A stretch of 64,000 nt of DNA, from the NCBI GenBank assembly GCA_020725805.1, contig DYEF01000070.1:33222-97221 (forward strand), given 5' to 3'. The notes beneath the pieces were generated by a model. The model ran no database searches. It was not told where the DNA came from and was given only the letters and a program-made list of their open reading frames with translations. Below are positions 1 to 64,000 of the stretch, piece after piece. Every line of letters begins with the position of its first letter. Within the stretch, counting starts at the first letter, position 1. The position numbers were made by a program, and so were the translations under genes. The stretch is from Bdellovibrio sp. (GTDB lineage Bacteria > Myxococcota > SpSt-1050).

Positions 1-345
1 ATCAATTTCGAGGCTGAATATGCCTAAAGGACCCGTTTCAACAGGAGGCACATAATATGAATAATCCAGACGAGACAGAGAAGGCGTCATCAGTCCCGTT
101 GCCGACAGCATAACATAAATATACCTGTTGATTTCTGTACCAAGAAAAAGTCTGAGAGCCGCAGGAATTGACAATATTGCTTTTCCTTCGCTGGACCACG
201 TCTTTACAAATGCATCTCCCCAGTAAATCCCCGTTCCGATAAAAAATCCGGGAGTATCCGGAGTCTTTTCCTGTTCTTCAGAGAAGAGATTTGCTGATAT
301 TGCAAAACAGAAGATTATCAGCAAAATGAAAAATCTGCTATTCAT
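1..345 (-). CDS. Exported envelope protein, 3' part outside the window
   Basis: The reading frame stays open for 115 codons from an ATG at 345 to the window edge, so the C-terminus is missing. The N-terminus is a clear signal peptide: a basic MNSR start, about 15 hydrophobic residues and a cleavage region near residues 18-22. The following segment (FFIGTGIYWGDAF, then alternating polar and aromatic residues) resembles the first strands of a small outer-membrane beta-barrel. A GGGAG Shine-Dalgarno lies 8 nt upstream and a sigma70-type promoter is at 384-412. No family was recognised. Barrel protein is an inference from composition. Confidence 0.75.
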   Translation of the reverse strand, partial: MNSRFFILLIIFCFAISANLFSEEQEKTPDTPGFFIGTGIYWGDAFVKTWSSEGKAILSIPAALRLFLGTEINRYIYVMLSATGLMTPSLSRLDYSYYVPPVETGPLGIFSLEID

Positions 346-383
346 TTCTATGCTCCCATAACTCTGACCAAAAACCTGCTAAT

Positions 384-412
384 ATCTTACTGCAGAACAA
401 AAATTATATCAA
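384..412 (-). promoter_or_regulatory. Sigma70-type promoter of the truncated envelope gene
   Basis: TTGATA and TAAGAT are separated by exactly 17 bp. The predicted start of transcription, near 377, leaves a leader of about 32 nt carrying a Shine-Dalgarno. It sits just after the bactofilin stop codon at 427, so the two transcripts are probably separate. Confidence 0.5.
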
Positions 413-426
413 TAACAGATTACAAT

Positions 427-936
427 CTATACCTTTGGTATATCCGCATTGACCTTGACGGGGGACGGATGACTTGACTGACCCTTCGAAAGATTTATGG
501 ATTTATCTGTCTTGCAGTTACCTTCGAAAATCACACCCGATTCAATCATAAGATTGCCTGTGACTATATTACCAACCACCTTTGCCGGTGCGTGAAGTTC
601 ACAGGACTTCTGAGCAATAATATTCCCCTTGATTTCACCGTAAACAGAGACCGAACCAACCGATATCTCAGCCTGAATATGGGCACCCTCTCCTATAATC
701 AGTGTATCCTCACTGAAAATCTCACCGATAAAATCACCCTCAATCCTTACAGTCCCCTCGAATGTGAGTTTTCCTTCAAACTTTGAACCTTTGCCGAGAA
801 TTGCATTAAGACTTGTAGGGTCCTTCATAATCTCTTCCTTTTTTCCAAGAGGCATTTTATTCTCCTTTTTTATATTTTGGATATCTTCAAAATTATCATA
901 TTCAGTTTTTGAATCCTTCTTTGAAAATATCATCAT
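427..936 (-). CDS. Bactofilin (polymer-forming cytoskeletal protein)
   Basis: Bactofilins self-assemble into cytoplasmic filaments that act as scaffolds for cell shape, chromosome ends or polar proteins. Residues about 45-145 form the beta-helix core: repeats with regularly spaced Gly and hydrophobic residues (EGKLTFEGTVRIEGDFIGEI, then GEIKGNIIAQ and GNIVTGNLMI). Tails of about 40 and 25 polar residues flank it, as usual for the family, and 169 aa is a typical length. The gene starts 3 bp after the parB stop codon and is surely co-transcribed with it. In Myxococcus xanthus bactofilins position the ParABC segregation machinery, so a link to chromosome positioning is a reasonable inference. 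There is no membrane segment. Confidence 0.93.
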   Translation of the reverse strand: MMIFSKKDSKTEYDNFEDIQNIKKENKMPLGKKEEIMKDPTSLNAILGKGSKFEGKLTFEGTVRIEGDFIGEIFSEDTLIIGEGAHIQAEISVGSVSVYGEIKGNIIAQKSCELHAPAKVVGNIVTGNLMIESGVIFEGNCKTDKSINLSKGQSSHPSPVKVNADIPKV

Positions 937-939
937 CTC

Positions 940-1773
940 TCACCTCAAAAGCAAATCAATCAGATTCTTTAATTCGTCTTCTGACGAAAAATACATCGTA
1001 ACACTTCCGCTCTTGTTCTTTCTGATACCTATTGCGGTCTTTACCCTGTAATATCTCTGAAGATTCTCTTCCAGATTTCTTACATAAGACGGTGCCGGGC
1101 CTGCAGGTTTCGACGCAGATTTAGCCTTTCTCTCTGCTTCTCTGACATTCAGACTCTCCCTCAAAATACTCGAAAGCAGTTTCTGCATCTCTGCTTCGCT
1201 CTTTGCCATCAGAAGTGCCCTTGCGTGCCCTTCGGTTATCTCCCCGCTTCTGAGCTTTTCCTTTATGTTGTCGGGGAGTTTCAGAAGTCTTAGTACATTT
1301 GCGACCGCCGGCCTGCTTCTGCCGATCTTTTTTGATAATTCCTCCTGTGTGAGGCCGAACTTCTCCATCATATACTGATACGCCTCTGCCTCTTCCAGAG
1401 GATTGAGGTCCCTGCGGTGTATATTTTCGATTATCGCCGTCTCGAGGGCCTCTTTGTCACTCATACCTGTTATAATTACCGGGACTTCCTTTAGCCCCGC
1501 CTTCAGTGCAGCCCTGAATCTTCTCTCGCCGAATACAATTTCGAACCCGCTGCCGGCAGGTCTGACAAGTATAGGCTGCAGAACCCCTTTTTCCTTTATG
1601 GAGGCAGCGAGTTCATCGATAGAGGATTCATCAAAGAACTTACGCGGCTGATTCGAATTGGGTCTTATGAACTCAACCGGCTTATAGATTATTTCCTTTC
1701 TGTTAACAGCTTCCTGAGGTTTTGAACCCAACAGGGCATCAAGTCCTCTGCCAAGAGCCTTCTTCTGCTGCAT
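940..1773 (-). CDS. parB: ParB/Spo0J-family chromosome-partitioning protein
   Basis: ParB is a CTP-dependent DNA clamp that loads at parS sites and works with the ParA ATPase to segregate origins. The N-terminus carries the ParA-contacting stretch KALGRGLDALLG (residues 5-16). The CTP-binding ParB/Srx fold covers about 30-130, with GERRFRAA at 82-89 and ENIHRRDLNP from 116. A helix-turn-helix lies at about 140-165, and the C-terminal dimerisation domain at 230-277 ends in LIDLLLR. At 277 aa the protein is complete. No parA gene is adjacent: the upstream gene encodes a 60-residue protein. No parS sequence was recognised. Confidence 0.95.
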   Translation of the reverse strand: MQQKKALGRGLDALLGSKPQEAVNRKEIIYKPVEFIRPNSNQPRKFFDESSIDELAASIKEKGVLQPILVRPAGSGFEIVFGERRFRAALKAGLKEVPVIITGMSDKEALETAIIENIHRRDLNPLEEAEAYQYMMEKFGLTQEELSKKIGRSRPAVANVLRLLKLPDNIKEKLRSGEITEGHARALLMAKSEAEMQKLLSSILRESLNVREAERKAKSASKPAGPAPSYVRNLEENLQRYYRVKTAIGIRKNKSGSVTMYFSSEDELKNLIDLLLR

Positions 1774-1782
1774 CTTTCCCCT

Positions 1783-1965
1783 TTATTCTTCTCTGTAAAA
1801 AACCGTTATGGTAAGGCAGTGAAATTCATTGTCGGAACTTTGTGTAACCACCTTGTCAACAACTTTTATTCTGGGATTCTCCCTGAGCCATTTTGTGATA
1901 GTCTCTCCGAGTTCCTCTCTCTCCTTTGCCTTTGTTGCAGTAAAAATCTTTACTCCGTTAAACAT
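1783..1965 (-). CDS. Small conserved protein of the parB operon
   Basis: This 60-residue soluble protein is rich in charged residues and ends in a beta-type segment (FHCLTITVFYRE). It has no signal peptide or membrane helix, and its only Cys is in FHC. A strong GGAGG Shine-Dalgarno 10 nt upstream and a good promoter make it a real gene. It is first in the operon with parB and bactofilin; the parB start codon is 9 bp beyond its stop. I believe similar short proteins occur in other deltaproteobacteria, but I cannot name a family. A role connected with ParB is suggested by position only. Confidence 0.8.
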   Translation of the reverse strand: MFNGVKIFTATKAKEREELGETITKWLRENPRIKVVDKVVTQSSDNEFHCLTITVFYREE

Positions 1966-1996
1966 TTGTACAAGACCTCCTCAAACAGTTACTTAC

Positions 1997-2054
1997 CGTA
2001 CACACTGTACGTTTGCGATGGACTCTATATAATACTTTTTGCAAATTATGTAAA
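1997..2054 (-). promoter_or_regulatory. Promoter and inverted repeat before the parB operon
   Basis: On the minus strand TTTACA (2049-2054) and TATATA (2026-2031) are 17 bp apart, giving transcription from about 2019. A perfect 5-bp inverted repeat with a 5-nt centre (CGTAC-N5-GTACG, 1997-2011) begins just downstream of that point, where a repressor could block initiation or a leader hairpin could form. The promoter seems strong. The role of the repeat is unproven. Confidence 0.55.
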
Positions 2055-2072
2055 TACTAAAAAACACTGCCA

Positions 2073-3119
2073 TCAGACTGTCCCCACCGCATCCCTTGTG
2101 CTCTCCTTGATTTTGTACATTGCCGAATCCGCGAGGGCAATAAGTGTATTGCGGTCTCTGGCATCGTCCGGAATAGTCGCCACGCCATAACTCGCCTTTA
2201 CCTGCAGTGCAAGACCCATATCATTTAAGAAGCTGTGCGAAAGAATCTGCTCCCTCAGAAGTTTTGCAAATTCAAATGCCTCTGCCTTCCCTGTGTCGGG
2301 CAGAATAATTACAAATTCATCTCCCCCGTATCTGATGGGTATATATTCGGGTTTCAGTATCTTCTTTATAAAGAAGCCGACCTCCCTCAATATTGCGCTC
2401 CCGCACATATGTCCGTAGGTATCATTTACCTTTTTAAAGTGGTCGAGGTCAAAGAAAATAAGAGAGAGAGCACTGCCTTTTCTGATAGTATTCTCCACCT
2501 CTCTGCTCAGATATTCATACATAAACCTGACATTATAAAGCGAGGTGTGGTCGTCTGTTATGACAAGTTCGTTGACCTTTCTGAAGTTATTGGCATTGTC
2601 TATGGCAATCGCTGTAAAATCAGCTATTATCCTCAGCAGCCTCATATCAAATTCCGTAAACCTGCCCTCCTCAATCTTGTTGACGAGTTCTATAACCCCC
2701 AGAACCTTTCCCTTGTTGATAAGCGGAACACAGACAATGGATTTGGTCTCGAAATTGGCTTCGCTGTCGAACCTCGAACAGAATCTCTTATCTTCCTTTA
2801 CATTCGAAATCAGTTCTGCCTTTCCGCTCTTTGCAACCCATCCTGCCACGCCCTCGTCGAGAGGGAGTTCCTTCCCTAAAAGTATTTCTGACGCCTCTCC
2901 TACTGCTATTTCGAACCTGAGCCGCTGTCTCTCCTCATCGAGGAGCAGAAGTGACCAGTTCTTTGCCTTTAGGAACTGTCCTACCTTGACCATCAGGATC
3001 TTCAGAACTTCGGAGATATCTACACTGCTTGTCAGAGTCTTGCTGATATCATTTAACAGTTCGACCTCCGACCTTAACTGCTGAAGCTCCCTTTTCAGCT
3101 TTATCTCGTCGCCATTCAT
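2073..3119 (-). CDS. GAF-GGDEF diguanylate cyclase
   Basis: This predicted cytoplasmic enzyme makes the second messenger cyclic di-GMP from two GTP. A short coiled coil at about 5-30 precedes a GAF sensor domain (about 35-178) and a GGDEF domain (185-345). The active-site motif GGDEF is intact at 265-269, and the metal-binding FFDLDHFK segment is present, so activity is expected. The position of the inhibitory I-site (RxxD a few residues before GGDEF) reads PEYI, so classical product inhibition is probably absent. The gene starts 4 bp after the stop of the PHP-type gene and ends the operon that begins with the symporter. A PilZ protein at 35.8-36.6 kb could be one receiver of the signal. Confidence 0.93.
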   Translation of the reverse strand: MNGDEIKLKRELQQLRSEVELLNDISKTLTSSVDISEVLKILMVKVGQFLKAKNWSLLLLDEERQRLRFEIAVGEASEILLGKELPLDEGVAGWVAKSGKAELISNVKEDKRFCSRFDSEANFETKSIVCVPLINKGKVLGVIELVNKIEEGRFTEFDMRLLRIIADFTAIAIDNANNFRKVNELVITDDHTSLYNVRFMYEYLSREVENTIRKGSALSLIFFDLDHFKKVNDTYGHMCGSAILREVGFFIKKILKPEYIPIRYGGDEFVIILPDTGKAEAFEFAKLLREQILSHSFLNDMGLALQVKASYGVATIPDDARDRNTLIALADSAMYKIKESTRDAVGTV

Positions 3120-3123
3120 AATT

Positions 3124-4275
3124 TTACCTCAAAACAGAACAACCGCAACCCCCGTTATCATCCCCGCTTACGGATTCCGAATCCGGCTGTGAAGAATCAG
3201 TAGTTATACCGGCATCTTCAGAATCACCATTTCCGGCATCCGGAACAACAGCCTTTTCATAATAAAACGGAGCCGTCCAGATAACGATTTCATTATTGAT
3301 TCCTATCCTGAGATAATACCATTTATTCGAATCAGAGAAACTGAGCGTAAATTTTAACGGTTCGTCCTTTTTGATATCATTAAATGTCTGAGATACCGTT
3401 CCGCCTGTTGTTATAACATCCACTGATGTAAAGATATCATTCCCGTCGGGGTCAGAAAGCAGCAGTTCACAGTTCACATTCTCTTTATTAAAGATAGTTT
3501 CACCCGCCCATTTTCCTTCACAGAGCCACTTAACTACCGCATTCTTATTACAGGTAGAATATGTTCTTCCATTTCTCAGACCTTCGATGAGATTATCCCT
3601 TGACAAAGACGGGAGCCACACAGCCGCTCTGCAGTCATTATGAGTCCCCCAGTCAGGGCTATGATTATCCTGATTATATACAGGAGAGAGGTGCCAGCCC
3701 TTATCCAGTGCCTGAATGTATGAAAGTTCCTGTCTGTCATCCTTATCAAAAGCAGACTTTACTTCAATAAGCGATATTATCTCATCTACATCTTTTCTGT
3801 ATTCATACTGGTGATAATTGTACATCGGTAAATCCGTATTATAGTCAGGATGATTAAACTGCATAAATGCCGGAGGATACCTCAGAAGCTCTGTATAGAA
3901 TTTATTGATATGGTCATTGATGTAACAGTCAATCGAATAGAAGTGCTCGGTCATAAACATATTGCTGTGATTATAAATCGGTGAACCCCATTCGAATCCC
4001 CAGAGCGTTTCATAGACTCCCTCAACCCTCTCTGAATCAGCAACTCTTATCATCTCCTTCAGTTCATCCTGTGTCAGCTGCTCCATATGGTCTGTCAGAG
4101 CGAAAAAATCCAGTTTTGCCACATCCCTTGCATAGGTATAAGCCTCAAGAGCTGTTCCTTTTCCGTCCGAATGGGAACAGTGTGCGTGGAGATTACCGAA
4201 GTAAACTCTGTATTCACCGGCATTTACTACAGAGAAAGATAAAAGAAACAGTAAAGATATAATAAATTTTTTCAA
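3124..4275 (-). CDS. Exported PHP-domain (CehA/McbA-type) protein with GCxC tail
   Basis: The best start is TTG at 4275. A GGAGG Shine-Dalgarno lies 5 nt before it, and the protein then begins with a classic signal peptide (MKKFIISLLFLL, cut near VNA-GEY). The mature part opens with the metal-binding motif of PHP phosphoesterases, NLHAHCSHSDGKG, followed by FFALTDHMEQ, FNHPDYN and YNQDNHSPDWG, as in the CehA/McbA branch. A hydrolase with a metal centre acting outside the inner membrane is likely; the substrate is unknown. A beta-rich domain (about 240-340) follows. The last 50 residues are an Asp/Ser/Glu-rich linker ending in GGCGCSVLR, a tail shared with the protein at 51.7-52.6 kb. Confidence 0.85.
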   Translation of the reverse strand: MKKFIISLLFLLSFSVVNAGEYRVYFGNLHAHCSHSDGKGTALEAYTYARDVAKLDFFALTDHMEQLTQDELKEMIRVADSERVEGVYETLWGFEWGSPIYNHSNMFMTEHFYSIDCYINDHINKFYTELLRYPPAFMQFNHPDYNTDLPMYNYHQYEYRKDVDEIISLIEVKSAFDKDDRQELSYIQALDKGWHLSPVYNQDNHSPDWGTHNDCRAAVWLPSLSRDNLIEGLRNGRTYSTCNKNAVVKWLCEGKWAGETIFNKENVNCELLLSDPDGNDIFTSVDVITTGGTVSQTFNDIKKDEPLKFTLSFSDSNKWYYLRIGINNEIVIWTAPFYYEKAVVPDAGNGDSEDAGITTDSSQPDSESVSGDDNGGCGCSVLR

Positions 4276-4332
4276 AATCTCCTCCCTGTTGTAATCCAAA
4301 ATATTCCATTTTTAATGATTTGTAAAGACTGA

Positions 4333-5832
4333 TTAAAGATTATCTATAGAAAATTTAAATATCAGAAGATCTGTACCGGAAAAGTCAGTATAATCGTTTG
4401 CAAATGCACCTCCGGCAAAGAGATGTCCGTAGGCGATTAGCGATTTCAGTCTGAAATATCTGTTTCTGAACCATTCTCTCTCTACACCGAAGTCAAGTTC
4501 CAGTCCCAGAAGATTGGACGTAGAAAATGAGTTGAAGAAGTTTTTTTTATTATCAGACATATAGGAATAATACGGGTCTATCATATCTTCAGATGTTCCC
4601 GCAAGCAGCACAGAAGATATGAACTTAAAAAGCCCCGCAAACTGATACTCCAGATTCAGTGAGGCAAATATTGTGTTTGAGATACTCCCGTTTGTCTCCG
4701 GGTCTGATATATATTCTGGTTCATCATAAAAAAGGAGATTCATCGAGCGCAGAGAAGATGCCGCAGAAGAAAAACCATATAACTCCGGAAATAGAATCAT
4801 CCCTTCCTTGAATTCCGTATTGAATCTGAATGCCTTCTCCTTATTATCAAAAGGATTATCATCCCCGCTCGCGAATCCTATATCAAGATATAATCTGTAA
4901 TCACGGTCGGTAATACCGGTCCTGATCAGAAGCCCGTATGAAAAGATATCATACTCTGACAAAAGACCACGGAATCTCTTTTCCCTCAGACCGGAAATAA
5001 CCGCAGATTCAAAATAGAAAAATATGTTCGGTGAAGTAATATCGTTATACAGATAGTGTTCTTTTTTTATGAAGACATCGTAAATATTCAGTATTGTATT
5101 CTCACCGAAAAGACTCTCGATGAACCGTCCTGAGTACAAAAATCCGACCTTAAAGCCGTCTTTTAAGTCCATTCCCGATTCCGAATCATAGACAAGGGAC
5201 GCGGTCAGATGATAACCATTATCTCCGTATCTGATATCCATAAAATTATCCCTGATAATTAATCCCGCCCCTATATTCAGTTCTATGCGGTCGGAAATAT
5301 CGGGTCTTGTGAATGAACCAAGCGGCATAAACGAGAGAAATAGTCCGGCAGATGTATCACCCTGATAATTGTCGCCAATAAGAGACCTGCTTTCCCCGTT
5401 ATTGATAATCATCCCTGTCCCCCACTGTGAGAGCTTCTGACCTGCCGCGATTCTGAAATTACGGTGAGAATATTTGAGATAAATCTCTCTTGTAAAAATT
5501 CTGTCGACCGCCCATCCGTATTTGTGATTCCTTGCAATTCTTGAATGATTAACCGCCTCCGGAGTCAGGTCCCCGTCAATGATACCTCCTGCTTCAAATT
5601 CGGTAGTAACACTTACATCACCGCAATACAGGTTTGACGCAAAGACAAGCCTCTGTTCTACATAAAAGTTCTGTCCCAGATATTCTAAAGGACCAACGGG
5701 GATATCACCCAGATTCCTTACAGACAGTCTGTATTCAAAGGGCATGGAATAATCGTAGTCATCTTCACTTATTGATGACAAATCCCCTCCTCCAAGGACA
5801 AGTATCAGGGCGGCACACAGTACAAGGCTCAT
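4333..5832 (-). CDS. Outer-membrane beta-barrel protein
   Basis: The 499-residue protein has a short hydrophobic N-terminal segment (MSLVLCAALILVLGGG) and then alternating strands rich in Tyr, Phe and Gly, ending in a hydrophobic strand (FKFSIDNL) typical of barrels. The segment RIAAGQKLSQWGTGMIIN followed by GDNYQGDTSAG resembles deltaproteobacterial barrel families such as TIGR04551, but this match is from memory and weak. The start codon lies 4 bp after the ligA stop, and the gene is followed by the exported PHP protein, so both may act in the envelope. The signal peptide is atypical because no Lys/Arg precedes the hydrophobic stretch. Transported substrate unknown. Confidence 0.75.
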   Translation of the reverse strand: MSLVLCAALILVLGGGDLSSISEDDYDYSMPFEYRLSVRNLGDIPVGPLEYLGQNFYVEQRLVFASNLYCGDVSVTTEFEAGGIIDGDLTPEAVNHSRIARNHKYGWAVDRIFTREIYLKYSHRNFRIAAGQKLSQWGTGMIINNGESRSLIGDNYQGDTSAGLFLSFMPLGSFTRPDISDRIELNIGAGLIIRDNFMDIRYGDNGYHLTASLVYDSESGMDLKDGFKVGFLYSGRFIESLFGENTILNIYDVFIKKEHYLYNDITSPNIFFYFESAVISGLREKRFRGLLSEYDIFSYGLLIRTGITDRDYRLYLDIGFASGDDNPFDNKEKAFRFNTEFKEGMILFPELYGFSSAASSLRSMNLLFYDEPEYISDPETNGSISNTIFASLNLEYQFAGLFKFISSVLLAGTSEDMIDPYYSYMSDNKKNFFNSFSTSNLLGLELDFGVEREWFRNRYFRLKSLIAYGHLFAGGAFANDYTDFSGTDLLIFKFSIDNL

Positions 5833-5836
5833 AAAA

Positions 5837-7870
<2,034 letters not shown>

Positions 7871-9232
7871 TCAACGGATAAATGTTTCATAAATAAAATT
7901 GACAAAGACAAGCAGAATCAGAAGCGGGACAATATATCTGATGAGCAAACCGTAAATTCCCCTGAACCTGAATTTATTACCATCCGATTCGATCTCCAAG
8001 ATTATTTTTTCTATGCCCCATTTATATCCGACAAATACCGCGATAAACAGAGACCCGAGTATCAGAGAGACATTCCCGAATATAATATCCATAAGTGAAA
8101 GAAAATCCATGTTGACAACCGGAAGTTTCGATAAAAATCCGACCGCTCCGCAGGAGAGTGCCGAAAAGATTCCGAGTATAAAACTAACTCCTCCGAGCAG
8201 GTATGTAGCCTTCTTTCTCTCGAAGCCATATTCGTCAACCAGATATGATGTCCCGACTTCAAGAAGAGATATCGTTGAGGTAATGGCTGCTATTGTCAGC
8301 AGGATAAAAAGCAGTGTTCCGAAGAGGATTCCGCCCGGCATCTTCGAAATCACAACCGGAAGTACCTTGAAAATCAGTGCCGGACCTTCGGCCGGAGAAA
8401 GCCCCTCAACGGAGAAGAGTGCCGGGAATATTACAAAACCGGCAATCAGGGCAACCATTGTATCCGCCAATGCAATCCATACGGAACAACTGAATACATT
8501 ATCCTTTTTGGAGAGATAGCTACCATAAGTCAGTATTGCACCCATTCCGAGACTCAGGGAGAAGAATGCCTGTCCGAGAGCGGCAACAATTACTTTGGCA
8601 TCTATCTTTGAAAAATCGGGCTTCATATAAAATTCCACGCCCTTTATTGCATTCGGGAGCGTAAGTGAGCGGATTGCAAGTATAATGAGCAGAAAGAACA
8701 GAACAGGCATAAGTATTTTTGTATATCTCTCGATGCCGTTCTGAACACCTTTGGAGATAATATAGACGGTAAGTGCTATTATAACAAACAGAAGAACTAC
8801 AGGGATAAACGGTGAAGCAGATACAGACTGAAAGACCTGAGAAATCATTTGTTCATCAGCCATTGCGAATTTATTCGAAGTTGTGATGAATATATATCCG
8901 AAGACCCATCCTGCAATGACAGAATAATAGGAAAGAATAAAGATTCCGGTCAGAACACCTAAAATACCGACAAGATACCATCTTGTATCCGGTGAAAGTG
9001 TCTTAAATGCACCGACCGGATTTCTGTTTGATGCCCTTCCGATTGCGATCTCGGTCATCAGAAGCGGTATGCCAAGTACAATTACCGCAATAAGATATAC
9101 AAAAACAAATGCCGCACCACCGTGAGTCCCGGTATAATACGGGAATCTCCAGACATTTCCGAGCCCCACCGCAGAACCGACCGCCGCCATAATAAAACCA
9201 AACTTTGAACTCCAGTTGCCTCTCTCCTGCAT
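7871..9232 (-). CDS. SNF-family sodium-dependent transporter
   Basis: Members of the neurotransmitter:sodium symporter family (LeuT-like) import amino acids or similar molecules with Na+. The first membrane helix carries the family signature GSAVGLGNVWRFPY (residues 19-32), which contributes Na+ and substrate sites. About eleven to twelve hydrophobic helices fill the 453 residues, as expected. The substrate cannot be read from sequence. An AAGGAG Shine-Dalgarno precedes the ATG. A sigma70-type promoter at 9326-9354 gives a leader of about 87 nt containing a hairpin. The gene heads the operon with ligA. Confidence 0.95.
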   Translation of the reverse strand: MQERGNWSSKFGFIMAAVGSAVGLGNVWRFPYYTGTHGGAAFVFVYLIAVIVLGIPLLMTEIAIGRASNRNPVGAFKTLSPDTRWYLVGILGVLTGIFILSYYSVIAGWVFGYIFITTSNKFAMADEQMISQVFQSVSASPFIPVVLLFVIIALTVYIISKGVQNGIERYTKILMPVLFFLLIILAIRSLTLPNAIKGVEFYMKPDFSKIDAKVIVAALGQAFFSLSLGMGAILTYGSYLSKKDNVFSCSVWIALADTMVALIAGFVIFPALFSVEGLSPAEGPALIFKVLPVVISKMPGGILFGTLLFILLTIAAITSTISLLEVGTSYLVDEYGFERKKATYLLGGVSFILGIFSALSCGAVGFLSKLPVVNMDFLSLMDIIFGNVSLILGSLFIAVFVGYKWGIEKIILEIESDGNKFRFRGIYGLLIRYIVPLLILLVFVNFIYETFIR

Positions 9233-9266
9233 CAGACTCTCCTTACATTCAAAAACGGTACAAACA

Positions 9267-9293
9267 GCAGATTTTAATAAATTAAAATCCTGC
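9267..9293 (-). promoter_or_regulatory. Hairpin in the symporter 5' leader
   Basis: GCAG-ATTTTAAT and ATTAAAAT-C-CTGC form a near-perfect inverted repeat with a 2-nt centre and one bulged base. It lies between the predicted transcription start (about 9319) and the ATG at 9232. It could be an operator or an mRNA structure controlling expression. It has no U-tract placed to make it a terminator. Confidence 0.45.
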
Positions 9294-9325
9294 TACTATA
9301 CCACTTTCAGATTCTCAGCCGCTTT

Positions 9326-9354
9326 GTAATACTTATTAATAAAAACAATGTCAA
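9326..9354 (-). promoter_or_regulatory. Sigma70-type promoter of the symporter-ligA operon
   Basis: TTGACA (9349-9354) and TATTAC (9326-9331) on the minus strand are spaced by 17 bp. The -35 box is perfect. No other strong promoter was seen before the genes down to 2073, so it may serve the whole symporter, ligA, barrel, PHP and GGDEF run. Confidence 0.65.
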
Positions 9355-9429
9355 GTTATATCCAAATCCTTTCATACCCAAAAAATTTAATAAAAATCCT
9401 AAAAATCTCTCCCATCAAAAACTTTAGCC

Positions 9430-9660
9430 TTTTGCCTTCAGCTCTACATCGCTTCGGTACACTTCGTTACTCAGCGACCTTTAAAACACAAGGACGTTGA
9501 ATAGCGAGCAAAGCGAGTATATCGAAACGCCTGATATAATCGTGGCTTCGATATGCTTCGCTACTCATCCACCTTATTAGCACTATCGCCTTCAGCCTTC
9601 AGCTCTATAGCACTATCTATTCCGCGGACTATGGACTGTGGACTATATTTCGTTTCAGCA
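9430..9660. repeat. Gene-free segment with TTCG-rich direct and inverted repeats
   Basis: Between the symporter promoter and the tRNAs no gene is visible. Two 30-bp direct copies (9451-9480 and 9545-9574) match at 24 of 30 positions and share GCTTCG, CTTCG and TACTCA blocks. A third related copy lies inverted between them at about 9497-9530. A 13-bp direct repeat GCCTTCAGCTCTA occurs at 9434-9446 and 9595-9607. It is followed by GGACTATGGACTGTGGACTA (9626-9645), an internal 9-10 bp repeat. The segment looks like an accumulation site for small dispersed repeats. No transposase remains were seen. Confidence 0.6.
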
Positions 9661-9693
9661 CCAATCCTTCTGTGAGCCGCGAATAAAAAATCA

Positions 9694-9722
9694 TTGACAG
9701 AATCAAAAAAAAATCATATCAA
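9694..9722 (+). promoter_or_regulatory. Promoter of the tRNA pair
   Basis: TTGACA (9694-9699) is followed after 17 bp by TATCAA (9717-9722). Transcription would begin near 9729, 8 nt before tRNA-Arg, and continue through tRNA-His. Confidence 0.6.
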
Positions 9723-9736
9723 ACACTTCCCTGTCC

Positions 9737-9809
9737 GGGCCAGTAGCTCAACGGATAGAGCAACGGCCTTCTAAGCCGTAGGTTGGGGGTTCGAGTCCCT
9801 CCTGGCTCG
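9737..9809 (+). tRNA. tRNA-Arg (anticodon UCU)
   Basis: A full cloverleaf can be drawn by eye: acceptor GGGCCAG pairs with CTGGCTC (one G-U pair), the D arm has AGCTCA..GAGC, and the anticodon stem ACGGC/GCCGT encloses loop CTTCTAA, giving anticodon TCT. The T arm contains GGTTCGAGTCC. The discriminator base is G, and CCA is not encoded. It is 5 nt upstream of tRNA-His. Confidence 0.96.
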
Positions 9810-9814
9810 CTTTT

Positions 9815-9890
9815 GGTGAGTGTAGCTCAATTTGGTTAGAGCACCGGACTGTGGCTCCGGTTGTTGGGGGTTCAAGTCCCCTCACTCACC
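9815..9890 (+). tRNA. tRNA-His (anticodon GUG)
   Basis: The acceptor GTGAGTG pairs with CACTCAC, and the extra G at -1 pairs with C73, the hallmark of tRNA-His. The anticodon stem CCGGA/TCCGG encloses CTGTGGC, so the anticodon is GTG. The T arm has GGTTCAAGTCC. The last bases (from 9886) overlap the stop codon of the convergent HIT gene. CCA is not encoded. Confidence 0.96.
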
Positions 9891-10317
9891 CATCCTTTAT
9901 CTCTTTAAGCACTTCCCTGAATACCCTCTTCTCCCCGAGTTTTGACAGATATCTTGCACCTTCCTGAAATCCCTCAAGCGCATTGAAATACCTGTCGAGC
10001 GGGTCTTTTGAAAAGGTTGGTATCAGAAAAATATGAGTATGAGGAATTCTCCTGCCCCGGGCATACTGCGTAATAAAGTCTGCCTTATATTTCTTCATCA
10101 GCCTGAGACTTACTCTTCTTGCGAGATTATACAGGTCCGAGGTCTCTTCTTCACTCATCTCATACCAGAACTTTATGTGTCGTTTGGGAATCACAAGGCA
10201 GTGTCCCCTCTGCAGCGGATTGATATCCAGAATACATACAGAGAGTCTGCTCTCCTCTACAAGATAACAGGGCGATTTCCCGCTGACAATATCACAGAAT
10301 ACACATCTTTTCTTCAT
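9886..10317 (-). CDS. HIT-family nucleotide-binding protein
   Basis: HIT proteins hydrolyse or transfer nucleotides from adenylated or dinucleoside substrates. The N-terminal CxxC (C5, C8 in RCVFCDI), the DINPLQRGHCLVIPKRH segment and the C-terminal HIT motif identify the family. That motif reads H93-T-H95-I-F97 instead of HxHxH: the catalytic middle His is kept and the third His is Phe. At 143 aa the length is normal. A GAGGAG Shine-Dalgarno precedes the ATG. The TGA stop lies inside the 3' end of tRNA-His on the other strand. The substrate is unknown. Confidence 0.88.
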   Translation of the reverse strand: MKKRCVFCDIVSGKSPCYLVEESRLSVCILDINPLQRGHCLVIPKRHIKFWYEMSEEETSDLYNLARRVSLRLMKKYKADFITQYARGRRIPHTHIFLIPTFSKDPLDRYFNALEGFQEGARYLSKLGEKRVFREVLKEIKDG

Positions 10318-10404
10318 TTTTGCAATCTCCTCTCAATAACGGATAGGAATCTGATAGCAAATCAGCAACTCAAAGAAAAGAAAAATATGGAAAATTTTTT
10401 CTTC

Positions 10405-10432
10405 TTGCAAGGGTCATATTTTCTGGTATCAT
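10405..10432 (+). promoter_or_regulatory. Extended -10 promoter giving a predicted leaderless mRNA
   Basis: TTGCAA (10405-10410) and TATCAT (10427-10432) are 16 bp apart, and TGG before TATCAT makes an extended -10. The expected +1, 7 nt after the -10 box, is 10439, the A of the ATG. No Shine-Dalgarno is present. Confidence 0.6.
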
Positions 10433-10438
10433 ATTTTT

Positions 10439-11431
10439 ATGAACATTCTGAGAACGTCTGCAAGGTCTCGCTGGAATAAGGAGCCGGGCTTCTTCGAGGT
10501 CTGGTATCTGACATTCAATGATTCAAAAACCGGCGAAGGTTACTGGATAAGATTTACTCTCGTGGTTCCGAAAAACGTAATGGAATCACCTTTTCTCAAT
10601 CTCTGGTTTACTGCCTTCAAGAGAGAAAAAATAATATCGGTTATTTCAGAGAACTATAAAATTTCCGAGTGCGGTTTTTCGGACGAAAAGATTCAGATAA
10701 AGAATTCATACCTGTCATCAGATATCACAGAGGGCGAAGTATCCGACAAAGAACACAGGATAAAATGGCAGCTGAATATCGGTGAAGGACCGGAATTACT
10801 TCATCTGCCGTCACATATTTATCAGATACCTCTTCTTCATTCCTATCTCGCCTCCCCGAACATCTCCTTCGAGATAAAAGGGAAGGTCGAAATCGACGGC
10901 AATGAGACCGAAATCAGCGGGAAAGGGACGCAGAGCCACATCTGGGGCAGAGAGATGCCGGAGAGATGGATATGGGCACATACCGACAACTTCGAAAATC
11001 ACAAAGGTTTTTTTGAACTGATATCGGTAGAAAGCCGTTTCGGACCTTTGGGACAGGTCTCATCATCAAGGATACTTCTGAGATTTGAAGAAGAGGAGTT
11101 CTCGTTTCTGACACTCAACAATATTAAATTCAAAGAATGCCCCGTATTTCCGGAATATATATTCTTTGCTACGGGGAAAAAGTATAAAATAGAAGGCAAG
11201 ATATATTCGGAGAAGAAAAATTTCATTCAGTATCACTACCCTATGCCCTCAAACAAGGAAGTATTCTGTACCAACACGGAATGCGGTTCAGTTAACATAG
11301 TTGTCTATAAACGTGATTCCCTGTTCAAGCCATTTGTATATTACACGGTTCTGAAGAATACGGGTCTTACACACTTTGAATTCGGCAGTTCAAGAAAAAT
11401 CGAAGAGATTCCGGTCTCGAATCCGCAATAA
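10439..11431 (+). CDS. AttH/CrtC-like (tocopherol-cyclase-like) lipocalin-fold protein
   Basis: The centre of the 330-residue protein holds the pattern GKGTQSHIWGREMPERWIWA followed by HTDNF, typical of the AttH/hydroxyneurosporene synthase (CrtC)/tocopherol cyclase superfamily of double calycin domains. Members hydrate or cyclise isoprenoids or have unknown roles, so the function here is open. It has no signal peptide or membrane helix. The protein is Phe-, Tyr- and Glu-rich with many short strands. It stands alone, divergent from the HIT gene, and starts at a predicted leaderless ATG. No carotenoid or isoprenoid genes are nearby. Confidence 0.7.
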   Translation: MNILRTSARSRWNKEPGFFEVWYLTFNDSKTGEGYWIRFTLVVPKNVMESPFLNLWFTAFKREKIISVISENYKISECGFSDEKIQIKNSYLSSDITEGEVSDKEHRIKWQLNIGEGPELLHLPSHIYQIPLLHSYLASPNISFEIKGKVEIDGNETEISGKGTQSHIWGREMPERWIWAHTDNFENHKGFFELISVESRFGPLGQVSSSRILLRFEEEEFSFLTLNNIKFKECPVFPEYIFFATGKKYKIEGKIYSEKKNFIQYHYPMPSNKEVFCTNTECGSVNIVVYKRDSLFKPFVYYTVLKNTGLTHFEFGSSRKIEEIPVSNPQ

Positions 11432-11510
11432 AATCACCAGACCTGCCATCCGCCACCAACTGTAAACACATAATAAAAGTAAGTCTGTTTTGTAGAGACT
11501 GATAATTTAC

Positions 11511-12746
11511 CTAACGGACGTTCACCCAGTGGATTACTGTTATAAACTTCTTCTCATCAGAGCAATCGAGAATTTTATTAATATTGCTCCCGTCTCTTTC
11601 AGATATCATAAGGTCGGAACAATTATTTGCACGATCTTCGAGCGTATATGCAATCATACTGCCATCGGGTGAAAAGACATATCTTCCTATTATCCTGTTT
11701 CCTCCGTCAATTACCGGGACGGCTCCGTTAAGGTCATAAGATGAAGACAGGAATATCTTGTTCTGCCCTTTCTTCTTGAAGAGTATTTCCTTGCCATCAG
11801 GTGAGAGGACGGGGCCATTCGCATCCTCGAGAAGAAGACTGATTTTCCCGTCTGATATGTCAAGAGACATTATATCTATAGTTCTGTCGGCAACAATATT
11901 CCTGTTGAACAGGATTATTCCGTCATCTCTTACTGCGCCGTAATAATCATTGTATTTCTGGTCAAGCGGGGTCAGATAGATTTCTTCATGGGAAAGCAGA
12001 TTGTGTGTAAGTATTCTGTAAGGGTCGCTCAGGACATAATACTCCGGGTCTGGCCTGAAATTCGCCCGTCTGCACATCATAAGCAGTTCATCGGATATAA
12101 AATTATGACATTCATCGTTGACTGGACCGAATGATATCTGAACCGGCAGCAAACTATCGCCAAGAAGCCAGGTATTCTGAATCGCATCATTGATAGTCAG
12201 GCCATAATGTTCTTCCTGATACGGGTCATTTGTGGAGAATACCAGAAGATTTCCTGTCTGACTCACCCCAAACGACCAGACTCTGTTGGCATACATCCTG
12301 ACGGCCCTGTAAGTTCCGTCCGGGCTGATCATTTCAACAGAGTCCTTTTTGTTTCCTGTCGCCCAGTTGTTATAGAAAATAACAGAACCCTTCTGCGGAA
12401 GTTCTGCATTTTCAAATCCGATCTGTTCCGGCGTAAGCTCCTCTGAGCCATCTGTATCGGATAAGACATCAGATATATCCTGAATATTAAGAATATCTTC
12501 CATATCAAATGATGAATCAGTCAGTTCGGCTCCGCCATCGGGAAGACCGGCAGTATCGGTATATCCGCTATCTGTATAAATCTCATCGGAATTAATATCA
12601 GAAACTACAACAGAATTATCTGCATAAAGAGCGTCGTCAGAAACGGATACGTCGTATCCGGCATCGGAATTATTGACGGTAGTACCGCTGCAGGCAAAAA
12701 GGAAAATCAGTAAAGATGAAATAAGGGACAGGTAAATCCTGAACAA
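11511..12746 (-). CDS. Beta-propeller lipoprotein with Asp-rich linker
   Basis: A TTG start at 12746 is placed by the GAGGAGG Shine-Dalgarno 5-6 nt upstream. The signal ends in the lipobox LFAC-S (Cys at about 19). About 80 residues rich in Asp, Ser, Thr and Val follow as a flexible linker. The rest (about 115-411) contains TolB/WD40-like blade motifs: LSPDGKEILFKK, FSPDGSMIAYTL and MISPDGTYRAV. It is the last gene of the operon with two other lipoproteins and a FadL-type porin. Function unknown; a surface or periplasmic binding role is an inference. Confidence 0.8.
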   Translation of the reverse strand: MFRIYLSLISSLLIFLFACSGTTVNNSDAGYDVSVSDDALYADNSVVVSDINSDEIYTDSGYTDTAGLPDGGAELTDSSFDMEDILNIQDISDVLSDTDGSEELTPEQIGFENAELPQKGSVIFYNNWATGNKKDSVEMISPDGTYRAVRMYANRVWSFGVSQTGNLLVFSTNDPYQEEHYGLTINDAIQNTWLLGDSLLPVQISFGPVNDECHNFISDELLMMCRRANFRPDPEYYVLSDPYRILTHNLLSHEEIYLTPLDQKYNDYYGAVRDDGIILFNRNIVADRTIDIMSLDISDGKISLLLEDANGPVLSPDGKEILFKKKGQNKIFLSSSYDLNGAVPVIDGGNRIIGRYVFSPDGSMIAYTLEDRANNCSDLMISERDGSNINKILDCSDEKKFITVIHWVNVR

Positions 12747-12756
12747 AATGACCTCC

Positions 12757-13752
12757 TCACTGTAATTTGATTTTTACTGTTGAGGCAAGAGATATCCCCT
12801 TTGACTCATAAGGGGGGAGTTCATTATAGTAAAGGAATAGATTCTCTCTGAAGATGACTGCCGATGGACTCCTCCCGTAATGAAGTACAGGATTATAGAC
12901 ATATCTCTTGAAATTTATTCCGTCAAATGAACCTGCAAGTCCCAAATGGTATGCACCTGTCTCTGCCGCACTCCCGCAGTAATACATTCTGTAAAGAGGG
13001 CGGTTATTGGCAGACTGAACAGTCAGGACTGATGCAGACATTACAGCATACTGGTCAAAGCTATCAGTATTGCCTGTCTGGGGGGAAAAGACAGGGGTCA
13101 GGCTCTCGGTTATCCACGAGAGGGGATTTTCGAGACTTGCCTTTGCAAGGAAAATATAACTTCTCCCGTCCTCATCGGATGCTGTATAATACATCCACAG
13201 ATAATCATCCCTGAATATCACAGAAGGTTCGGATATATTCACAAGTTTCAGATCCGAGTTTGGCACACCTATCAGTTCCTTATCAGACCTGAAGAAGGTC
13301 TGTGAATCACTCGAGGACGCTATCATTATGCGATGTTTATTCTCCTTCGTTACGGAGACAAAGAAGATATTTATCTTCTCACCGTCATAAATAGCAGAGG
13401 GTTCCTTTACAGACTTCTCCTGAAAGTTATCCGGGTCAGGCAGAATAACAGCATTTTCACTCTTGAGCCAGACCAACCCGTCACCCGATTCCGCCCTTCC
13501 GATTGAATAGACACCGTCCTTGTTTACCGCTGTAAAATACATAATCAGTCTGTCTTTTACAACAAGAACCGACGGAGAAGATATTGCCTGATAATCGAAA
13601 TCCGACTCTTTATCTCCCGATTTCAGTACCGGATTGTTTACATATGAATACAAAGGGCCTACAGTTATATCCTTAGGTGCAACCGGAAAGACTGATTCAC
13701 CTTCACAACCAAAGAGAAAAAGCAAAATCAGAATACCAGAAAATTCTCTCAT
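12757..13752 (-). CDS. Lipoprotein with GH43/GH32-like five-bladed propeller fold
   Basis: The signal peptide ends in LFLFGC-E, a good lipobox. The mature protein has repeating blade signatures: SSPSVLVVKDRLIMYFTA, KEPSAIYDGEKINIFFV, SEPSVIFRDDYLWMYYTA and SPSAVIFRENLFLYYN. These resemble the furanosidase superfamily (GH32/43/62/68) and related non-catalytic proteins. I could not place the three acidic catalytic residues, so enzymatic activity is uncertain. It lies 10 bp before the next lipoprotein gene and 11 bp after the FadL-type gene. A role in carbohydrate binding is possible. Confidence 0.72.
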   Translation of the reverse strand: MREFSGILILLFLFGCEGESVFPVAPKDITVGPLYSYVNNPVLKSGDKESDFDYQAISSPSVLVVKDRLIMYFTAVNKDGVYSIGRAESGDGLVWLKSENAVILPDPDNFQEKSVKEPSAIYDGEKINIFFVSVTKENKHRIMIASSSDSQTFFRSDKELIGVPNSDLKLVNISEPSVIFRDDYLWMYYTASDEDGRSYIFLAKASLENPLSWITESLTPVFSPQTGNTDSFDQYAVMSASVLTVQSANNRPLYRMYYCGSAAETGAYHLGLAGSFDGINFKRYVYNPVLHYGRSPSAVIFRENLFLYYNELPPYESKGISLASTVKIKLQ

Positions 13753-13763
13753 ACATACCTCTA

Positions 13764-15017
13764 TTACAAAGAAAATGAAATACCCAATCCGCCTTCAATA
13801 ATATTCCCGCCGATAGAATAATCACCATAAGGGTCAAGCGGGTCTGCCTTGTTGAAACTCCGTCTGGTCAGATAGTGATACTGAAAATACATATTAAAAT
13901 CCAGTCCGTTACTCAACAGACCCGAAGGGTCATTCAGATGAATACCGCTCCCTATCGCAAATGTATGCCTGTCACTGTCCAGAATATTTGTATTGTAGAT
14001 CTGGTCAGGGATAGAGGTCGGGAAATACTGATATCCGGCCCTCAGTTCTATTTTTTCATTGAAAATCCTGTATCCGCCACCAACCTTAACCCTCATTACG
14101 TCCTTTGCCGAAATCCTTTTAGCTTCGGTATTTTTTACTGACGGGAAGAGCACACTTGGTTCAATATCAATAATTACATACTGCTCCGGCATATCCGAAA
14201 AGAACATATATCCTATATCCAGCAGCAATTTCAGATTTTTCACCGGGCGGGATACAAACCCGAGAGTTATCTCAGCCGGAATAAAGAAACTCTGGCCATC
14301 TTCAATAACATTCATATTCAGAAGCTGCATATCAAAATTCGTATCAATCTTGAGATTGAGCTTGTTTTCAAACCGATATGAAAGCGCAACCGAGAGAATC
14401 TCCGAGAAATCGTATGAACAACCTAAAATCGGTGTATATGTGAATTTCTGGTCCATAATAAAATCACTCTGTGTCGTCTTCTGGTTGGCGAGGTCAATCG
14501 TAACCTTTGCCTTCCCGTAGGAATCTCCGAACACATCAAGAGCCGCACCGACAGCAAATTTTCCGAAAAACCTGTATGATAGTGCCGGTTTTATCGAGTA
14601 TCTGCGAATATTTCTGTAATTTATAAATTGAGGATACTGAGGGTCCTGTGAGTAGAGATACATTATCGATGGCTGAGGAAATGTGAGGGCAAGTCCGAAA
14701 TACAGGTCCTTAAGTTTTCCCGAAAAGGGGATAATGAATCCGCCCTCGAATATCGAATAATCTCCCTCTTCGAAGGAGTTGTTATTTATCCGAAGGTCCT
14801 TGTGGCCCAGAACGAATCCGAAACTGATTCTGCTCCTGTCCCCCGATGAAATACGGGAGGGATTCAGAAATATCAGAGAAGGTTCGTCTTTATCTGCCGA
14901 ACCTGCCCCGGCATACCCCTGTGAAACCACTCCTGTCCCCGTCAGAAAATCATGACTTGCAAAGGCATTAAGCGAGAGGAGCAGAAAAACAGTTATAAAC
15001 GTTATTCTCTTATTCAT
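13764..15017 (-). CDS. FadL/OmpP1/TodX-family outer-membrane transporter
   Basis: FadL-type 14-stranded barrels pass hydrophobic compounds such as long-chain fatty acids or aromatics across the outer membrane. After a signal peptide (to about residue 20), the family's N-terminal hatch pattern appears as SQGYAGAGSADKDEPSLIFL followed by NPS. The remaining strands alternate aromatic and polar residues and end in GLGISFSL, a barrel-closing strand. The length (417 aa) is typical. Its ATG overlaps the stop of the upstream lipoprotein gene by 4 bp. The partner lipoproteins in the operon suggest a dedicated uptake or export complex, which is inference. Confidence 0.87.
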   Translation of the reverse strand: MNKRITFITVFLLLSLNAFASHDFLTGTGVVSQGYAGAGSADKDEPSLIFLNPSRISSGDRSRISFGFVLGHKDLRINNNSFEEGDYSIFEGGFIIPFSGKLKDLYFGLALTFPQPSIMYLYSQDPQYPQFINYRNIRRYSIKPALSYRFFGKFAVGAALDVFGDSYGKAKVTIDLANQKTTQSDFIMDQKFTYTPILGCSYDFSEILSVALSYRFENKLNLKIDTNFDMQLLNMNVIEDGQSFFIPAEITLGFVSRPVKNLKLLLDIGYMFFSDMPEQYVIIDIEPSVLFPSVKNTEAKRISAKDVMRVKVGGGYRIFNEKIELRAGYQYFPTSIPDQIYNTNILDSDRHTFAIGSGIHLNDPSGLLSNGLDFNMYFQYHYLTRRSFNKADPLDPYGDYSIGGNIIEGGLGISFSL

Positions 15018-17377
15018 AATGTCTCTTCTCCAAGGTCTATCTGTGGTAAAAAATAATACAGGAAGAGAGTGATCTCATTTACGGCATCGTATCTGAAAAG
15101 AATCCTGAAAACATCTATTGTCTCCCTGACAATACCGTACTGGTGAACTGCATCGATCATATCTGCAATTATTGCAATCCCGTTCTTTTCATTGAACCTC
15201 TTTAGGAAATCCAGAAATATATAGTCAGGGTCGTATTTGTGCGAGTTTGCCAGGACATTGAGGGCATCGTTGACCGCCCCGCAGGAGATGGCATATCCCA
15301 TAAGATTCATAAGCTCTCCGTTGCTGTCGTACTCCGTAAAATATTTGGAGAGAATGCGAAGCGAAGGCAATGCAAGTCTGTATAACTCCGTAACCTCCTT
15401 AATAAAATCCGGCCTGTAATGCACCGAAGTTGAATCAATATAATCAATGAATGTCGTCCTGTTCCGTGCCCTTGTGAAGGCCGCACCGAGAAGAGAAAAG
15501 AGTTTATAGGCCCTGTAGTCCGGCTTTGTTAAAATATTCTTGATTGCAGGAATTGCCGTTTCAATACTTTCGTCTATATCAGGTGTCAGCGAGTTATAAT
15601 AATAATCGAGGACATTTTTTCTGATATCAATCTGAGGATTCAGTAAATCTGAAAGGGCAGCTACAATATTCTCCGCGGCAAACTTCTCCTTCTCGTCGAA
15701 ATTATATTTAAGTTCGAGCAGGTCATTGATTATCCCGGTTATTTCGGCAATCAGAGACGAATTTTTGTCAGGGTAATTAAAGGCCGTATTCAGGATATCA
15801 TAGAGAGGATTGAGCTCCTGTCCGTCTGTACCCCACATCATAGCAACGACATCAGCCATTTCCCTGACCCTCGGAACCTTATCGGGCATATTATTCAGGA
15901 CATTCAAGAGCCCTACATACAAATTAAAGAAACCCGATTTCCCTATTGCATCGAGAGCTGCAAAACCTTCCACATCCACATCCCGGTTGAAACCCAGCTT
16001 CTCATACATCGGGATATCCCCGAGTTTATTGTGCAGAAGACAGTTTATATACGAGGTAAAACCAGCCGCCTGTTCGGGTGTCCTTTTTGCAAGTTCGAAA
16101 TGATAGGCAACTGCGGTATTCCCGGGGAAAACCGGTATTTTGGGATATCCCTTATACAGGTCCTCAAAGAGCGGGTCTCCTTCCTTCAGATGAGAAGCGC
16201 ATATCGGACCGAGTATCTCTGCCCCGAGCTTCCTTGACTCCTCATCAAGCACAGTCTCCTTCTGATAGGTAGAGTGAACCATATGGACCATCTGCATAAA
16301 ACAGGAGTAATTCTGAGCCCCTACGGGAGAGGACGGAACTCCGTCATCGCAATGCTTTTCAAAGAATACCGATAGCCTTGGTCCTATACTGTTTATCTCC
16401 TCTTTGCCGAGAGAACGCAGAAAATTAATTACCGCTATTCCGCCTTTGCCATCTTCACCAATGATTTTATATAATCTGTCCAGCAGATTAATCTGAGAAA
16501 CATTCCCGTCCTTCTCTTTAATATTGATGCCCGAAATAGCAAAATTCTTTACAATTTTTCTGAGCGCCTCTATATGACGCCTGTCGATTTTCCCTGCCAC
16601 CTCTCCGACTTTGTTCAATATTCTCTTTGCCCTCTCCTCGTCCTCTCCTATCCTCTTAAGTTCTACACCCAAAAGGGCAATCAGATTCTTTACAGAATCG
16701 AGTCTTAAGAGATCAACCGTGTTGATGACCATCCCCTCTACTGCATCCTTTTCAAGGATATAGGTAAGCGCAATATTGAGCGGCACTGTTGCAGGTACCT
16801 TTTTTACAGAACCTTCGTGCTTTATATTGACCTTCTCTATAGTTGCACCTTCAATAATCCCTATAGCCTCCTGAATATATCCCTCTTCGAGCAGGAAGGA
16901 CACGGCATCATAAAAATCCGTCAGAAGAGGTGAATCATATGCAACCTTAATAAGAGGTATCAGCCCGTTGTGAACAGCCCCGTTCCGGTTGAGAATATGT
17001 AATGTATCCAGACTTCTTATTATGTCCGGATAATCCAGAAGTTTTGCAAGAGGACCATCTGATTTCAGAAATTCCCTGAGAGACGGATCTATCAGCACTT
17101 CCCTCAGAATCTTTTTTAGATTCGAACCGCCTACACTCTTGATCGCGATATCGAGCGAATCTACCAGTTCCCTGAGCTGATTGGTCTTCATAAGAATACG
17201 CATTGCTTCGGCAAGACCGGTCATCTGAGATGAGTCGGAGAGAGCAATGAAATGTCCGAGCAGGCTCAGGTACTTCGGGTTCTGTGGTTTTTCGGTATAT
17301 TCTTCGGGTTTATCACCGATTGCAGTGCAACTCAAAATCAGTGTCAGAAATAATATTCTGATGATGTTTTTTTTCAT
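15014..17377 (-). CDS. Large helical lipoprotein
   Basis: The signal peptide ends in the lipobox LILSC-T. The other 770 residues are predicted almost wholly helical, with leucine-rich amphipathic segments resembling an alpha-solenoid (for example LREVLIDPSLREFLKSDGP and SLRILSKYFTEYDSNGELMN). A Cys-containing stretch around residues 345-365 and 395-440 interrupts them. No family was recognised. It heads the operon with the FadL-type barrel. A promoter at 17391-17419 predicts a leader of only about 7 nt with no Shine-Dalgarno. It probably sits in the outer membrane facing the periplasm. Confidence 0.78.
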   Translation of the reverse strand: MKKNIIRILFLTLILSCTAIGDKPEEYTEKPQNPKYLSLLGHFIALSDSSQMTGLAEAMRILMKTNQLRELVDSLDIAIKSVGGSNLKKILREVLIDPSLREFLKSDGPLAKLLDYPDIIRSLDTLHILNRNGAVHNGLIPLIKVAYDSPLLTDFYDAVSFLLEEGYIQEAIGIIEGATIEKVNIKHEGSVKKVPATVPLNIALTYILEKDAVEGMVINTVDLLRLDSVKNLIALLGVELKRIGEDEERAKRILNKVGEVAGKIDRRHIEALRKIVKNFAISGINIKEKDGNVSQINLLDRLYKIIGEDGKGGIAVINFLRSLGKEEINSIGPRLSVFFEKHCDDGVPSSPVGAQNYSCFMQMVHMVHSTYQKETVLDEESRKLGAEILGPICASHLKEGDPLFEDLYKGYPKIPVFPGNTAVAYHFELAKRTPEQAAGFTSYINCLLHNKLGDIPMYEKLGFNRDVDVEGFAALDAIGKSGFFNLYVGLLNVLNNMPDKVPRVREMADVVAMMWGTDGQELNPLYDILNTAFNYPDKNSSLIAEITGIINDLLELKYNFDEKEKFAAENIVAALSDLLNPQIDIRKNVLDYYYNSLTPDIDESIETAIPAIKNILTKPDYRAYKLFSLLGAAFTRARNRTTFIDYIDSTSVHYRPDFIKEVTELYRLALPSLRILSKYFTEYDSNGELMNLMGYAISCGAVNDALNVLANSHKYDPDYIFLDFLKRFNEKNGIAIIADMIDAVHQYGIVRETIDVFRILFRYDAVNEITLFLYYFLPQIDLGEETL

Positions 17378-17390
17378 AAAGCCGGAAGTA

Positions 17391-17419
17391 ATAATACATC
17401 AATCAGATAAGGTTTTCAA
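17391..17419 (-). promoter_or_regulatory. Promoter of the lipoprotein-FadL operon
   Basis: TTGAAA (17414-17419) and TATTAT (17391-17396) on the minus strand are 17 bp apart. The predicted +1 near 17384 is 7 nt before the ATG at 17377, and no purine-rich ribosome site lies between. Confidence 0.55.
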
Positions 17420-17528
17420 TAACTAATACTTAAGAATTAAAGTGCAGGGTAAATTTCGGGTCTGTCCGTATTTGTCTTGGGGCAGGTTCTTCAAAACCGC
17501 CTGTTATGCCAAAAACTTTTATGGTCTG

Positions 17529-18449
17529 CTAAAAAGTGGCTGAAATATATAAACAGTTTCCATCAAAACCGGCAGAGACTTTATTGTTCTCCCTGCTGAC
17601 CTCTTTGCCTCCCAGCAGCAGATAGAGAATTCCGCCTGTTATTAGTGCCCCGCCGGCGATATAGGATATCACCGCATTGCGGTTATTGTCTTCACGTTCC
17701 TGATTATATTTTTCGGCTGTATCCGCCGTGCTTTTCTTATACTTATCATCGGCGTCGATAGCAGATTTTGTGAAATATCCACCCACAGCCAGACCTACAA
17801 CGCCGGTCCCCAGAAGGGAATATCCGACCCAGTTAATACCTTGGCCGGTCCTGACTTCTGTCTCCTTTTTCACAGCTGGCTCCGGTGCAGCCGTCTTGGG
17901 AGTCTTTTCTGCCTTACTCACTTCGTCCTTCAAAACAGCAGGTTTGGTATTAATATCAAACAATTTCAATACTATACCTTTTGTCCCTTTGATGAGTTCA
18001 TTTTCATCCTTCTTTATCAGCTCGGTTACTCTCTTTTCCACAACAGCCTTCATAACATTTATCAGTTTGAGATTAACAAGATAATTGTCTCCCATCGTAC
18101 CGATTGAACCAATAACATAATATTCAGCTCCCATTGCACCGGCTATCTGTGCCATACAACTGGAATCCGTACAGTTCTTGAGCTGCTTATTGGTCTCCCA
18201 GAAGAGCATCTTGTCGAGATCGTTCTGGCCTATGACATTATACCTGTCGATATTGGCTATCTCTGTCAGAATAAACTCGGTCAGAAGATTTGCCGAACCC
18301 GGTTCAACTCCCTTTTCCGGTGATATATTGAAAACAATCAGAGTCGGTCTGTCCTCCTTTTTATCTTTCTCATTCTTTGCCGCACCTGTCTGGGCAAAGG
18401 CGTAAGATACGAGGAACATTAAAAGGATTACATATATCTTTCCTGTCAT
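17529..18449 (-). CDS. Exported CsgG/TolB-N-like protein with C-terminal membrane pair
   Basis: A signal peptide (cut after AFA-Q near residue 20) precedes a domain at about 35-165. Its pattern PTLIVFNISPE, then LLTEFILTEIAN, NVIGQNDLDKML and MGAEYYVIGSI is typical of the CsgG/FlgO/TolB-N type fold found in many deltaproteobacterial proteins. A Lys/Ala/Pro linker follows. Two hydrophobic segments (about 210-228 and 262-282) flank a charged loop, a layout also seen in PEGA or TPR signalling proteins. A GGAGG Shine-Dalgarno fixes the start. The gene is divergent from the PEGA kinase operon and may be functionally linked. Two Cys (about 92 and 97) could form a disulfide. Confidence 0.72.
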   Translation of the reverse strand: MTGKIYVILLMFLVSYAFAQTGAAKNEKDKKEDRPTLIVFNISPEKGVEPGSANLLTEFILTEIANIDRYNVIGQNDLDKMLFWETNKQLKNCTDSSCMAQIAGAMGAEYYVIGSIGTMGDNYLVNLKLINVMKAVVEKRVTELIKKDENELIKGTKGIVLKLFDINTKPAVLKDEVSKAEKTPKTAAPEPAVKKETEVRTGQGINWVGYSLLGTGVVGLAVGGYFTKSAIDADDKYKKSTADTAEKYNQEREDNNRNAVISYIAGGALITGGILYLLLGGKEVSRENNKVSAGFDGNCLYISATF

Positions 18450-18561
18450 TGATTCCTCCTGTCCGCTGTATTTTAAGTACTATTCTACACATAATAAGTC
18501 AAATATTTTATTGTTATGCCACAACTTAACCGACACCAAGGATATTTGGCGTATTAAAGAT

Positions 18562-18590
18562 TTGACTTTAAATAGTTAAACGAATAAGGT
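18562..18590 (+). promoter_or_regulatory. Possible promoter of the kinase operon
   Basis: TTGACT (18562-18567) is followed 17 bp later by a weak -10, TAAGGT. The divergent gene has the same TTTGACTT word on its own strand (18498-18505), so the 168-bp gap may be a shared control region. Confidence 0.35.
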
Positions 18591-18618
18591 ATGTCACAAT
18601 TGTCATAGTGGTTGGATT

Positions 18619-20466
18619 ATGAATATTGACAGCAGATATCAGATTCTGGAAAAGGCCGGCTCCGGCGGTATGGCCGCGGTATACAGGGCACGGGATACCG
18701 TATTAAACAGGGATGTTGCGGTAAAAGTCCTCCATCCGCATCTGATTGAAAAAGAGGAGGTCAAAAAGAGATTTCTGAGGGAGGCACAGGCAATCGCCCG
18801 GCTCAGACACAAAAATATCATTGAAATATATGATTACAAATCAGACTCCTCAGACTGCTATATAATCAGTGAATTTATTAAAGGTAAAAATCTCGGCACA
18901 TTCCTGTCCGAATACGACATATCTTCACCGTTTATAGCCGCTATGATTATATCTGTCCTTGCAGATGCAATAGGACACGCACATAAAAACAATGTCATAC
19001 ACAGAGACCTGAAACCTGAAAATATCCTTATATCCGAAAACTATCAGTTAAAGATTGCCGATTTCGGAATTGCACATATAGCGGACGCAGAAAGTCTTAC
19101 AATAACAGGCTCTATTTCGGGCTCCCCTGCACATATGTCTCCCGAGCAAATCGACGGAAAGGATGTGGATTTAAGAACCGATATATTCTCCCTCGGCACA
19201 ATACTATATCTCATTTCCTGCGGAGAACTCCCTTTTAAGGGGAACTCTCCGGCCTCTATCTTCAAATCTATACTTATGGGGGAATATAAGGAGCCGAAGG
19301 AACTCAATCCTTTAATTGACAGCAGATTCTCTGCAATAATACAGAAATGCCTGAAGAAGAATCTGGCCGAACGTTACAGCAGCACAGAAGAGCTCAAAGC
19401 AGAGCTCAATGATTATCTGAAAGGATACGGAATTACCAATACAGAGCAGAATCTTCAGAAGTTTTTTCAGGAACCGATCGAATATCTCGATGAACTCAAC
19501 AAAAAGATTGCCGGACACCTCAAGGAATATCTCTACAAGAACATACATAACACAGAAAGCAGAATTCAGATTCAGGATTACCTGAATATCCTTCTGTACC
19601 TTGCACCCGATGACGATGATGCAAAGGCCATATTTGAGAGATTCTCTTCCCTTGAAGATTCAGAGAGAAGGTCAAAAAGGATAAAATCAGTCCTTCTGGC
19701 AAGCGCAATATTCCTTCTTATGGCTTTTATTGTCTTCAACGCAGTCTCCTATTATAAAAGGATACCTGACTCAAACACAAAGCCGGCGGAGAATACGGTT
19801 GCAGTTACACCTGATGACAAATATCCCGATGTCCATACAACCCCATCGGAGGAAGACAAGATAATATCAACCGGAAATGAATCAGAAAGAACAGAAGAAA
19901 AGTCAGAAGAGGAGATGGTACTGAAAAAACCAAAGCGGAAGATTGCCCGTCCACAGTCAGCAAGGGAGAAAAGCCAGAGTAGTGATGAAAAGGAAGAAAG
20001 TACAATTCCCAGATTCGGGGAACTCAACCTGTTTGTAAAACCTTACGGCGATATATATATCAATAATCAACTTGCAGGCAGGGAAAAGGCAACCCTCAAT
20101 ATCAAACTTAAGAGCGGAAAGCACTTTATCAGGGTCAAAAACCCCTTCTTCTTCGATATAGAAAAGGAAATCAGCATAGAGCCGGATTCGAAGACCGACC
20201 TCAGACTGGTATTTGACAATATTAAACCTGCAAAATTATTTATTAACACTTCCCCAGAATGTGATATATATATTGACGGCAACCTTCTGGGACGGAGTGA
20301 TATGTATACTAAGAGTGGTATTACTATTCCTATAAATACCAAGGACGGAAGACGTGAAATACTCCTTAAGGCGTCAAAGGCAGGATACAAAGACTATATC
20401 AGGAAGATAGAGCTGACCGCAGGTGAAGCCAGAACTTTAAAAATCAACCTTACCAAAGAAAAATGA
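18619..20466 (+). CDS. Membrane Ser/Thr protein kinase with two PEGA repeats
   Basis: This is a Hanks-type kinase. The glycine loop AGSGGMAAVY (13-22), ATP-binding K36, HRDLKPEN (128-135), DFG (148-150) and SPE (174-176) are all intact. The cytoplasmic kinase domain spans about 1-270. A helical linker follows, then one membrane helix at about 357-379, a charged linker, and two PEGA domains outside the membrane (about 466-535 and 537-612; cues GDIYINNQLAG and CDIYIDGNLLG). PEGA domains often bind surface structures, so the protein may sense the envelope. It starts an operon in which genes overlap by 4 bp. The FHA-sigma54 protein downstream is a natural candidate target. Confidence 0.93.
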   Translation: MNIDSRYQILEKAGSGGMAAVYRARDTVLNRDVAVKVLHPHLIEKEEVKKRFLREAQAIARLRHKNIIEIYDYKSDSSDCYIISEFIKGKNLGTFLSEYDISSPFIAAMIISVLADAIGHAHKNNVIHRDLKPENILISENYQLKIADFGIAHIADAESLTITGSISGSPAHMSPEQIDGKDVDLRTDIFSLGTILYLISCGELPFKGNSPASIFKSILMGEYKEPKELNPLIDSRFSAIIQKCLKKNLAERYSSTEELKAELNDYLKGYGITNTEQNLQKFFQEPIEYLDELNKKIAGHLKEYLYKNIHNTESRIQIQDYLNILLYLAPDDDDAKAIFERFSSLEDSERRSKRIKSVLLASAIFLLMAFIVFNAVSYYKRIPDSNTKPAENTVAVTPDDKYPDVHTTPSEEDKIISTGNESERTEEKSEEEMVLKKPKRKIARPQSAREKSQSSDEKEESTIPRFGELNLFVKPYGDIYINNQLAGREKATLNIKLKSGKHFIRVKNPFFFDIEKEISIEPDSKTDLRLVFDNIKPAKLFINTSPECDIYIDGNLLGRSDMYTKSGITIPINTKDGRREILLKASKAGYKDYIRKIELTAGEARTLKINLTKEK

Positions 20467-21149
20467 ATATCTATCAGGTTATTATTATTTTTTCACTTGC
20501 ACTCAACCAGACCGACGACGACCTGTTTAAGAAGGGAATTTATCTGTTTGAGCATCAGGATTTCAAACAGTCTGTTCAGGTATTCAGCAAAATAATAAAC
20601 AACAATCTTGCAAAGGACGAAAACGAACTCGCCGAATGCTACAAATACACCGGAGCAGCCTATTTCTATCTGGAAGACTATAAAGCCGCAGAGGCCAGTT
20701 TCAGGCAACTGCTCTTTTTAAGACCGGAGACAAAACTGGACCCGTTTCTCTTCCCCCCTTCGATGGTCCTCTTTTTCGACAAAATAAAGAAAGATATGCC
20801 CAGACCTCCGAAAAAGGAGGCAGAGGTGACACAACGGAAGGGAAAATACAATATTTATGTAAACCTGCTCCCCTTCGGACTGCCTCAGTACGCACAGGAC
20901 CGGAAAGCCAAAGGGACAATATTGCTTGCAATGCAGGTCCTCTCACTTGGCACCAACATCTATTCCTACTGGCAGGTTCAGTCAATGATAGACAGATACG
21001 GTTATGTTAAGAATCAGGAGGATGCGGACAGGGCAAATCTCCTCAAGACCGTTCAGATAGCCTCTCTCATTGCATTCGGGACAATATACATCTATTCTGT
21101 TGCTGACGGAATGTATTATTCACTGAAAGATACAAAAGGAGGAAACTGA
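20463..21149 (+). CDS. Exported or membrane TPR protein of the kinase operon
   Basis: The ATG overlaps the kinase stop by 4 bp. The first 15 residues are hydrophobic (MNIYQVIIIFSLAL), so a signal peptide or anchor is likely. Residues about 20-95 contain TPR motifs (ELAECYKYTGAAYFYLEDY and KAAEASFRQLLFLRP). The C-terminal part has PFGLPQYAQDRKAKG followed by two hydrophobic segments (about 160-175 and 192-215), resembling DUF5683-like regions. It probably links the envelope to the kinase pathway. No enzymatic motif is visible. Family assignment beyond TPR is uncertain. Confidence 0.78.
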   Translation: MNIYQVIIIFSLALNQTDDDLFKKGIYLFEHQDFKQSVQVFSKIINNNLAKDENELAECYKYTGAAYFYLEDYKAAEASFRQLLFLRPETKLDPFLFPPSMVLFFDKIKKDMPRPPKKEAEVTQRKGKYNIYVNLLPFGLPQYAQDRKAKGTILLAMQVLSLGTNIYSYWQVQSMIDRYGYVKNQEDADRANLLKTVQIASLIAFGTIYIYSVADGMYYSLKDTKGGN

Positions 21150-21151
21150 AA

Positions 21152-22915
21152 ATGCCGTTTATTGAGGTCAAAAACAGGATTACAGGGAATTTCAGGACAT
21201 ACGAAATTAAAAAGAGGATAACGTCAATCGGAAGTTCACAGGAATGTGATATTGTGCTGGAAGACAAGAAACTTCCAAAGCACTTTGCAAACATATTCTC
21301 TGACGGACATTCATATACCCTGCAGGTGGCATCAAGCGATCAGGAATTCCTTTACGAAGGCAAACCGGCAAGACGAAAGAAACTGCAGGAAAACGTACCC
21401 GCAGAAATAGGGAATTTTATCATCTCCTTTGTCTATGAAAGGAGAAAGCAGGAACCAAAAGAGAGCGGGGCAAAAAAGGATATTTACAAGATTCTCTTCG
21501 AGACCTCGACAAGACTGATGTCCGACTTCAGACTCGATACCTTCCTGAACAACCTTACAGACGCCCTGATAACACTTACAAAGGCCGATAAAGGTTTCAT
21601 TATTATCTTCAGGGAGAATACACTTGATATAATGGTTGCACGTGGTCTGGATGGCAAGAATTTCACAAATCCCCGGGAACTCATTTCGGATTCAGTCATC
21701 GAGAAGGTAATCAGCACCAAAAAACCACTGATTATCAACGATGCCATGAACGATACAGAGTTCAAAATGAGCGTATCCGTAATAAATCTGAAACTCTGCT
21801 CTATAATATGCGTGCCGCTCATATATCAGGGCAATATTCTGGGACTTATCTATCTCGGGAATGACAATATCGCCAATCTCTTCGACCAGACCTCACTTGA
21901 GGTAATTACAATATTTGCATCACAGGTCACACTCCTTTTGAAATCAGCCCTTCATATAGACAGACTTGAAAAAGACCTCGACATAAGAAATCTCAGCAAC
22001 ATTATTTATGCAAGTCCCTATATGACGGAGATTATGGAAAAGATGCGCAAGGTAGCGCAGACCGACGTAACTGTCCTCATCGAGGGTGAAACAGGTACCG
22101 GAAAGGAGATTCTCGCAAGGGAGATTCACAATAATTCTCCCCGCAAAAACGGTCCTTTTGTAGCAATTAACTGTGCGGCCATACCGAAAGACCTTCTGGA
22201 GAGTGAACTCTTCGGACATACCAAAGGTGCGTTCACCGGTGCCGTATCCACAAGAGAAGGGAAATTCCAGCTTGCATCAGGGGGGACACTCTTTCTGGAT
22301 GAGATAGGAGATATGCCTGTCCATCTGCAGGCAAAACTTCTGCGCGCACTTCAGGATAAAATCGTAACCAAGGTAGGCTCGAACACACCCGAGGAGACAG
22401 ATGTGAGAATCATCTGCGCAACGAATCAGAATCTTGATGAGCTCGTAAAAAACAAAAAATTCAGACAGGACTTATATTACCGCGTAAATGTCGTCAGATT
22501 CTATCTGCCTCCGCTGAGAGACCGCGGAGAAGATATAATGCTGATTGCAAAATATTTTCTCCAGAAATTCAGAAAAGAGTACAATTCACCCGTCGAGGGA
22601 TTTTCAATAAGTGCCGTAAAGGTTATCAACAATTATCCCTGGCCGGGTAATATCAGGGAGATGGAGAACAGAATAAAAAAGGCCGTAATCCTGTCAAAAC
22701 ACCCTCTCATAGAAAAGGAGGACCTTGAACTGACGGAGGAATCGGAGACACCCATTCTGCCGCTCGCACAGGCAAGAGAGGAGTTTCAGCGGAGATATAT
22801 CCTTCAGGCACTAAGGAAGAACGGCGGTAACAGGACAAAGACAGCAAAGGACCTCGGAGTAGACCCGAGGACGATTTTCAGATATCTTGAGGACATTGAC
22901 GACGAGACGATATGA
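21152..22915 (+). CDS. FHA-GAF-sigma54 AAA+ activator
   Basis: This regulator should activate sigma54 promoters. It has an N-terminal FHA-like domain (about 15-95), a GAF domain (115-265), an AAA+ domain and a Fis-type HTH (about 556-580). Walker A GETGTGKE (312-319), the sigma54-contact loop GAFTGA (359-364) and Walker [12 protein letters not shown] (377-387) are intact. In the FHA part the usual GR..S and S..H residues are altered to G-S-S (27-29) and L-P-K-H (41-44), so phosphothreonine binding may be lost or changed. It lies 2 bp after the TPR gene in the kinase operon. The pilA promoter at 34.6 kb looks sigma54-dependent, but a direct link is unproven. Confidence 0.94.
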
Positions 22916-23484
22916 CTAAATTGCCGCAAATCAGTGCAGTTAAAGGTCAAAAGAATACCAACAGATTACCGGCTGTGTTAAGATTGGTATCTGCTATGGC
23001 TCTTCTATCCTTTACATCAACTTTCTGTGTAGATACACCGGAGATACGTCTTTTAGAGGTGAACAACAGACCACCGCTTATCAACAAATCCAAAATAAGC
23101 CCTGACAGCCCTGTAGTCAAGATCGACTCTCTCTGCAAAAAGGAATTCGGTTTCTCCGAGGTAACAGAGCTTGATACAGAGGATATGCTCTATGTCAGAT
23201 GGTATGTTGACTATGAATATATCAAGAATTATCAGAAGGGTTCTGTAATACCGCCGCCCGACAAGAAGAATATTATCAGGGGCGGGGACAGTTTCATTCT
23301 GGACCTGAAGAATTCCATTCTGCCCTCCAAATCAAGAGGTTCGGTTCATACGGTGGAGGTCATTCTATCGGACAGACCCTTTTTGCTTGATTCGACAGAA
23401 CCGCCCCCCTTCAAGGCTGTCGAGAAGGGTGGCAATTTTGACTATATTTCCTGGACGGTGATTCAGATTGAAGACTGCTATTAG
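22912..23484 (+). CDS. Hypothetical exported protein of the kinase operon
   Basis: The ATG overlaps the stop of the activator gene by 4 bp. A hydrophobic stretch at about 22-38 follows a long basic N-terminus, with a Cys in TSTFC-VD that could be a poor lipobox (Phe at -1). The mature part has Cys in SLCKKEFG and ends in QIEDCY. No family was recognised. The next gene, another lipoprotein, begins 17 bp before this one ends, so the two are probably made together. An internal ATG at about residue 29 would shorten the signal region. Confidence 0.65.
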   Translation: MTKLPQISAVKGQKNTNRLPAVLRLVSAMALLSFTSTFCVDTPEIRLLEVNNRPPLINKSKISPDSPVVKIDSLCKKEFGFSEVTELDTEDMLYVRWYVDYEYIKNYQKGSVIPPPDKKNIIRGGDSFILDLKNSILPSKSRGSVHTVEVILSDRPFLLDSTEPPPFKAVEKGGNFDYISWTVIQIEDCY

Positions 23485-24973
23485 ATATCTTTTTGCCATT
23501 TATCTGCTTCTGCTGACATCCTGCAGTGATACTGCAAGTATGAATACCCCTAAAAACAGCTGTTTCGTAATCGGCGGGTGTGACAGAGAATACTACAACC
23601 TCGACAGGGTTTTCATCAGACTCAATGTAAATATCGAAAAAAAATTTCAGATATCCCGCCTGACCAGACACAACATAACAGACGGTAACAGCATCAGCAT
23701 CACCCTGCCCCGTTTATACAGCATCTGCGGAAAGGTCATATACTCGGAATCTCCTGTCTATGCCACAATCAGATTCATACCGGAAAATTCAGAACTGCTT
23801 CTGCCTCCCGTCAACGCAGAGACGGATAAAAGCGGGAGTTTCTGTACAATGCTGCCGGAGGGTAATTATACAATCCTTATCTCACCGTATAAAAGTGATT
23901 CGATCCCGCAGCTGAAGACTACTGTCAAGGTAAATTCGGAGATACCGACACTGACAATATTATACCCCTCACCCGAAAATGTAAGATATATCTACGGGAA
24001 TGTAATACTCGATTCGAAGAGCGGAATCCCCGTCGAAGGAATAAATGTCCTTGCATACAGGGAGTATGATAAAGGCATTACTCTTCAGTCGAATGTATCT
24101 GTAACGGACAGTGAGGGCAGATTTTCAATTATTGTTCCGACAAAAAGCGAGAGCTTTTCACTTATGCTCTATGGCTCGGAAAAAAACCCGGACTGGCCTG
24201 TTATCAAACTGCCCGACATTATCAGCGAAGAGATCGTACAGATAGGCACTATCAATCTCGGCTTTGTACCCCCTCTCAGACATATCTCGGGGTCAGTTTC
24301 TGCTGAAAATAAAAACCGCATTATTGCTACAATGAACAGAAATGAATTTCTTTATACAAAGACTTTTATTACTGATTCTGAAGGATATTTCGAAACCGAC
24401 CTCAGAGAAGGAAGATACACATTTCTCATTATCCCGGAAGATATTCACAACAGTGAGTGGAGCATTACAAGCAGCACAGACATTACTGTACCTGACGCGG
24501 ACATAAAGACAATCAGCATCGAAAGAAAAGTAGACCTTGAGGGGGTCATTCTTCCTTTGCAGAACAGATACACTCCGAAGATTAACATAAGACGTCTGGG
24601 TGGTTGCCTTCCCGAACAGAATGACAATATCAGTCTCGAATCATCGATATTGCCCGACAGCAACGGAAAATTCAAAGCACCTGTTCACTACGGGAAATAC
24701 AGAATAGAAATCTCTTCCGATGACCCGCTCAGCGCCGGCCTGATATCCGAACCGATGTGTATAGGAGAAAACACAAATCTGGGTCAGTTATTACTATCGG
24801 ACTCCTGTGAACTTACAGTAAGACTGGAAAATCCGGACAATCTTTCTGTTTCAGCAATAAAGGCAGAAGTATTTATTTCGGATAAATCTGAAACAGATGT
24901 TGTAAAAATTTCGGAGAAGAGTACAGAGAGCCCTCTGATAAAACTGAAAGTACCGGGATACCTCTGCAGATAA
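23468..24973 (+). CDS. Lipoprotein with carboxypeptidase-regulatory-like repeats
   Basis: The signal peptide ends in the lipobox LLTSC-S (Cys at 19). The mature protein is a chain of beta-sandwich units resembling carboxypeptidase-regulatory or Cna-B-type domains. Each unit has a pattern of new-strand start and Gly-rich turn: YIYGNVILDSKSGIPVEGIN, ISGSVSAENKNR and DLEGVILPLQN. Secreted repeats like these usually serve adhesion or scaffolding. It is the last gene of the kinase operon and its end is 3 bp from the convergent DUF1646 gene. No catalytic motif is seen. Confidence 0.75.
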   Translation: MKTAIRYLFAIYLLLLTSCSDTASMNTPKNSCFVIGGCDREYYNLDRVFIRLNVNIEKKFQISRLTRHNITDGNSISITLPRLYSICGKVIYSESPVYATIRFIPENSELLLPPVNAETDKSGSFCTMLPEGNYTILISPYKSDSIPQLKTTVKVNSEIPTLTILYPSPENVRYIYGNVILDSKSGIPVEGINVLAYREYDKGITLQSNVSVTDSEGRFSIIVPTKSESFSLMLYGSEKNPDWPVIKLPDIISEEIVQIGTINLGFVPPLRHISGSVSAENKNRIIATMNRNEFLYTKTFITDSEGYFETDLREGRYTFLIIPEDIHNSEWSITSSTDITVPDADIKTISIERKVDLEGVILPLQNRYTPKINIRRLGGCLPEQNDNISLESSILPDSNGKFKAPVHYGKYRIEISSDDPLSAGLISEPMCIGENTNLGQLLLSDSCELTVRLENPDNLSVSAIKAEVFISDKSETDVVKISEKSTESPLIKLKVPGYLCR

Positions 24974-24976
24974 AAA

Positions 24977-26026
24977 TTATACAAAAAGCAGAATAATAAA
25001 GACTATTACAAGTAATGAAAATCCTATCGGCAGTCCGAGTTTTGCCCACTCCCGGGATTTGATTTTCAGTTTGCTTGCACAAATAATATTTGGGATATTT
25101 CCCGGGATGAGCATTACTCCCGACAGGAGAAGTCCGAGTAAGAGGTCCCTGACCTGCTCCTCCGACATCGCGGTACTTATCTCTGCGGCTGTAAGTGTTG
25201 CGTTATCGACCACGGCCGAAATCATATTTACCCAGTATAAAACCAGAGGAGAGAGTTTCAGGACATAATTATCGATTATTGGCTTAAATCCGTAACCAAG
25301 AAACACAAGGGCCATTACAAAGAGATATACCTTGAATGTCCTGAAGAAAATTTCTCTTACAGATTCTATCTTCTTCTCCTCGTCGGGAGATTCTGAAAGC
25401 GTATCCTCGGCATTGTGGCCTTTATAGAGCCCGGCGGCTATCCCGGAGAATAGAACCAGCGGGATTATAAACGGACCGAGCAGTCTCAGAAGGTAGAAAA
25501 AATCCACCTGAGGCCAGGTCTTCAGTTTACTTATTGCGATTGTCGAGAGCGGTTCGCCTATCGGTGTCAGCGAAGCCCCGAGACCTATCGAGAGACAGGC
25601 AACAACGACATAAAACAGTTCGTGTTTGCGGTCCATTCTGAGGACATTGATAATTTCCACGAGCACAAGCGATGCAATAATTGCGGTTATAATGCTCGAA
25701 ATAAATCCCAGAATCACCACAACCAGAAACATAAAGAGACCAAACGGTATTCTCTTCAATGAGAAGAAAACGAGGTCTTTCAGATATTTGTGTGTATATT
25801 TGAATACGAATCCGGCAATAAGAACCGCCAGAGATATCTTTATCGGTTCGTGCAAACCTTCCATGATAATATCCAGATGGAGGCTCTTCGTAACAACCAG
25901 TGAAAGCACTCCCATCAGAAAAAGGAAAATCTCGAGATTCTCCTCAACCTTATGAAAGATAAAAGGAAGGAAAAGGACCATCAGCAAAATCACAGAGAGA
26001 GCTGCTATTACAAATGTACTGACCAT
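24977..26026 (-). CDS. DUF1646-type predicted cation transporter
   Basis: This is a polytopic membrane protein with about ten hydrophobic helices and two conserved, paired re-entrant-like motifs: GASLTPIGEPLSTI (about 150-165) and MLIPGNIPNI (about 305-315), plus AVVDNATLTAAEI. These resemble DUF1646, a family annotated as cation transporters related to NhaD/ArsB-type carriers. The substrate is unproven. A GAGGT Shine-Dalgarno precedes the ATG. It is third in an operon after a barrel protein and a FAD reductase. Confidence 0.8.
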   Translation of the reverse strand: MVSTFVIAALSVILLMVLFLPFIFHKVEENLEIFLFLMGVLSLVVTKSLHLDIIMEGLHEPIKISLAVLIAGFVFKYTHKYLKDLVFFSLKRIPFGLFMFLVVVILGFISSIITAIIASLVLVEIINVLRMDRKHELFYVVVACLSIGLGASLTPIGEPLSTIAISKLKTWPQVDFFYLLRLLGPFIIPLVLFSGIAAGLYKGHNAEDTLSESPDEEKKIESVREIFFRTFKVYLFVMALVFLGYGFKPIIDNYVLKLSPLVLYWVNMISAVVDNATLTAAEISTAMSEEQVRDLLLGLLLSGVMLIPGNIPNIICASKLKIKSREWAKLGLPIGFSLLVIVFIILLFV

Positions 26027-26039
26027 TTAATACCTCAAC

Positions 26040-26735
26040 TTATTCCTTGATGTTAAAATGAAATCTGCTGCCCACAATAATTGCAAACACAGTCGTGGAA
26101 GGTGTCTTTTCCATTTCGTGCGTAATATCCTTATCCCAGTCGTAATAGAATTTTGAGTACGAAGGGAAATAGAAACTGAGGTCCAGAAATAATGAAAACC
26201 AGTTTTTGATATACACATCAGTGCCAAGACCTGTCTCAAAAAAACCACCTGCTATTGCCTTCGACTGCTTTTCGGGAAACCCCCACTCCTCAACATTCAT
26301 ACCTATCATTGAATATCCGCCGCCCAGAAAAACATACGGGTCAATAAAATAATCCTTCTTCCAGTGATTGAGAGGATGATATTTTGCAATCCCTGATACA
26401 AATCCTCCGCCTTTACGTTCCCCCTTCGAAGTAATATCCGACCCTGTAAAATTCAGTTTCAGTTCAACGGATGCGTAGTTCATTATATTATAACCCATAT
26501 TGAAATCCAGAGCAAACATACCGCCAAGATCGGTCGAGACAATATCCGTTGTGGCCTCTTTCTGTGCATTGCCGCTGATTATCACAACAGGATAATTATT
26601 CTTGTATATTACTTCGGAGGGCATCTGTTCGCCGAAAAAGATATCGCTGCCGAGACCAAGTGACACATAAAAACCCTCTTTGGCATAGACATTTACGGAG
26701 CATAAAATGAGAAAAAAGAAAACGGCTTTCTTCAT
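26040..26735 (-). CDS. Small outer-membrane beta-barrel protein
   Basis: A signal peptide (MKKAVFFFLILC, cleavage after VYA-KEG near residue 19) leads into GFYVSLGLGSDIF, a typical first strand. Alternating strands end in VGSRFHFNIKE. At 231 aa it resembles OmpW/OmpA-type 8-stranded barrels, but I cannot assign a family. It starts 5 bp after the FAD reductase stop and precedes the DUF1646 gene, so the three are one transcript. Confidence 0.75.
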   Translation of the reverse strand: MKKAVFFFLILCSVNVYAKEGFYVSLGLGSDIFFGEQMPSEVIYKNNYPVVIISGNAQKEATTDIVSTDLGGMFALDFNMGYNIMNYASVELKLNFTGSDITSKGERKGGGFVSGIAKYHPLNHWKKDYFIDPYVFLGGGYSMIGMNVEEWGFPEKQSKAIAGGFFETGLGTDVYIKNWFSLFLDLSFYFPSYSKFYYDWDKDITHEMEKTPSTTVFAIIVGSRFHFNIKE

Positions 26736-26740
26736 ATACT

Positions 26741-28057
26741 TTACCTCGTAAAAAGTCTGACTAATCTGCTTTCAAGAAGGTTAAGATAATCAGACCTCCA
26801 GAAAGCAGGCTTGAGTGAATATAATACAGAATCCAGACTTCCTGCAAGCAAATAGATACCTGCCTTTTTTATAATGGAAGGTCTCTTAATCAGTTTCAGA
26901 CCTCTTCTCAATGTCAATACCACATTCTCGGGATTAATAATAGGTTTGTTGTCAAATACATACCGTATGCTCACCGGATTGATAACAAGGTCAAAGAGAA
27001 TCCCTGTATCATATCTGTCAGCCTCCTCAATTATTCTGCGAAAGAACGTCATCAGGGCATATCGCTGCGATATAACATTGTTGAATCTTCCCTGAAATGA
27101 ATAAGGTGAGTCTGTTTTAAGGGACTCAATCAGCATCTCGGAAGCAGTAATGATTGTCGATATACCGGATGCGCACATAGGATATATCATCGATGCCGAA
27201 TCGCCGATACTGAAAACACCATCTTTAAATAGTCTGAGAAAAGGTCTTCTTACAGGAATTATTCCTCCTCCTCCGGCAACCGGCTTTACTGAAGTACCGA
27301 ATTCCTTTTTTACAATCTCCGATATCCTCTTCGGTATATCCCTGTCATTTCCTCCGCACAATATTTCGACTGTTTCATTCCTGATATCCGGAAAGATGGC
27401 TGTCGTATTAAATCCTCCGTTCTCCGACAATCTCAGCACTGCCGAATCAGAGGCAAGTCTGTGCCTGTCGTAGAATCCTGAAATCGCACTACCCTTTACG
27501 TCAAATTTCAGTCTGTAGGCATAAATATAATCAGCATCTGACATCTCGTCACGGAAAAAATTCTTCCTCACCGGTGAACCGGCACCTGTGCAATCGATAA
27601 CGTATCTCGACCTGAGACTCATTTTTCCACGGGGTGTCTTTATCTGTACAGAAACCCCGCCGGCCTCCGGAAGAACCTCTCTCAGTTCGGAATTAAACCA
27701 TATTTCTGCTCCTGACCCGATTGCTGCATCCCGGAGATTTTTTACCAGTTTTTTCATATCAACCGATCTGACAATCTTTTGTGTATCGAAATAAAATGCA
27801 GTATTTCCTGACTGATCCAGAACAGCCGTAATCTCCGGAGTAAAATTTTCAGGAACATCTATATTATTGAGCAACCCGCTCTGAAGGGACCAGATAGGAA
27901 TATCGTTCGTCCAGATTGTTCTGATATAATTCTGATTACCCTTTTCAAGACAGAATACACTGAAACCGGATTTCGAAAGATTATATGCAAGGAGTGCACC
28001 CGAAACACCCGCTCCGGCGATTACAACATCATAGTCGGCTCCCGATATAGCTTTCAT
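26741..28057 (-). CDS. FAD-dependent oxidoreductase, geranylgeranyl reductase-like
   Basis: The N-terminal Rossmann motif is GAGVSGALLAYNLSKSGFSV (about 15-34) with Glu at the strand end (LEK). The second FAD motif is FSIGDSASMIYPMCASGI (about 285-302), the typical GD motif of the geranylgeranyl reductase/lycopene cyclase/halogenase-like family. Substrates are usually isoprenoid lipids or aromatic compounds. No membrane helix is clear, though the C-terminus is hydrophobic. A promoter at 28066-28094 predicts a 2-nt leader, and there is no Shine-Dalgarno. The exact reaction cannot be given. Confidence 0.82.
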   Translation of the reverse strand: MKAISGADYDVVIAGAGVSGALLAYNLSKSGFSVFCLEKGNQNYIRTIWTNDIPIWSLQSGLLNNIDVPENFTPEITAVLDQSGNTAFYFDTQKIVRSVDMKKLVKNLRDAAIGSGAEIWFNSELREVLPEAGGVSVQIKTPRGKMSLRSRYVIDCTGAGSPVRKNFFRDEMSDADYIYAYRLKFDVKGSAISGFYDRHRLASDSAVLRLSENGGFNTTAIFPDIRNETVEILCGGNDRDIPKRISEIVKKEFGTSVKPVAGGGGIIPVRRPFLRLFKDGVFSIGDSASMIYPMCASGISTIITASEMLIESLKTDSPYSFQGRFNNVISQRYALMTFFRRIIEEADRYDTGILFDLVINPVSIRYVFDNKPIINPENVVLTLRRGLKLIKRPSIIKKAGIYLLAGSLDSVLYSLKPAFWRSDYLNLLESRLVRLFTR

Positions 28058-28065
28058 AACATCTT

Positions 28066-28094
28066 TTACTAATCCATCAGTCCCGTGATTTCAA
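28066..28094 (-). promoter_or_regulatory. Promoter with predicted 2-nt leader
   Basis: TTGAAA (28089-28094) and TAGTAA (28066-28071) on the minus strand are 17 bp apart. The expected +1 is about 28059, two nucleotides before the ATG of the FAD oxidoreductase. It sits directly behind the terminator of the upstream MFS gene. Confidence 0.5.
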
Positions 28095-28109
28095 CAATAT
28101 TCAGACAAT

Positions 28110-28141
28110 AAAAAAGCCCGTACCTCAGACAAGATACGGGC
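28110..28141 (-). terminator. Rho-independent terminator of the MFS gene
   Basis: The minus strand shows GCCCGTATC, a short loop and GGTACGGGC (28116-28141), followed by TTTTTT. The stem is GC-rich and the T-tract immediate. Confidence 0.88.
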
Positions 28142-28165
28142 AATTTTCGGAATATTTAATAATTC

Positions 28166-29509
28166 TTATTCTTTCTTTTCTTCTACCTTAGGTGCTTTGA
28201 GAATCAGAATGAGAACCGCAGAAATTATACAGAGTATACCGGATATTACAAATGCAGTTGTATAATTCCCGGCATCATAGGTCTTCTGAACAATCTCACC
28301 GCTCTTCTCAAGAGACTCATAAGGGACTTTCTGAACAACACTCATCAGCTTCGGGGCAAGCCATGGTCCGAAGAGACCACCTGCACCGTAAGCAGAGAAC
28401 ATCCAGCCATAGTTTGCACCGACATTTTTTGTTCCGAAGAAGTCTGCCGTAACCGCCGGATAAAGTGCGAGGAAACCACCGAAGCAGAATCCGATGGAGG
28501 CTACACCAAAGAGATATAAACCATAGGATGTAAAGAATTTAAGTAAAAGCATAATGACGCCTGCGTATATGAACATAATCATCAATGTAGGTTTTCTTCC
28601 GATACTGTCGGATACCTTACCCCAGACAATCCTTCCCAATGCATTAAGAATAGCAACGATCATAACCGCAGAGGCACCTTTTGAGATAATATCGGCATAA
28701 CTATCCTTGGGTACAGGGGAACCACTGAAAAGCTGAAGGAGTGAGAAAGACTGCCATACATTCGTTGCATTCATAATAATCATCAGTCCGGCTGTACAAC
28801 CAGCAAAATAAGTAAGCCATAAGAGCCAGAATTGTGCTGTCTTGAGCATCTCCTGCCAGGTAAAATCTACTTTTTGAACAGCACCTGAGGCAGAGGCTGC
28901 CATAGCAGGTGGATTCCACCCTTCTGGTTTGTAACCGGCCGGAGGATTTATCATAAATTGTGCACCGATTACTACTGCTATAAGAAAGATTATGCCCAGA
29001 TATAAAAATGTCGTCATTATTCCCTGTGACGCGATCAGGCTCTTTGCAACCGGTGTAAAGACAAGTGCGCCCGCCCCAAAACCAGCCACCGCAAGGCCCG
29101 TGATAAGCCCTCTCATATCAGGAAACCACTTCACACAGGTAGCAATCGGGCAGACATAAGCAGCACCTATCCCGATACCGCCAATTATAGAAAAGCCAAG
29201 CACAAAGAGAAACAGGTTATTGGCAAATGATGCAATAATAAGACCTATACCGAGAAGTATACCACCAAGAGTTGCTATTTTTCTTGGTCCAAGTTTATCC
29301 TGAATTCTACCAAAAACAATCATACTAAGTGCAAAAAATGCAAGCACGAGCTGTGAAGGAAGAGCAAGATCAGTAGCTGACCAGCTCGGAAACTTATCTT
29401 TTAATGCGGGTTTGAAAACAGAATATATATAGATTGCACCAAGCGAAATTTGAATAAGTAAAGCACCTACAACGACCAACCATCTATTAAACTTCTTCTC
29501 TTCTGACAT
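28166..29509 (-). CDS. OFA-family MFS transporter (oxalate/formate antiporter type)
   Basis: The start is ATG at 29509, six nucleotides after a GAGGAGG Shine-Dalgarno; the longer frame upstream includes that site. The 447-residue protein has twelve hydrophobic helices. The first helix has the OFA signature RWLVVVGALLIQISLGAIYI, then YSVF, and FGRIQDKLGPRKIA is the loop 2-3 MFS motif. Family members exchange oxalate/formate or other small carboxylates such as lactate or pyruvate; the substrate here is not known. A clear terminator follows. Confidence 0.92.
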   Translation of the reverse strand: MSEEKKFNRWLVVVGALLIQISLGAIYIYSVFKPALKDKFPSWSATDLALPSQLVLAFFALSMIVFGRIQDKLGPRKIATLGGILLGIGLIIASFANNLFLFVLGFSIIGGIGIGAAYVCPIATCVKWFPDMRGLITGLAVAGFGAGALVFTPVAKSLIASQGIMTTFLYLGIIFLIAVVIGAQFMINPPAGYKPEGWNPPAMAASASGAVQKVDFTWQEMLKTAQFWLLWLTYFAGCTAGLMIIMNATNVWQSFSLLQLFSGSPVPKDSYADIISKGASAVMIVAILNALGRIVWGKVSDSIGRKPTLMIMFIYAGVIMLLLKFFTSYGLYLFGVASIGFCFGGFLALYPAVTADFFGTKNVGANYGWMFSAYGAGGLFGPWLAPKLMSVVQKVPYESLEKSGEIVQKTYDAGNYTTAFVISGILCIISAVLILILKAPKVEEKKE

Positions 29510-29629
29510 AAAAAATCCTCCTCTGATAATTGAGTTAAGCAAAAACTATTTCAAAACTCTTACCAAACGGCTTTTGATATATCTAATTTTTTACAAATGT
29601 CCACAAATAATTATACTGCTATCAATAAA

Positions 29630-30196
29630 TTATCTGGTAATTCTGAAACTTGCAATCAATGGGAATATATCCTTTGCCTCTATCTTCAACACTACCGTTG
29701 AGACTATCTTCCCACTCTCTCTATCAACAATCTCTCCGAGCATAGTACTAAATGACTTTATTGGCTGGAAGATTGAAAGGTCGTTGTGGCCGTTGAAATA
29801 ATATTCCTTCCCGTTTTTGTCGGAGAAGTAAAATTCATATACAAACTGCTTCTTCGAGATAAAGTCATACTCCACACTTCCTCTCAGTTCAGCATTCTCA
29901 ACAAGGTCAGCAGCTGTAATAATACCGGTCACCTCCATCCTCAGAAATTCACCACTGTCTCTCTTGATAAAACTCAGCATATTGCTGCTTACACAGTTGA
30001 GTGTTACGGTCACAGGTAAATCACCCCTGTCATCCTTACCGCTTATCATACGGTGTGTCCCGTTCATCGTCTTGCTGAATCTTATCCCCTTCGGAATATA
30101 ATATTCGGCAATGGCCCTTACCTGCTCTCTGTTAAGCGATTTGATAAAATCCACATTGACAAAGTTCTTTAGATTCTTCAAAGTCTCCAGGTTCAT
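29630..30196 (-). CDS. Hypothetical soluble protein
   Basis: This 188-residue protein has no signal peptide or membrane helix. It has many beta-strand segments (VEYDFISKKQFVYEFYFS) and a helical N-terminus (METLK-like: MNLETLKNLKNFVNVDFIK). No known family was recognised. An AAGGAGG Shine-Dalgarno 7 nt before the ATG supports the start. A TTGACA box lies upstream at about 30250-30255, but its -10 is unclear. It is divergent from the spermidine-synthase fusion. Confidence 0.68.
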   Translation of the reverse strand: MNLETLKNLKNFVNVDFIKSLNREQVRAIAEYYIPKGIRFSKTMNGTHRMISGKDDRGDLPVTVTLNCVSSNMLSFIKRDSGEFLRMEVTGIITAADLVENAELRGSVEYDFISKKQFVYEFYFSDKNGKEYYFNGHNDLSIFQPIKSFSTMLGEIVDRESGKIVSTVVLKIEAKDIFPLIASFRITR

Positions 30197-30419
30197 TACA
30201 AAGCCTCCTTAATAAATTGATAATATCGCCTATCACAAATGACGCAATGTGTCAAGGTTTTTCCAGGAGAGACGTCTTTGCAGGTCGGCGGGGTATGGAA
30301 CTTTACCTAAAATTTTTAATTCAAAAATGAATGATTGTAAACTAAAAAACTATTTACATTAATTCCGTTTTCTATTAGAAAGTTTATATTGTAAAACGTT
30401 CTCATCAGATAAATTTAGG

Positions 30420-30448
30420 TTTACAAAGACACCAATATACAATATAAG
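30420..30448 (+). promoter_or_regulatory. Promoter of the spermidine-synthase fusion gene
   Basis: TTTACA (30420-30425) and TATAAG (30443-30448) are 17 bp apart. Transcription from about 30455 leaves a 17-nt leader that holds GGAGG, which supports ATG 30472 over the in-frame TTG at 30460. Confidence 0.65.
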
Positions 30449-30471
30449 ACCATTATATTTTGGAGGAGATT

Positions 30472-33400
30472 ATGAAATATATTCTCTATACCTGCTTCTT
30501 CCTTTCCGGAATGGCTGGACTTATATATCAAGTTGTATGGTCGAAATATTTTAATCTCTTTTTAGGTGCCACCTCTTATTCAACAGCAATCCTCCTCTCC
30601 ACATTTATGGGTGGACTTGCCCTCGGCAATCATATATTTGGGAAATTTGTTGACAGAACAAAAAATCCTCTGAGATTATATTCGTTTCTCGAGTTCGGGA
30701 TAGGGATTGCATGCACTCTGTTTCCTCTTTATTTCGATGGGCTTTTTAATCTCTATTTTGCCCTTGCTCAGGGTTCAATCCCAAATACTTTCGGGAATAT
30801 AATTCTGAAAATACTATTTAGCGTTATCACGATTCTTCTGCCTACCACACTTATGGGCGGGACACTCCCGGTAATGAGCAAATTTATCATAAAACAGATT
30901 AAGGATGTAGGGGCCAAGGTCGGACTCTTATATTTTCTAAATACTGTTGGGGCAATTATAGGAACACTCATAGGTGGATATTTCATTATCCACACACTCG
31001 GACTTGATTTTTCAGTTCAATTATTCTCCTTTGTAAATTTAGCAATTGGGATTGTAACCTACTATCTGAGCAAGCGAGTAAGTGAAGATTTTACAATTTC
31101 TCAGGCAGACAGCACAACTGAAAAGGAGGAGGAGAATTCTGAAATCACCTATTCGGAATCACAGATAAAAATTGTTCTTATAATGATTGGATTGAGCGGA
31201 TTTGTATCAATGTTGTATGAGGTAGTATGGACAAGGATGCTGGCACTAATAATCGGTTCGGCTGTTCAGTCATTTGCAATAATGCTCTTTACATTTATAA
31301 CGGGGATTGCTGCCGGTTCCTTCGTAATCCATAGAGCGATGAACAGGCGAATCAATCACCTGTTCTGGTTTGCAATAACCGAATTTATGATTGCCATAAC
31401 AATTATTATTGTTCTGCCTTTATATATGCGGCTCCCGTACTACTTTAACATTATAGGAGGAAGCATCCCCAAGACAGAAGGGATGTTTATCTTTTATGAA
31501 ATTTCGAAGATAATTATATGTTTTATTGCGATGTTTTTGCCCACCTTCTTTATCGGAATGACGTTACCTCTCGCAAGTCATATAAATACAAAGAGCATAA
31601 CAAAACTCGGAATCGGGATTGGTGATACATTTTCGGTAAATACACTTGGTAATCTTGTCGGCTCTCTGGTTGCAGGTTTTATTCTCCTCCCTCAAATAGG
31701 GATGGAGAACTCAATGAAGACTGGTATAATAATTAATCTTATCATAGCAGTGATACTGTTTTTCTCATCAGGTATTAAAAAGGTCATTAATATTGCGCCT
31801 ATAATAATAACAGTACTGGTATCAGTATTTCTTTTAAACTACCAGTTTATCGACAAAGAATATATTCAACGAGGAAATTTCAGGCTAAGAAACCGTTATG
31901 CCAAAACATTTGAAAATTTTCTGAAAGTTAAAGACCACGAAAAGTTGATATTTTATAAAGAAGGGAAAGGCTCTCTTGTATCCGTTACGAAGTCACCAAA
32001 AGGGATACTGTCTCTAAGAATAAACGGAAAACCGGACGCAAGTACCGGCTTTGATATGCCAACACAGATATGGTGTGGTCATATCGGCGTTCTTTTGCAT
32101 CCTAAACCGGAGGATGTATTCCTCCTCGGGATGGGTAGTGGTGTTACAGGCGGCGTTCTCTCCACCCATAAAGAGATAAAAAACATAGAACTGCTTGAGA
32201 TCTCAAAGGAGGTTATTGAGGCAGCCGAATTATTTAAGGAAGCAAACTATGACATATTAAACAACAAGAAAGTTAAAATAATAAATGCCGATGGGAGAGA
32301 ATATCTGAGACTGAATCCTCAGAAAAAATATGATATTATCATCTCGGAGCCATCAAACCCGTGGATGGCCGGAGTTGCCAATTTATTTACAGTACAATAT
32401 TTTGAAGAAGTAAAATCTCACCTTAAAGAAGATGGCCTATTTGTTCAGTGGTTTCAGGCATATGAAACCAACGATAAGATTCTGAATATTATGTTTAATA
32501 CCCTCGGCAGAGTCTTTGAATACGCCTATGTCTTTGCCCCTGCACAGCTCGATCTTTTAATAGTCGGCTCTGATAAACCTATCACATTTGACCAGAAGAG
32601 AATCATTGAAAAATTCAGCGACCCGCTTTTTCTCAATACAGTAAAAGACAAAAATTCGCTCGGTATTCCCGATACTATTCCCAAGTTCGTCTCAATGAAT
32701 CTTATCGGAGAAAACCGGTTCAGAACATATTACGGCAGAGGTGAAGATGACCTGATAGTAAATGAAGATAAATTTCCTGTTATAGAATATGAAGCGCCAA
32801 AGGCCTTTTTTGTCGGAAGGACATCCAATGTAATCTTTTCGATAGCAGAGACCAATGTCAGTTATGAGTACAGCAGATTACCATCAAAAACTCTTATTAA
32901 AGATATAATAAAAAGTATGGACACCAATCAGATTTTAGAATTTATAAAATCCTCCGAAATCAGGGGACAGAAGCAGGTTGCGAGGTCCGGATTCAGTTAT
33001 ATATTGGATAACAATCTGGATACAGAAAATATATTTGTCATCAACAACTACCCCGAACTTCTGGCATATCACACATTTCTCACAAACTTTCCACAAACTC
33101 CGGAAAACTACACTCAGGACAAATGCAATAACATATCAGGAATAATAAGAAAGTATATCGAACTCACCACATCAATATTTTATCAGAGCCAGAATACAGC
33201 AATCCTGTCGCATATGAATAAGTGTCTCAATGCCGCTCAGGACAGAGATACCCTTAGTAATCTTCAGAGGGCATATTTTACCCTCGGAGATACTACAGGA
33301 CTGGAAAATGCAACACAAAAAATGCTTTCATCAGGCCAGATTACAGAGAAGGATAAGACAGGTGTTATCTCGTCACTGATAAAACATTATTATTACAAAG

Positions 33401-33501
33401 ACAATTTTGCGAAAGCAAAGGAGTTGCTGAGCAGTATTAACACAGATGATTTGAAGGATGCCGAACTATTATCCATTGTCAAAGACCTGAAAAACAGATG
33501 A
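30472..33501 (+). CDS. Fused MFS-like membrane / spermidine synthase-like protein
   Basis: The start is ATG 30472, placed by GGAGG. The first 450 residues carry two related membrane units: SGMAGLIYQVVWSKYFNLFL near the start and SGFVSMLYEVVWTRMLALII at about 240, an internal duplication. A cytosolic spermidine-synthase (SAM-type Rossmann) domain follows at about 480-760. It includes LLGMGSGVTGG as the cofactor loop and ISEPSNPWMAGVANLFT, where classical enzymes have an aspartate-rich active-site segment, so synthase activity is uncertain. The last 250 residues are helical, TPR-like. Such fusions are widespread but poorly characterised. The protein is large (1,009 aa) and stands alone. Confidence 0.88.
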   Translation: MKYILYTCFFLSGMAGLIYQVVWSKYFNLFLGATSYSTAILLSTFMGGLALGNHIFGKFVDRTKNPLRLYSFLEFGIGIACTLFPLYFDGLFNLYFALAQGSIPNTFGNIILKILFSVITILLPTTLMGGTLPVMSKFIIKQIKDVGAKVGLLYFLNTVGAIIGTLIGGYFIIHTLGLDFSVQLFSFVNLAIGIVTYYLSKRVSEDFTISQADSTTEKEEENSEITYSESQIKIVLIMIGLSGFVSMLYEVVWTRMLALIIGSAVQSFAIMLFTFITGIAAGSFVIHRAMNRRINHLFWFAITEFMIAITIIIVLPLYMRLPYYFNIIGGSIPKTEGMFIFYEISKIIICFIAMFLPTFFIGMTLPLASHINTKSITKLGIGIGDTFSVNTLGNLVGSLVAGFILLPQIGMENSMKTGIIINLIIAVILFFSSGIKKVINIAPIIITVLVSVFLLNYQFIDKEYIQRGNFRLRNRYAKTFENFLKVKDHEKLIFYKEGKGSLVSVTKSPKGILSLRINGKPDASTGFDMPTQIWCGHIGVLLHPKPEDVFLLGMGSGVTGGVLSTHKEIKNIELLEISKEVIEAAELFKEANYDILNNKKVKIINADGREYLRLNPQKKYDIIISEPSNPWMAGVANLFTVQYFEEVKSHLKEDGLFVQWFQAYETNDKILNIMFNTLGRVFEYAYVFAPAQLDLLIVGSDKPITFDQKRIIEKFSDPLFLNTVKDKNSLGIPDTIPKFVSMNLIGENRFRTYYGRGEDDLIVNEDKFPVIEYEAPKAFFVGRTSNVIFSIAETNVSYEYSRLPSKTLIKDIIKSMDTNQILEFIKSSEIRGQKQVARSGFSYILDNNLDTENIFVINNYPELLAYHTFLTNFPQTPENYTQDKCNNISGIIRKYIELTTSIFYQSQNTAILSHMNKCLNAAQDRDTLSNLQRAYFTLGDTTGLENATQKMLSSGQITEKDKTGVISSLIKHYYYKDNFAKAKELLSSINTDDLKDAELLSIVKDLKNR

Positions 33502-33933
33502 TTTTAGCCAGTGCTTTTACTCATTTGATTCACCTAATCAGGAAATATTATTCTCCACTCCTGTTCCGTGGTATTACGGCCATTGGCCGTTTACGGTAAA
33601 CAAATAACAAAACAGATAAGACCATTATGGATATACGAACTGCCATTTTTAATAATAGCCTAATGAAACTGGCGCGTATTTTCGCAACGTCGTGTTATTT
33701 ACTACTATGAACATTATTACAAAATTACCAATATTTAACCATTATTACATTTTTATTGACTATTTTAATAAACCAAAACTTATGACCATCTCCTTCTGAA
33801 TACAGAATATCGAGATTTGACTTACCACTACAGAACGTATGGAAGCCAATGTATACCCGGCACCCCTCGGGGCAGATTTGTTAATTTTTGAATTATTACA
33901 ATAAGTTAATGATTATGCTTCAATTTTTAAAAT
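33502..33933. other. Gene-free region between the fusion gene and pilA
   Basis: About 430 bp hold no credible gene. A 15-bp palindrome with 7-bp arms (ACGGCCA-T-TGGCCGT, 33576-33590) is followed at once by a second, TTTACGGTAAA (33590-33600). A CCCCTCGGGG stem (33863-33872) lies further on. Only the first could stop or slow transcription from the upstream gene, and it lacks a T-tract. The longest start-to-stop frame noted is 27 codons without a ribosome site. Confidence 0.5.
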
Positions 33934-33958
33934 AAAAAAAGCCCGGGTTTAACCGGGC
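33934..33958 (-). terminator. Rho-independent terminator of pilA
   Basis: On the minus strand GCCCGG and CCGGGC pair across TTAAAC (33941-33958) and are followed by seven T. It ends the pilin transcript 22 bp after the stop codon. Confidence 0.9.
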
Positions 33959-33979
33959 TTCTGATGGAAATTCCTCTAA

Positions 33980-34543
33980 TTAGTCGTTGTCCACATCATT
34001 GCACTGGTTCGGGTCAGCCGCTAAAGCACCTGCTGCTCCGTTTACACCAATGGTGATCTTCGCATTGATTATCTGGTTGGCCTGGTCGATATTCCACATA
34101 TCCTCTTTGGGCTCGCCGTCAACATTGCCGTAAGCTGCATAGACAAAGTTGAACTGTGTCGGAGCCTGGGCTGCGTATGCACAACCACCGCAGAGGTTTG
34201 CACCAGTGCAGAGAGCACCTGTTGCATCACAGGCAATTGTGTCACCGGCAAAACCTGACACATATGCATATCTTCTGTTCTTTTCAGGAGCAAACCCCAT
34301 CGGAATCTTACCAGCGCCAGTCAGGTTAAAGACCAATGTTGCGTATGTGTTGGTCTCGGCAAACTTTGATTTGGCTGCCGTGAATGCTGCCTTCAGGTTG
34401 GTCCTTGCCTCTGACTGCTTTGACCTTGCCTGGAACCTGATAAAGTTCGGGATTGCCACTGCGGCAAGAATACCGATGATCGCCACCACGATCATGAGCT
34501 CGATCAGGGTAAATCCCTTCTTGGTTCTGAGTAACCTTAGCAT
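33980..34543 (-). CDS. pilA: Type IV pilin (PilA-type major pilin)
   Basis: Type IV pilins are the subunits of retractile pili used for twitching, adhesion and DNA uptake. The prepilin leader LRLLRTKKG is cut by PilD between G10 and F11, and Glu5 of the mature protein (E15) is conserved in FTLIELMIVVAIIGILAAVA. The following NFIRFQARSKQSEARTNLKA is strikingly like myxobacterial PilA. The globular part has four Cys around residues 79-95 (likely disulfides) and ends in a short Cys-Asn-Asp tail. A strong AGGAGGT Shine-Dalgarno precedes the ATG. A sigma54-like promoter and GTGTC boxes lie upstream. The assembly genes (pilBCD) are not in the window. Confidence 0.95.
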   Translation of the reverse strand: MLRLLRTKKGFTLIELMIVVAIIGILAAVAIPNFIRFQARSKQSEARTNLKAAFTAAKSKFAETNTYATLVFNLTGAGKIPMGFAPEKNRRYAYVSGFAGDTIACDATGALCTGANLCGGCAYAAQAPTQFNFVYAAYGNVDGEPKEDMWNIDQANQIINAKITIGVNGAAGALAADPNQCNDVDND

Positions 34544-34604
34544 ACTTACCTCCTTTGCAAAGGTTAATAAAACGGTTTATAGCTATAAAAACCATATTTA
34601 TATA

Positions 34605-34621
34605 GTCAACTTCCATACCAG
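34605..34621 (-). promoter_or_regulatory. Sigma54-like pilA promoter
   Basis: The minus strand reads CTGGTATGGAAGTTGAC: GG, ten bases, then GA where GC is canonical, with the TTG of the -12 element kept. Transcription near 34595 would give a leader of about 50 nt. A competing sigma70 reading (TTGACT, 16 bp, TATAGC) overlaps it. Confidence 0.5.
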
Positions 34622-34658
34622 AGATAACACATTGATATCACGCAATATTTCAATCGGA

Positions 34659-34709
34659 AGTGTCAAATATAGTAATATTTGGTCCTTCTTGTGACACTTT
34701 TTGTCACTT
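34659..34709 (-). promoter_or_regulatory. Repeated GTGTC/TGACAC boxes upstream of pilA
   Basis: AAGTGTCA lies at 34659-34666. A perfect inverted repeat GTGACA-N5-TGTCAC at 34691-34707 gives two more copies. In Pseudomonas PilR binds repeated (C/G)TGTC sites before a sigma54 pilin promoter, so these are candidate activator sites. The inverted repeat also contains the stop codon of the upstream gene. Confidence 0.45.
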
Positions 34710-35546
34710 CGATAGCACAATAATCTTTCCATCCTTTATTTCGTATCTCCCCTCAAACGGTTCTGCCGGTATTACAGGGATGATATTCTTTTCAACAAGC
34801 TCATCTATTCTTTCCGGATATCTGCCGTATTTATTATAAAATTCCTCGACCTTCCTTGTCAGAAACTTAAAATCCCTTCTCTGCAGAGCCATCCTGAATC
34901 TTGTAAAATATTTACCTCTTAAAACAGGGTCCTGTTCCTCCCTGTACATCCTTTCGAGAACAGGTATCATTGCATCAGTATCTTCCACGTCCAGCAAAAT
35001 CTTCTCTGCCAGACTGACAAGCCAGTCCATCTCCGGTTCACCGGTTCTGACAGCAACCCGTCCGGCCAGGTCATAAAAAACTGAAGCCATACGGGGATTA
35101 TTCAGAACATAATATTCAACATAGCCTAAAAGATACGGGATTCTCCAGGAGTCAGGGGTATTCTTTACACCTTTTATGAGTATCTTTTCAGAGAGGTCTC
35201 CGTTTGTATCCAGAAGCGATATTGTAACACCTCCGAATCTGTATGCGTATTCGAAGAGGGGCGAGATATCCGTAATCAGGTCCACAAGAGGGAAGAGATG
35301 TTTTAATCTTTCCGTTGAATAATTCTGATTATCCCCGAAATACTGAATAGCCTTGAGCCAGTAAAAATCCCCGAAAAGCTCGTAAAAACCCGCGCTCGCA
35401 GCCCTGACCAGTTCAAGCCTCGGCAATATAAAACCTTCCGAAGGAATCTCTGTTCTGACCTTAGGTAATAACACTTCACTCCTTATCCAGATGGCCAGAC
35501 TCATAAACATTAGAACAAGGATTATCAGTAATATTCTTCTCTTCAT
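34704..35546 (-). CDS. Membrane-anchored helical protein upstream of pilA
   Basis: An N-terminal hydrophobic segment (about 5-22) acts as anchor or signal. The other 250 residues are helical and TPR-like (YWLKAIQYFGDNQNYSTERL; IPYLLGYVEYYVLNNP), ending with a small beta hairpin (GRYEIKDGKIIVLSK). The segment GRYPERIDELVEKNIIP resembles pseudopilin C-terminal peptides (RYPxxxxxL). No family was recognised. Its own promoter (TTGACA, 16 bp, TATAAT) is at 35579-35606. The position next to pilA suggests a pilus-associated role, which is unproven. Confidence 0.72.
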   Translation of the reverse strand: MKRRILLIILVLMFMSLAIWIRSEVLLPKVRTEIPSEGFILPRLELVRAASAGFYELFGDFYWLKAIQYFGDNQNYSTERLKHLFPLVDLITDISPLFEYAYRFGGVTISLLDTNGDLSEKILIKGVKNTPDSWRIPYLLGYVEYYVLNNPRMASVFYDLAGRVAVRTGEPEMDWLVSLAEKILLDVEDTDAMIPVLERMYREEQDPVLRGKYFTRFRMALQRRDFKFLTRKVEEFYNKYGRYPERIDELVEKNIIPVIPAEPFEGRYEIKDGKIIVLSK

Positions 35547-35578
35547 AACTTATCTTCAAAAGCCCTTAAAACGGGGGA

Positions 35579-35606
35579 ATTATACTATTTGTTTGATTTA
35601 TGTCAA
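35579..35606 (-). promoter_or_regulatory. Strong sigma70-type promoter
   Basis: Perfect TTGACA (35601-35606) and perfect TATAAT (35579-35584) on the minus strand are 16 bp apart. Transcription from about 35572 gives a 26-nt leader for the TPR-like membrane protein. Confidence 0.7.
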
Positions 35607-35623
35607 TACAACTATTGCTATCA

Positions 35624-35797
35624 TCAGTTACCAGAATCAAAAAAACCGTTCTCTAAATCCTCTAAAAAACTGTCTATCACACCCAGCATTGCATGGAGTG
35701 CTATTTTCTTCTGACTCTCAGGCTCCCTTTCCAGCTCGCTTAAAACCAGACTTCTCTTCTGCATAAGATAATCTTCAACCTTCTTCTTTTCAATCAT
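35624..35797 (-). CDS. Small 57-residue protein after the PilZ-receiver gene
   Basis: The frame starts with ATG at 35797, with a strong AGGAGGG Shine-Dalgarno 6 nt upstream, and ends in TGA. The product, about 57 residues, begins MIEKKKVEDYLMQKRSLVL and is charged and helical, with a hydrophobic heptad-like pattern (IALHAMLGVIDSFLEDL) suited to dimerisation. It lies 39 bp downstream of the PilZ-receiver gene, probably in the same transcript, and may be its partner. No family was recognised. Confidence 0.7.
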   Translation of the reverse strand: MIEKKKVEDYLMQKRSLVLSELEREPESQKKIALHAMLGVIDSFLEDLENGFFDSGN

Positions 35798-35836
35798 TAT
35801 TATCCCTCCTTTGATAATGAATTGCAGATATATTCC

Positions 35837-36592
35837 TTATCCCTTATTTAGAAAATCAATGAACAGAAGACGTTTAATATTGGCAATCAGGTCATTCACG
35901 GTTATCGGTTTATCGAGGTACATATCGGCACCTGCCGCCAGTGCCCTCTCTCTCCCCTCCTCTCCGCCGCCGGATATAACAAGAATAGGTTTCTCAACTC
36001 CCGAACTCCTGAGTCTCTTGATTACCTCATCTCCGGAAAACATAGGTATATAGAAATCCAGAATAAGGAGGTCGAATTCCTCCCTGAATATTATCTCTTC
36101 AACATCCTTTGCTTCGGTAACTTCGGATATCAGAATCATCTTATCCGAAGGCAGGTCGTATTTTGCAAGTCTCTGAATACCATAGCGGTACATCCCCAGA
36201 ATATGCGGATTGTCCTCGGCAATTATTATCTTAAACGGCCTGCCAACCGGAGGGAGTCCTCCCCTCTCCTCCATAAGAGGGAGAATAAACTGTTCGAGTC
36301 TCTTTCTCACCTGCGGCGAAATATCGAATCTTATTCCAATACCTCCCCTGATATTCTTCCTTGGCATAGGGGTTCTCTTCCATACCACAACACCATCCAG
36401 AACCAGCTTATCCACAATAGAAGGGAATGACAGTTCAATATTGATTTTCTCCGAAAGAGGAATATCGAGACCTGTCGAGATAAAACATCCCCCTATAGAG
36501 ATATCCTCGATATACTCCGTGATCTTCCGGTCCTGATAGGTTATATCGGCCTTTAATATAAGATTATATCTTTTGCTGTCTCTTCTTTCCAT
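35837..36592 (-). CDS. PilZ-receiver fusion (c-di-GMP and phosphorelay signal protein)
   Basis: An N-terminal PilZ domain (1-105) carries the c-di-GMP motifs RDSKR (R4, R8) and D30-I-S-I-G34-G35. A response-regulator receiver (about 117-245) follows, with acidic pocket E126/D127, phosphoacceptor D179 in LLILDFY, S207 and K228. No output domain comes after it, so it probably acts by protein contact, combining a second messenger with phosphorylation. The two inputs in one small protein resemble regulators of pili or motility in myxobacteria. The start lacks a Shine-Dalgarno, and a promoter predicts a 3-nt leader. Confidence 0.9.
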   Translation of the reverse strand: MERRDSKRYNLILKADITYQDRKITEYIEDISIGGCFISTGLDIPLSEKINIELSFPSIVDKLVLDGVVVWKRTPMPRKNIRGGIGIRFDISPQVRKRLEQFILPLMEERGGLPPVGRPFKIIIAEDNPHILGMYRYGIQRLAKYDLPSDKMILISEVTEAKDVEEIIFREEFDLLILDFYIPMFSGDEVIKRLRSSGVEKPILVISGGGEEGRERALAAGADMYLDKPITVNDLIANIKRLLFIDFLNKG

Positions 36593-36601
36593 TATGTTTT
36601 A

Positions 36602-36630
36602 ATAATAATCAAGAATATCTTGAGTTGCAA
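36602..36630 (-). promoter_or_regulatory. Promoter with palindrome in the spacer
   Basis: TTGCAA (36625-36630) and TATTAT (36602-36607) on the minus strand are 17 bp apart. The spacer holds the 13-bp inverted repeat CAAGA-ATA-TCTTG (36610-36622), placed where a repressor would occlude RNA polymerase. The predicted +1 (36595) is 3 nt from the ATG. Confidence 0.55.
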
Positions 36631-36695
36631 GCAAATTATTACCGCGTAGTAATCTTTTTATTCAAAATCAAAAATCTATGAGGTAAAATATTTAG

Positions 36696-36724
36696 TTGTT
36701 AGTTAGTCTTTTTAATGCAATACT
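36696..36724 (+). promoter_or_regulatory. Possible promoter of the nitroreductase pair
   Basis: TTGTTA (36696-36701) and AATACT (36719-36724) are 17 bp apart. The expected +1 near 36731 is 4 nt before ATG 36735. Both boxes are imperfect. Confidence 0.4.
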
Positions 36725-36734
36725 GAATACCACT

Positions 36735-37352
36735 ATGGAGATTAAAGATTCAAGAGAGCACCTGTTCGAAAATCCCACGCCTCTTAACCTTTTGTTCATC
36801 AGGCGCAGGTCTTTCAGAAAATATCAGAAAGCAGAAGTAGAACCCGCAAAAATCAAAGAACTTGAACTGACCGCAGAATTATTCATATCAGCAAACGGTT
36901 TCAGACATTCCTGCATAAGGATTACAAAAGACATAAAGGAGTTTGAATCAGTTGTAAAAGCCGCCACAAAAGGTTTTTCAGGCAAAGTAAATCCCTGGCT
37001 GAATAAGACAAACGCCTCGAATATTATTTTAGCCATTGTAAATACAGAGAAGACAGTCAACAACGCTGACAGGCTCAAAAGGATTGCCGAGACCGCAATG
37101 CTGATGGAGACAGTAATTCTCAGAGCCACAGAACTTGGCCTTGCCACCTGCTGGATGGCCGGGATAAATTCAGGGGAGATAGAAAAGGAATACAGACTGA
37201 ATCTGTCCGAAGAGATAATTGCCATTTCGACTCTCGGATACCCCCCTTTGAGTTCCGGTATAACAGATTATGACTTCTGGGCCAACAGACTCGTATCAGG
37301 CAGAAGAAAAGACCTCTCCCAACTGGTGTTTTATGAAGATATCAGAGAATAA
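36735..37352 (+). CDS. Nitroreductase-like flavoprotein, first of a pair
   Basis: The start is ATG 36735, because the earlier in-frame TTG lies within the likely promoter. The 205-residue protein has the nitroreductase family N-terminal pattern (LLFIRRRSFRKYQKAEVEP), the SANGFRHSCIR segment in place of S.NGQPWRF, and RATELGLATCWMAGINSGE. Such enzymes use FMN and NAD(P)H to reduce nitroaromatics or quinones, or act in biosynthesis. It is shorter than most members. The next gene, also nitroreductase-like, overlaps its end by 20 bp, so the two may form a heterodimer. Confidence 0.78.
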   Translation: MEIKDSREHLFENPTPLNLLFIRRRSFRKYQKAEVEPAKIKELELTAELFISANGFRHSCIRITKDIKEFESVVKAATKGFSGKVNPWLNKTNASNIILAIVNTEKTVNNADRLKRIAETAMLMETVILRATELGLATCWMAGINSGEIEKEYRLNLSEEIIAISTLGYPPLSSGITDYDFWANRLVSGRRKDLSQLVFYEDIRE

Positions 37353-37818
37353 ACACATACAATCTTCCGTGATAAACGAACTAATCAAAAAGACCGGCAA
37401 TCTTTCAATCGATAAAGACGCAGACATATCTGATGAGGAAGTCCTTACTCTCATTAAGGCTGCCCGGCTTGCACCGAGTGCCGACAATTCACAGATATGG
37501 AGGTTTTATGTAATAAAAGATAAGGACAAAATCTCAAAGACACTTACAGGTACAGGTCTGTCAGAGAAAAATTATAGAATAGTCATTATAGCCCTTGCAG
37601 CCCCGTTTATTATCAGACATGTCAGACGGGAACATCCGTTCTATGCAATAGATGTCCCGATTGCAATCACACATATTCTCCTTCAGGCTCAGGAACTTGG
37701 AATCAAGGCAGATATTCACTATGTCTTCGAAAGAAATGAGATTAATGACATACTTAAAATCCCTCTGAAATACAAACCAGTGGCAATAATCGGACTCAAC
37801 AGATATGCAGATAAATAA
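37333..37818 (+). CDS. Nitroreductase-like flavoprotein, second of a pair
   Basis: The likely start is ATG 37333 inside the end of the preceding gene; the frame is open from 37270. The 161-residue product has the family motif RLAPSADNSQIWRFYVIKDK, corresponding to the FMN-contacting region, and a C-terminal ALAAPFIIRHVRREHPFYAI segment with the later AQELGIKADIHY block. It is unusually short and appears to lack parts of a standard fold. It overlaps coaE by 14 bp, so all three genes are translationally coupled. Confidence 0.72.
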   Translation: MKISENKHIQSSVINELIKKTGNLSIDKDADISDEEVLTLIKAARLAPSADNSQIWRFYVIKDKDKISKTLTGTGLSEKNYRIVIIALAAPFIIRHVRREHPFYAIDVPIAITHILLQAQELGIKADIHYVFERNEINDILKIPLKYKPVAIIGLNRYADK

Positions 37819-38446
37819 GTATGGCAAAATTCTTATAGGACTTACCGGCAACATTGCATCAGGAAAATCTCTTGTACTGAAACTGTTCGACAACAGGCTC
37901 TTCGAGAAGATAGACTCCGATTCGATTGCACGCGGTCATCTTCTGAAACTCAGACCTTCTGACCTTCCTGATAATATGCCCATAGAAGAGATTTTCAGCA
38001 AAAGGGGTAAAATCAATAAAGACAGGCTCTCATTTATTGCCTTTTCTGAAAGAGAGATTATGAGAGAGATCGAGAAGGTCATTCATCCCCGCACAATAAA
38101 TGACATAGAAAAAATCCTGAAAAATCAAGAGAAGAGATTTGCGATCATTGAATCGGCTCTCCTATTCGAAAGCGGACTTGACGGATTTTTCGATAAAGTA
38201 ATAACGGTCTTCGCACCATTCGAAACAAGGCTGAGAAGGCTTATGAAAAGAGCCGGAATAGACCGGACCGAAGCCCAAAAGAGAATAGACTTCCAGATGG
38301 ATGAATACGAAAAGGTTTTAAGATCCGATTTTGTAATAGACAACTCAAAGGATAAAGACTGGCTCAAAAGACAGGTATCCAATATCGAGGAGCATCTGAG
38401 AAATCTCTACCGGCAGACAGAACATCAGAAGACACTAAGAAAATAG
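37805..38446 (+). CDS. coaE: Dephospho-CoA kinase CoaE
   Basis: CoaE phosphorylates dephospho-CoA with ATP, the last step of coenzyme A synthesis. The P-loop is GLTGNIASGKS (12-22). The substrate-binding region IDSDSIARGHLL follows, and the ALLFESG and DRTEAQKRIDFQM segments are typical. The length (213 aa) is normal. The start overlaps the second nitroreductase-like gene by 14 bp. It is the end of a three-gene operon. Confidence 0.95.
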   Translation: MQINKYGKILIGLTGNIASGKSLVLKLFDNRLFEKIDSDSIARGHLLKLRPSDLPDNMPIEEIFSKRGKINKDRLSFIAFSEREIMREIEKVIHPRTINDIEKILKNQEKRFAIIESALLFESGLDGFFDKVITVFAPFETRLRRLMKRAGIDRTEAQKRIDFQMDEYEKVLRSDFVIDNSKDKDWLKRQVSNIEEHLRNLYRQTEHQKTLRK

Positions 38447-38461
38447 CATATTCAGGCATAA

Positions 38462-38546
38462 AAACCGCTATAAAAATCACCGGATACCGGCAGAAATTAT
38501 GGACAGGAGACTGCCGGAAGAATTTATACTGAATAAACCGCTATAA
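38462..38546. repeat. Inverted repeat framed by 12-bp direct repeats
   Basis: Between convergent genes, AAACCGCTATAA occurs at 38462-38473 and again at 38535-38546. Between them CCGGCAG (38487-38493) and CTGCCGG (38511-38517) form an inverted repeat with a 17-nt loop. It could be a terminator relic or a small repeat element. There is no T-tract. Confidence 0.4.
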
Positions 38547-38560
38547 TTTATTGAAAGACA

Positions 38561-39133
38561 TTATTTTTTAGTATCCGTCTTTACCTTTTTCTGGAGAATC
38601 TCCTTCAATCTGGAGACAAAATCTGCATAATCATATTTTGCAGGGATATCTTCCGGTTTCATATCTTCGAGCTTATTGTCGGCATTCACCTTTTTGAATA
38701 TTATGCCCTTGTAGTCATTCTTCAGATATTCCTTCCCGTTCTCATCCTTATCGACGGTATATTTCCCCTGAATCATCCCGGTTACGTGCCAGAAATCCTC
38801 GTTTTTCCTTAGAAAGAGGAAGACCTCCTCTCCCTTTCTGAATTCCGGCATACCCGGAACCTTCATATTTACATCCTCCACCCTTCCTCCGAATGTCCTG
38901 ACCTTTATTACAGGAGGGACCTTGCCCTTTAATGTCTCCTTGACATCTATCATAGAATACGTGAAGATCTTCGTTCTTTCATCATTGTAGCGTGATTCCG
39001 TATCCTTAACCGTCCCGCGGACAATCGCCTCTGAACGTTCTGTAATATCACCAAGCTCCATATAGACAAATGTCGAACCGTAAAGATAAGATGAGGCGGC
39101 AAAAAGAACCAGAAAAGAGAGAAATCTGATCAT
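38561..39133 (-). CDS. Exported hypothetical protein
   Basis: The start is ATG 39133; GGAGG 9 nt before it is the Shine-Dalgarno and would lie inside the longer frame. A signal peptide (MIRFLSFLVLFAASSYLYG) is cut near residue 19. The mature protein has the pattern DITERSEAIVRGTVKDTESR, then SMIDVKETLKGKVPPVIKVR and GEEVFLFLRK. It resembles small exported proteins common in deltaproteobacteria and other Gram-negatives, but I cannot name the family. The gene start overlaps the end of the DegT aminotransferase gene by 4 bp, so it belongs to the glycoside operon. Confidence 0.72.
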   Translation of the reverse strand: MIRFLSFLVLFAASSYLYGSTFVYMELGDITERSEAIVRGTVKDTESRYNDERTKIFTYSMIDVKETLKGKVPPVIKVRTFGGRVEDVNMKVPGMPEFRKGEEVFLFLRKNEDFWHVTGMIQGKYTVDKDENGKEYLKNDYKGIIFKKVNADNKLEDMKPEDIPAKYDYADFVSRLKEILQKKVKTDTKK

Positions 39134-40413
39134 TTCTTCCTCCATCTGCTCTTAAGCTTTATGTTCTTTGAATCCCTCAGTTCCGCAATGTTTTCTCTCA
39201 GCTTCTCTATGGCCCTTACGATATCATCCACATCCGATTTCGTCCCCATAAAAAGGCTTGCGTGCAGCCATACCGATTCGTGGTATGCCACATGTTCTGC
39301 TACAGGGCATACAAACTTAGTCGAGTTCAGTATATTTTTCCCGTAAATCCTCTTTATCATCGGATAATCATCGGCACTGACCCATACAAGAGGATTCTGA
39401 TACAACGGAATATAAAAATCGCCTTCACAGGGGATACCTTCCGCGCTGAGTGCCGACACAAAGGCATCTCTCGTGACACCGTACCAGTCATCCTCGATGA
39501 ACCTGAACAGATACTCATACATCGGCAGCTTCGTAATCTTCTTGTCTCTTTTGAGCAGCAGAATGCCCGGGAATCCCGATAGTTTCGATGAGAGATAATT
39601 TCCCATCTTCTCCCTGTGGTCCGTCTCCTTTTCAAGTCTCGTCATCTGACCCAGCAGAACTGCTGCCTGCAAATCTGAGATTCTGTAGTTCCAGCCGGTC
39701 ATATTCCCCTTGAATGAATCATAGCCCTTCTCTTTTCTGCCGCAGTTTACAAGGGAGTGACATCTCTCGGCATATTCTTTGTCTGATGTAAGGATGATAC
39801 CGCCCTCGCCTGCAGTCATAAGCTTGGAGGTCTGGAAACTGAAGGAACCGAAATCCCCTATTGAACCAACACCTTTGTTTTTATAAAATCCGCCGTGAGC
39901 GTGGGCACAGTCTTCTATCACGACGAGTCTGTGTTTCCTTGCAATCTGCATAATCCTGTCCATATCTGCAATGTTGGAGCCCAGATGAACAGGGATAATG
40001 GCCTTTGTACGTTTTGTAATCTTTTTTTCGATGTCTTCCGGGTCTATACAATAGGTTTCGGGGTCGATATCGGCAAATACCGGTATCGCATTTATGTAAA
40101 CTGCCGCGAGAGCTGTTGCTGTCCATGTAAGTGCCGGAACAATCACCTCATCTCCTGCCGTAACACCCGCCGCCCTGAGAGCCACTTCGAGCGTTACAGT
40201 TCCGTTGGCAGCACATATCCCGTATTTTGCCTTGTGATAGGATGCAAACTTCTCCGCAAAAAGGCGTGCATATTTATTCGGAGCAGGAAATCCTCCCCAG
40301 TTATGACTCCTGAATGCATCGAGAAGATATCTCTCTTCACTTCTGTCATAGGGTGGCCACTTGGGAAATGGTCTCTTTCTGACAGGCTTTCCGCCATTGA
40401 TAGCAAGCTTCAT
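39130..40413 (-). CDS. DegT/DnrJ/EryC1/StrS-family aminotransferase
   Basis: These PLP enzymes transfer an amino group, usually to keto sugars in nucleotide-sugar or cyclitol routes. The PLP lysine is K197 in SFSFQTSKLMTAGEGG. The PLP-contacting D168 lies in VIEDCAHAHGG, and the phosphate-binding ANGTVTLEVAL is present. The length (427 aa) is normal. A GGAGG Shine-Dalgarno precedes it. It lies 10 bp downstream of the GH4 gene. No sugar-nucleotide synthesis genes are adjacent, so it may use a free or cyclitol-type sugar. The first residues MKLAINGGKPVRKRPFPKWP match the STR-type subgroup. Confidence 0.93.
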   Translation of the reverse strand: MKLAINGGKPVRKRPFPKWPPYDRSEERYLLDAFRSHNWGGFPAPNKYARLFAEKFASYHKAKYGICAANGTVTLEVALRAAGVTAGDEVIVPALTWTATALAAVYINAIPVFADIDPETYCIDPEDIEKKITKRTKAIIPVHLGSNIADMDRIMQIARKHRLVVIEDCAHAHGGFYKNKGVGSIGDFGSFSFQTSKLMTAGEGGIILTSDKEYAERCHSLVNCGRKEKGYDSFKGNMTGWNYRISDLQAAVLLGQMTRLEKETDHREKMGNYLSSKLSGFPGILLLKRDKKITKLPMYEYLFRFIEDDWYGVTRDAFVSALSAEGIPCEGDFYIPLYQNPLVWVSADDYPMIKRIYGKNILNSTKFVCPVAEHVAYHESVWLHASLFMGTKSDVDDIVRAIEKLRENIAELRDSKNIKLKSRWRKK

Positions 40414-40423
40414 AAAAACCTCC

Positions 40424-41704
40424 TTATTTTAATCCTAAACTGAATCTTTTGTTTATCATATTCACTACCTTTACTGCAACCTCTGCATCCATTACAAGCG
40501 GATTTGTCATAAGTGCAAGCAATGCCTTTTTATAACTCTTTTCTGTTGCTGCCTCAATCGTCAGTCTCTCATAACCTTTAACCATACGCATAAGCGAATA
40601 AAAATGGATGTTATCTATCGTGGTTTTGACCGGTAATGCACCCCGGGATGAAATAACTGCGGGTATCTCGAGAACCTCCTCATTCTCAAAACCACCTACT
40701 GCACCTCTGTTTGGAACATTTACAACCTGTATATCGCCCCTGTTGTTTACTACCGAATCTATCACAGATGCCGCAACTCTCGAATAGTATGCTCCGCCTC
40801 TTTTGGAAAGGAGTGCCGGTTTGCTGTCTGTCCTTTTGTCCGAATATATTTTCAGCAGTTTCTTTTCGATCTTCAGGACCTCCTCTCCGCGCGTCAGTCC
40901 TGCCTTCCTCTGTTTCTCCAGCATCTTTCTGTTGAGGTAAAAATACCTCAGATAATAACCCGGGAACGAACCGACTGCCGAAAGCATATCGGAAGGATAA
41001 TCCATATCAGGGATGTTTTTCGGCGAGAAGTCCGAAACTGTCTTGCTGATGTTGTCGAGCTTTAATACCTTATTCCCGGTTTTAATTCCCCTTACCCATC
41101 CCAGATGATTGAGACCGATATAATCAAGTTCGATATGATCTGGAGAGACTTTCAGGTATGCGGCAATATCCATCTTCAGATTAATCGGAATATTGCACAG
41201 ACCAATACATCTTATCCTGCTGAATCTGGTGATTGCCTCTGTGATAATCCCCGAGGGATTTGTAAAATTTATCAAAAAGGCATTCTTTGCGTATTTTTCA
41301 TAGACCCGGCACTGCTCAAGCACCACGGGGATTGTACGCATAGCCTTCGAAAAACCGCCGGCACCCGTCGTCTCCTGCCCGATTATCCCGAGCGATTTAC
41401 CCATCTTTTCGTCAAAGATTCTTCCTCTCTGGAGCCCTACCCTTATCTGATTGATAATAAAGTCCGCACCCGATACTGCATCTTTAAGAACCGAATGTCT
41501 TGTCAGCGGGATATTCTGTCCGGATGCTGCAATCATCCTCAATGAAAAGTTATACAGGATATCAAGCCTTCTTGAGTCTGTATCGAAAAATGAAATCTCC
41601 CTGATATTCAGCACATTGTTTCTTTCAAGAAGCCCGTCAATCAGTTCAGGCGTATAGGTCGAACCTGCCCCGATGACAGCAATCTTTATTCCTCTCATAA
41701 TCAC
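40424..41704 (-). CDS. GH4 6-phospho-beta-glucosidase-type enzyme
   Basis: GH4 enzymes hydrolyse glycosides by an NAD- and metal-dependent redox mechanism. The Rossmann GAGSTYTPELI (12-22), metal-binding C170 in GLCNIPI and H200 in GLNHLGW are all visible. CNxP is typical of 6-phospho-beta-glucosidases (alpha types have CHG). If the substrate is phosphorylated, a PTS or kinase is needed, and none is in the window. The ATG overlaps the stop of the upstream barrel gene by 4 bp. At 426 aa it is complete. Confidence 0.92.
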   Translation of the reverse strand: MIMRGIKIAVIGAGSTYTPELIDGLLERNNVLNIREISFFDTDSRRLDILYNFSLRMIAASGQNIPLTRHSVLKDAVSGADFIINQIRVGLQRGRIFDEKMGKSLGIIGQETTGAGGFSKAMRTIPVVLEQCRVYEKYAKNAFLINFTNPSGIITEAITRFSRIRCIGLCNIPINLKMDIAAYLKVSPDHIELDYIGLNHLGWVRGIKTGNKVLKLDNISKTVSDFSPKNIPDMDYPSDMLSAVGSFPGYYLRYFYLNRKMLEKQRKAGLTRGEEVLKIEKKLLKIYSDKRTDSKPALLSKRGGAYYSRVAASVIDSVVNNRGDIQVVNVPNRGAVGGFENEEVLEIPAVISSRGALPVKTTIDNIHFYSLMRMVKGYERLTIEAATEKSYKKALLALMTNPLVMDAEVAVKVVNMINKRFSLGLK

Positions 41705-43182
41705 CTCGGGACAGACGGAACGGTAGAGAACGCATTCTGATTATCGCTTAATGCCTGCTTCTTCTCCTCCGAAAACATATATATCGAACCAAAGAGGTCG
41801 AGGTTCATAAATACCGAATTAGCCTGTTCGATATTCTTGCCTGCAAGGGAATGCTTGTATCCGAGAGAGAGCATAAGCGGAATCGGGAATTTGCCCTTCT
41901 CCATCAGCGGGAGTGTGGAGAATGTAAGTATAGTCGTGGAGACAAGCTCCTCTCTGTCCGTAAACTGCGAAAGTGCGTGGGTCTGGATATTTACGAGAGA
42001 GTAATCGGCCCCTTTTTCGTTGCAGTAAGGAATGTGGTACGTATCGTGTTCGAGTTTCGAAACAAGTTCACAGGCCATCGGCTGATAGGTCACCTCAAAC
42101 TGGTCTCTCCATTTGTAATAGTAATAAAATTCTTGATTAAAAATAAACGTCTCTGTGATATTGAATCTAAACCCCAAATAGAAATCCATATTGTCCCCAA
42201 TATCCCGTCTGAGCTCAATCAGACTATGTGAGCGATTGCCTATAGGCATAAAATTTTCACCCTTATTTTTCGGATCATACTCTTCAGGTGTATTAGGGAC
42301 ATTTCTCGATACAGTTGGTACTCTGAATTTCTTTGTCTGAGGAAGCTGTGAGGTATACCCTGTTGAAAAGTTGAGCCAGAGATTCATCCTTTTATATAGC
42401 AGAAAATCATTATTAAACCAGAATCCTATATCAAACTGCCCATCGCCAGCAGCCGGAGAGAAGAGCCAATCAGGTGGGTCCTCCTGACCTGTTGGAGTAA
42501 TCAGGAAAAATGTATATGAATTTTTCATCCAGTTGTTTTCATAAAACATATATCTTGCGCCAAAAATAATATCCCCAAGATACCAGCCATTATGGGCAGA
42601 GAGAGGGTCTTCATATTCAAAACCAAATGCCGGGTCAGAGAGAATTACCTCTACATCATCTGGATTGATTGGGTGGGAACCTGCCGGGGCATTTTCAAAT
42701 TCATACGGGACAATCGGAATCAGTTTGTTTACCTTGCCGTTGGATTCGTAATTGATACGCATATTACTATTAGTAATCCTGAGTTTCGCATTGCTCAGCC
42801 CATAGTGATACGGAATTATCATTCCTGCCGAAAGTCTATCTGTTATGCCATACATTATATTAGTATTAAACTTGAGTGCTGCCTGCCACAAGTCAAAATG
42901 AGTTGTTCCCAATATACACTCTGCAGAATTCCCCTGCTCATCTCTGCATTTCATCGTCTTTGCCATATCAGGGGCGATATCGGAGAGCTTGACAGTAATA
43001 TTGTACCAGTAAGTTGTCGGATATGTTCCGGTACCGAATACCGTCTTGAAATTATCAGTCGACCAGTCGTATCCGACCGTCTGTCCTATCTTGAAGACCC
43101 CCTCAGGCAGAACTTCTGCATCATTTGCATAGACAGAAGTGCACATTGAAACAAACAGAAAAAGAAAAAATGCTCTCTTCAT
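41701..43182 (-). CDS. Outer-membrane barrel protein of the glycoside operon
   Basis: A signal peptide (MKRAFFLFLFVSMCTSVYA, cut near residue 20) precedes a long barrel-like sequence with many Tyr, Phe, Trp and Asn and strand patterns such as YMFYENNWMKNSYTFFLI and MDFYLGFRFNITETFIFN. Several Cys (around 78, 90 and 390-400) may pair in the periplasm. No family was recognised. It is the first gene of the operon with the GH4 and aminotransferase genes. The promoter is at 43205-43233 and a GGGAGG Shine-Dalgarno is present. It is divergent from the GH31 lipoprotein. Confidence 0.72.
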   Translation of the reverse strand: MKRAFFLFLFVSMCTSVYANDAEVLPEGVFKIGQTVGYDWSTDNFKTVFGTGTYPTTYWYNITVKLSDIAPDMAKTMKCRDEQGNSAECILGTTHFDLWQAALKFNTNIMYGITDRLSAGMIIPYHYGLSNAKLRITNSNMRINYESNGKVNKLIPIVPYEFENAPAGSHPINPDDVEVILSDPAFGFEYEDPLSAHNGWYLGDIIFGARYMFYENNWMKNSYTFFLITPTGQEDPPDWLFSPAAGDGQFDIGFWFNNDFLLYKRMNLWLNFSTGYTSQLPQTKKFRVPTVSRNVPNTPEEYDPKNKGENFMPIGNRSHSLIELRRDIGDNMDFYLGFRFNITETFIFNQEFYYYYKWRDQFEVTYQPMACELVSKLEHDTYHIPYCNEKGADYSLVNIQTHALSQFTDREELVSTTILTFSTLPLMEKGKFPIPLMLSLGYKHSLAGKNIEQANSVFMNLDLFGSIYMFSEEKKQALSDNQNAFSTVPSVPR

Positions 43183-43204
43183 ATTACCTCCCGAATGAAG
43201 ACGG

Positions 43205-43233
43205 ATTATAAAGGAATAATTATCTTATTGCAA
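43205..43233 (-). promoter_or_regulatory. Promoter of the barrel-GH4 operon
   Basis: TTGCAA (43228-43233) and perfect TATAAT (43205-43210) on the minus strand are 17 bp apart. Transcription would begin near 43198, leaving 16 nt with a Shine-Dalgarno before the ATG. Confidence 0.7.
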
Positions 43234-43278
43234 GAAAATGTAACCTAGTTCCAGAAAAACAAAACATCTGTTTTTAAT

Positions 43279-43307
43279 TTTACACAATCCGAAAAAGTTG
43301 ATATCCT
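43279..43307 (+). promoter_or_regulatory. Promoter of the GH31 gene
   Basis: TTTACA (43279-43284) and TATCCT (43302-43307) are 17 bp apart, giving transcription from about 43314 and a 24-nt leader. It lies back to back with the promoter of the GH4 operon, so joint control is plausible. Confidence 0.55.
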
Positions 43308-43337
43308 TGTTTACCAGTATTCTTTATGGAGTTGGTT

Positions 43338-45911
43338 ATGAATAAACTATTATACCCGATTTTAATTATTTTTATTTTTGGACTAACGATATCCTGCAAT
43401 GACTCGCAAGACGGCTCTTCCAAAGACGTTTTGACAACCGGAGATGCAGTAATAGCTGATATATCAGACATTTCACAAGACACAGGTGGCGACGGAAATC
43501 TGTACAGTATTCTTTCCAAAGATACATCGGTAGAGATTGACAAGGAAAAGAAAGAAATACGAGTCATCCACAAAGGGAAGTCATTACTGAGATTCGGATA
43601 TGAAAATATTATGCTCGGAATTGTCAAAACTGTAGATGACGAATACAACTACGACCCGTGGCCTATAGTAAATAAGGATAAGAATTACACCCCGCCGGAC
43701 GGATTCAGATGGATAAAGATTCAGGATATTTCATTTGTAAAAACAACTGATTCAATGGCAGAGATTAAAATCACTTTCGAGACAAACCGGCTTGCAACAC
43801 TTCGTATCTCCAAAAATGCCGGCAACAGATTTCTATTCGAGATTATCCCGAACGAAAAATCGGTAAAGAATATAGCATACTACAGACTGGATGCACTGGT
43901 TGGGAAAGATGAGGCCTTTTACGGTCTGGGGGCGTATCTTGACGATGTAAATCACAGAGGTAAGAGAAGGGCAATGCAGTTTGAAGTCGACAACGTGGAG
44001 AGCGGCTACAATGAGGCACACGTGCCGGTCCCGTTTATCCTTGGAACAAACGGTTGGGGATGGTTCATCGAATCGACACACCTTGGTGCATACGATGTAG
44101 CAGCAGAGAATGAGAGTATCGTAAGTGCTGTTTTCGGGACAGGTGTTTTCTCCAAGGATGGAATCAGATTCTATATCTTTACCGAGGATAAACCGCTCGA
44201 CCTGATTAAACATTATTACGAAGTTACTTCATTTCCTGTACTTCCTGCGAGGTGGGCTATCGGACCACTTCTATGGAGAGACGAGAATAAGGATCAGGCC
44301 GAGGTCGAAAATGATATAAACCAGATGAGACTTCTGGACCTCGCGCATACAGCGATATGGATAGACAGGCCTTACGCAACCGCAGTAAACACATTTGATT
44401 TCAAGAAAGAACAGTTTCCCGATGCGGCCTCAATGATTGCGAAGGTCCACTCACTCGGATTCAGGATTGGCCTCTGGCATACGCCGTATCTGGAGAAGGC
44501 AACAGGTACACTCCTTGAAGAGGCTGAGTCAAAAGGTTATTTTCCGCCAGTGACAGGTCTAATTCTCAACAAATGGGGAAAACCCATAGATTTTACAAAT
44601 CCCGATGCTTACAAATGGTGGCAGAATAACCTGAAAAAATACAGAGATATGGGAATCGCAGGTTACAAACTTGATTATGCAGAAGATATTGTTCCCGGCA
44701 TCTCCGGAGCAAGAAACAAATGGAAATTCTACGACGGCAGCGATGAGAGGACAATGCACCGCGGATACACCCTCCTCTATCACAAGGTCTACAGTGAGAT
44801 ATTGCCGGAAGACGGCGGATATCTGCTCTGCCGCACGGGAAAATACGGGGACCAGAAGTATGCCTATATAATCTGGCCCGGCGATCTGGATGCAAACTTT
44901 GCCCTTCACAAAGAGGAAGTTACAGATAAAGACGGCAAGAAATTCATCGCCGTCGGAGGTCTGCCTGCCTCTATGATTTACGGGCTCAATCTCGCCGTAT
45001 CGGGATTCCCCTTCTATGGCTCTGATACCGGAGGATACAGGCATTCACCGCCGGATAAGGAACTTTTTACAAGATGGTTCGAGCAGACCGCCCTCTCATC
45101 TGTTATGCAAATCGGAAACAGCGCCTCGACCGTTGCGTGGGAACCGGATTCAAATACAGGCTATGACGAGGAGATGCTCAACTGGTACAGAATCTATACA
45201 AGACTGCACCTGAGACTATTTCCTTATATATGGACTTATGCTGAGAATATCAAAGTTACAGGTCATCCGATTCAGAGACCATTCGGGCTGATGAACCCCG
45301 GACTGAATATCCATATCTGGGACCAGTATTATTTCGGAGACTATCTCCTCGTTGCGCCAATACTTAAACGTGATGCAAGAGAGAGAGAAGTAATACTGCC
45401 GGAAGGAGAATGGATAGATTTCTTTGACAGAACATTATATAGTGGCGGGAAGACTGTAAAAGTTGTAGCCCCTCTCGGAAAACTTCCGCTATTTATCAGG
45501 GAGAATGCAATTATTCCGCTGCTGAGACCTACCATTGACACATATTCACCTACTACCGAGCCTGACCTTGTAGACTCCTATTCAACAACGGCAGGAGTAC
45601 TTTATACAATCATTTATCCCAAAACCGAATCCGAATTTGTCCTGTTCGACAGCACAAGGATATCTCAGAAATCTGACGGGGGTAAGCTGACAGTATCGGC
45701 ATCAAAGGGAAATGAATTCAAATACGGTTTTATTTTCGAAATCCTGAACAGAACCTCAAAACCGGCTTCTGTAAAAGATAAAGACGGGAATAATCTGGAA
45801 GAAAAAACCAGCATACAGGAACTTGAGAAATCAGATTCGGGATTCTATTACGATGGCAGTCTGAGAACGCTCTACATAAAAATAACGGAAGGCAAGGCCG
45901 ACATCCTGTAA
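43338..45911 (+). CDS. GH31-family alpha-glycosidase lipoprotein
   Basis: GH31 enzymes retain configuration and cleave alpha-glucosides, alpha-xylosides or sulfoquinovosides. The start is ATG 43338, with GGAG six nt upstream; the longer frame opens at 43326. The signal ends in the lipobox TISC-N (Cys at 20). The catalytic nucleophile is D446 in GIAGYKLDYAED. The acid/base is D516 in WPGDLDANF. The FPFYGSDTGGY segment is also typical of GH31. The protein is 857 residues. It probably faces the periplasm or surface. Substrate specificity cannot be read reliably. It is divergent from the GH4 operon. Confidence 0.92.
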   Translation: MNKLLYPILIIFIFGLTISCNDSQDGSSKDVLTTGDAVIADISDISQDTGGDGNLYSILSKDTSVEIDKEKKEIRVIHKGKSLLRFGYENIMLGIVKTVDDEYNYDPWPIVNKDKNYTPPDGFRWIKIQDISFVKTTDSMAEIKITFETNRLATLRISKNAGNRFLFEIIPNEKSVKNIAYYRLDALVGKDEAFYGLGAYLDDVNHRGKRRAMQFEVDNVESGYNEAHVPVPFILGTNGWGWFIESTHLGAYDVAAENESIVSAVFGTGVFSKDGIRFYIFTEDKPLDLIKHYYEVTSFPVLPARWAIGPLLWRDENKDQAEVENDINQMRLLDLAHTAIWIDRPYATAVNTFDFKKEQFPDAASMIAKVHSLGFRIGLWHTPYLEKATGTLLEEAESKGYFPPVTGLILNKWGKPIDFTNPDAYKWWQNNLKKYRDMGIAGYKLDYAEDIVPGISGARNKWKFYDGSDERTMHRGYTLLYHKVYSEILPEDGGYLLCRTGKYGDQKYAYIIWPGDLDANFALHKEEVTDKDGKKFIAVGGLPASMIYGLNLAVSGFPFYGSDTGGYRHSPPDKELFTRWFEQTALSSVMQIGNSASTVAWEPDSNTGYDEEMLNWYRIYTRLHLRLFPYIWTYAENIKVTGHPIQRPFGLMNPGLNIHIWDQYYFGDYLLVAPILKRDAREREVILPEGEWIDFFDRTLYSGGKTVKVVAPLGKLPLFIRENAIIPLLRPTIDTYSPTTEPDLVDSYSTTAGVLYTIIYPKTESEFVLFDSTRISQKSDGGKLTVSASKGNEFKYGFIFEILNRTSKPASVKDKDGNNLEEKTSIQELEKSDSGFYYDGSLRTLYIKITEGKADIL

Positions 45912-45952
45912 AATCCGTTACTGAACCGGCAGGCTATTAAGCTGAAAACATT

Positions 45953-47002
45953 CTACATACCCTGTATCTCAAGATTGGTAAACCCGAGTCTTTTCGCCTC
46001 ATCCACAACCTCAGAATATTCCTTACGGTTTATCCTGCGTGCAATCTCGGGAAAATCCTTCGCCTTATAGACAGGCATATACTGGGACATAATGTTTATG
46101 TATGTATCAGGCGGCAGGTTTTTACTCATCCATCTCAGAAATTCAATTGAACCGCTCACATTGTTCGGCATAACAAGATGACGAACCATAAGACCCCTCA
46201 GGGCAATTCCTCTTTGGCTGGTCTTAAGCACCCCTACCTGTCTGTGCATTTCAAGAAAAGCCTTCTTTGTAATTTCCGGATAATCAGAGGCACCGGCGGA
46301 ATATTTCTTTGCCATTTCAGAACTAAAATACTTAAAATCCGGCAGATATATATCCACTACACCATCGAGATATTTCAGAAATTCTATCTTCTCATAGCCA
46401 CAGGTATTATAGACTACCGGGACCGAAAGTCCCTTCGAAACTGCAATATCCAGAGCCATAAGGATATGCGGCATATAGTGTGTCGGTGTAACAACATTTA
46501 TGTTATGACAACCCTTCTGCTTCTGCAGAATAAGCATAGCTCTTGCAAGCTCTTCATATGAAACCTTATATCCCTCTCCGAGATGGCTTATTTCATAGTT
46601 TATACAAAAAACACATCTGAGTGAGCAATGAGTAAAGAAGATTGTACCGGAGCCGTTGCTCCCCACAAGAGGGGGTTCTTCACCAAAATGAGGATGAAAG
46701 GATGAGATATAGACATCAAAGGGGGCACGGCAGACCCCAAACTCACCGGATACCCTGTCGGCCCCGCAATCCCTCGGACATAACCTGCACTCCTTTAATG
46801 ATTTCAAGAGTTCTTCGGCCCGCTTGCGCAATTCACCGCTCCTGTGCAGCTTAATATATGAAGGTTCAGATTCATTTGCAGGGTAATTTATCTTTTCAGC
46901 CATCTCCTCAAAACTCCTCTTTGACTTTCTGGGTTCGCAAGCCCCTGAAAGTAATGACAAAAAAAATCCGGATATACTAACAATGAACTCACGCCTGTTC
47001 AT
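45953..47002 (-). CDS. Radical SAM protein (PflA-like) with Tat/lipoprotein-type signal
   Basis: The SAM-binding cluster motif CSLRCVFC (C126, C130, C133) and the upstream Cys set (C72, C75, C79, C91) fit the COG1313 branch annotated as putative pyruvate-formate-lyase activating enzyme. The N-terminus reads MNRREFIVSISGFFLSLLSG followed by Cys22: a twin-arginine-like motif, a hydrophobic stretch and a lipobox. An exported Fe-S enzyme would require folding before export, which Tat allows. It stands alone, convergent to GH31 and divergent from glpA. It starts at a predicted leaderless ATG. The substrate is unknown. Confidence 0.82.
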   Translation of the reverse strand: MNRREFIVSISGFFLSLLSGACEPRKSKRSFEEMAEKINYPANESEPSYIKLHRSGELRKRAEELLKSLKECRLCPRDCGADRVSGEFGVCRAPFDVYISSFHPHFGEEPPLVGSNGSGTIFFTHCSLRCVFCINYEISHLGEGYKVSYEELARAMLILQKQKGCHNINVVTPTHYMPHILMALDIAVSKGLSVPVVYNTCGYEKIEFLKYLDGVVDIYLPDFKYFSSEMAKKYSAGASDYPEITKKAFLEMHRQVGVLKTSQRGIALRGLMVRHLVMPNNVSGSIEFLRWMSKNLPPDTYINIMSQYMPVYKAKDFPEIARRINRKEYSEVVDEAKRLGFTNLEIQGM

Positions 47003-47008
47003 AGTAAA

Positions 47009-47038
47009 ATTATAACAATCAAACCTATCCTACTTCAA
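47009..47038 (-). promoter_or_regulatory. Promoter giving a predicted leaderless radical SAM mRNA
   Basis: TTGAAG (47033-47038) and perfect TATAAT (47009-47014) on the minus strand are 18 bp apart. The expected +1, 7 nt on, is 47002, the A of the ATG. Confidence 0.62.
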
Positions 47039-47144
47039 TTAAAAACGACACCTAAGGCAGGAACAGAGTTCTGATAAATCCTGTCTGTTTTTCTTTGAAA
47101 ATATAAATAATTCATATTACTTATAAGCGTCAGAGTGAGGAAGG

Positions 47145-48776
47145 ATGAAGAAGGACTCTTTTGATGTAATAATAATAGGCGGAGGGATAAACGGTGTAGG
47201 TGTTGCAAGGGATGCCGCTATGCGCGGTTATAATGTCCTTTTACTTGAAAAACAGGACCTCTCGGGCGGTGCAACCGGTGCCTGCAGCGGAATGATTCAC
47301 GGCGGTATCAGATATCTTATGAATGACAGGACAGTTACGAAGATGAGCTGTACTGACTCCGGATATATCCAGAGAATAGCCCGTCATATGATATTCAGAA
47401 TCCCTTTTGTAATGCCGGTCCTGAAGTCGGATTCGTTTTCGAAGATCTATCTCGAACTCGCCGAGGTCTATTTTTCGGCGTACGACAGATATCAGCCGCT
47501 CAAAAACGGCCTGCCCCACGCACGTCTCAGCAAAGAGACCCTAAAGGAAGTAATCCCGCTGATAACCGACGATGCGATAGGTGCTGTAACCACTGACGAG
47601 TGGGGAATCGACCCTTTCAGACTTGCTATAGAGAATGCAAAATCCGCAGAGTCATACGGCGCAGAGATAAAACTGGGCTACGAAGTAATGGATTTTATTA
47701 TTGAAAACAGAGTTATAAAAGGTGTAGTTGCCCTCAACAGAAATACCGGCAGAAGAGAAGAATTTTATGCAAAGATTGTTGCCAATCTGACAGGGCCCTG
47801 GTCAGACAGACTCACCAGAAATATCAGCAAAGCCAACAAGGTCAGACCTTCCAGAGGTGTCCATATCATATTTGACAGGAGATATCTCAATTTCGCCGTC
47901 ATTGCCAAAGCCGTTGACGGAAGACAGGTATTCATATGCCCTCATCAGAACGGTATGATTCTGGGCACTACAGATGATGACTATTACGGGGACCTCGACC
48001 GTCCCTATGCAACTTTAGATGATGTTGAATACCTGTATGAAGCAATGGAGAGAGTCATTCCCGACATAAGGAAATTCAGAGCCGTCCGTACTATGACCGG
48101 CGTCAGGCCTACGATTTACGAGTACAACAAGTACGAGGACGACCTGACAAGAGACCACAGGATAATCGACCACAAAGAGACAGATAACATTGAGGGATTT
48201 TTGTCGATGATAGGTGGTAAACTTGCGGCCTACCGACTTATGTCAGAGGAATTCGTGGATGTAATTGACAGGAAACTGGGCAGAAAGAATATATGCAAAA
48301 CCATGTCCGAACCTTTGCCCGGAGAGAGGGAGCCATACAGCATTGATGAATATTGTGCACTCTCAAATATCAGCAGGGATATCGTTGCGAGGCTGATTTA
48401 CAGATACGGGTGTCAGGCAAAGGAGATCTTAGATAGGGTAAATAAAGAGCCTCTGCTCGGAGAAGTCGTATGCCACTGCGAAGGGGTAATAAGAGCAGAG
48501 ATCGAATATGCCGTTGAAAGAGAATGGGCTAAAGAACTTATGCATATAAGGAGAAGGACGAGACTTGGAACCGGTCCGTGTCAGGGGATGAGGTGTTCGC
48601 TGAGGGCAGCACAGATACTTGCTTTAAAAATGAATCTCCCGTTATCGGCAGCAAAAGACATCTTTTTCGGGTTCATTCAGAGGAGATGGGGTGGCAGGAG
48701 ATTCATTCTGAATGAAAAACAAACCAAATCAGAGGAACTCTTTTTCAGAAATATGGTAGATATATGGAGAGACTGA
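47145..48776 (+). CDS. glpA: Anaerobic glycerol-3-phosphate dehydrogenase subunit A
   Basis: GlpA oxidises sn-glycerol-3-phosphate to dihydroxyacetone phosphate with FAD, passing electrons toward menaquinone. The N-terminal FAD motif IIGGGINGVGVARDAAMRGY (10-29) is intact. The C-terminal region has a BFD-type [2Fe-2S] motif, CHC then GPCQGMRC, typical of GlpA rather than aerobic GlpD. At 543 aa it is normal. A GAGGAAGG Shine-Dalgarno is directly upstream. The glpB-like gene overlaps it by 13 bp. No glpC is in the window, so the membrane anchor must come from elsewhere or be replaced. Confidence 0.92.
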   Translation: MKKDSFDVIIIGGGINGVGVARDAAMRGYNVLLLEKQDLSGGATGACSGMIHGGIRYLMNDRTVTKMSCTDSGYIQRIARHMIFRIPFVMPVLKSDSFSKIYLELAEVYFSAYDRYQPLKNGLPHARLSKETLKEVIPLITDDAIGAVTTDEWGIDPFRLAIENAKSAESYGAEIKLGYEVMDFIIENRVIKGVVALNRNTGRREEFYAKIVANLTGPWSDRLTRNISKANKVRPSRGVHIIFDRRYLNFAVIAKAVDGRQVFICPHQNGMILGTTDDDYYGDLDRPYATLDDVEYLYEAMERVIPDIRKFRAVRTMTGVRPTIYEYNKYEDDLTRDHRIIDHKETDNIEGFLSMIGGKLAAYRLMSEEFVDVIDRKLGRKNICKTMSEPLPGEREPYSIDEYCALSNISRDIVARLIYRYGCQAKEILDRVNKEPLLGEVVCHCEGVIRAEIEYAVEREWAKELMHIRRRTRLGTGPCQGMRCSLRAAQILALKMNLPLSAAKDIFFGFIQRRWGGRRFILNEKQTKSEELFFRNMVDIWRD

Positions 48777-49906
48777 GACCAAAAGTCCTGATTCTGGGCG
48801 AAAATATTTATTCGGCATTTTTATCGGTACTACTTGCAAAGGATAATATCGAAACGCTTATCCTGAGTCCCAACAGGTCAGCAATGCTTATAAATCCTGT
48901 CCTGAGGTATTACAGCGAGGATTCCTTTTGCATCAGGGAACAAGGTCCTGACAGAATAAAAAATTTTCTCCAAAGAATATCACTTTCATACTCAGAAGAT
49001 TTCAGGCCTCTTGAAGTATTATACAATACGGGTGATCTGATACAGTGTTCGGCAGTCTATAATTCATACAACTACTATGAAGAATCCAAGAAGAGTAACA
49101 GCAAAATTACATTCATAGATATTGAAAATCTTCAGGACAGCCCCGCGTCTTCTTTAGAAAAGATTAAAAACCAAAATTCTGTAAAAATACGCATTCTCAA
49201 AAAGGATAGGATTTATTCTGTCTATGAACTGGCATCTCTTCTGGACAATGACAGAGAGGCTCTCAAAAGTATCGCCGATGAGATCAATAAAAACTCGAGT
49301 CCTAACGATGGTCTTCTCGTTTTTCCGCCGTTTCTGGGAATTTCAGGTGCGGATGAAATAAGGAGATTTCTGTCCGAATCAACAAAAAAGAGGGTTTTCG
49401 AGGCTCTCACATTCAATACAGCCGTTGTTTCGAAGCGGTTTTACGGCATTCTGTCCGGATATCTCAGGGACAACAACATCAATGTCTTTTACGATAAAAT
49501 CGAGAAGATCGAAAAGGAACATCAGTCTGTCAAAGCTATTCAGACAAAAAACTATCACATCGAACCAGAGATAGTAATCCTCATTACCGAAAGATTTATC
49601 GAAGAGGGTCTTACGATCAGAGAAAACAGAGTGGTAGAAACCCTGTTTGATTCTCCGGTATTCTTCAAAAAGAAGAAGAATGAAATCAGTTACTTTACAG
49701 AAGAGGATATTTTTGGTCTGCACAATATCTTCAGTTGCGGAATAAAGGTCGATGACAATTATCTGCCGGTGGACATCTATGGATATCCGGTCTTAAAAAA
49801 TCTTTATGCAGCAGGTTCAATAATACTGAATAAACGCAATACTTTAGTAAATCTACTGGATACATTTAGGCTCTACTCTGTTATTAAGGAGAAGTCGGGC
49901 AAATGA
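48764..49906 (+). CDS. GlpB-like subunit, FAD motif degraded
   Basis: By position and length (380 aa) it matches the second subunit GlpB of the anaerobic dehydrogenase. The C-terminal YGYPVLKNLYAAGSIIL segment resembles the second FAD motif (VxxNLYAAG). The N-terminal dinucleotide motif, however, reads ILGENIYSAFLSVLLAKDNI, lacking the GxGxxG pattern, so flavin binding may be weak. It overlaps glpA by 13 bp and its last 4 bp overlap the GAF gene. Calling it GlpB rests largely on context. Confidence 0.7.
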   Translation: MERLRPKVLILGENIYSAFLSVLLAKDNIETLILSPNRSAMLINPVLRYYSEDSFCIREQGPDRIKNFLQRISLSYSEDFRPLEVLYNTGDLIQCSAVYNSYNYYEESKKSNSKITFIDIENLQDSPASSLEKIKNQNSVKIRILKKDRIYSVYELASLLDNDREALKSIADEINKNSSPNDGLLVFPPFLGISGADEIRRFLSESTKKRVFEALTFNTAVVSKRFYGILSGYLRDNNINVFYDKIEKIEKEHQSVKAIQTKNYHIEPEIVILITERFIEEGLTIRENRVVETLFDSPVFFKKKKNEISYFTEEDIFGLHNIFSCGIKVDDNYLPVDIYGYPVLKNLYAAGSIILNKRNTLVNLLDTFRLYSVIKEKSGK

Positions 49907-50370
49907 ACAGGAAGAGAAAAGAGGAACTCCTTTTAAGGTGTCTCAATGAAATTTCCGATGTCTCGAATACTCTCAGGACAGGAGAACTTAGAAGAGAGGT
50001 ATGCAGGATACTTAAAGAGAAGATACCGTATTACGACTGGGTCGGTTTTTATCTCTCCGATGGCAAGGACGAACTTGTTTTGCACGAATTCGAGGGTGAA
50101 CCTACAATTCACACAAGGATAAAGTATGGTGAAGGTATCTGCGGTCAGGCTGCCGTAAATAACAGGACTTTTCTTGTGCCCGACGTCTCAAAGGAAAATA
50201 ACTACCTCTCATGCTCAATAAAGGTAAAATCCGAGATAGTCGTCCCGATAATAAAAGACGGAAAATTTTATGGCGAACTCGATATAGACTCCCACACAGT
50301 CAGCGCATTCGATGAAACCGACCGGGAATATCTGGAGGAGATCTGCCGGAAAATATGTGAAAGAATGTAG
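49903..50370 (+). CDS. GAF protein, free methionine-(R)-sulfoxide reductase-like
   Basis: The protein follows the fRMsr (YebR) family pattern YYDWVGFYL..., IKYGEGICGQAA, VPDVS and SEIVVPI...GELDIDS. fRMsr reduces free methionine-(R)-sulfoxide using Cys residues. Two expected Cys are here, C80 in GICG and C104 in YLSCSIKVKSEIV, but the first of the usual three (near residue 70) is replaced in PTIHTRI. Activity with a two-Cys mechanism is possible; a ligand-sensing role is the alternative. It overlaps the glpB-like gene by 4 bp. Confidence 0.78.
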   Translation: MNRKRKEELLLRCLNEISDVSNTLRTGELRREVCRILKEKIPYYDWVGFYLSDGKDELVLHEFEGEPTIHTRIKYGEGICGQAAVNNRTFLVPDVSKENNYLSCSIKVKSEIVVPIIKDGKFYGELDIDSHTVSAFDETDREYLEEICRKICERM

Positions 50371-50475
50371 AAGTATCGTATCCGGCTTAAAACAGATAAG
50401 GGATATCAGGTCTTGCAAGCCTGCGGGAAAATCACACAGATTCTGCTACATACTTTGCGGGGAGTGCAATTTTAT

Positions 50476-50504
50476 TTGACTAAACCCAATTTATCCTATA
50501 TAAA
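50476..50504 (+). promoter_or_regulatory. Promoter of the VKOR-DsbA operon
   Basis: TTGACT (50476-50481) and TATAAA (50499-50504) are 17 bp apart. It sits inside the longer open frame that begins at 50413, so it supports the start at ATG 50554. Confidence 0.72.
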
Positions 50505-50553
50505 ACAGATTGTATTTTTTGATATTGTTCTATCAAAAAGGTCGTATTTCCTT

Positions 50554-51711
50554 ATGAAGAGATGGCAGTATATCACAATTATCATTACAGCCCTTATTGG
50601 GGTCATAATATCTGCTGAACTTACCAATCTGCATCTCAAAGTCCTCTCAGAGCCTGAATATCAGAGTTTCTGCAATATCTCCGAGAGAATAAACTGCGAC
50701 ACGGTAAATTCTTCGAAATACTCAGAAATATTTTCTGTTCCGATAGCACATCTGGGATTTCTGACTTACATATTCATTATACTTCTTGCCTTTTTCTCCA
50801 TGAGGGGTCATCCGCTTTCAGGTCTTCTGAACACCTTTAATCTCTTCATCTTCGTCTTCTGTAATCTGTATTCATTCATACTTTTCTACATATCGCTCGC
50901 CATAATCAAATCTTTCTGTATTCTCTGCTGCGGACTGTATATCGTAAATCTGATACTTCTGGTAACAGCCCTCTTTAATATCAAATCATATTTTACTGTC
51001 AGTATAGCCTGTCCGCTCAGAGGAAACCGCGCCTTTACGATATCGGTAATCTCACTTGCGGTTTTTGCGCTTATAAGCTCCCTTGCACTCAGGTATATCA
51101 CTATCGAGAAGAAGGAAATTAATTCAAAGGCCGCATCCTCCAGAAAGGAAGTCGTATATAAAGACATTGACATATCCGGCTCCTTTACCACAGGAAGCAG
51201 CTCCGCCCCCGTGACAATAGTCGAGATTTCGGATTTCGAATGTCCCTTCTGCCGGAAGGCTTTTTTTACCGTAAAAGAGGCCATAAGCAGATACAAGGAT
51301 AAAGTCAGATTTGTATTCAAGAATTTTCCGCTCGGAACCGAGTGTAATCCCAAAATCCGGCATAATATGCACCCAAATGCCTGTCTTGCGGCCTACGCCT
51401 CCGTGTGTGCCGGTGAACAGAACAGATTCTGGGAGTACATAGACAGACTTATGAGCGGGGAGCTCGGGAAAGAGGCCTATTTCAGATATGCCAATGAACT
51501 CAGCCTCGATATCGAAAAGTTCAGTAGCTGTCTCGAATCGAATTCCGTCAGGCAGTCAGTATCACGCGATATCGAGACCTGTGTCAAATGTCAGATAGTA
51601 AGTGTTCCGACCGTCTTCATCAACGGTAGAATGATAATAGGCGCAAAACCGCTTCAGGAATATCTGATTGCCATTGAAGAAGAACTAAGAAAGGCCGAAG
51701 CGAACAAATGA
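50554..51711 (+). CDS. VKOR-DsbA fusion, disulfide-bond forming enzyme
   Basis: The start is ATG 50554, since the promoter lies upstream inside the longer frame. The first 200 residues are a VKOR membrane domain of about five helices, with loop cysteines C40 and C48 and the active-site C122-I-L-C125. The domain reoxidises a thioredoxin-like partner with quinone. A thioredoxin-fold DsbA domain follows, with C230-P-F-C233 and cis-Pro segment VSVPTVF. The fusion, known in bacteria lacking DsbB, puts both steps in one protein facing the periplasm. Its stop overlaps by 4 bp the ATG of a 30-Cys exported protein, a likely client. Confidence 0.92.
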   Translation: MKRWQYITIIITALIGVIISAELTNLHLKVLSEPEYQSFCNISERINCDTVNSSKYSEIFSVPIAHLGFLTYIFIILLAFFSMRGHPLSGLLNTFNLFIFVFCNLYSFILFYISLAIIKSFCILCCGLYIVNLILLVTALFNIKSYFTVSIACPLRGNRAFTISVISLAVFALISSLALRYITIEKKEINSKAASSRKEVVYKDIDISGSFTTGSSSAPVTIVEISDFECPFCRKAFFTVKEAISRYKDKVRFVFKNFPLGTECNPKIRHNMHPNACLAAYASVCAGEQNRFWEYIDRLMSGELGKEAYFRYANELSLDIEKFSSCLESNSVRQSVSRDIETCVKCQIVSVPTVFINGRMIIGAKPLQEYLIAIEEELRKAEANK

Positions 51712-52586
51712 TTACCGTCAATCTTCTGCTTGCACTCCTTTTCTTCTCTCAGACAGACTGCAACGACGGGATTGACTGTACAGAAGATATCTATGAAAAC
51801 GGAGATTGCAGCAACACACTCATTCAGGGTTACTGCCTTATAGAGAATAAATGCTATAAAACCTACGAGACATCTTCCGACGGATGCGGTATCTGCCTTC
51901 CCCAGAAAAATCCTTACGGATGGAGCAGTAACGAAAATGACGAACTGGAATGTACCACCGACAAAAAGGATGAAAACGGAAACTGTCTTCACATTCTCAA
52001 AAGCGGATTCTGTCTGATTGAACACAGATGTATCACGGACAGGACCGAGGATACGAACGGATGCCGGATATGCAATATATCACAATCTCCCTATGAATGG
52101 ACGAATTACAGCGAGACTACTACCTGCAATGACGGGTTCAACTGCACCAAAAACGACCATTGTGACGGGAAAGGGAACTGTATTGGGGAAGAATACTCCT
52201 GTGATGATGGTATCGAGTGTACCCGGGATTTATGTGACGGAAGCGGCGGATGTATCAACACACTTAAAAATGACTATTGTTACATAAACAACGAATGTAT
52301 AAAAGACCTGTCTGCAAAACCCGGTAATTACTGTATGTACTGCAATGTCCTTTTTGACCAGTACAACTGGACCAACGAAGCGAACGGAAAGAAATGTGAC
52401 GACGGCAATGCGTCGACCGGCTTCGATTACTGTGACGGGAAGGGAAACTGCCGCGGATATACAACTGACCCCTTTTCAGATACTGGAAGCATTCTGTACG
52501 ACACATCGGAAGATTCCGGAAAAACCGATTCAGAAGATAAAACCAGCATTGACAGGGAGGGATGCTCTTGTCATCTGCTTTTCTGA
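51708..52586 (+). CDS. Exported Cys-rich repeat protein with GCxC tail
   Basis: The signal peptide is short (MITVNLLLALLFFSQTDC region). The 292-residue protein has 30 Cys, arranged in repeats of the type CDDGIECTRDLCDGSGG, then YC.INNEC and CxxC before YNWTN, as seen in myxobacterial surface proteins. An acidic linker (DPFSDTGSILYDTSEDSGK and on) leads to the C-terminal REGCSCHLLF. The same GCxCxxLx ending closes the PHP-type protein at 3.1 kb. The start overlaps the VKOR-DsbA stop, and the TolC-like gene begins 25 bp before the end. Its function is not known; binding or adhesion is an inference. Confidence 0.82.
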   Translation: MITVNLLLALLFFSQTDCNDGIDCTEDIYENGDCSNTLIQGYCLIENKCYKTYETSSDGCGICLPQKNPYGWSSNENDELECTTDKKDENGNCLHILKSGFCLIEHRCITDRTEDTNGCRICNISQSPYEWTNYSETTTCNDGFNCTKNDHCDGKGNCIGEEYSCDDGIECTRDLCDGSGGCINTLKNDYCYINNECIKDLSAKPGNYCMYCNVLFDQYNWTNEANGKKCDDGNASTGFDYCDGKGNCRGYTTDPFSDTGSILYDTSEDSGKTDSEDKTSIDREGCSCHLLF

Positions 52587-53929
52587 AAAAAACAACTCTC
52601 TTATTATTCATCCTCACACAGGCAACAGGGGCCATATCGAGGGAATTTACCCTGAACGAACTGATCACAATTGCCATTAAAAACAACAAGGAGATCAAGA
52701 GCCTTCGGGAGGAAAAGGAATATTACAGAGGGAAATACATCGAAGCCGCATCAGCCTACTATCTGCCTTACATCAATGCAGATATTATGGCAGGCGGGCC
52801 TATTGCCAACCAGAAGAAGGAGGTAAACAGGGTTACAGATGCATCCAACTTCGGCTATATGGGCATAGACAGCGGATTCGGATACCTCATAAAATCCAGT
52901 ATAGACCTGATATATCCCATCTACACATTCGGGAAACTCGGCAGTCTTAAGGAGGCAGCAGACTTCGGTGTCGAATCCGCAGAGGCGAATCTCAGGGCAA
53001 AGGAGATAGAGGTTGCAGTTCAGGTTGCTCAGGCATACTACGGATTGATTCTGTTCAATGATATATTATCGGTGCTGAGCGACGGAGAGAAGAGACTCAA
53101 GGAGGCAAGAAAGAAACTCAGGGAACTACTCGAGAAGGAAGAGGGTAACGTTACCGAAAAGGATTTATTCAAACTCGATTACTATTCCTCGGAATTATAC
53201 TTCAGAATAGCAGAGACAAAGAAGGGTCTGGAACTCGCCAGATCCTCACTCAGAACACTCTGCACAATCGAGGAAAATATCGAAACTGCCGAGAGCTCAC
53301 TCGAAGCAAATACATCAGAGGAGATAAATCTTACCGAATACATTATAAAATCCAGAGATAACAGATATGAAATCAAAGCCCTCAGAAATCTGAAAAAGGC
53401 AATGGAACAGCTTGCACAGGCGCAGAAACGGGCATATTTTCCCGACATATTCATAGGCGGCGGACTCAGATTCTCGCACAGCAATTTTGACTTCGACGAA
53501 AATAACCCTTGGATAAGGGATGATTTCAATTACTTCGGCTTTGCCGTAGGACTGGGTGCAAAAGTCAATCTCGAGATAGGGTCGAAATACGGCAAGGAGG
53601 TTCAGACATACGCCCAGTTTATGAAATACCAGTACCTCGAAGAGGCATTAATAGGTGCTGTCGAACTCCAGACAAAGAAACTCTTTGAGGAATATACAGA
53701 AGCAAAGAATAATTTCGAGACCTACTCGAAGGGCGAAAAGGCAGCAAAAAAATGGCTAACAACAGAGACTATGAATTACAACATCGGGCTCGGAGATACA
53801 AAGGGACTCATCGATGCCCTCGTAGCCTACGCCCAGTCCGGCATTATCAAAAACAAATCACTTTATGACATGAAGATCAAAAAGATGATTCTGGATTATT
53901 ACGCCGGACTTACAAAGATACCAAAATAG
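52562..53929 (+). CDS. TolC-family outer-membrane efflux protein
   Basis: TolC-type trimeric barrels form the outer-membrane exit duct of efflux and type I secretion systems. After a signal peptide (residues about 8-27), the pattern LTLNELITIAIKNNKEI-like appears here as FTLNELITIAIKNNKEIKSL. Two long helical hairpin regions follow (about 60-200 and 270-440), with strand segments between. The ATG at 52562 is 1 nt from a GGAGG, so TTG at 52568 may be the real start. It overlaps the Cys-rich gene. No pump or adaptor gene is adjacent. Confidence 0.85.
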   Translation: MLLSSAFLKKTTLLLFILTQATGAISREFTLNELITIAIKNNKEIKSLREEKEYYRGKYIEAASAYYLPYINADIMAGGPIANQKKEVNRVTDASNFGYMGIDSGFGYLIKSSIDLIYPIYTFGKLGSLKEAADFGVESAEANLRAKEIEVAVQVAQAYYGLILFNDILSVLSDGEKRLKEARKKLRELLEKEEGNVTEKDLFKLDYYSSELYFRIAETKKGLELARSSLRTLCTIEENIETAESSLEANTSEEINLTEYIIKSRDNRYEIKALRNLKKAMEQLAQAQKRAYFPDIFIGGGLRFSHSNFDFDENNPWIRDDFNYFGFAVGLGAKVNLEIGSKYGKEVQTYAQFMKYQYLEEALIGAVELQTKKLFEEYTEAKNNFETYSKGEKAAKKWLTTETMNYNIGLGDTKGLIDALVAYAQSGIIKNKSLYDMKIKKMILDYYAGLTKIPK

Positions 53930-54008
53930 CATTTTAGTTATAAAAAACGGGGGACATAACTGTTATATCCGAGAATAAATCCTGTCAACCGGATTGGATA
54001 GTACCTCT

Positions 54009-54458
54009 TCAGCTCTGCCCGCTCAGCTCTGCTACCACTGATAATACTTCACTCCAGTTCCGCACAAGTCTGCCCTGCCTTTTCTGTTCGGTTCTGTACT
54101 TCGTATTAAGGCATATAGTCCTGATTCCTGTTTCATACATAGGCTTCAGAACCTTATAGCTGTCGTCAATAAATATATCCGCTTTTAATTCCTTTGCCTT
54201 CTTAACTTTTTCGCCGATGGTCTTTACAAAAAATATGTTCTCCTTTTTAATATTTGTATGTCCGAAAAAGTCCATATCCTGAAGTCTCTGCAATATCCTC
54301 TCCCTCATCCTCTCTGTCTCTATTCTCGATATAATAAAGACATTATGAATTTCCTTCAGCCTCTTTACCGAATCAAAGGCCCCGTCTATCTCTCTTGGCT
54401 TTACTCCCCTTCCGGCCTTTGTCAGTATAACACCGCCTATGTCTATACCTATATTCAT
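54009..54458 (-). CDS. Small HAD-like phosphatase
   Basis: The start is ATG 54458, with a TTTGGAG Shine-Dalgarno; the longer frame begins with TTG upstream. The first motif is IGIDIGGVIL: the nucleophilic Asp is there but the second Asp (DxD) is replaced by Gly. Later motifs VFIISRIE and ADIFIDDSYKVLKPM provide Ser and the acidic pair. The protein (149 aa) lacks a cap, and the missing second Asp makes activity uncertain. It lies 39 bp after the large activase-type gene. Confidence 0.72.
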   Translation of the reverse strand: MNIGIDIGGVILTKAGRGVKPREIDGAFDSVKRLKEIHNVFIISRIETERMRERILQRLQDMDFFGHTNIKKENIFFVKTIGEKVKKAKELKADIFIDDSYKVLKPMYETGIRTICLNTKYRTEQKRQGRLVRNWSEVLSVVAELSGQS

Positions 54459-54497
54459 AATAAACTCCAAAGAATTGTCATTGGTCTTAAATCGCCT

Positions 54498-57400
54498 TCA
54501 TTTATGAACCGGGGCCCGGTACCTGTCACCTGTCCTGATATCTCTGTGTCTGTTATTACCGGAACTTATATTTGAAACAGCGGTCCTGATTGTCCTGTTT
54601 ATATCTCCTTCACCGTCGTAGAAGAGATTGAGAATACATATATTATGCTCCTTCTGAATCTGTTCGAAAATTCCGCTCGAAATTGTACCCGGCATACAGT
54701 TAAAAGGTGAGACATTTACAATCAGAGAGACTCCGCTCTTTACAAACTCTACGGCCCTTCCTACTGTTATTATCGTCTCCCCTTCGAAAATCTTATTTAC
54801 ATAGGCACTTCCGATATTGATTGTATCCTTTACATCGGGCTCTTCCCTGTCCGATGTCACAGGACGGGTTATTTCATAAAGTTCCCTCTCCGTCATTCTG
54901 AAAAACTGTTTGAAAAGCAGTGCCTTGGTAACGCTCAGGGGATTATTCTCTCTCAGCCCCTCTCCTATGAAAAAGAGTCTCATCTCTGAAACATAATGAA
55001 ACCACTCAGACAGCGGTGTGAGCCATACCTCTGCTCCGGCCTCTTCAATCTGTCTTATGAGATTCTGATTCGAAAAAGGTTCGGACCTTACATAAATCTC
55101 ACCCATAACCCCGACAAGCGGAAGTCTCTTTGTCTCGTCTCTTGGTATCTTCAGAAAATCCCCGACAGAAGACTTAAGTACATCCTTTATGTCCATCTCC
55201 CTTTCGAATGCCTTTTCGAACAATCTGATATATCTTTGAAGAACCCTGTCTGTCATACCCTTTACCGTCTCATATGGCCTTATCCGCATCGCCATTTTAT
55301 AGAGGAGGTCTCCTATTACAACGGCATACCACAACTTCATTCTCAGGCTGACGGAAAGTCCCTTGTATGTATTATAGGCCGCAGGTGAAATAATCAGGAG
55401 ATCTTCTATCCCGGCTTTTCTCAATGCTATCTCTGTAAGAATGGCGTATTGTCCGAATCTGCAGGGTCCTGTAGCAGTCGGCATAAAATACGCCAGCTCA
55501 GATGGTGAGTATCCGCTATTCTTAATGAAAGAAAGCAGTGAACCGAGCGTAACAATCATCGGCAGACATTCCGAACCCCTCGTAAAATGTTTCCCGGTAT
55601 AATATGATTCATAACTGGTCTTATCCAGTGCAAAGGACCTGTAACCTTCACTTTTGAACGCCGATGCAAAGAGCCTGCTTGTTATCTCGTGCATAGGGGG
55701 AATAAGAACGATTCTCTCCCCTATCTGACTTAAGCCGGATTTCAGTTTTACTCCCGTAGTCTCTGACCTTTTTTCTGATCTGAGAACATCCATAAATGCC
55801 TCGACCCTCGTCTGATATCCGGCATCGGCACCATGCTCGTCGATCTCCAGTATGAGCATAGGTTTTTTATCCATTATCTCTTCTGCGATTGAGAGCAGGA
55901 ATGAATCGGGTCCGCACTTGAAATTCGACAGATAGACGACATTGAGTCTCTTATCTCTGGCCACTCTTAAAAGGGCCGAGATAATCCTCTGACCATATTC
56001 CCAGTAAATATTTTCAAATCTGCCTTTGAGCTGAGATATATCAGGCGGAATCATATCTATCGGAATAACCTTCATCCCCAGCTGGGCGATCTTCGAGGGT
56101 ATCGACAGATTCACATCATTGTCGATACTGTTATAAGGTCTGCCGACCACAACAATTGCTCTCTCATTCTCCCTTAGCCCCGAAATAATACCTTCGCCGG
56201 CCTTCTCGAGAGCCCTCTCTGTCTCTTTCTGAATCTTAAGTGCTCTATTAAGGGCGTTCAGCACAGCATTATAACCGATATCAATACCCTTTTCCTTAAG
56301 GCAGGAATGTATCAGCTCCGCTATCTTTTCCTGATTCATTCTGAGGTCAAACGGGAAGGAGATCAGACGGAATTTTTCCTCTCCTCTGAGAGTAAGAATG
56401 CTCTTTACCATAGAACCAAACGACGAGAGATATGGACAGAAGAGGCTATTGGTGGTTATGTCATTCTTCTCCTCCGAAATCATATCAGGCGCAAAGACAA
56501 AATCAGTCTTTGCTATACTCAGAAGATATCTTATGTGGCCGTGTGCTATCTTGACAGGGAAACAGAACTCCGACGTCAGAACAGATGAACCAAGAGAAAT
56601 AATCTCTTCATCAGTCCGCCTCGACAGTACAGGTCTGAATCCGAGAAGAACAAAGAGATTGTGAAAGAGCGGATAATATGTATATGTTGAGAGCGAACGT
56701 GGTATTCCGACTGTATATCTGTAATCTTTTCCAACCGGCAGAAGGGATTGCCTTATTATTCTCTCCCTGAGTTCAAATGGTTCATACTCTTTGAGATGTC
56801 TGAAATTCTTTTCATCCTCTTCTCTGCCGCACATAAATCCCCACGATGAAATCCTGCTGCCGTCCTGATTCAGTGCCCTGAATATCTGACAGTGATTGGA
56901 GCAGAGCCTGCACTCCTGTTTTTCTATCTTTATATCTGATTTGAGCATCGAAAAGCCTGTGAACCTGCTTCTGAGTCTCTCCTGCCCGGACCTCTTTCTG
57001 AGCAGAACCGCAGCCCCGTAGGCCCCGTTGATATGACAATACGGACTTACCCTGACCCTTACATTCAGGAGATTTTCTATTGCGGCAACCAGTCCTTTGT
57101 TTCTTGCAGTAGCCCCCATAAACACAATATTCTCTTTATCGATACTCCTGCTCCCCACAACCTTCGTAAGATAGTTCTGGATTACAGAATAATGCACGGA
57201 TGCAAGTACCTCTTCCCTCAGGTAGCCTTCCTTGAGAAGCCTGTTTATATCCTGTTCCATAAATACCGTACATCTGTCAGAGGTAAACGGAGGAGAGACT
57301 CCAATCACACTACTGCCCACTTCACCGAGCGCAAAACCCAGCTTCTTTGCCTGTTCTTCGATAAACGAACCTGTGCCGGCCGCACATATATAATTCATAT

Positions 57401-58721
57401 TCGAGTCTGCCACACGGCCATTCTCGATTCTGATATACTTCGAATCCTGACCGCCTATCTCGAATATTGTTCTGACATCACCGAAAAGAGAGACAGCGCC
57501 CTCGGCATGAGCGGTAATTTCATTAATAATCAGGTCAGAACCGAACAGCTCGCCTACAAGTTTCCTTCCGCTCCCTGTTGTGGCGAATCCATCGATCTCG
57601 AATATGGCATTATATCTGTCCCTGAGGCTGAGTATCGCCTCAAATAGTCTCTTTGCCGCTACAACCGGTTCTCCGGATGTCTTCCTGTAAAAATCGGCAA
57701 TTATCCTGTTTTCGTTATCGACGAGGGCACACTTTGTGCTGGTGGAGCCTATATCCATACCCAGAAAGCAGTTGAATTTCGCATTTCTGATATCACGGTA
57801 AATACAGACTTCTGTATTCTCATCATCAGTATATGAATCAAAATATGAGACCTCAGGGAAATCGGATAGCCTCAGTCTGAGCGGCGGTCTGAGCATCTCA
57901 CTCTTGTTTGAAGAGTTTCTGGTCAGCGGTAACTTCTCAAAAAGGTCAAAAGGATAACCGCCCTCGGATGCCGAAAGAAAGGCTGCACCGGCAGCTGCCG
58001 AGACCTCGGAATTTCCGGAGACTATCACATCCCTGCCAATAATTCGGGAGAGCCAGAAAATTACCTCCCTGTTCAGGGTAAGACCGCCGAGCACAAGAAT
58101 ATCATCCTGCACCTGTTTGCCTCTGATAAGTGTCTGATATATCGTCGTCGCAAGTCCCCTGCAGAGTCCGGAATAACTCTCCTCCTTCGAATATCCCTCC
58201 TGCTGCCTGTGAGTAATGTCCGATTTTGCAAATACTGCACACCTTGTTGCAATAGAAGGAGGTTTATCGATTCTTCTGAAAGACTTCACCATCTCATAAT
58301 CCAGTCCGAGTCTCGAAAGCTGCTCATCCACAAACGAACCCGTACCGGCTGCACAGAGGGAATTGGAACTCATCGAGACAATCTCACCTCTGAGGTTGAG
58401 CGTTACATAGGAAAGAGAACCTGCTCCTATATCAATAATATGCCTGATATCCGGATAATACCTTCTGGCAAAGACAATATTGCTTTTCATAAGGTCAAGA
58501 GGAAGAATCTCATCCGAGATATTCCTGAGCAGGTCCCCGGCACTTCCGGTAATATTAAAAACCTTAGGATTGTAACTTTTTATCTCATCCAGATTTCTGA
58601 AAAGGGTCTCTAAAGGTTCGAAGTAGTGTCTGAGATACCACTTTCTGACAATATTCCCCTCACTGTCAGTAATACATATTTTAAGAAACATTGTCCCTAT
58701 ATCTATACCTAAGTACCTCAT
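54498..58721 (-). CDS. Large activase-type protein (BadF/BcrA + DUF2229 architecture)
   Basis: This 1,407-residue protein is related to the ATPases that activate 2-hydroxyacyl-CoA dehydratases and benzoyl-CoA reductases. Two ASKHA ATPase domains are seen: 1-250 (GIDIGTMFLKICI, C123 in CAAGTGSF, C161) and 318-575 (GMDIGSTSTKCAL, C446 in CAAGTGSF, C484). A Cys cluster C604, C607, C611, C631 follows, then DUF2229-type and HgdB-like regions up to the C-terminus (RGSECLPMIVTL). The double form may carry [4Fe-4S] clusters. No dehydratase subunits HgdAB are adjacent, so the substrate is unknown. Confidence 0.9.
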   Translation of the reverse strand: MRYLGIDIGTMFLKICITDSEGNIVRKWYLRHYFEPLETLFRNLDEIKSYNPKVFNITGSAGDLLRNISDEILPLDLMKSNIVFARRYYPDIRHIIDIGAGSLSYVTLNLRGEIVSMSSNSLCAAGTGSFVDEQLSRLGLDYEMVKSFRRIDKPPSIATRCAVFAKSDITHRQQEGYSKEESYSGLCRGLATTIYQTLIRGKQVQDDILVLGGLTLNREVIFWLSRIIGRDVIVSGNSEVSAAAGAAFLSASEGGYPFDLFEKLPLTRNSSNKSEMLRPPLRLRLSDFPEVSYFDSYTDDENTEVCIYRDIRNAKFNCFLGMDIGSTSTKCALVDNENRIIADFYRKTSGEPVVAAKRLFEAILSLRDRYNAIFEIDGFATTGSGRKLVGELFGSDLIINEITAHAEGAVSLFGDVRTIFEIGGQDSKYIRIENGRVADSNMNYICAAGTGSFIEEQAKKLGFALGEVGSSVIGVSPPFTSDRCTVFMEQDINRLLKEGYLREEVLASVHYSVIQNYLTKVVGSRSIDKENIVFMGATARNKGLVAAIENLLNVRVRVSPYCHINGAYGAAVLLRKRSGQERLRSRFTGFSMLKSDIKIEKQECRLCSNHCQIFRALNQDGSRISSWGFMCGREEDEKNFRHLKEYEPFELRERIIRQSLLPVGKDYRYTVGIPRSLSTYTYYPLFHNLFVLLGFRPVLSRRTDEEIISLGSSVLTSEFCFPVKIAHGHIRYLLSIAKTDFVFAPDMISEEKNDITTNSLFCPYLSSFGSMVKSILTLRGEEKFRLISFPFDLRMNQEKIAELIHSCLKEKGIDIGYNAVLNALNRALKIQKETERALEKAGEGIISGLRENERAIVVVGRPYNSIDNDVNLSIPSKIAQLGMKVIPIDMIPPDISQLKGRFENIYWEYGQRIISALLRVARDKRLNVVYLSNFKCGPDSFLLSIAEEIMDKKPMLILEIDEHGADAGYQTRVEAFMDVLRSEKRSETTGVKLKSGLSQIGERIVLIPPMHEITSRLFASAFKSEGYRSFALDKTSYESYYTGKHFTRGSECLPMIVTLGSLLSFIKNSGYSPSELAYFMPTATGPCRFGQYAILTEIALRKAGIEDLLIISPAAYNTYKGLSVSLRMKLWYAVVIGDLLYKMAMRIRPYETVKGMTDRVLQRYIRLFEKAFEREMDIKDVLKSSVGDFLKIPRDETKRLPLVGVMGEIYVRSEPFSNQNLIRQIEEAGAEVWLTPLSEWFHYVSEMRLFFIGEGLRENNPLSVTKALLFKQFFRMTERELYEITRPVTSDREEPDVKDTINIGSAYVNKIFEGETIITVGRAVEFVKSGVSLIVNVSPFNCMPGTISSGIFEQIQKEHNICILNLFYDGEGDINRTIRTAVSNISSGNNRHRDIRTGDRYRAPVHK

Positions 58722-58754
58722 AAACCTCTTCCTTACAAAAGACAGGTCATCAGT

Positions 58755-58782
58755 TTATTATCATATATATAGTATGAGTCAA
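58755..58782 (-). promoter_or_regulatory. Possible promoter of the activase-type gene
   Basis: TTGACT (58777-58782) and TAATAA (58755-58760) on the minus strand are 16 bp apart. Transcription near 58748 leaves a 27-nt leader with an AGGAAGAGG ribosome site. Confidence 0.45.
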
Positions 58783-58924
58783 GCGACAAGAAGGTAAAAT
58801 ATCGTGAAAAGTATTAAACCGGTATTTAGATACACCAAAATGTTCATAATTATTTTGTGCTGTTTTCAGAAAATATTTATTGAAAAGATAACAAAATCGG
58901 AATTGAATAAAAATATTGTTTTTT

Positions 58925-58953
58925 TTGACATTCAACAAAAACACACTTATAAA
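58925..58953 (+). promoter_or_regulatory. Strong sigma70-type promoter of the Cys-rich lipoprotein
   Basis: Perfect TTGACA (58925-58930) and TATAAA (58948-58953) are 17 bp apart. The expected +1 near 58960 lies past the longer frame start (58956), so ATG 58989 is preferred. Confidence 0.75.
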
Positions 58954-58988
58954 ATTTGAAATACAGGAACTATCTCAAAGGAGAAAGA

Positions 58989-59561
58989 ATGAAGTTAAAG
59001 GTTTTTTTGGTAATTTTCTCCATATTATTAATATGTTCATTTGGAGTTACCGTTTCTTCCTGCGGCCTTCTGGACGATGATGAAGGCACAAAGATAGACT
59101 GTAACAGAATTTGCAAAAAAGAAAAGGAGTGCGATGAAGAGATGACAGAAGAAGACCTGCAGAACTGCCTTAACGGCTGCAAAAAGGCAGCAGATAGCGA
59201 TTATTTACTGGATTCCTTCGAAAAAGCCATAAACGATTGTTATGGAAAATCCTGCTCAGAAATTGAGAGTTGTATTGACAAATCATCCAGTCTCTGCAAA
59301 GTCCCTGATTTTATGCCTTATGTAAATGCCACCTGTGAAAAGATGATTGAGTGCGGGACAGAAGTAACAAAGGAAGAGTGTGTCACCAAAAAAAAGGAAG
59401 GATTTGAAAGGGAGATAAAAGACGGCGGATGGATAAGATGTTTTACGGATAAAGTCTTTTCAGATATTGCTGATTGTATCAAAAAAACCAGCTGCGACAT
59501 TTTTTACGATGATATAGACAAGTGTATGGTAGAGACAATAGGTTACTGCTGCCCAAAATAA
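58989..59561 (+). CDS. Cys-rich lipoprotein
   Basis: ATG 58989 has an AAAGGAG Shine-Dalgarno and an upstream promoter. The signal ends in the lipobox VSSC-G (Cys at 25). The mature part contains repeated CxxxC, Cx7C-type pairs (CNRICKKEKECDEEM; CLNGCKKAADS; CIDKSSSLC; CEKMIECGTEVTKEEC) and ends in YCCPK. The pattern is a helical hairpin protein with multiple disulfides, of a kind frequent in deltaproteobacterial lipoproteins. Its folding may depend on the VKOR-DsbA enzyme. Function unknown. Confidence 0.8.
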   Translation: MKLKVFLVIFSILLICSFGVTVSSCGLLDDDEGTKIDCNRICKKEKECDEEMTEEDLQNCLNGCKKAADSDYLLDSFEKAINDCYGKSCSEIESCIDKSSSLCKVPDFMPYVNATCEKMIECGTEVTKEECVTKKKEGFEREIKDGGWIRCFTDKVFSDIADCIKKTSCDIFYDDIDKCMVETIGYCCPK

Positions 59562-59625
59562 CTATAACAAATATAACAACATATCTGACATGGTTACAAC
59601 TTTCTCAAACGGGAGTTGCTAATAT

Positions 59626-61560
59626 CTACTTCAATGTATTCAGATTATTCCTTGCCGTAGCTGCGTCCGGTCCGTTAGGGCACTGTTCGAGATACATCTG
59701 ATAATATTTCTTTGCCTCGGAATTCCTTTTCATATATTTGTTTGCCTCTCCGAGTCCCATATAACCATCGCACTTGTTGCCCTTTAGTTTTATTGCCCTT
59801 AAGAAATAATTTGCGGCCTGTTCATTCTTTCCCGAATCTATATACATCCATCCCATAAGAAGAAATGGTTCAGCAAGGGTCGGTTCAATCTCGGATGCCT
59901 GAAGGAATATATCCGCCGCCTTATCGGTCTGACCCTTGGCTGCATACTGCTTGGCCTGCTTTATAAGCTGTGAATAATTTCCTGCTGACTTTGGCTCTGA
60001 AGCCACAGCCTTTTCGGCCTTCGGTTTTGCAACAGCCTCTTCCTTCTTCTCCTTCTGCTCTGCTGGTTTCTCTTCTTTTACAGCCTTCTCCTCTTTCGGT
60101 TTCTCGGTCGGCGCCTGAACTTCCTTCTTTACCTCTTCCTTTTCCGCCTTTGCCTCCGCCTTCTTCTGTTCATCCTTTGGCTGTGATTCCTCCGGCTTTG
60201 CAACCTGTCCTGTCTTAGAAATATTCAGAAGATCTTCAGTATGTTCCTTAAGCGCTTTGGCAACGGTATTTGAAGGACTCACCGACAAAACGGTGTTCAG
60301 TTCGGATAATGCCTTCTCATACTCGCCCTGTGCAATAAAGAACCTTGCAAGCATAAAGTATGGCAGAATAAAACCCTTCTCGGCACTTGCTGATTCCCTG
60401 AGTAATTTTATGCCCTCCTCCGCTTTAGATTCTTCTGTTTTCAGAAGAAGGTCACCCTCTGTAAACTTCAGCCTGTTCGAATACGGAAAATCCTTAATCT
60501 CCTTCAGTTCCTTCAGCAGTTCTTTTCCTTTATCACCTGAAGACCTGTCGAACACGACCTGAACCCTTATGTATTCAAGTGCCACATATTTGGCAAGCGG
60601 CTTTTGACCGTAATTCATATCCAGTTTTTTGAGGTTGTTCATTGTGGTATTCGAAATATCCTGAATCAACCGCTGCCGTTCATTGAAAGCCTCATTGAGC
60701 TTTCGGGCTGTCTCGCTGTATTTGTCTACCTTGAGAATCTCCTTTATCCTCTTCTCGGTCACAAAGTTTTCCAGTTTAAGCAGTTCACCTCTTAAGACGA
60801 GCGACTGAGCCAGTCCGGCCAGTATCTCCAGTTTGGGTGGATGTTCCGGACTTTTTGTAAACTTTTCGAGCGTATCATAAGCCCGTTCGAGATTTGCATA
60901 GTCCGAAAAGAGCATCTCTTCCTGTGCTGTTTTCAGGGCAGAGACCTCCTCTTCCGTAAGCCTAGCCCCGAAAATCTTATCCTTAATCAGGAAAAATGCA
61001 ATTACTGCCACCGCTATTACAATTATTCCGGCAGCAATAAGAAGTCCACCCTTTTTCCCTTTCTTCTTCGGCCTGCCGTAGATATCGATCTCGTCATCCT
61101 GCTGAGGTGTGCTGATCGGTGTAACGACCGACTGAACAGGCGGGGTTGACAGATTCTGTTGTAGAGGAGGTTGTGCAGCAGGTTTCGGAGCCGCCTGAGA
61201 GACCTGCTGAACCGGCTGTACTGCTGCAGCCTGCTGATTTCTCTTTATAAAGAGTTGTGCAAACTCAGGCATATCTGCAAGCTTCTTGTAGGAGAGACCG
61301 TCCTTCGAAATCATATCTTCCAGATGTGCCTTATGTTCAAGGATCAGTTTCTGAAGTTCGCCGAGATGTGCAAAATTGATCACGGTTCCGTCGGGTCTTT
61401 TGAGATGCCAGCCCACGTTCTGGGGAGGCGGTTTTACGGCAGGAGCCGAAACCTTGAACACATTATGACACGTGGTACACTTTACATTGGCACCCTCGGC
61501 GGGTATATGATTCTCATCGAGATGATAGACTGTCTGACATTTCGGACACTTGACTTCCAT
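59626..61560 (-). CDS. MJ0042 zinc-ribbon, GYF-like and TPR membrane protein
   Basis: The N-terminal zinc ribbon has C5, C8, C28 and C31 in the MJ0042 pattern. The following segment GWHLKRPDGTVINFAHLGEL (from 50) resembles a GYF-like domain. A Gln/Pro-rich linker leads to one membrane helix (about 171-192). A long helical region with a Lys/Glu/Pro-rich stretch follows, and C-terminal TPRs (about 525-644) lie outside. In myxobacteria, gliding proteins such as GltJ combine a zinc ribbon with a GYF domain, so polarity or motility roles are possible. It is 12 bp after the receiver-DUF4388 gene and its C-terminal TPR matches that of its neighbour. Confidence 0.83.
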   Translation of the reverse strand: MEVKCPKCQTVYHLDENHIPAEGANVKCTTCHNVFKVSAPAVKPPPQNVGWHLKRPDGTVINFAHLGELQKLILEHKAHLEDMISKDGLSYKKLADMPEFAQLFIKRNQQAAAVQPVQQVSQAAPKPAAQPPLQQNLSTPPVQSVVTPISTPQQDDEIDIYGRPKKKGKKGGLLIAAGIIVIAVAVIAFFLIKDKIFGARLTEEEVSALKTAQEEMLFSDYANLERAYDTLEKFTKSPEHPPKLEILAGLAQSLVLRGELLKLENFVTEKRIKEILKVDKYSETARKLNEAFNERQRLIQDISNTTMNNLKKLDMNYGQKPLAKYVALEYIRVQVVFDRSSGDKGKELLKELKEIKDFPYSNRLKFTEGDLLLKTEESKAEEGIKLLRESASAEKGFILPYFMLARFFIAQGEYEKALSELNTVLSVSPSNTVAKALKEHTEDLLNISKTGQVAKPEESQPKDEQKKAEAKAEKEEVKKEVQAPTEKPKEEKAVKEEKPAEQKEKKEEAVAKPKAEKAVASEPKSAGNYSQLIKQAKQYAAKGQTDKAADIFLQASEIEPTLAEPFLLMGWMYIDSGKNEQAANYFLRAIKLKGNKCDGYMGLGEANKYMKRNSEAKKYYQMYLEQCPNGPDAATARNNLNTLK

Positions 61561-61572
61561 AACATTCTCCTT

Positions 61573-63777
61573 CTATTTTAAGTCGGAAATTATCGCCCTT
61601 ACATCATTTGCGAATTCGCCGTTTGGCGCAAGTGTAAGGTATTTCTGATACATCTTCTTTGCACTCTCATTGTTGCCTTCAAGCTGATAACACGTCCCAA
61701 GGTAAAAATAGGCCGGTGCATACTTGCCGTTATAACTCAGCGCCCTCTTGAAATATGTAATCGCACTCTTGATCCTGTTTCCGTCAAGGTCAATCTGACC
61801 CAGAAGCGTCAGCGCCTCAAAACCTTTGGGATTCTTTATCAGAGCCTGTTTGAGTTCCTCTCTTGCTCCCCTTAAATTACCGGATTTATACAGATTCTGG
61901 GCTGAATTCATAAAATTATTATAACCTTCCATATCGATTACAGGCTCGCTATCCTTTGCTTCACCACCACGGGATTTCAGGGGTTCCTTTTTTGAATCGG
62001 CTATCACCTTCCGGGCTTCAGCTGCCTGCTCAGTATTACTATCCTGAACGGCGACCGCCTTGCCGGCTTCTTCCTCCTTCGGCTTATCGGTTTCAGGCGG
62101 TCTTTCCTTTTTCTCCTCCTCTTTCTTCGGGGTCTCTTCCTTTTTCTGTGTCGCAGCAATTACCCCTTCAGAGTCTTTTGAAGCCGGAGCAGCAGTCTTG
62201 CTTTCTATAATGGCTGTCTCTTTTTTTCCTGACACGTAAGAGATATAATACCTGTATCCCAGATAAATTCCTGCTCCTGCAATTACAAGGATGACAATCA
62301 ATAATGCCAGAGGAAAACCACTCTTCTTATCAGATCTGGTTTTTTTCTCCTTCTTTCCGAGGAGCGAACCTTTTACATAGGACGAGGTTGAAAGTGTAAC
62401 ATTTTCTATAAGAGTATTCTCAATTAATTGTTCCTTGGGGCTCTTTCTCTCAACACCATCCGAAATGACCGATACTGCAGGACTAACTGAAGTATTATCA
62501 GGTGCCGGTATATCAGGAGTTTTCTGAACCGGAATTTCCACGCTCCTCTCCGGCACTTCTTCTTTTTTCTCCGGAACTTCAGACTCTGCCCTTACATCAG
62601 GAGATTCAGGCGGTTTTACCTGTACTTCGGTAACCTTTTCGGAATCAGCAATGGTAGTATCACCGATATTGGGGGCAACCGGTTCCGGCACAGCCTCCTT
62701 AGACTCCTTTTCGAATATATTGGCCGCCCAGGTTTCCGATGTCGGAGGTCTTTTTTCCTCCGTCTTACTCTCTTCCGGCCTCAATGCCGGGGCAAAGAGA
62801 GGTTCGGGAAGAGTGGAACTGACCTTTTTGCTGCTCTCGGGTTTTCGGGCAAAAATATCATAGACTATGCCATCAAAATAGAGCGCAGAAATAATCTTCA
62901 GTGTCTCGAGTTCATCCAGTTCGGACATATCGACAATATCGTTTATCGACCTTTCACTGTCTATCAGTTTCAGGACTTTGTTTACATTGTCGGGGATATC
63001 CTTTAGCCTCTCGGAAAGAAGGGTGGTATCTATCTCCAGTCTCGTAGTGAGCGGCGGAAGCTGTTCGGTATATTTCATATACTCATCCAGTCTCCGCATT
63101 CCTTCCATAATCAGCGCATTGTTAGGCTTGTTTATCTCAGGCTCAACGTCAATATCCAGAAATGACATCTTGAATATGCCCTCACCGAATGTGAGCATCC
63201 TGTAAACGGCGTATTCCCCTCTGAGTTTACCCACACTGGCCTGTACAATCTGTCCGTTCTTGAAAAATATCCTGCCATCCTGAACCTTCCCCTTGATCTC
63301 AAGAATTCCGCTCTTCCTGTTCAGTTCGATAGTCTGTACAATATCATAAAGCCCTATATCCGACAGCGAACCGATAAAACCCGCCGTTATGCCGTCCTCT
63401 ACCCTCTTCTGTTCACGTTTTTGCAGATGAATCTTGATACGGGCAATAATCTCCTTTATATATATCGGTTTGACGAGATAATCATCGATACCGATTTCAA
63501 GGGCCCTTATCCTCGTATTTATCTCCTTGTTCGAACTTATGAGGATAACAGGGGTATTCCTGTAATCTCTCTTTAGCTGGGATGCAAATTCGAATGCGTC
63601 TGCATCTCTTACCGAGTCCACGATAACGAGGTCCGGTGCAGCTATCCTAATCTGCTCCAGAGCATCGGAATAACTTGTAACCGAGGCTACCATAAAGCCG
63701 GCCTTCCTGAGACTCACCTCAAGAATCCTCAGCGAATTGTACTCAAGCCCTATAAGCAGAATATCCTGTCTGGCCAT
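61573..63777 (-). CDS. Receiver-DUF4388-TPR membrane protein
   Basis: The N-terminal receiver (1-120) has phosphoacceptor D54 (VIVDSV), S82 and K103, but the acidic pair after strand one is degraded to G-L-E (ILLIGLEYN), so phosphorylation is uncertain. A DUF4388 domain (about 130-245) with GFIGSLSDIGLYDIVQTIEL follows. A helical part, a Pro/Glu/Ser-rich linker, one membrane helix (487-508), a Lys/Glu-rich linker and C-terminal TPRs (about 625-734) complete it. The layout puts signalling inside and TPRs outside. A strong promoter and AAGGAG ribosome site lie upstream. The zinc-ribbon gene follows 12 bp later. Confidence 0.87.
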   Translation of the reverse strand: MARQDILLIGLEYNSLRILEVSLRKAGFMVASVTSYSDALEQIRIAAPDLVIVDSVRDADAFEFASQLKRDYRNTPVILISSNKEINTRIRALEIGIDDYLVKPIYIKEIIARIKIHLQKREQKRVEDGITAGFIGSLSDIGLYDIVQTIELNRKSGILEIKGKVQDGRIFFKNGQIVQASVGKLRGEYAVYRMLTFGEGIFKMSFLDIDVEPEINKPNNALIMEGMRRLDEYMKYTEQLPPLTTRLEIDTTLLSERLKDIPDNVNKVLKLIDSERSINDIVDMSELDELETLKIISALYFDGIVYDIFARKPESSKKVSSTLPEPLFAPALRPEESKTEEKRPPTSETWAANIFEKESKEAVPEPVAPNIGDTTIADSEKVTEVQVKPPESPDVRAESEVPEKKEEVPERSVEIPVQKTPDIPAPDNTSVSPAVSVISDGVERKSPKEQLIENTLIENVTLSTSSYVKGSLLGKKEKKTRSDKKSGFPLALLIVILVIAGAGIYLGYRYYISYVSGKKETAIIESKTAAPASKDSEGVIAATQKKEETPKKEEEKKERPPETDKPKEEEAGKAVAVQDSNTEQAAEARKVIADSKKEPLKSRGGEAKDSEPVIDMEGYNNFMNSAQNLYKSGNLRGAREELKQALIKNPKGFEALTLLGQIDLDGNRIKSAITYFKRALSYNGKYAPAYFYLGTCYQLEGNNESAKKMYQKYLTLAPNGEFANDVRAIISDLK

Positions 63778-63805
63778 CTCTTAGCGGACTCCTTAAATTG
63801 CCCTT

Positions 63806-63834
63806 ATAATCTCTCAAAGCGGTCTCATTGTCAA
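63806..63834 (-). promoter_or_regulatory. Promoter of the receiver-DUF4388 operon
   Basis: Perfect TTGACA (63829-63834) and GATTAT (63806-63811) on the minus strand are 17 bp apart. Transcription from about 63799 gives a 22-nt leader with AAGGAG. Confidence 0.65.
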
Positions 63835-63938
63835 GACCAACAAGTATCAATGAAAAAACCTGGAAATACCCCAAAATTTTTCATAAATCCTCCGCAAAAC
63901 TAAATCTTAGCTGGTTTTTATTCACTTTTTTCTCTTTA

Positions 63939-64000
63939 CTAAGCATCTGCTTTATCCAGATCAATAATGATTTTAAGTACTTCAGATAATCCGTCCCCAA
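63939..64000 (-). CDS. Possible 3' end of a gene running off the window
   Basis: From the edge at 64000 a minus-strand frame is open for about 19 codons (GDGLSEVLKIIIDLDKADA) to a TAG at 63939-63941. The peptide looks like a normal amphipathic C-terminus. Only the next sequence can show whether it is real. The AT-rich bases from 63835 to 63938 hold nothing else recognised. Confidence 0.35.
   Translation of the reverse strand, partial: GDGLSEVLKIIIDLDKADA

Follow-up and report, generated by a model that had tools for sequence, protein, structure and literature searches.

A helix-less C-terminal cysteine tag on exported proteins of a Myxococcota genus, best read as a reduced MYXO-CTERM signal

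Introduction

Can eight residues at the very end of an exported protein act as a sorting signal in bacteria? The question is raised by a stretch of 64,000 nucleotides from a member of the Myxococcota, hereafter called the window, in which two proteins of different families end in nearly the same way. The substrates of the C-terminal sorting systems described to date, which are those of sortase, archaeosortase, rhombosortase and myxosortase, combine a motif with a helix and basic residues (PMC11980579). In the MYXO-CTERM proteins, which carry signal peptides, a generic GCGC motif with an invariant Cys comes after a flexible linker and is followed by a transmembrane helix and then by a cluster of Arg residues; cleavage by the CPBP protease MrtX depends on the Cys, lipidation of this Cys has been proposed, and the cargo is carried to the cell surface by the T2SS (PMC11980579). 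We saw no mention of helix-less tails in the titles, abstracts and passages of the related literature covered here.

Materials and Methods

The window is located within contig C66 of its source genome, G000 (Myxococcota; 3.29 Mb, 115 contigs). The genus is represented by two sequenced species alone, the other being G001, and the nearest relative outside the genus in our comparison is G002, the sole further member of the order included. The MYXO-CTERM profile TIGR03901 was run on 39 genomes of the phylum and 14 control genomes, and a strict short-tail pattern was run across 195 genomes of the phylum. Tails were also surveyed at the level of open reading frames (ORFs) in the 378 kb surrounding the pattern matches in G000, which hold 238 ORFs of at least 200 aa.

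Results

Two tail proteins in the window

The two proteins and their parts are as follows.

3124..4299, minus strand: CehA/McbA-type PHP metallohydrolase, exported, tail-bearing, 391 aa (NCBIfam NF038032, 82.9 bits against a cut-off of 80)
4219..4299, minus strand: N-terminal signal-peptide-like segment of the PHP protein, with the hydrophobic stretch ILKKFIISLLFLLSFSVVNA; cleavage site judged by eye
3151..3249, minus strand: Asp/Ser/Thr/Glu-rich linker of the PHP protein, VVPDAGNGDSEDAG...GDDNG; the other 43 tail proteins have the same composition here
3124..3150, minus strand: C-terminal tag of the PHP protein, G-C-G-C-S-V-L-R-stop, from the sequence and the genome pattern search
51708..52586, plus strand: Cys-rich repeat protein, exported, tail-bearing, 292 aa, from the sequence
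51708..51755, plus strand: N-terminal hydrophobic, signal-peptide-like segment of the Cys-rich repeat protein, MITVNLLLALLFFSQT, without an obvious basic n-region
52461..52559, plus strand: Asp/Ser/Thr/Glu-rich linker of the Cys-rich repeat protein, TTDPFSDTG...SIDRE
52560..52586, plus strand: C-terminal tag of the Cys-rich repeat protein, G-C-S-C-H-L-L-F-stop, from the sequence and the genome pattern search

The start of the gene for the Cys-rich repeat protein (51708) is overlapped by four bases by a gene for a VKOR-DsbA-type fusion protein (50413-51711, plus strand), and the two genes are likely to form an operon for oxidative folding.

The tag recurs throughout the genome and is kept in the sister species

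The pattern G-C-x-C-x4-stop had 53 DNA matches with TRA stops in G000, compared to 13 with a reversed-pattern control, and 12 with the TAG stop, compared to 4 with the control. Among the matches were at least 44 long ORFs (292-1743 aa) in which an acidic, Ser- and Thr-containing linker precedes the tag, a total taken from the matches and their surrounding regions and hence a lower bound; two further matches at contig ends are partial, and a variant with five residues adds one more. In every one of the 44, four residues separate the CxC from the stop, and a CxC occurs at 0-3 or 5-14 residues from the stop in none of the 238 ORFs in the 378 kb surveyed. From the composition of the window, a G-C-x-C would be expected at a single given C-terminal position at a rate of 1.3e-5 per protein, which corresponds to about 0.04 per 3000 proteins.

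All but one of the 44 proteins have the full G-C-x-C, and their linkers are rich in D, S, T, G and E. The consensus from position -9 to -1 reads S G C [S/G] C S [L/F/V/I] [L/I/V] [E/F/Y/N/D], with hydrophobic residues conserved at -3 and -2 and a last residue that is E, F, Y, N or D and rarely R or K. Two orthologues related to NF041905 carry five residues after the CxC, and no short tails with a single Cys were found in the flanks of the pattern-matched regions.

A hydropathy rule identified a signal-peptide-like N-terminal stretch in 43 of the 44 proteins, the last of which is cut at the edge of its region. The proteins belong to many unrelated families and the tail is the only part that they share. 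Their domains include M36-like, S8, M10 and papain-like proteases, VWA-MopE, purple acid phosphatase, the peptidyl-arginine deiminase family, heparinase/alginate lyase, kelch, amidase and InlB-type repeats, as would be expected of the cargo of a surface-sorting system. A few tail proteins also have an N-terminal lipobox-like Cys (L053:190-5412, L057:5017-7164), and these might be anchored at both ends.

In G001, the pattern search gave 34 matches compared to 7 for the control. When tailed proteins of the two species were paired by best match, all 16 pairs had retained both G-C-x-C and the length of the tail; one or two of the pairs may be paralogues. The preceding 40 residues of linker are only about 25-45% identical in most of these pairs and the protein bodies mostly 60-78%; to judge from these alignments, selection keeps the tail.

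The initial annotation, which had placed both tails of the window exactly where we find them (GCGCSVLR-stop and GCSCHLLF-stop), proposed a minimal C-terminal signal common to unrelated exported proteins and named two ways in which the idea could fail, namely if no further exported proteins ended in G-C-x-C-x4-stop or if orthologs lacked the tail. With at least 44 such proteins in the genome and the tail retained in all 16 matched pairs of the sister species, the genome-wide counts and the conservation support the proposal.

Relationship to MYXO-CTERM

TIGR03901 matched in 30 of the 39 phylum genomes and in none of the 14 control genomes, a distribution that identifies the phylum as the Myxococcota, and the profile search gave no matches in G000 and G001. 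A transmembrane helix after the motif is absent from the 44 tails, which have only four residues past the CxC, and so is an Arg-rich C-terminal cluster. We also considered a hidden or frameshifted helix past the stop, in any frame, and rejected it, as helix-like stretches were found at 5 of 51 stops and at 53 of 500 random places.

The initial annotation had set the tail apart from MYXO-CTERM. The comparison does not support this separation: the DNA comes from a myxobacterium, the tail matches the "GCGC" head, and in other Myxococcota the homologues have this head followed by the helix and Arg. One such case is provided by NF041905, "myxosortase-dependent metalloprotease," which two of the 44 tail proteins match. 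Related metalloproteases of almost all the other genomes read end in GC(x)(C), a helix and RR, and their counterparts in G000 and G001 end helix-less, in NGCSCSILSY and SGCSCSTISY. Both forms occur side by side in G002, where the helix-bearing tails NGCGCASVGAGDDAGLLALLAVLGAALAALRRRR and SCECSAVGVDARG...RRRQ are found beside short ones (GCGCAQVGA, GCSCSAVR, GCSCATVETR, GCGCGAL and GCACSSVGIRERGM). The groundwater MAG JACRCP01 has the tails GCGCTTVEL and GCSCATMRVR. The strict short-tail pattern rose above background in G000 (18) and G001 (6) only, out of the 195 phylum genomes. Because G002 is mixed and the pattern exceeds background only in these two genomes, it seems that members of this order became able to do without the helix and that the genus as a whole lost it, keeping a remainder fixed at four residues.

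Classical tails of the phylum often lack the second Cys, whereas both are present in all short tails found, an invariance that is partly by construction since the regions surveyed were picked with a pattern requiring both Cys. Short tails were not seen in G003, G012, G035 and G037, which have no TIGR03901 matches; classical helix-Arg tails were found there instead. In the deep Myxococcota G003, G012, G024, G035 and G037 (L272-L289), TIGR03901 had few or no matches despite helix-Arg tails after GC, and the profile evidently misses many tails in these lineages that are real MYXO-CTERM tails by their sequence.

The tag shares with the MYXO-CTERM/myxosortase system (TIGR03901; MrtX, MrtC, MrtP; NF040914) its occurrence in the Myxococcota, the exported proteins, the acidic/Ser/Thr linker, the GC(x)C head, the dozens of substrates per genome, the Mrt_core protease, the T2SS secretin and overlapping cargo (NF041905). 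It differs in that there is no helix or Arg cluster, in the four residues past a CxC with both Cys, and in a protease whose scores do not reach the cut-offs of the named Mrt types. Our preferred reading of the tag is that of a reduced MYXO-CTERM devoid of the transmembrane helix and the Arg cluster.

Protease, secretin and lipid transferase genes

G000 and G001 each encode one CPBP protein (PF02517), an enzyme of the type that had been suggested as a thing to look for. It scores 117.9 bits in G000 and 109.6 bits in G001 against Mrt_core (NF040914, "myxosortase family intramembrane protease"; cut-off 100), and its catalytic motifs EExxxR, His and HxxxN are invariant (E127 E128 R132, H167, H203 N207). 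The scores for MrtX (83.3 versus 180 bits), MrtC (135.7 versus 195) and MrtP (160 versus 250) are under the equivalog cut-offs, and therefore the match to a substrate is not given by the family. The G000 protease is just above the cut-off for MrtJ (78.7 versus 75). The JDVT-CTERM/MrtJ system (NF033192) also pairs a Cys-containing tag with an Mrt-type protease, but it is a two-gene, single-substrate system of beta- and gamma-proteobacteria (PMC11980579), whereas here there is one protease and dozens of unlinked substrates. A PDB sequence search with the protease alignment gave no match.

The orthologue in G002 adjoins the same neighbor gene as in the genus. The myxosortase gene adjoins, convergently, an ispD-ispF-like fusion gene for isoprenoid synthesis (L079:313-2127 on contig C2 of G000; L082 on C109 of G001). 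The T2SS secretin GspD was identified in G000, above its cut-off.

Tandem lgt paralogues were found in the arrangement ileS-lspA-lgt-lgt in all three genomes (L136:6626-8923 on C105 of G000, L142 on C81 of G001 and L143 on C382 of G002). In the first copy, about 40 residues are inserted, and the paralogues separate into clades only in part. The pair, which is also present in other families of the Myxococcota, could possibly provide a dedicated transferase for the C-terminal Cys, a suggestion that we offer as a lead only. A second lgt is not a requirement, because genomes with Mrt and a single lgt match exist (G003, G033 and G037). On the same contig of G001 as the tandem pair (C81, L142:6217-8490), we observed a gene for a secreted protein in which three stretches of Kazal type occur together with a protease-inhibitor domain of the antistasin type, which is unusual for a bacterium.

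Discussion

We hypothesize, with a probability of roughly 70%, that the tag is a reduced MYXO-CTERM signal whose Cys is lipidated and whose end the myxosortase trims, on proteins that reach the cell surface through the T2SS. The tail protein would first be exported by Sec, and the next step would be lipidation of one or both Cys at the outer face of the inner membrane. Thereafter, the one CPBP protease of the myxosortase family would trim the last residues past the lipidated Cys, much like Rce1 acts on the CaaX box, and the T2SS would carry the protein, folded and anchored by its lipid, to the cell surface. The linker and the G-C-x-C head would have been kept, while the helix and the Arg cluster would have shrunk to four residues of the type S-hydrophobic-hydrophobic-x. 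We infer the action of the CPBP protease on the short tails; the lipidation of Cys, the trimming of the last residues and the anchoring to the surface by lipid are suggested by analogy with the MYXO-CTERM model and with Rce1. It counts against the model that it requires a tail devoid of a helix to be brought to a membrane enzyme.

A bolder formulation, for which we consider the odds to be about even, is that a sortase-type signal which lost its helix in evolution has become a true exported CaaX-like box of eight residues, with one or both Cys of G-C-x-C lipidated and subsequent trimming by a protease of the CPBP/Rce1 family. Like the CaaX box, the tag is short, C-terminal and helix-less and pairs Cys with two aliphatic residues, and a protease of the CPBP superfamily is at hand. 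However, the substrates are exported here, and a Cys exactly three residues from the end, like the prenylated Cys of the CaaX box, was not found in the 44 tails, in which four residues follow the second Cys. The C-x-C near the C-terminus also recalls the double-prenylated CxC ends of Rab proteins, which are eukaryotic and cytosolic, a likeness that is one of resemblance alone. The presence of both Cys in all short tails would fit a double lipidation that replaces the helix.

An unlikely variant is that a tail derived from MYXO-CTERM receives lipid at the CxC, perhaps on both Cys as in the Rab proteins, but is no longer cleaved. Two lipids would then replace the helix and the CPBP protease would serve another purpose. 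The two Cys of all short tails, the second of which is often absent from classical tails of the phylum, speak in favor of this variant, and without a helix there is little need for cleavage. On the other hand, the pattern itself demanded both Cys, and an uncleaved stub needs neither the conserved length of four residues nor the pair of hydrophobic residues; moreover, the genome's one CPBP protein is still a myxosortase.

We give somewhat less credence to a role that does not involve lipids, in which the CxC would be a redox or metal site, a point of cross-linking to a surface partner through a disulfide or thioether, or simply a recognition tag for the T2SS. CxC pairs are able to form disulfides or bind metal, a VKOR-DsbA protein is encoded in an apparent operon with one of the tail proteins, and the T2SS is present, yet such a role leaves the homology to MYXO-CTERM, the retained myxosortase and the hydrophobic residues at -3 and -2 unexplained.

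It is very improbable that the tag arose independently and merely resembles the head of MYXO-CTERM. The lack of a helix, of Arg and of TIGR03901 matches could be taken as signs of a separate origin, but homologous proteins bear one form or the other, G002 has both, and the type of linker, the cargo and the protease family are all the same as for MYXO-CTERM. Coincidence, which the initial annotation had allowed for and which could hardly be argued against from two tails alone, has a negligible probability and can be dismissed by the counts (44 tails versus about 0.04 expected), the fixed spacing, the conservation between two separately assembled genomes and the random-level frequency of helix-like stretches just past the stop.

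A reduced MYXO-CTERM signal is of interest in several respects. Current annotation misses the tail proteins, none of which are found by TIGR03901. A genus that has kept the myxosortase and dozens of substrates, and yet is helix-less, shows which part of the signal may be essential, and the mixed tails in G002 offer an evolutionary series. The short tail represents a minimal substrate for the question of whether the Cys is lipidated before cleavage, and the tag links bacterial sorting to the CaaX logic of Rce1. If it is indeed an exported CaaX-like box, its eight residues would constitute a minimal sorting signal.
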